The notes under the pieces were generated by a model. The model had not been told where the DNA came from, searched no databases, and worked only from the letters and a program-made list of their open reading frames with translations. From Nitrospinota bacterium (GTDB lineage Bacteria; Nitrospinota; Nitrospinia; UBA9942; JAHJSF01), in assembly GCA_018830405.1 (NCBI GenBank), contig JAHJSF010000083.1, positions 1-7,156 of the forward strand: 7,156 nt of DNA. Reading direction: 5' to 3'. Shown here piece by piece: positions 1-7,156 of the stretch (position 1 is its first letter; the number at the start of each line of letters is the position of its first letter). A program made the translations under genes and the position numbers.

Positions 1-93
1 GGCGTTTAAATCTAGTGAAAAAAGCTTCACAATTTGACGAATTTTAGCCTCTGAAATTTTCGAACGTTTTGCATACCTGTTTTTTACTGTCAT
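1..93 (-). CDS. IS1595-family transposase, N-terminal fragment (runs off the left edge)
   Basis: Reading leftward from the ATG at 93-91 there are 31 open codons to the window edge. The peptide contains RSKISEAKIRQIVKLFSLDL, which closely resembles the start of IS1595/ISSpo8-type transposases as I remember them (a helical DNA-binding N-terminus of the form RS-ISEAK-R-I-KLF-LD). The DDE-type catalytic domain would lie outside the window, so activity cannot be judged. The in-frame codon at 105-103 is a stop, which fixes the ATG at 93 as the only ATG start available. No clear Shine-Dalgarno is seen. The gene points away from the Rrf2 operon and begins 28 bp inside the inferred element end at 140. 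The family call comes from remembered motif similarity over a short stretch. Confidence 0.75.
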   Translation of the reverse strand, partial: MTVKNRYAKRSKISEAKIRQIVKLFSLDLNA

Positions 94-120
94 AGCTAGA
101 CATTAGCATATATTTTAATG

Positions 121-140
121 TGCTGTTCTAGTCATGACCC
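121..140 (-). repeat. Putative terminal inverted repeat of the IS element
   Basis: This 20-bp stretch ends in GTCATGACCC on the + strand, so the minus strand reads inward from GGGTCATGAC. The inner GTCATGAC (131-138) is itself a perfect palindrome. It is proposed as the terminal repeat because of its position just outside the transposase start. Its partner lies outside the window. Confidence 0.5.
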
Positions 141-158
141 AAAATATTTAAAAAGATA

Positions 159-187
159 TTGACAATAGGCTAAACTAATACTATTAT
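159..187 (+). promoter_or_regulatory. Sigma-70 type promoter of the Rrf2 operon
   Basis: A perfect -35 box TTGACA (159-164) is followed, after exactly 17 bp, by the -10 box TATTAT (182-187), five of six to consensus. The start codon of the Rrf2 gene at 217 lies about 23 bp after the expected transcription start, leaving a short leader. This is the strongest promoter match in the window. The -10 box falls in the centre of the palindrome at 173-197, so a protein bound there should block the promoter. Confidence 0.85.
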
Positions 188-197
188 CGTATTAGTT
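173..197 (+). promoter_or_regulatory. 25-bp palindromic operator over the -10 box, probable Rrf2 binding site
   Basis: AACTAATAC (173-181) and GTATTAGTT (189-197) are perfect 9-bp inverted repeats separated by seven bases that contain the -10 box. The total length of 25 bp matches the operator length known for IscR-type Rrf2 dimers. The site lies directly in front of an Rrf2 gene, so autorepression is the natural inference. The base sequence is not the E. coli IscR type 1 consensus, so the motif would be particular to this regulator. Confidence 0.75.
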
Positions 198-216
198 GGC
201 CAACCGGAGGAGAGAA

Positions 217-636
217 GTGAAGTTACTTAACAAAGATTCAGATTATGCCATAAGGGCACTGCTTAGCTTGGGGTTGAATATAGAGGAGAGGATGTCCTCC
301 CGTGATATCGCCGAGGCTCAGGGAATACCCCTCCAATATATGAGACGTATCCTGCAGACCCTTGTCAGGGAAGGGTATCTTGAGTCAAAGGAAGGAGTTG
401 GTGGGGGGCTGCGGCTTATAGTAAATCCGGCAGATATCGCTATAAGTGATGTTATTAAGGTATTTCAGGGGGAGATTCGGGTTTCAGAGTGTCTCTTTCG
501 GCAAAATGTCTGCCCCCAGTATGGTACCTGTGTTTTGCGGAGAAGGCTTGCGAAGATAGAGACGAAGGTTGCCAAAGAATTTGAGGGGATTACCGTTGAA
601 AATCTTTTAAGTGACTTGAAGGAGGAAGAAGAATGA
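217..636 (+). CDS. Rrf2-family transcriptional regulator, IscR/NsrR-like with Fe-S cysteines
   Basis: This is a winged-helix DNA-binding regulator of 139 residues, normal for Rrf2. The N-terminus MKLLNKDSDYAIRALL is typical of the family. The recognition helix region is about residues 27-50 (SSRDIAEAQGIPLQYMRRIL), and the wing holds the GVGGGLRL glycine patch (60-67). Cysteines 92, 99 and 105 (C-x6-C-x5-C) sit where IscR has C92, C98 and C104, so an Fe-S cluster sensor is likely. The GTG at 217 is preferred over an in-frame TTG at 196: it has GGAGG at 206-210 six bases upstream, and the TTG start would lie inside the operator and put the Shine-Dalgarno within the coding region. The stop overlaps the next gene's start (ATGA, 633-636), so the two are translationally coupled. 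Whether it senses NO, Fe-S status or redox state cannot be read from sequence alone. Confidence 0.9.
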   Translation: MKLLNKDSDYAIRALLSLGLNIEERMSSRDIAEAQGIPLQYMRRILQTLVREGYLESKEGVGGGLRLIVNPADIAISDVIKVFQGEIRVSECLFRQNVCPQYGTCVLRRRLAKIETKVAKEFEGITVENLLSDLKEEEE

Positions 637-1463
637 AGAGAAACATTATCAAGATAGATGAGGAATTATGTAATGGGTGTGGACTTTGTGCCAACGGCTG
701 CCCGGAGGGGGCGATACAGATGATAGATGGTAAAGCCCGACTAGTTGGAGAACTCTTATGCGATGGACTCGGTGCTTGTATCGGCGATTGTCCGGTTGAC
801 GCTATTCAGATAGAGACCCGTGAGGCGGAGCCGTATGACGAGGTGAAGGTGATGGGGAACATTGTGGCTAAAGGGGAGTCTACCCTAAAGGCTCATCTAA
901 AACATTTGTATGATCATAAACAGGAGGAGTATCTAATGATTGCCGAAAAATATATGAAAGAAAATAATATAGACGTACCTGACTATAAAGGAGGGAATAA
1001 GGATATGGGTTGCGGATGTCCAGGTTCCATGATGAGGGATATGCGGGGGAAGGGGGAGGAGAAGGCTGCTGCTTCGCAGACTACAGGGCCTCTTTCCTCT
1101 GCATTACGCCAGTGGCCAACCCAGCTCCAGCTTCTTAACCCTATGGCTCCATATTTCAAAGATGCCGACATCCTAATAGCGGCCGACTGCACCGCCTTCG
1201 CCTATGCCGACTTTCATAGGCGTTTTATTAAGGATAAGACAATGGTCATGTTTTGCCCCAAGCTGGATAGCGGGCTAGAGGGTTATATTGAAAAGCTGAC
1301 CACTATCTTTAAGGAAAACAATATTAAATCTATAACGGTAGTCCGAATGGAGGTTCCCTGCTGTAACGGAGCCCTCCGTATCGCAGAAGAGGCCTTAAAG
1401 AGATCAGGCAAAAATATCCTTATGAAGGAATATGTCGTCTCGATAGATGGAAATATTATCTGA
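633..1463 (+). CDS. Ferredoxin-like 4Fe-4S protein with cysteine-rich C-terminal domain
   Basis: This 276-residue protein is probably cytoplasmic and has an N-terminal 2x[4Fe-4S] ferredoxin fold. The first motif is complete (C13, C16, C19, C23-P). The second has C43, C49 and C53-P, with Leu46 where the second cysteine would be, so one cluster has only three standard ligands. A linker with CGCPG (C127, C129) leads to a conserved-looking C-terminal domain (about 160-276) with AADCTAFAYADFHRRF, FCPKLD (C208) and EVPCCNGALRIAEEAL (C243, C244). I recall this architecture from anaerobes, often next to Rrf2 or hybrid-cluster genes, but know of no proven reaction. GGAGG at 621-625 is well placed for the ATG at 633. 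Position directly behind the Rrf2 gene suggests a redox or NO-stress electron-transfer or metal-site role, which is inference. Confidence 0.85.
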   Translation: MKRNIIKIDEELCNGCGLCANGCPEGAIQMIDGKARLVGELLCDGLGACIGDCPVDAIQIETREAEPYDEVKVMGNIVAKGESTLKAHLKHLYDHKQEEYLMIAEKYMKENNIDVPDYKGGNKDMGCGCPGSMMRDMRGKGEEKAAASQTTGPLSSALRQWPTQLQLLNPMAPYFKDADILIAADCTAFAYADFHRRFIKDKTMVMFCPKLDSGLEGYIEKLTTIFKENNIKSITVVRMEVPCCNGALRIAEEALKRSGKNILMKEYVVSIDGNII

Positions 1464-1473
1464 CTTTCCTATC

Positions 1474-2166
1474 ATGAGACTTCATTATTTGCAACATGTC
1501 CCCTTTGAGGGGTTGGGGGCTATAAGCGAGTGGGCCGTTAAAAAAGGTTTCGAGATAGGCGTAACCAATCTTTATAGCGGAGAGTCTCTCCCCTCGATAG
1601 AGGAGATTGATTGGCTCTTTGTTATGGGGGGGCCGATGAATATATATGAGGAGGCGCAACATCCCTGGTTAAAGGTTGAGAAGGCGTTTATCTGCCGGGC
1701 AATAAGAGAGGGGAAGGTTGTTATCGGTATATGTCTTGGCGCCCAGCTTATAGCCGATTGTTTGGGGGCTAAGGTTACCCCCAACCAATATAAGGAGATA
1801 GGATGGTTTCCTGTCTCTCTCCGCCAAGATATGTTTGGTTTACCGAAAGAGTTTGTCCCCTTTCATTGGCATGGTGACACCTTTGGGACTATAGAGGGGG
1901 GCGAGGCTTTTGCAAGGAGTGAGGGATGTTTAAATCAGGCCTTTTCGTACGACAATGGGCGTGTTGTTGGGCTTCAGTTTCATCTGGAGGTTACAGCTGA
2001 TTCAATCTCAGCCCTTGTAGAAAATTGTGGAGATGAGTTGGTAGAGGGGCCATATATAGAGAGCAGAGAGAGTATGTTGACCAGGGATGAATATATTGCG
2101 GAATCTAACAGATTGATGTGTCTCCTTTTGGATAATATCTATAAAAAGAACAACAGGGGGAAATAA
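1474..2166 (+). CDS. Class I glutamine amidotransferase (GMP synthase-like domain protein)
   Basis: This is a stand-alone class I glutamine amidotransferase of 230 residues. Such enzymes hydrolyse glutamine and pass ammonia to a partner synthetase. The catalytic set is visible: nucleophile Cys87 in GICLGAQ, and His170 and Glu172 in LQFHLEVT. The oxyanion-side MGGPMNIYEE (about 51-60) and the HWHGD motif (about 131-135) are typical of GMP synthase-like amidotransferases. No synthetase domain is fused and none is encoded nearby, so the acceptor is unknown. I chose the ATG at 1474 because MRLHYLQHVPFEG is the usual family start. An in-frame ATG at 1447 would add nine residues and overlap the previous gene by 17 bp. 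Neither start has a good Shine-Dalgarno, so translational coupling to the ferredoxin-like gene, which stops at 1463, is plausible. Confidence 0.85.
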   Translation: MRLHYLQHVPFEGLGAISEWAVKKGFEIGVTNLYSGESLPSIEEIDWLFVMGGPMNIYEEAQHPWLKVEKAFICRAIREGKVVIGICLGAQLIADCLGAKVTPNQYKEIGWFPVSLRQDMFGLPKEFVPFHWHGDTFGTIEGGEAFARSEGCLNQAFSYDNGRVVGLQFHLEVTADSISALVENCGDELVEGPYIESRESMLTRDEYIAESNRLMCLLLDNIYKKNNRGK

Positions 2167-2171
2167 TTGAG

Positions 2172-2477
2172 GTGTCAGCCAATATACCAAGAGAGATATC
2201 CATAATCGGTGAGATGATAGGTATCTACTGTCGTGGCAAACATTCAGATATTAAAAATAGTGGCAATCTTTGTAAGGAGTGTGCTTCCCTGCTTGAATAT
2301 GCCGAAGGAAAGTTAAGGAAATGCCCCTACCAGGAGGAAAAACCGAGCTGTAAAGATTGTTCCATCCATTGCTATAGCAGGGAGTATCGTGTTACCATTC
2401 GGGACGTAATGAAATACTCCGGGTGGCGTTTTATGGTTAGGCCCCCTTTAGAATCATTACTTAAGTACATTAGTTGA
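2172..2477 (+). CDS. ygbA: YgbA-family protein (nitrous oxide-stimulated promoter family)
   Basis: This small cysteine-rich protein of 101 residues matches E. coli YgbA along its length from memory: IGIYCRGKH, LCKECASLLEYA, KCPYQEEKPSCKDCSIHCY and MKYSGWRF. Seven cysteines (20, 34, 37, 51, 60, 63, 67) fall in the family positions and suggest metal or Fe-S binding. In enterobacteria ygbA belongs to the NsrR regulon and is needed under nitrosative stress; its biochemical function is not settled. Here it lies in an operon headed by an Rrf2 protein of the same superfamily as NsrR, which supports the same type of control. The start is GTG at 2172, five bases after the preceding stop, with AGGGGG at 2155-2160 a little far upstream. 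The C-terminus is slightly shorter than in E. coli. Confidence 0.88.
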   Translation: MSANIPREISIIGEMIGIYCRGKHSDIKNSGNLCKECASLLEYAEGKLRKCPYQEEKPSCKDCSIHCYSREYRVTIRDVMKYSGWRFMVRPPLESLLKYIS

Positions 2478-2502
2478 TCTTATTTTTCAGGAAGAATAAA
2501 TT

Positions 2503-2661
2503 ATGAACATTATAAATACGGCAATCGGCGGGGTAATAGGCGGTATTTTGGGTTATATCTTCAGATGTTCCGGCGGAACATGCCCTCTAAGGAGTACTCC
2601 CCTAAGAAGCACCATCTATGGCGTAGTCCTGGGGGCATTGATAGGTTCAACCATAAAATAG
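2503..2661 (+). CDS. Small membrane protein, DUF6132-like, 52 residues
   Basis: This short gene is well supported despite its length. ATG at 2503 follows AGGAAG (2489-2494) at eight bases, 25 bp behind ygbA. The product has two glycine-rich hydrophobic segments (about 3-20 and 36-50) joined by a loop with RCSGGTCPLRSTP, then STIYGVVLGAL. The pairing C22-x4-C27-P followed by a short S/T-N/T-P segment and STIYG matches what I remember of DUF6132 small membrane proteins, whose function is unknown and which I recall near rhodanese or thioredoxin-type genes. The two cysteines in the turn between the helices could bind a metal or form a redox pair, which is inference. As last gene of the operon it is likely co-expressed with ygbA and the ferredoxin-like gene. 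Confidence 0.75.
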   Translation: MNIINTAIGGVIGGILGYIFRCSGGTCPLRSTPLRSTIYGVVLGALIGSTIK

Positions 2662-2717
2662 GCAGCGCCTCAGAGATAAATTACGGATTGCCCCACCGTT
2701 AACCACCTGTTTTTGTA

Positions 2718-2746
2718 TTGCAATAGAAATATTTTATAGATATAGT
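2718..2746 (+). promoter_or_regulatory. Candidate promoter for the phospholipase-like gene pair
   Basis: TTGCAA (2718-2723) and TATAGT (2741-2746) are spaced by 17 bp and match the sigma-70 boxes at four and five of six positions. They lie about 60 bp before the start at 2805, within an AT-rich gap. I see no convincing terminator for the upstream operon: there is only a weak ACGG/CCGT pairing near 2685-2700 before a short T run at 2710-2714. Read-through from the upstream operon cannot be excluded. Confidence 0.45.
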
Positions 2747-2804
2747 TTCCCCTGTCACAACAAGTTTTCTCACTTATCCACACTATCTTGGGGAGATAGA
2801 ATAG

Positions 2805-3218
2805 ATGAGATACATAAACGCCATATTGGCTATTAATCTTCTTTTGCTGGCAGGTTGTTTAGGAGCAGACCAGCATATAAATAAATTGGCCCAGGAAGTA
2901 TATTCAAAATCAACGTTGGAAGAACCTCTCCCCCCCCACGAATTCAAATCTGACGGCTGCTCATGTTGGCCGGATAGCGAATGGATAGAGTGTTGCGTAG
3001 CCCATGATTTGGACTATTGGATGGGAGGAACAGCAGAAGAACGGAAACAGTCTGACAAGAGGTTGCAAGAATGTGTGGCCAGCAAGGGTCACCCCCTTAT
3101 GGGGAAGGTTATGTATTTAGGCGTACGTCCAGGGGGAGTATATTGGCTTCCGACCCCTTTCAGGTGGGGATTCGGTTGGGATTACCCTCAGTCCGGCCCA
3201 CCGGGGAAAAAATATTAA
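2805..3218 (+). CDS. Phospholipase A2-like lipoprotein
   Basis: This is a 137-residue exported lipoprotein. The hydrophobic signal ends in lipobox LAGC with Cys18 as the lipidation site; residue 19 is Leu, not Asp, which would favour the outer membrane in a Gram-negative cell. The mature part has DGCSCWPD (50-57), then CCVAHDLDYW (63-72), then SDKRLQEC (83-90). The CC-x2-HD-x2-Y arrangement copies the secreted phospholipase A2 catalytic helix (Cys-Cys-x-x-His-Asp). DGCSC resembles its cysteine-glycine calcium loop, and Asp84 with Cys90 resembles the second helix carrying the catalytic Asp. The end (GVRPGGVYWLPTPFRWGFGW) is aromatic and glycine-rich. Small bacterial proteins of this pattern are known to me, but not with proven lipase activity. 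GGGGAG at 2790-2795 supports the ATG. The downstream gene begins 34 bp after the stop. Confidence 0.65.
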   Translation: MRYINAILAINLLLLAGCLGADQHINKLAQEVYSKSTLEEPLPPHEFKSDGCSCWPDSEWIECCVAHDLDYWMGGTAEERKQSDKRLQECVASKGHPLMGKVMYLGVRPGGVYWLPTPFRWGFGWDYPQSGPPGKKY

Positions 3219-3252
3219 CCTAATAACAATAATTTCAACTTAGGAGGTTCCG

Positions 3253-4326
3253 ATGCAAATAGACGGACATCATACCCTAACCTACATCGCCGCCCGCTTA
3301 GCCGGATATGGGCACAGGGATGCAGATATAATAGCCTACAGTGCCCAGTATGTCGACGATGCCACCAATGCCGGTGTTATACATTTTGATAACGGGGCCA
3401 AGTATAGCCGTATCGCCTCCGCCCATAAGACCTTCGACTATCGAAATACAGACGAATTGGCCAATCACCTTGTTTGGATCCCTTTTCATTTCCTCCCCGG
3501 CAATGGGGGTAAACCTGCCGGAGAAAACCCGGATGGGACATTTATAAAAAAGCTGGTCTGTTATCCTGATGGCTGCGTGGCTAGGGATATGCTCAGGTCC
3601 TGCGCCGCCGATATTGAAAAACCGTATGCCCTGCACCGCCTCGGAATAACCATGCATGTCTATGCGGACACGTGGACACATCAAGGTTTTGCTGGGGTAA
3701 ATCATGGAATAAACGATGTAGACAACCTTGAAAGTAACGACAAAAAAAAGGATAAAAACTTTTTTTGTAAAATAGCCAACTATTTCCTGGGGGATGCCTT
3801 CCCATTGGGGCATGGGGCGGCACTGAGTTACCCTGACACCCCAAACCTGGTATGGAAATATAAAAACGGTCTCGGGGAAAAGGTGGAAAGGGATAATCAG
3901 GATATCTTTATGGGTGCGGTAGATAATATGTGCCGAGCGACGCAATGTTTTCGCCGGTCTGATACCGAGATGAATCTGGAGGCAATGGACGGGCTGCCGG
4001 CCAAAGACTCTGAAAAGATATTGTCTCTCATTCAATCAATAAATGGAGATTCAGGGGAAAAACGTCACGAAATATGGATTGAAGAGATAAGAAAGGGGAA
4101 TTTTTCATTTGGCGCGGAAGAAATTGGCTACATCCCTAAAGGGGAAGGTTCTTGGAAGCATAAATCTATAGGACAGGTTTCGGCCTCAGATACAGGCCGG
4201 GAAGAGTTCCCTTTTAAAGAAACATTTATGTCGTCCGACTGGAAGATGTTTCACGATGCCTTGCAGGCCCACCGATTGGCCGTTTTGCATGATGTCCTCC
4301 CTAAGTATGGGATATGCGCAGCTTAG
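3253..4326 (+). CDS. DUF6765-type protein, zinc-dependent phospholipase C-like
   Basis: This 357-residue protein has no signal peptide that I can see. The N-terminal region (MQIDGHHTLTYIAARLAG, then IAYSAQYVDDATNAG and WIPFHFLPG) matches the DUF6765 family as I recall it. Candidate metal ligands follow the zinc-dependent phospholipase C/nuclease P1 fold: H6, H7, D35, D36, H58, H72, H79, H128 and MHVYADTWTHQGF, where H135-x3-D139-x3-H143 is the clearest set. The family relationship to zinc phospholipases is inferred from this pattern. The region 162-175 is lysine-rich and encoded over runs of eight A and seven T, which looks like a local insertion. AGGAGG at 3242-3247 gives a firm start. It probably shares a transcript with the preceding lipoprotein gene, and a common lipid substrate is possible. 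Lack of a signal peptide leaves its location open. Confidence 0.72.
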   Translation: MQIDGHHTLTYIAARLAGYGHRDADIIAYSAQYVDDATNAGVIHFDNGAKYSRIASAHKTFDYRNTDELANHLVWIPFHFLPGNGGKPAGENPDGTFIKKLVCYPDGCVARDMLRSCAADIEKPYALHRLGITMHVYADTWTHQGFAGVNHGINDVDNLESNDKKKDKNFFCKIANYFLGDAFPLGHGAALSYPDTPNLVWKYKNGLGEKVERDNQDIFMGAVDNMCRATQCFRRSDTEMNLEAMDGLPAKDSEKILSLIQSINGDSGEKRHEIWIEEIRKGNFSFGAEEIGYIPKGEGSWKHKSIGQVSASDTGREEFPFKETFMSSDWKMFHDALQAHRLAVLHDVLPKYGICAA

Positions 4327-4338
4327 CTTAGAAGCTGC
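4318..4338 (+). other. Stem-loop across the stop codon of the DUF6765 gene
   Basis: GCAGCTT (4318-4324) pairs perfectly with AAGCTGC (4332-4338) over a 7-base loop. No T run follows, so it is not a standard intrinsic terminator; it could be an mRNA 3' end structure or chance. The rest of the gap to 4427 holds only a weak promoter candidate, TTGAAT at 4362 and CATACT at 4386 with an 18-bp spacer. Confidence 0.35.
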
Positions 4339-4427
4339 TGGAGATACCGCCAACCTATAAATTGAATATTACCCCAACTATTCGACATACTGGTTCCATT
4401 CACTTGTTAGCCCCTAAAATAGACTAT

Positions 4428-4853
4428 ATGCAAACAAAAAACACAAAAGAGGCCCTTCACCAAACAGTCAATCTTTTTAAGACAATGCTCCCCATGTTGT
4501 TCGGCATGCTCCTCCTTGTAAGCCTGATGCAGCAGCTATTTCAGCAACACTACCAAAGTTGGTTTACCGGTAATTATATCCTCGACCCCCTTATAGGTAC
4601 CTTGGCCGGGGCTATATCTTTTGGAATACCGATAACAAGTTATATAGCCGGAGGTGAACTGGTAAAAGGAGGGGTTAGTCTTCTGGCCGTTACCGCCTTT
4701 ATTATGACTTGGACAACGGTTGGTCTGATTATGATCCCATGGGAAGCATCCTTTTTGGGGAAACGTTTTGCCATAGCCAGAAATATTCTCAATTTCTTTT
4801 TTGCCCTTCTTATCGCCATGGCCACCGTCTATACTCTGGGGCTTCTATCGTGA
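4428..4853 (+). CDS. Half-size permease, ArsP/YraQ-like, first subunit
   Basis: This is an integral membrane protein of 141 residues with about four membrane segments (roughly 18-36, 51-72, 84-104 and 118-138). The segment GAISFGIPITSYIAGGELVKGG (61-82) has the glycine-proline re-entrant look of the ArsP_1/DUF318 permease family and is followed by an FIMTWTTVGLIMIP helix. Full-length members run about 300-350 residues and contain two such halves; this one is a single half and lacks the cysteine-rich loop of some YraQ proteins. The ATG at 4428 is chosen because it begins just before the conserved part. A TTG at 4362 is possible but would add 22 residues that look unlike the family. Neither start has a Shine-Dalgarno. 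It overlaps the next half-permease by four bases. The substrate cannot be told. Confidence 0.68.
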   Translation: MQTKNTKEALHQTVNLFKTMLPMLFGMLLLVSLMQQLFQQHYQSWFTGNYILDPLIGTLAGAISFGIPITSYIAGGELVKGGVSLLAVTAFIMTWTTVGLIMIPWEASFLGKRFAIARNILNFFFALLIAMATVYTLGLLS

Positions 4854-5365
4854 AGAGTTACCAACCTCTCTTTTGGCAGAAATTAAGCGGCAGGACAAAA
4901 TTCCTCATTTTCACCTTGGGGCTATATGCCATTATCTCCCTCTTCAATACCGCCGTAATAGTAAACTCTCTTAGCTATTTTAGTTTCATGCTTACCAAGG
5001 TTATCCCTGTCTTGGGACTCGTCTTTATAATCCTTTTCCTGACCAACCTATTTTTGAAGCCGGAACGGATAAAAAAACATATGGGGAAAGACTCGGGATT
5101 GAAGGGCTGGTTTTACGACCTTATCGGCGGGATTATTATTTCCGGGCCTCCCTACGTCCTCTACCCTATGCTGGGGGAGCTTCAGGATAATGGGGCCAGA
5201 AATGGATTAATAGCCGCTATTTTATATAACCGAAACGTCAAAATACATTTCCTCCCTGCCATGATTTATTATTTCGGGATGCGCTACACAGTTGTCCTTT
5301 CAATATACATACTTTTGTTTTCACTCTTAAACGGCAAACTACTTGAAATTATTGTTGGTGAATAG
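4850..5365 (+). CDS. Half-size permease, second subunit
   Basis: This 171-residue membrane protein has hydrophobic segments at about 17-36, 44-69, 88-108, 116-127 and 136-160. The motif GGIIISGPPYVLYPMLGEL (93-111) mirrors the G-x-P re-entrant segment of the partner, and the tail LYNRNVKIHFLPAMIYYFGMRYT is of a kind I associate with half-size permeases next to a sister gene. The start is GTG at 4850, inside GTGA with the partner's stop. The frame is open further upstream to about 4709, but those codons lie wholly within the partner gene and are not membrane-like. The four-base overlap implies translational coupling at near 1:1 stoichiometry, as expected for a heteromeric transporter. Substrate unknown. 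Confidence 0.68.
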   Translation: MKSYQPLFWQKLSGRTKFLIFTLGLYAIISLFNTAVIVNSLSYFSFMLTKVIPVLGLVFIILFLTNLFLKPERIKKHMGKDSGLKGWFYDLIGGIIISGPPYVLYPMLGELQDNGARNGLIAAILYNRNVKIHFLPAMIYYFGMRYTVVLSIYILLFSLLNGKLLEIIVGE

Positions 5366-5400
5366 GGTATGTAGAGGTCAAACATAACCAACACATTTTA

Positions 5401-5431
5401 TTGCTAAGAAATAACTGTTATGATAGCTTTC
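5401..5431 (+). repeat. Duplicated upstream element, copy 1 (candidate extended -10 promoter)
   Basis: This stretch matches 6169-6199 at 27 of 31 positions without gaps, including TTGCTAAG at the left and a 15-base identity (GTTATGATAGCTTTC) at the right. Similarity continues more weakly to 5442. It contains TTGCTA (5401-5406), a 17-bp spacer, then TAGCTT (5424-5429) preceded by TGA, which fits a -35 plus extended -10 promoter. It lies 92 bp before the MarC start. Confidence 0.55.
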
Positions 5432-5444
5432 AGCTTGTAGAGAA

Positions 5445-5459
5445 GGGGGCACATCCCCC
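5445..5459 (+). other. G5/C5 hairpin in the MarC leader
   Basis: GGGGG (5445-5449) faces CCCCC (5455-5459) over a 5-base loop. It lies just after the duplicated element, so it would form near the 5' end of a MarC transcript. It is not followed by a T run. The second copy of the element is not followed by this hairpin. Confidence 0.35.
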
Positions 5460-5522
5460 CATTTAAGGCCTATTCGGAGCTACTAATCATATGTCACCTT
5501 TAACATTTGGCAGAAACTTAAG

Positions 5523-6113
5523 ATGAAGGCATTTTGGTTGTCTTTTGTCCCTCTCTTCGTAGCGGTGGATGCGGTAGGCGTGTTGCCGGTATTTCTATCC
5601 CTTACTGAGGGGATGGACAGAATGCGGCTGCGAACCGTAATTATCCAGTCGGTTATAACCGCCTCAGTCGTTGCCCTGGTATTCCTGGCCTTTGGGCCGC
5701 TCTTTCTCAGTTTTCTCGGTATTACGGTACCTGATTTTATGATTGCCGGAGGAATTCTTCTGCTGGCTATTTCATTAAGTGACCTTATCACGGGGGAGAA
5801 AAGGCAACGGCAGACAGATTCGGAAACCCTGGGGGCTGTGCCGATCGGCATACCCTTAATTACGGGACCGGCAGTGTTGACAACCTGCGTACTCCTGTCC
5901 GGGCTTCATGGTAAACTGGTTACCGGCATGGCTGCTGTAGTCAATATTGCGCTCGCCGGCTTACTTTTCCAGTTCTCGAAGGTCATTACAAAATCCCTTG
6001 GGCAGGCAGGGATCAAGACCCTCTCTAAGGTGGCAAGTCTGTTGCTGGCGGCCATTGCGGTTATGCTGATTCGAAGAGGAATTACGGCGATAATAGCCCT
6101 GCCGCCGATATAA
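5523..6113 (+). CDS. MarC-family integral membrane protein
   Basis: This 196-residue protein has the normal length and six-helix layout of the MarC/NAAT family. It opens with SFVPLFVAVDAVGVLPVFLSLTEG (about 7-30). The second half repeats the pattern with VPIGIPLITGPAVLTTCVLL (106-125), where the proline-glycine-proline segment is the family signature. The charged loop GEKRQRQTDSE (91-101) separates the halves. The last helix ends in LLLAAIAVMLIRRGI. Family members were once linked to multiple antibiotic resistance and amino acid transport, but function is unproven in most. The ATG at 5523 has no clear Shine-Dalgarno, which is odd next to the good sites elsewhere. The gene seems transcribed alone from the duplicated element at 5401-5431. 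Confidence 0.88.
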   Translation: MKAFWLSFVPLFVAVDAVGVLPVFLSLTEGMDRMRLRTVIIQSVITASVVALVFLAFGPLFLSFLGITVPDFMIAGGILLLAISLSDLITGEKRQRQTDSETLGAVPIGIPLITGPAVLTTCVLLSGLHGKLVTGMAAVVNIALAGLLFQFSKVITKSLGQAGIKTLSKVASLLLAAIAVMLIRRGITAIIALPPI

Positions 6114-6168
6114 CACCGATGGGTTGAAGAGAGGTTAGAAGGGTTCTATTCCCCCTCCGTCTATCCCC

Positions 6169-6199
6169 TTGCTAAGTAACAATAGTTATGATAGCTTTC
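6169..6199 (+). repeat. Duplicated upstream element, copy 2 (candidate extended -10 promoter)
   Basis: This is the second copy of the element at 5401-5431, with identical internal spacing. It has TTGCTA (6169-6174), a 17-bp spacer and TAGCTT (6192-6197) preceded by TGA. It lies 107 bp before the start of the next gene at 6307. Weak matches continue to 6210 (CTT and AGAG). The rest of the 6114-6306 gap holds nothing I can name. Confidence 0.55.
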
Positions 6200-6306
6200 G
6201 TCTTACAGAGGGAAATCAAAACCAATCAAAAAAGCTGCTGACTACCGATAGCAAAAGTGACATTTCAAGACCTCTCCCTTAATACACTAATTCTTAGGAG
6301 TATAAA

Positions 6307-6816
6307 ATGAAAAAGGCCCACTTGGTGACCGCAATATTTTTAGTTGGTGCCATTCTCTTTTTGGTATACACCAATTGGGATAGAGCGGCCAAATTTAGCG
6401 GTAGTGCCCCTGTTCCAATAAACCCTAAGGCCTTTGACGGGTTTGAAAAATGCGATACATATAATGAATTAATCGAGATTGCAGACAGCTTATTTGCCAA
6501 TGAGACACCAATGGTAAAAGAAGAATGGGCCTGGGTTTATGCCGTGAAGAGCGAATTCATGGGGCTACCGGTAGATGCCCTCGAATTAGGGGTGTGCGAC
6601 TCGACCGGGGAGAGGGGATGTGGATGGGCAATGTATACAGCTCTCGTGATTACTAAACCACTCGCGGAAACAAAAAAATATTTGGAAGATAAGACCGGAA
6701 TTGACTTCACCTTAGAAGAGAGAGATATGGACACTGAAGTAACTCTGCGCCCCATATTAGCGGCTGGTGGAACTGCCGACAAAAGTGTAATATTCTGTGA
6801 CTCAGGTTCCCTGTAG
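6307..6816 (+). CDS. Unrecognised membrane-anchored protein
   Basis: I do not recognise this 169-residue protein. It has a short positive N-terminus (MKKAH) and one hydrophobic segment (about 6-21, LVTAIFLVGAILFLVY), so it is either a single-pass anchored protein or a secreted one. No lipobox is present. The remainder is soluble and acidic, with a helical stretch TYNELIEIADSLFANETPMVKEEWAWVYAV (51-80) and four cysteines (49, 97, 105, 164) that could form two disulfides outside the cytoplasm. The region GVCDSTGERGCGWAMY (95-110) is the most distinctive. AGGAG at 6296-6300 stands six bases before the ATG, a strong start. The stop codon begins a stem-loop, so the gene ends its transcript. Sharing an upstream element with the MarC gene suggests common control. 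Confidence 0.7.
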   Translation: MKKAHLVTAIFLVGAILFLVYTNWDRAAKFSGSAPVPINPKAFDGFEKCDTYNELIEIADSLFANETPMVKEEWAWVYAVKSEFMGLPVDALELGVCDSTGERGCGWAMYTALVITKPLAETKKYLEDKTGIDFTLEERDMDTEVTLRPILAAGGTADKSVIFCDSGSL

Positions 6817-6845
6817 ACCATAAAAAATGGTCTAGCATACTTTTT
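6814..6845 (+). terminator. Likely intrinsic terminator after the unrecognised gene
   Basis: TAGACCAT (6814-6821) pairs perfectly with ATGGTCTA (6827-6834) over an AAAAA loop, and a run of five T follows at 6841-6845. The stem includes the stop codon. It is AT-rich and the T run starts six bases after the stem, so termination may be only partial. Confidence 0.55.
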
Positions 6846-7118
6846 AACTTACAATATCATAAAACAGGACGATAAGTAAAAGCTTTGCAGTTGCCATATA
6901 AGTAATTTGCTGTGATAGATGTTTTGCGCTGTGCTATAGTTTCATTCAAGCACACTCGGAAAGGGGTGCTTGGTAGATTAATTGTTGTGCAAGAATATAA
7001 CCACACATTATAATACTGGCTCATCGCGTCTTAGTGTGGGTAAAATGATGAACTTTATGGGGTATAACGTGTTATTAAACAAAGAGAAAAGAGCTTTTAA
7101 AAGGGGTAAAAAATCGGT
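6846..7118. other. Gene-free stretch with inverted repeats
   Basis: No long open frame with gene-like features is seen on either strand. The stretch is AT-rich. GTGCT (6931-6935), AGCAC (6949-6953) and GTGCT (6966-6970) can pair in two exclusive ways, and the second extends to a 7-bp stem CAAGCAC/GTGCTTG (6947-6953 with 6966-6972). Farther on, CCACAC (7001-7006) pairs with GTGTGG (7034-7039). A 25-codon open frame from ATG 7045 has only a weak ribosome site and no recognisable product. It could be a leader region, a small RNA or plain intergenic DNA. Confidence 0.4.
6985..7014 (+). promoter_or_regulatory. Candidate promoter near the right edge
   Basis: A perfect TATAAT (7009-7014) is preceded at 18 bp by TTGTGC (6985-6990), a poor -35 with three of six matches. 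If used, transcription would begin near 7021 and run toward the possible gene at 7119. The box sits between the arms of the CCACAC/GTGTGG inverted repeat. Confidence 0.4.
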
Positions 7119-7156
7119 ATGATTTACGGATGGGAAAAAACAGACGATTACTGGAC
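7119..7156 (+). CDS. Possible start of a further gene (runs off the right edge)
   Basis: ATG at 7119 opens twelve full codons reading MIYGWEKTDDYW to the window edge. A stop in frame at 7107-7109 fixes the start. AAGGGG (7101-7106) lies twelve bases upstream, somewhat far. The length is too short to identify a family, and the call rests on context only. Confidence 0.3.
   Translation, partial: MIYGWEKTDDYW

Follow-up and report, generated by a model that had tools for sequence, protein, structure and literature searches.

The window, which is the whole stretch of DNA analysed (7,156 nucleotides), corresponds to contig C55 of a host genome of 1.42 Mb in 185 contigs that is 87% complete (G000). 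Five genes were found in a row on its plus strand. The first encodes an Rrf2-family regulator (positions 217-636, GTG start, 139 aa, Pfam Rrf2 5.7e-32) and overlaps through an ATGA with the gene for a ferredoxin-like protein of the FrdX family (633-1463, 276 aa, Pfam Fer4 8e-12). A stand-alone class-I glutamine amidotransferase (1474-2166, ATG start, Pfam GATase 2e-17) follows after 10 bp, YgbA (2172-2477, GTG start, 101 aa, YgbA_NO PF11756 7e-30) after a further 5 bp and a small glycine-zipper membrane-type protein (2503-2661, DUF6132 1e-10) after another 25 bp. The label of PF11756 in the Pfam and NCBIfam profile search is 'nitrous oxide-stimulated promoter'. All the ORFs and gaps agree with the first-pass annotation, which had read them as one five-gene operon. 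The membership of the DUF6132 gene is doubtful; spacing is the one feature that ties it to the others. Among the other loci fetched, L182 alone has a DUF6132 gene near ygbA, and there it is encoded on the opposite strand; the gene of the window is likely to be a chance follower.

The start at 217 is preferred for the regulator because an ORF from the TTG at 196 would begin on the last base of the palindrome described below and because GGAGGA is located upstream of the GTG at 217. A longer ORF, from 1447, is available for the amidotransferase; its start was placed at 1474 since the alignments of solved homologues begin at residue 10 of the 1447 ORF. A defence-system reading was rejected as none of the five genes had a match in PADLOC, and an RNA element was rejected as there was no Rfam match across the window.

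The Rrf2 regulator and its candidate operator

The best solved (PDB) relative of the regulator is Streptomyces NsrR (ScNsrR, 5n07). The cluster ligands of ScNsrR, three cysteines and Asp8 (C93, C99, C105 and D8; PMC5411485), are matched in the alignment by C92, C99, C105 and D9 of the window protein. The three cysteines were found to be conserved in all 66 of the 66 Rrf2 proteins encoded next to frdX, where their spacing is x6-x5 in the window, Elusimicrobiota and Omnitrophota and x6-x4 in Bacteroidales. The regulator is probably an [Fe-S] sensor with C92, C99, C105 and D9 as ligands.

With curated equivalog models, the regulator fell below the cut-offs for NsrR (NF008240, 50 bits against 182) and for IscR and RirA (61 bits against 207 and 193). 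Since it lies far under all three, it could respond to iron, redox state or oxygen as effector. The scores were alike for the RirA, IscR and SUF-regulator models (61-67 bits) and lower for NsrR (50 bits), which favours an explanation by Fe-S homeostasis or iron limitation, where an IscR- or RirA-like Rrf2 protein would sense iron or Fe-S demand and FrdX and YgbA would repair or supply clusters. We regard this explanation as unlikely: the Asp ligand and the operator geometry resemble those of ScNsrR, the neighbours seen across phyla are nitrosative-stress genes (Hcp, HcpR, hemerythrin/DUF438 and YgbA) and no isc or suf genes were observed among the recurrent neighbours. From its sequence, the regulator is best explained as an NsrR-like yet non-NsrR [Fe-S] repressor that would be autoregulated.

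A promoter with 11 of the 12 consensus bases, the best site in positions 1-3300, is located on the plus strand at 159-187 (TTGACA at 159-164, 17-nt spacer, TATTAT at 182-187). Over its -10 box lies a 23-bp palindrome at 174-196, ACTAATAC-TATTATC-GTATTAGT (8-7-8), with 12-nt arms that match at 92%. A fixed 8-7-8 scan replaced a best-palindrome shuffle with 11-nt arms, which was too permissive for single loci, and detected a single perfect 8-7-8 palindrome in the window, namely this one, with 0.145 expected in shuffles. The ScNsrR site also has 23 bp and a 7-bp centre (PMC9338935), and the palindrome in the window is probably the Rrf2 operator. The assembled host genome holds no second exact match and no extra site with two or fewer mismatches; one site was found at three mismatches, compared with 11 in the control.

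In Elusimicrobiota and Omnitrophota relatives, we observed the site AATGATAC-N7-GTATCATT, from which the window operator differs at two positions per half-site (Elusimicrobiota consensus). This site precedes Rrf2-frdX, Rrf2-hcp and hcp in Elusimicrobiota and Rrf2-frdX in Omnitrophota. When up to one mismatch is allowed, 41 of the 121 genomes of one Elusimicrobiota order contain it, and the reversed-pattern control occurs in 1 of 121. Most of the distinct sites (41/56) are located at Rrf2, frdX or hcp genes, with 35 of the 56 in front of frdX (33 Rrf2-frdX, 1 Rrf2+frdX and 1 frdX). The remaining sites belong to hcp or Rrf2-hcp (3), Rrf2 alone (3), a family of ~110 aa (8) and nothing recognised (7). 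The ~110-aa family (YPKNLE...), which is found behind the operator in L255, L260, L272, L273, L279, L281, L283 and L285, is a candidate for an extra regulon member in Elusimicrobiota. In L269 and L296, the operator has Rrf2-hcp on one side and, on the other, a divergent membrane ORF whose product resembles a cytochrome c biogenesis protein.

The position of the palindrome relative to the promoter was also found to recur. TTGACA starts exactly 7 bases before the palindrome in 33 of the 47 Rrf2-linked sites, so that the right half-site TATCAT is the -10 box there. In the window, L041 and L125, TTGACA starts 15 bases before the palindrome and the palindrome centre is the -10 box. The bound regulator would cover the promoter in both layouts. 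L041, which holds the closest Rrf2 relative, carries ACTGGGAC-TATAATT-ATCCCAGT with the register seen in the window, and a relative from the same order (G003, locus L125), with the gene order Rrf2-hemerythrin-frdX, carries the related operator AATGAGAC-N7-GTATCAAT. The upstream regions of the Bacteroidales Rrf2-frdX genes showed, as a group, no palindrome beyond shuffles, so this Rrf2 subtype (x6-x4) may use another site. In the literature searched, we found no paper linking Rrf2 and Elusimicrobia.

FrdX and its gene neighbourhoods

When genome contigs were searched with the 276-aa FrdX, 80 loci were obtained, which span Elusimicrobiota, Omnitrophota, Bacteroidales, Clostridia, Spirochaetes, Planctomycetes and others. 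The protein is 44-63% identical, over its full length, to these 80 relatives, which are encoded in loci with hcp, HcpR or Rrf2. In the 72 loci where frdX was called as a gene, the commonest families within four genes of it were CRP/FNR of the HcpR type (30/72), Rrf2 (23/72) and Hcp (21/72). The family name was assigned here from the hcp/HcpR gene context, by which the ferredoxin-like protein of the window is identified as FrdX, known to accompany Hcp in HcpR regulons. Members of a permease family (cluster c46) were also seen within four genes of frdX in L029, L045 and L056.

FrdX was described as the ferredoxin-like partner of Hcp in the HcpR nitrosative-stress regulon (Rodionov 2005, PMC1274295). 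NO raises the expression of both frdX and hcp ~200-fold in C. difficile, whose cells become NO-sensitive when one or the other gene is knocked down (PMC12915319). The protein is thus not the unexpected partner it had been taken for, as its family has long been placed in the HcpR/Hcp regulon (PMC1274295) and is NO-induced in C. difficile (PMC12915319). Because FrdX belongs to this family, most of the operon, seen earlier as a candidate for an undescribed system, fits a described one; new in it are the stand-alone amidotransferase, the operator of the Rrf2 protein and the lack of hcp.

The predicted model of FrdX has an N-terminal ferredoxin part with two Fe-S domains and a separate C-terminal alpha/beta domain. 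In an alignment of 36 relatives, the first cysteine motif is C13-x2-C16-x2-C19-x3-C23 and the second, which is atypical, is C43-x5-C49-x3-C53. Residues C129, D185-C186, H195, C208 and C243-C244 of the C-terminal domain were found to be invariant, which suggests an additional metal site there. Ferredoxins were matched by the N-terminal part with weak E-values, and no convincing solved relative was found for the C-terminal domain.

Neither Hcp (PF03063) nor NrfA was found in the host genome, which is 87% complete, and hcp could lie in the unassembled 13%. Elsewhere, this genome encodes a protein with a match to the ODP/flavodiiron domain family. The presence of an ODP-domain protein where Hcp was not found would suit a response to oxygen or general redox stress, in which the cluster senses O2 or redox state and FrdX aids oxygen reduction, for example via an ODP-family protein. 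We consider such a response highly improbable, as FrdX and YgbA are NO-responsive wherever measured and mutation of hcpR in C. difficile brings sensitivity to nitrogen species but not to oxygen species (PMC12915319).

YgbA and the stand-alone amidotransferase

Of 295 genomes sampled in a single Bacteroidales order, 66 were found to encode YgbA. Few other groups have it (11 of 242 relatives), with none among the other sampled genomes of the window's own class. A comparison of frdX and ygbA neighbourhoods across genomes, proposed with the first-pass annotation, showed the genes to be linked: of the 59 loci where ygbA was called as a gene, 15 had frdX at a distance of up to four genes, 14 a cupin, 12 hcp and 10 Rrf2. 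Both frdX and Rrf2 were invariably upstream of ygbA on the same strand. Under an independence model with two copies in 3,500 genes, the proximity of frdX and ygbA in 15 of 70 loci has P ~5e-21, which is a rough guide only because related genomes are not independent. Many Bacteroidales YgbA loci have neither frdX nor hcp nearby. YgbA adjoins a FrdX C-terminal domain in G107, and in two genomes that we assign as Aquificota-like (loci L135 and L136) it is located beside a Prismane/CO-dehydrogenase-family protein and a CRP-type regulator.

Eight residues (C20, C34, C37, C51, C60, C63, H66 and C67) were found to be invariant in 68 aligned YgbA sequences. All eight are kept in the window protein, where W replaces the nearly invariant P85. 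The predicted model is confident (pLDDT 86); Foldseek gave no match to its fold at E<=0.001, and a relative of solved structure was not found either. The eight putative ligands favour an accessory metal or Fe-S role, which is the likeliest one for YgbA as judged from these residues. For some twenty years YgbA has served as a reliable marker of the NsrR response, and to our knowledge no function has been assigned to it. The ygbA gene is NsrR-regulated (PMC2884951, PMC5320621), and one group was unable to obtain a ygbA mutant in Salmonella (PMC2884951).

The catalytic triad of the amidotransferase is complete (nucleophile C96, H179 and E181, numbered from 1447) and the protein resembles the stand-alone enzymes 9xfs, 3l7n and TM1158 (1o1y). 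An amidotransferase gene was observed immediately upstream of ygbA in three Bacteroidales loci, with the orders Rrf2-frdX-cupin-amidotransferase-ygbA in L193 (0 bp between the last two genes), Rrf2-frdX-hemerythrin/PAS-amidotransferase-ygbA in L033 and hemerythrin/PAS-amidotransferase-ygbA in L206, at a contig end. These amidotransferases are 41-45% identical to that of the window. As the L206 protein is only 43-46% identical to those of L033 and L193, the pairing is either old or has arisen more than once. Three such adjacencies in 70 loci correspond to a rough P of 1e-6, with the related genomes not being independent. Because the adjacency of ygbA to frdX and to the amidotransferase gene recurs in other genomes, the linkage goes beyond chance.

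It is also conceivable that Rrf2-frdX alone is the functional unit and that the other three genes (amidotransferase, ygbA and DUF6132) come after it on the same transcript by chance. The lack of YgbA from the other sampled genomes of the class and the presence of amidotransferase relatives elsewhere in the class would fit this account, which we nevertheless consider very unlikely since the adjacency of amidotransferase and ygbA is seen again in L033, L193 and L206 and the pair is led by Rrf2-frdX in two of these (L033 and L193). The recurrent pairing of amidotransferase and ygbA, as read from gene order, is the main novelty in gene content.

Proposed function and relation to known regulons

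The HcpR-hcp/frdX regulon (PMC1274295; C. difficile, PMC12915319) shares with the window the FrdX family as core and the nitrosative-stress gene set. Its regulator belongs to CRP/FNR whereas that of the window is an Rrf2 protein, and the window operon adds ygbA and the amidotransferase, with hcp not found in the host genome. The NsrR regulons of enterobacteria and Streptomyces resemble the window in an Rrf2 protein with aligned ligands, a 23-bp palindrome and autoregulation (predicted for the window), and ygbA, a target in the enterobacterial regulon, is a member of the window operon. However, the window operon has no hmp, ytfE or hcp, its half-site is ATGATAC/CTAATAC compared with the AAGATGCATTT-type site of E. 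coli NsrR, and its regulator has x6-x5 cysteine spacing and falls below the NsrR model cut-off. The Rrf2-frdX-hcp loci of Elusimicrobiota, Omnitrophota and Bacteroidales have the same Rrf2-frdX pair as the window. In the first two groups a palindrome likewise covers the promoter, and ygbA is found in Bacteroidales. Unlike the window, the loci of the three groups mostly have no amidotransferase and carry hcp or hemerythrin-PAS genes instead, and the window-type operator was not found in the Bacteroidales loci.

A response to NO or Fe-S stress had been proposed from the pairing of Rrf2 with YgbA. The neighbourhoods, the cluster ligands and the conserved operator support this proposal. Beyond what was observed (gene order and its recurrence, ligand conservation, the conserved layout of operator and promoter), we infer that NO is the signal, that the regulator represses and what each protein does biochemically. 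We consider it likely that the genes form an autoregulated nitrosative-stress operon of an anaerobe under an NsrR-like Rrf2 [Fe-S] repressor. From homology and operator position, the holo-form of the regulator with its Fe-S cluster would bind 174-196 and block RNA polymerase. NO or another reactive nitrogen species may then destroy the cluster and release the repressor, so that the regulator, FrdX, the amidotransferase and YgbA would be made from a single message. Judging by its family, FrdX would donate low-potential electrons to a metalloprotein that reduces NO or hydroxylamine; in relatives, this metalloprotein is Hcp. In the least certain step, YgbA might act as an accessory metal or Fe-S protein and the amidotransferase might work with it, perhaps as a hydrolase of a gamma-glutamyl or amide substrate.

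FrdX, Hcp, YgbA and Rrf2 regulators are each already known singly in the context of nitrosative stress. The new elements are the operator of this Rrf2 clade across phyla and the recurrent grouping of FrdX, amidotransferase and YgbA without hcp. A more far-reaching reading, which we put forward tentatively and hold to be possible rather than probable, is that the amidotransferase and YgbA constitute an undescribed two-protein nitrosative-stress repair function tied to FrdX and that the Rrf2 proteins form a new NO-sensing clade with its own operator controlling frdX/hcp across several phyla. The search for YgbA partners is narrowed by its repeated location beside FrdX/Hcp and, in three other genomes, directly behind the amidotransferase; both poorly understood proteins thereby gain a common testable context. 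The operator provides a sequence handle for Rrf2-controlled nitrosative-stress regulons in Elusimicrobiota and Omnitrophota.

Further ORFs are located downstream of the operon. A lipoprotein-like ORF at 2805-3218, with no match in Pfam, contains a CCVAHDLDYW motif that we take to be reminiscent of phospholipase A2 active sites. It is followed by a DUF6765 protein at 3253-4326 (E 7e-105) and by two half-permease-like ORFs side by side at 4362-5365.
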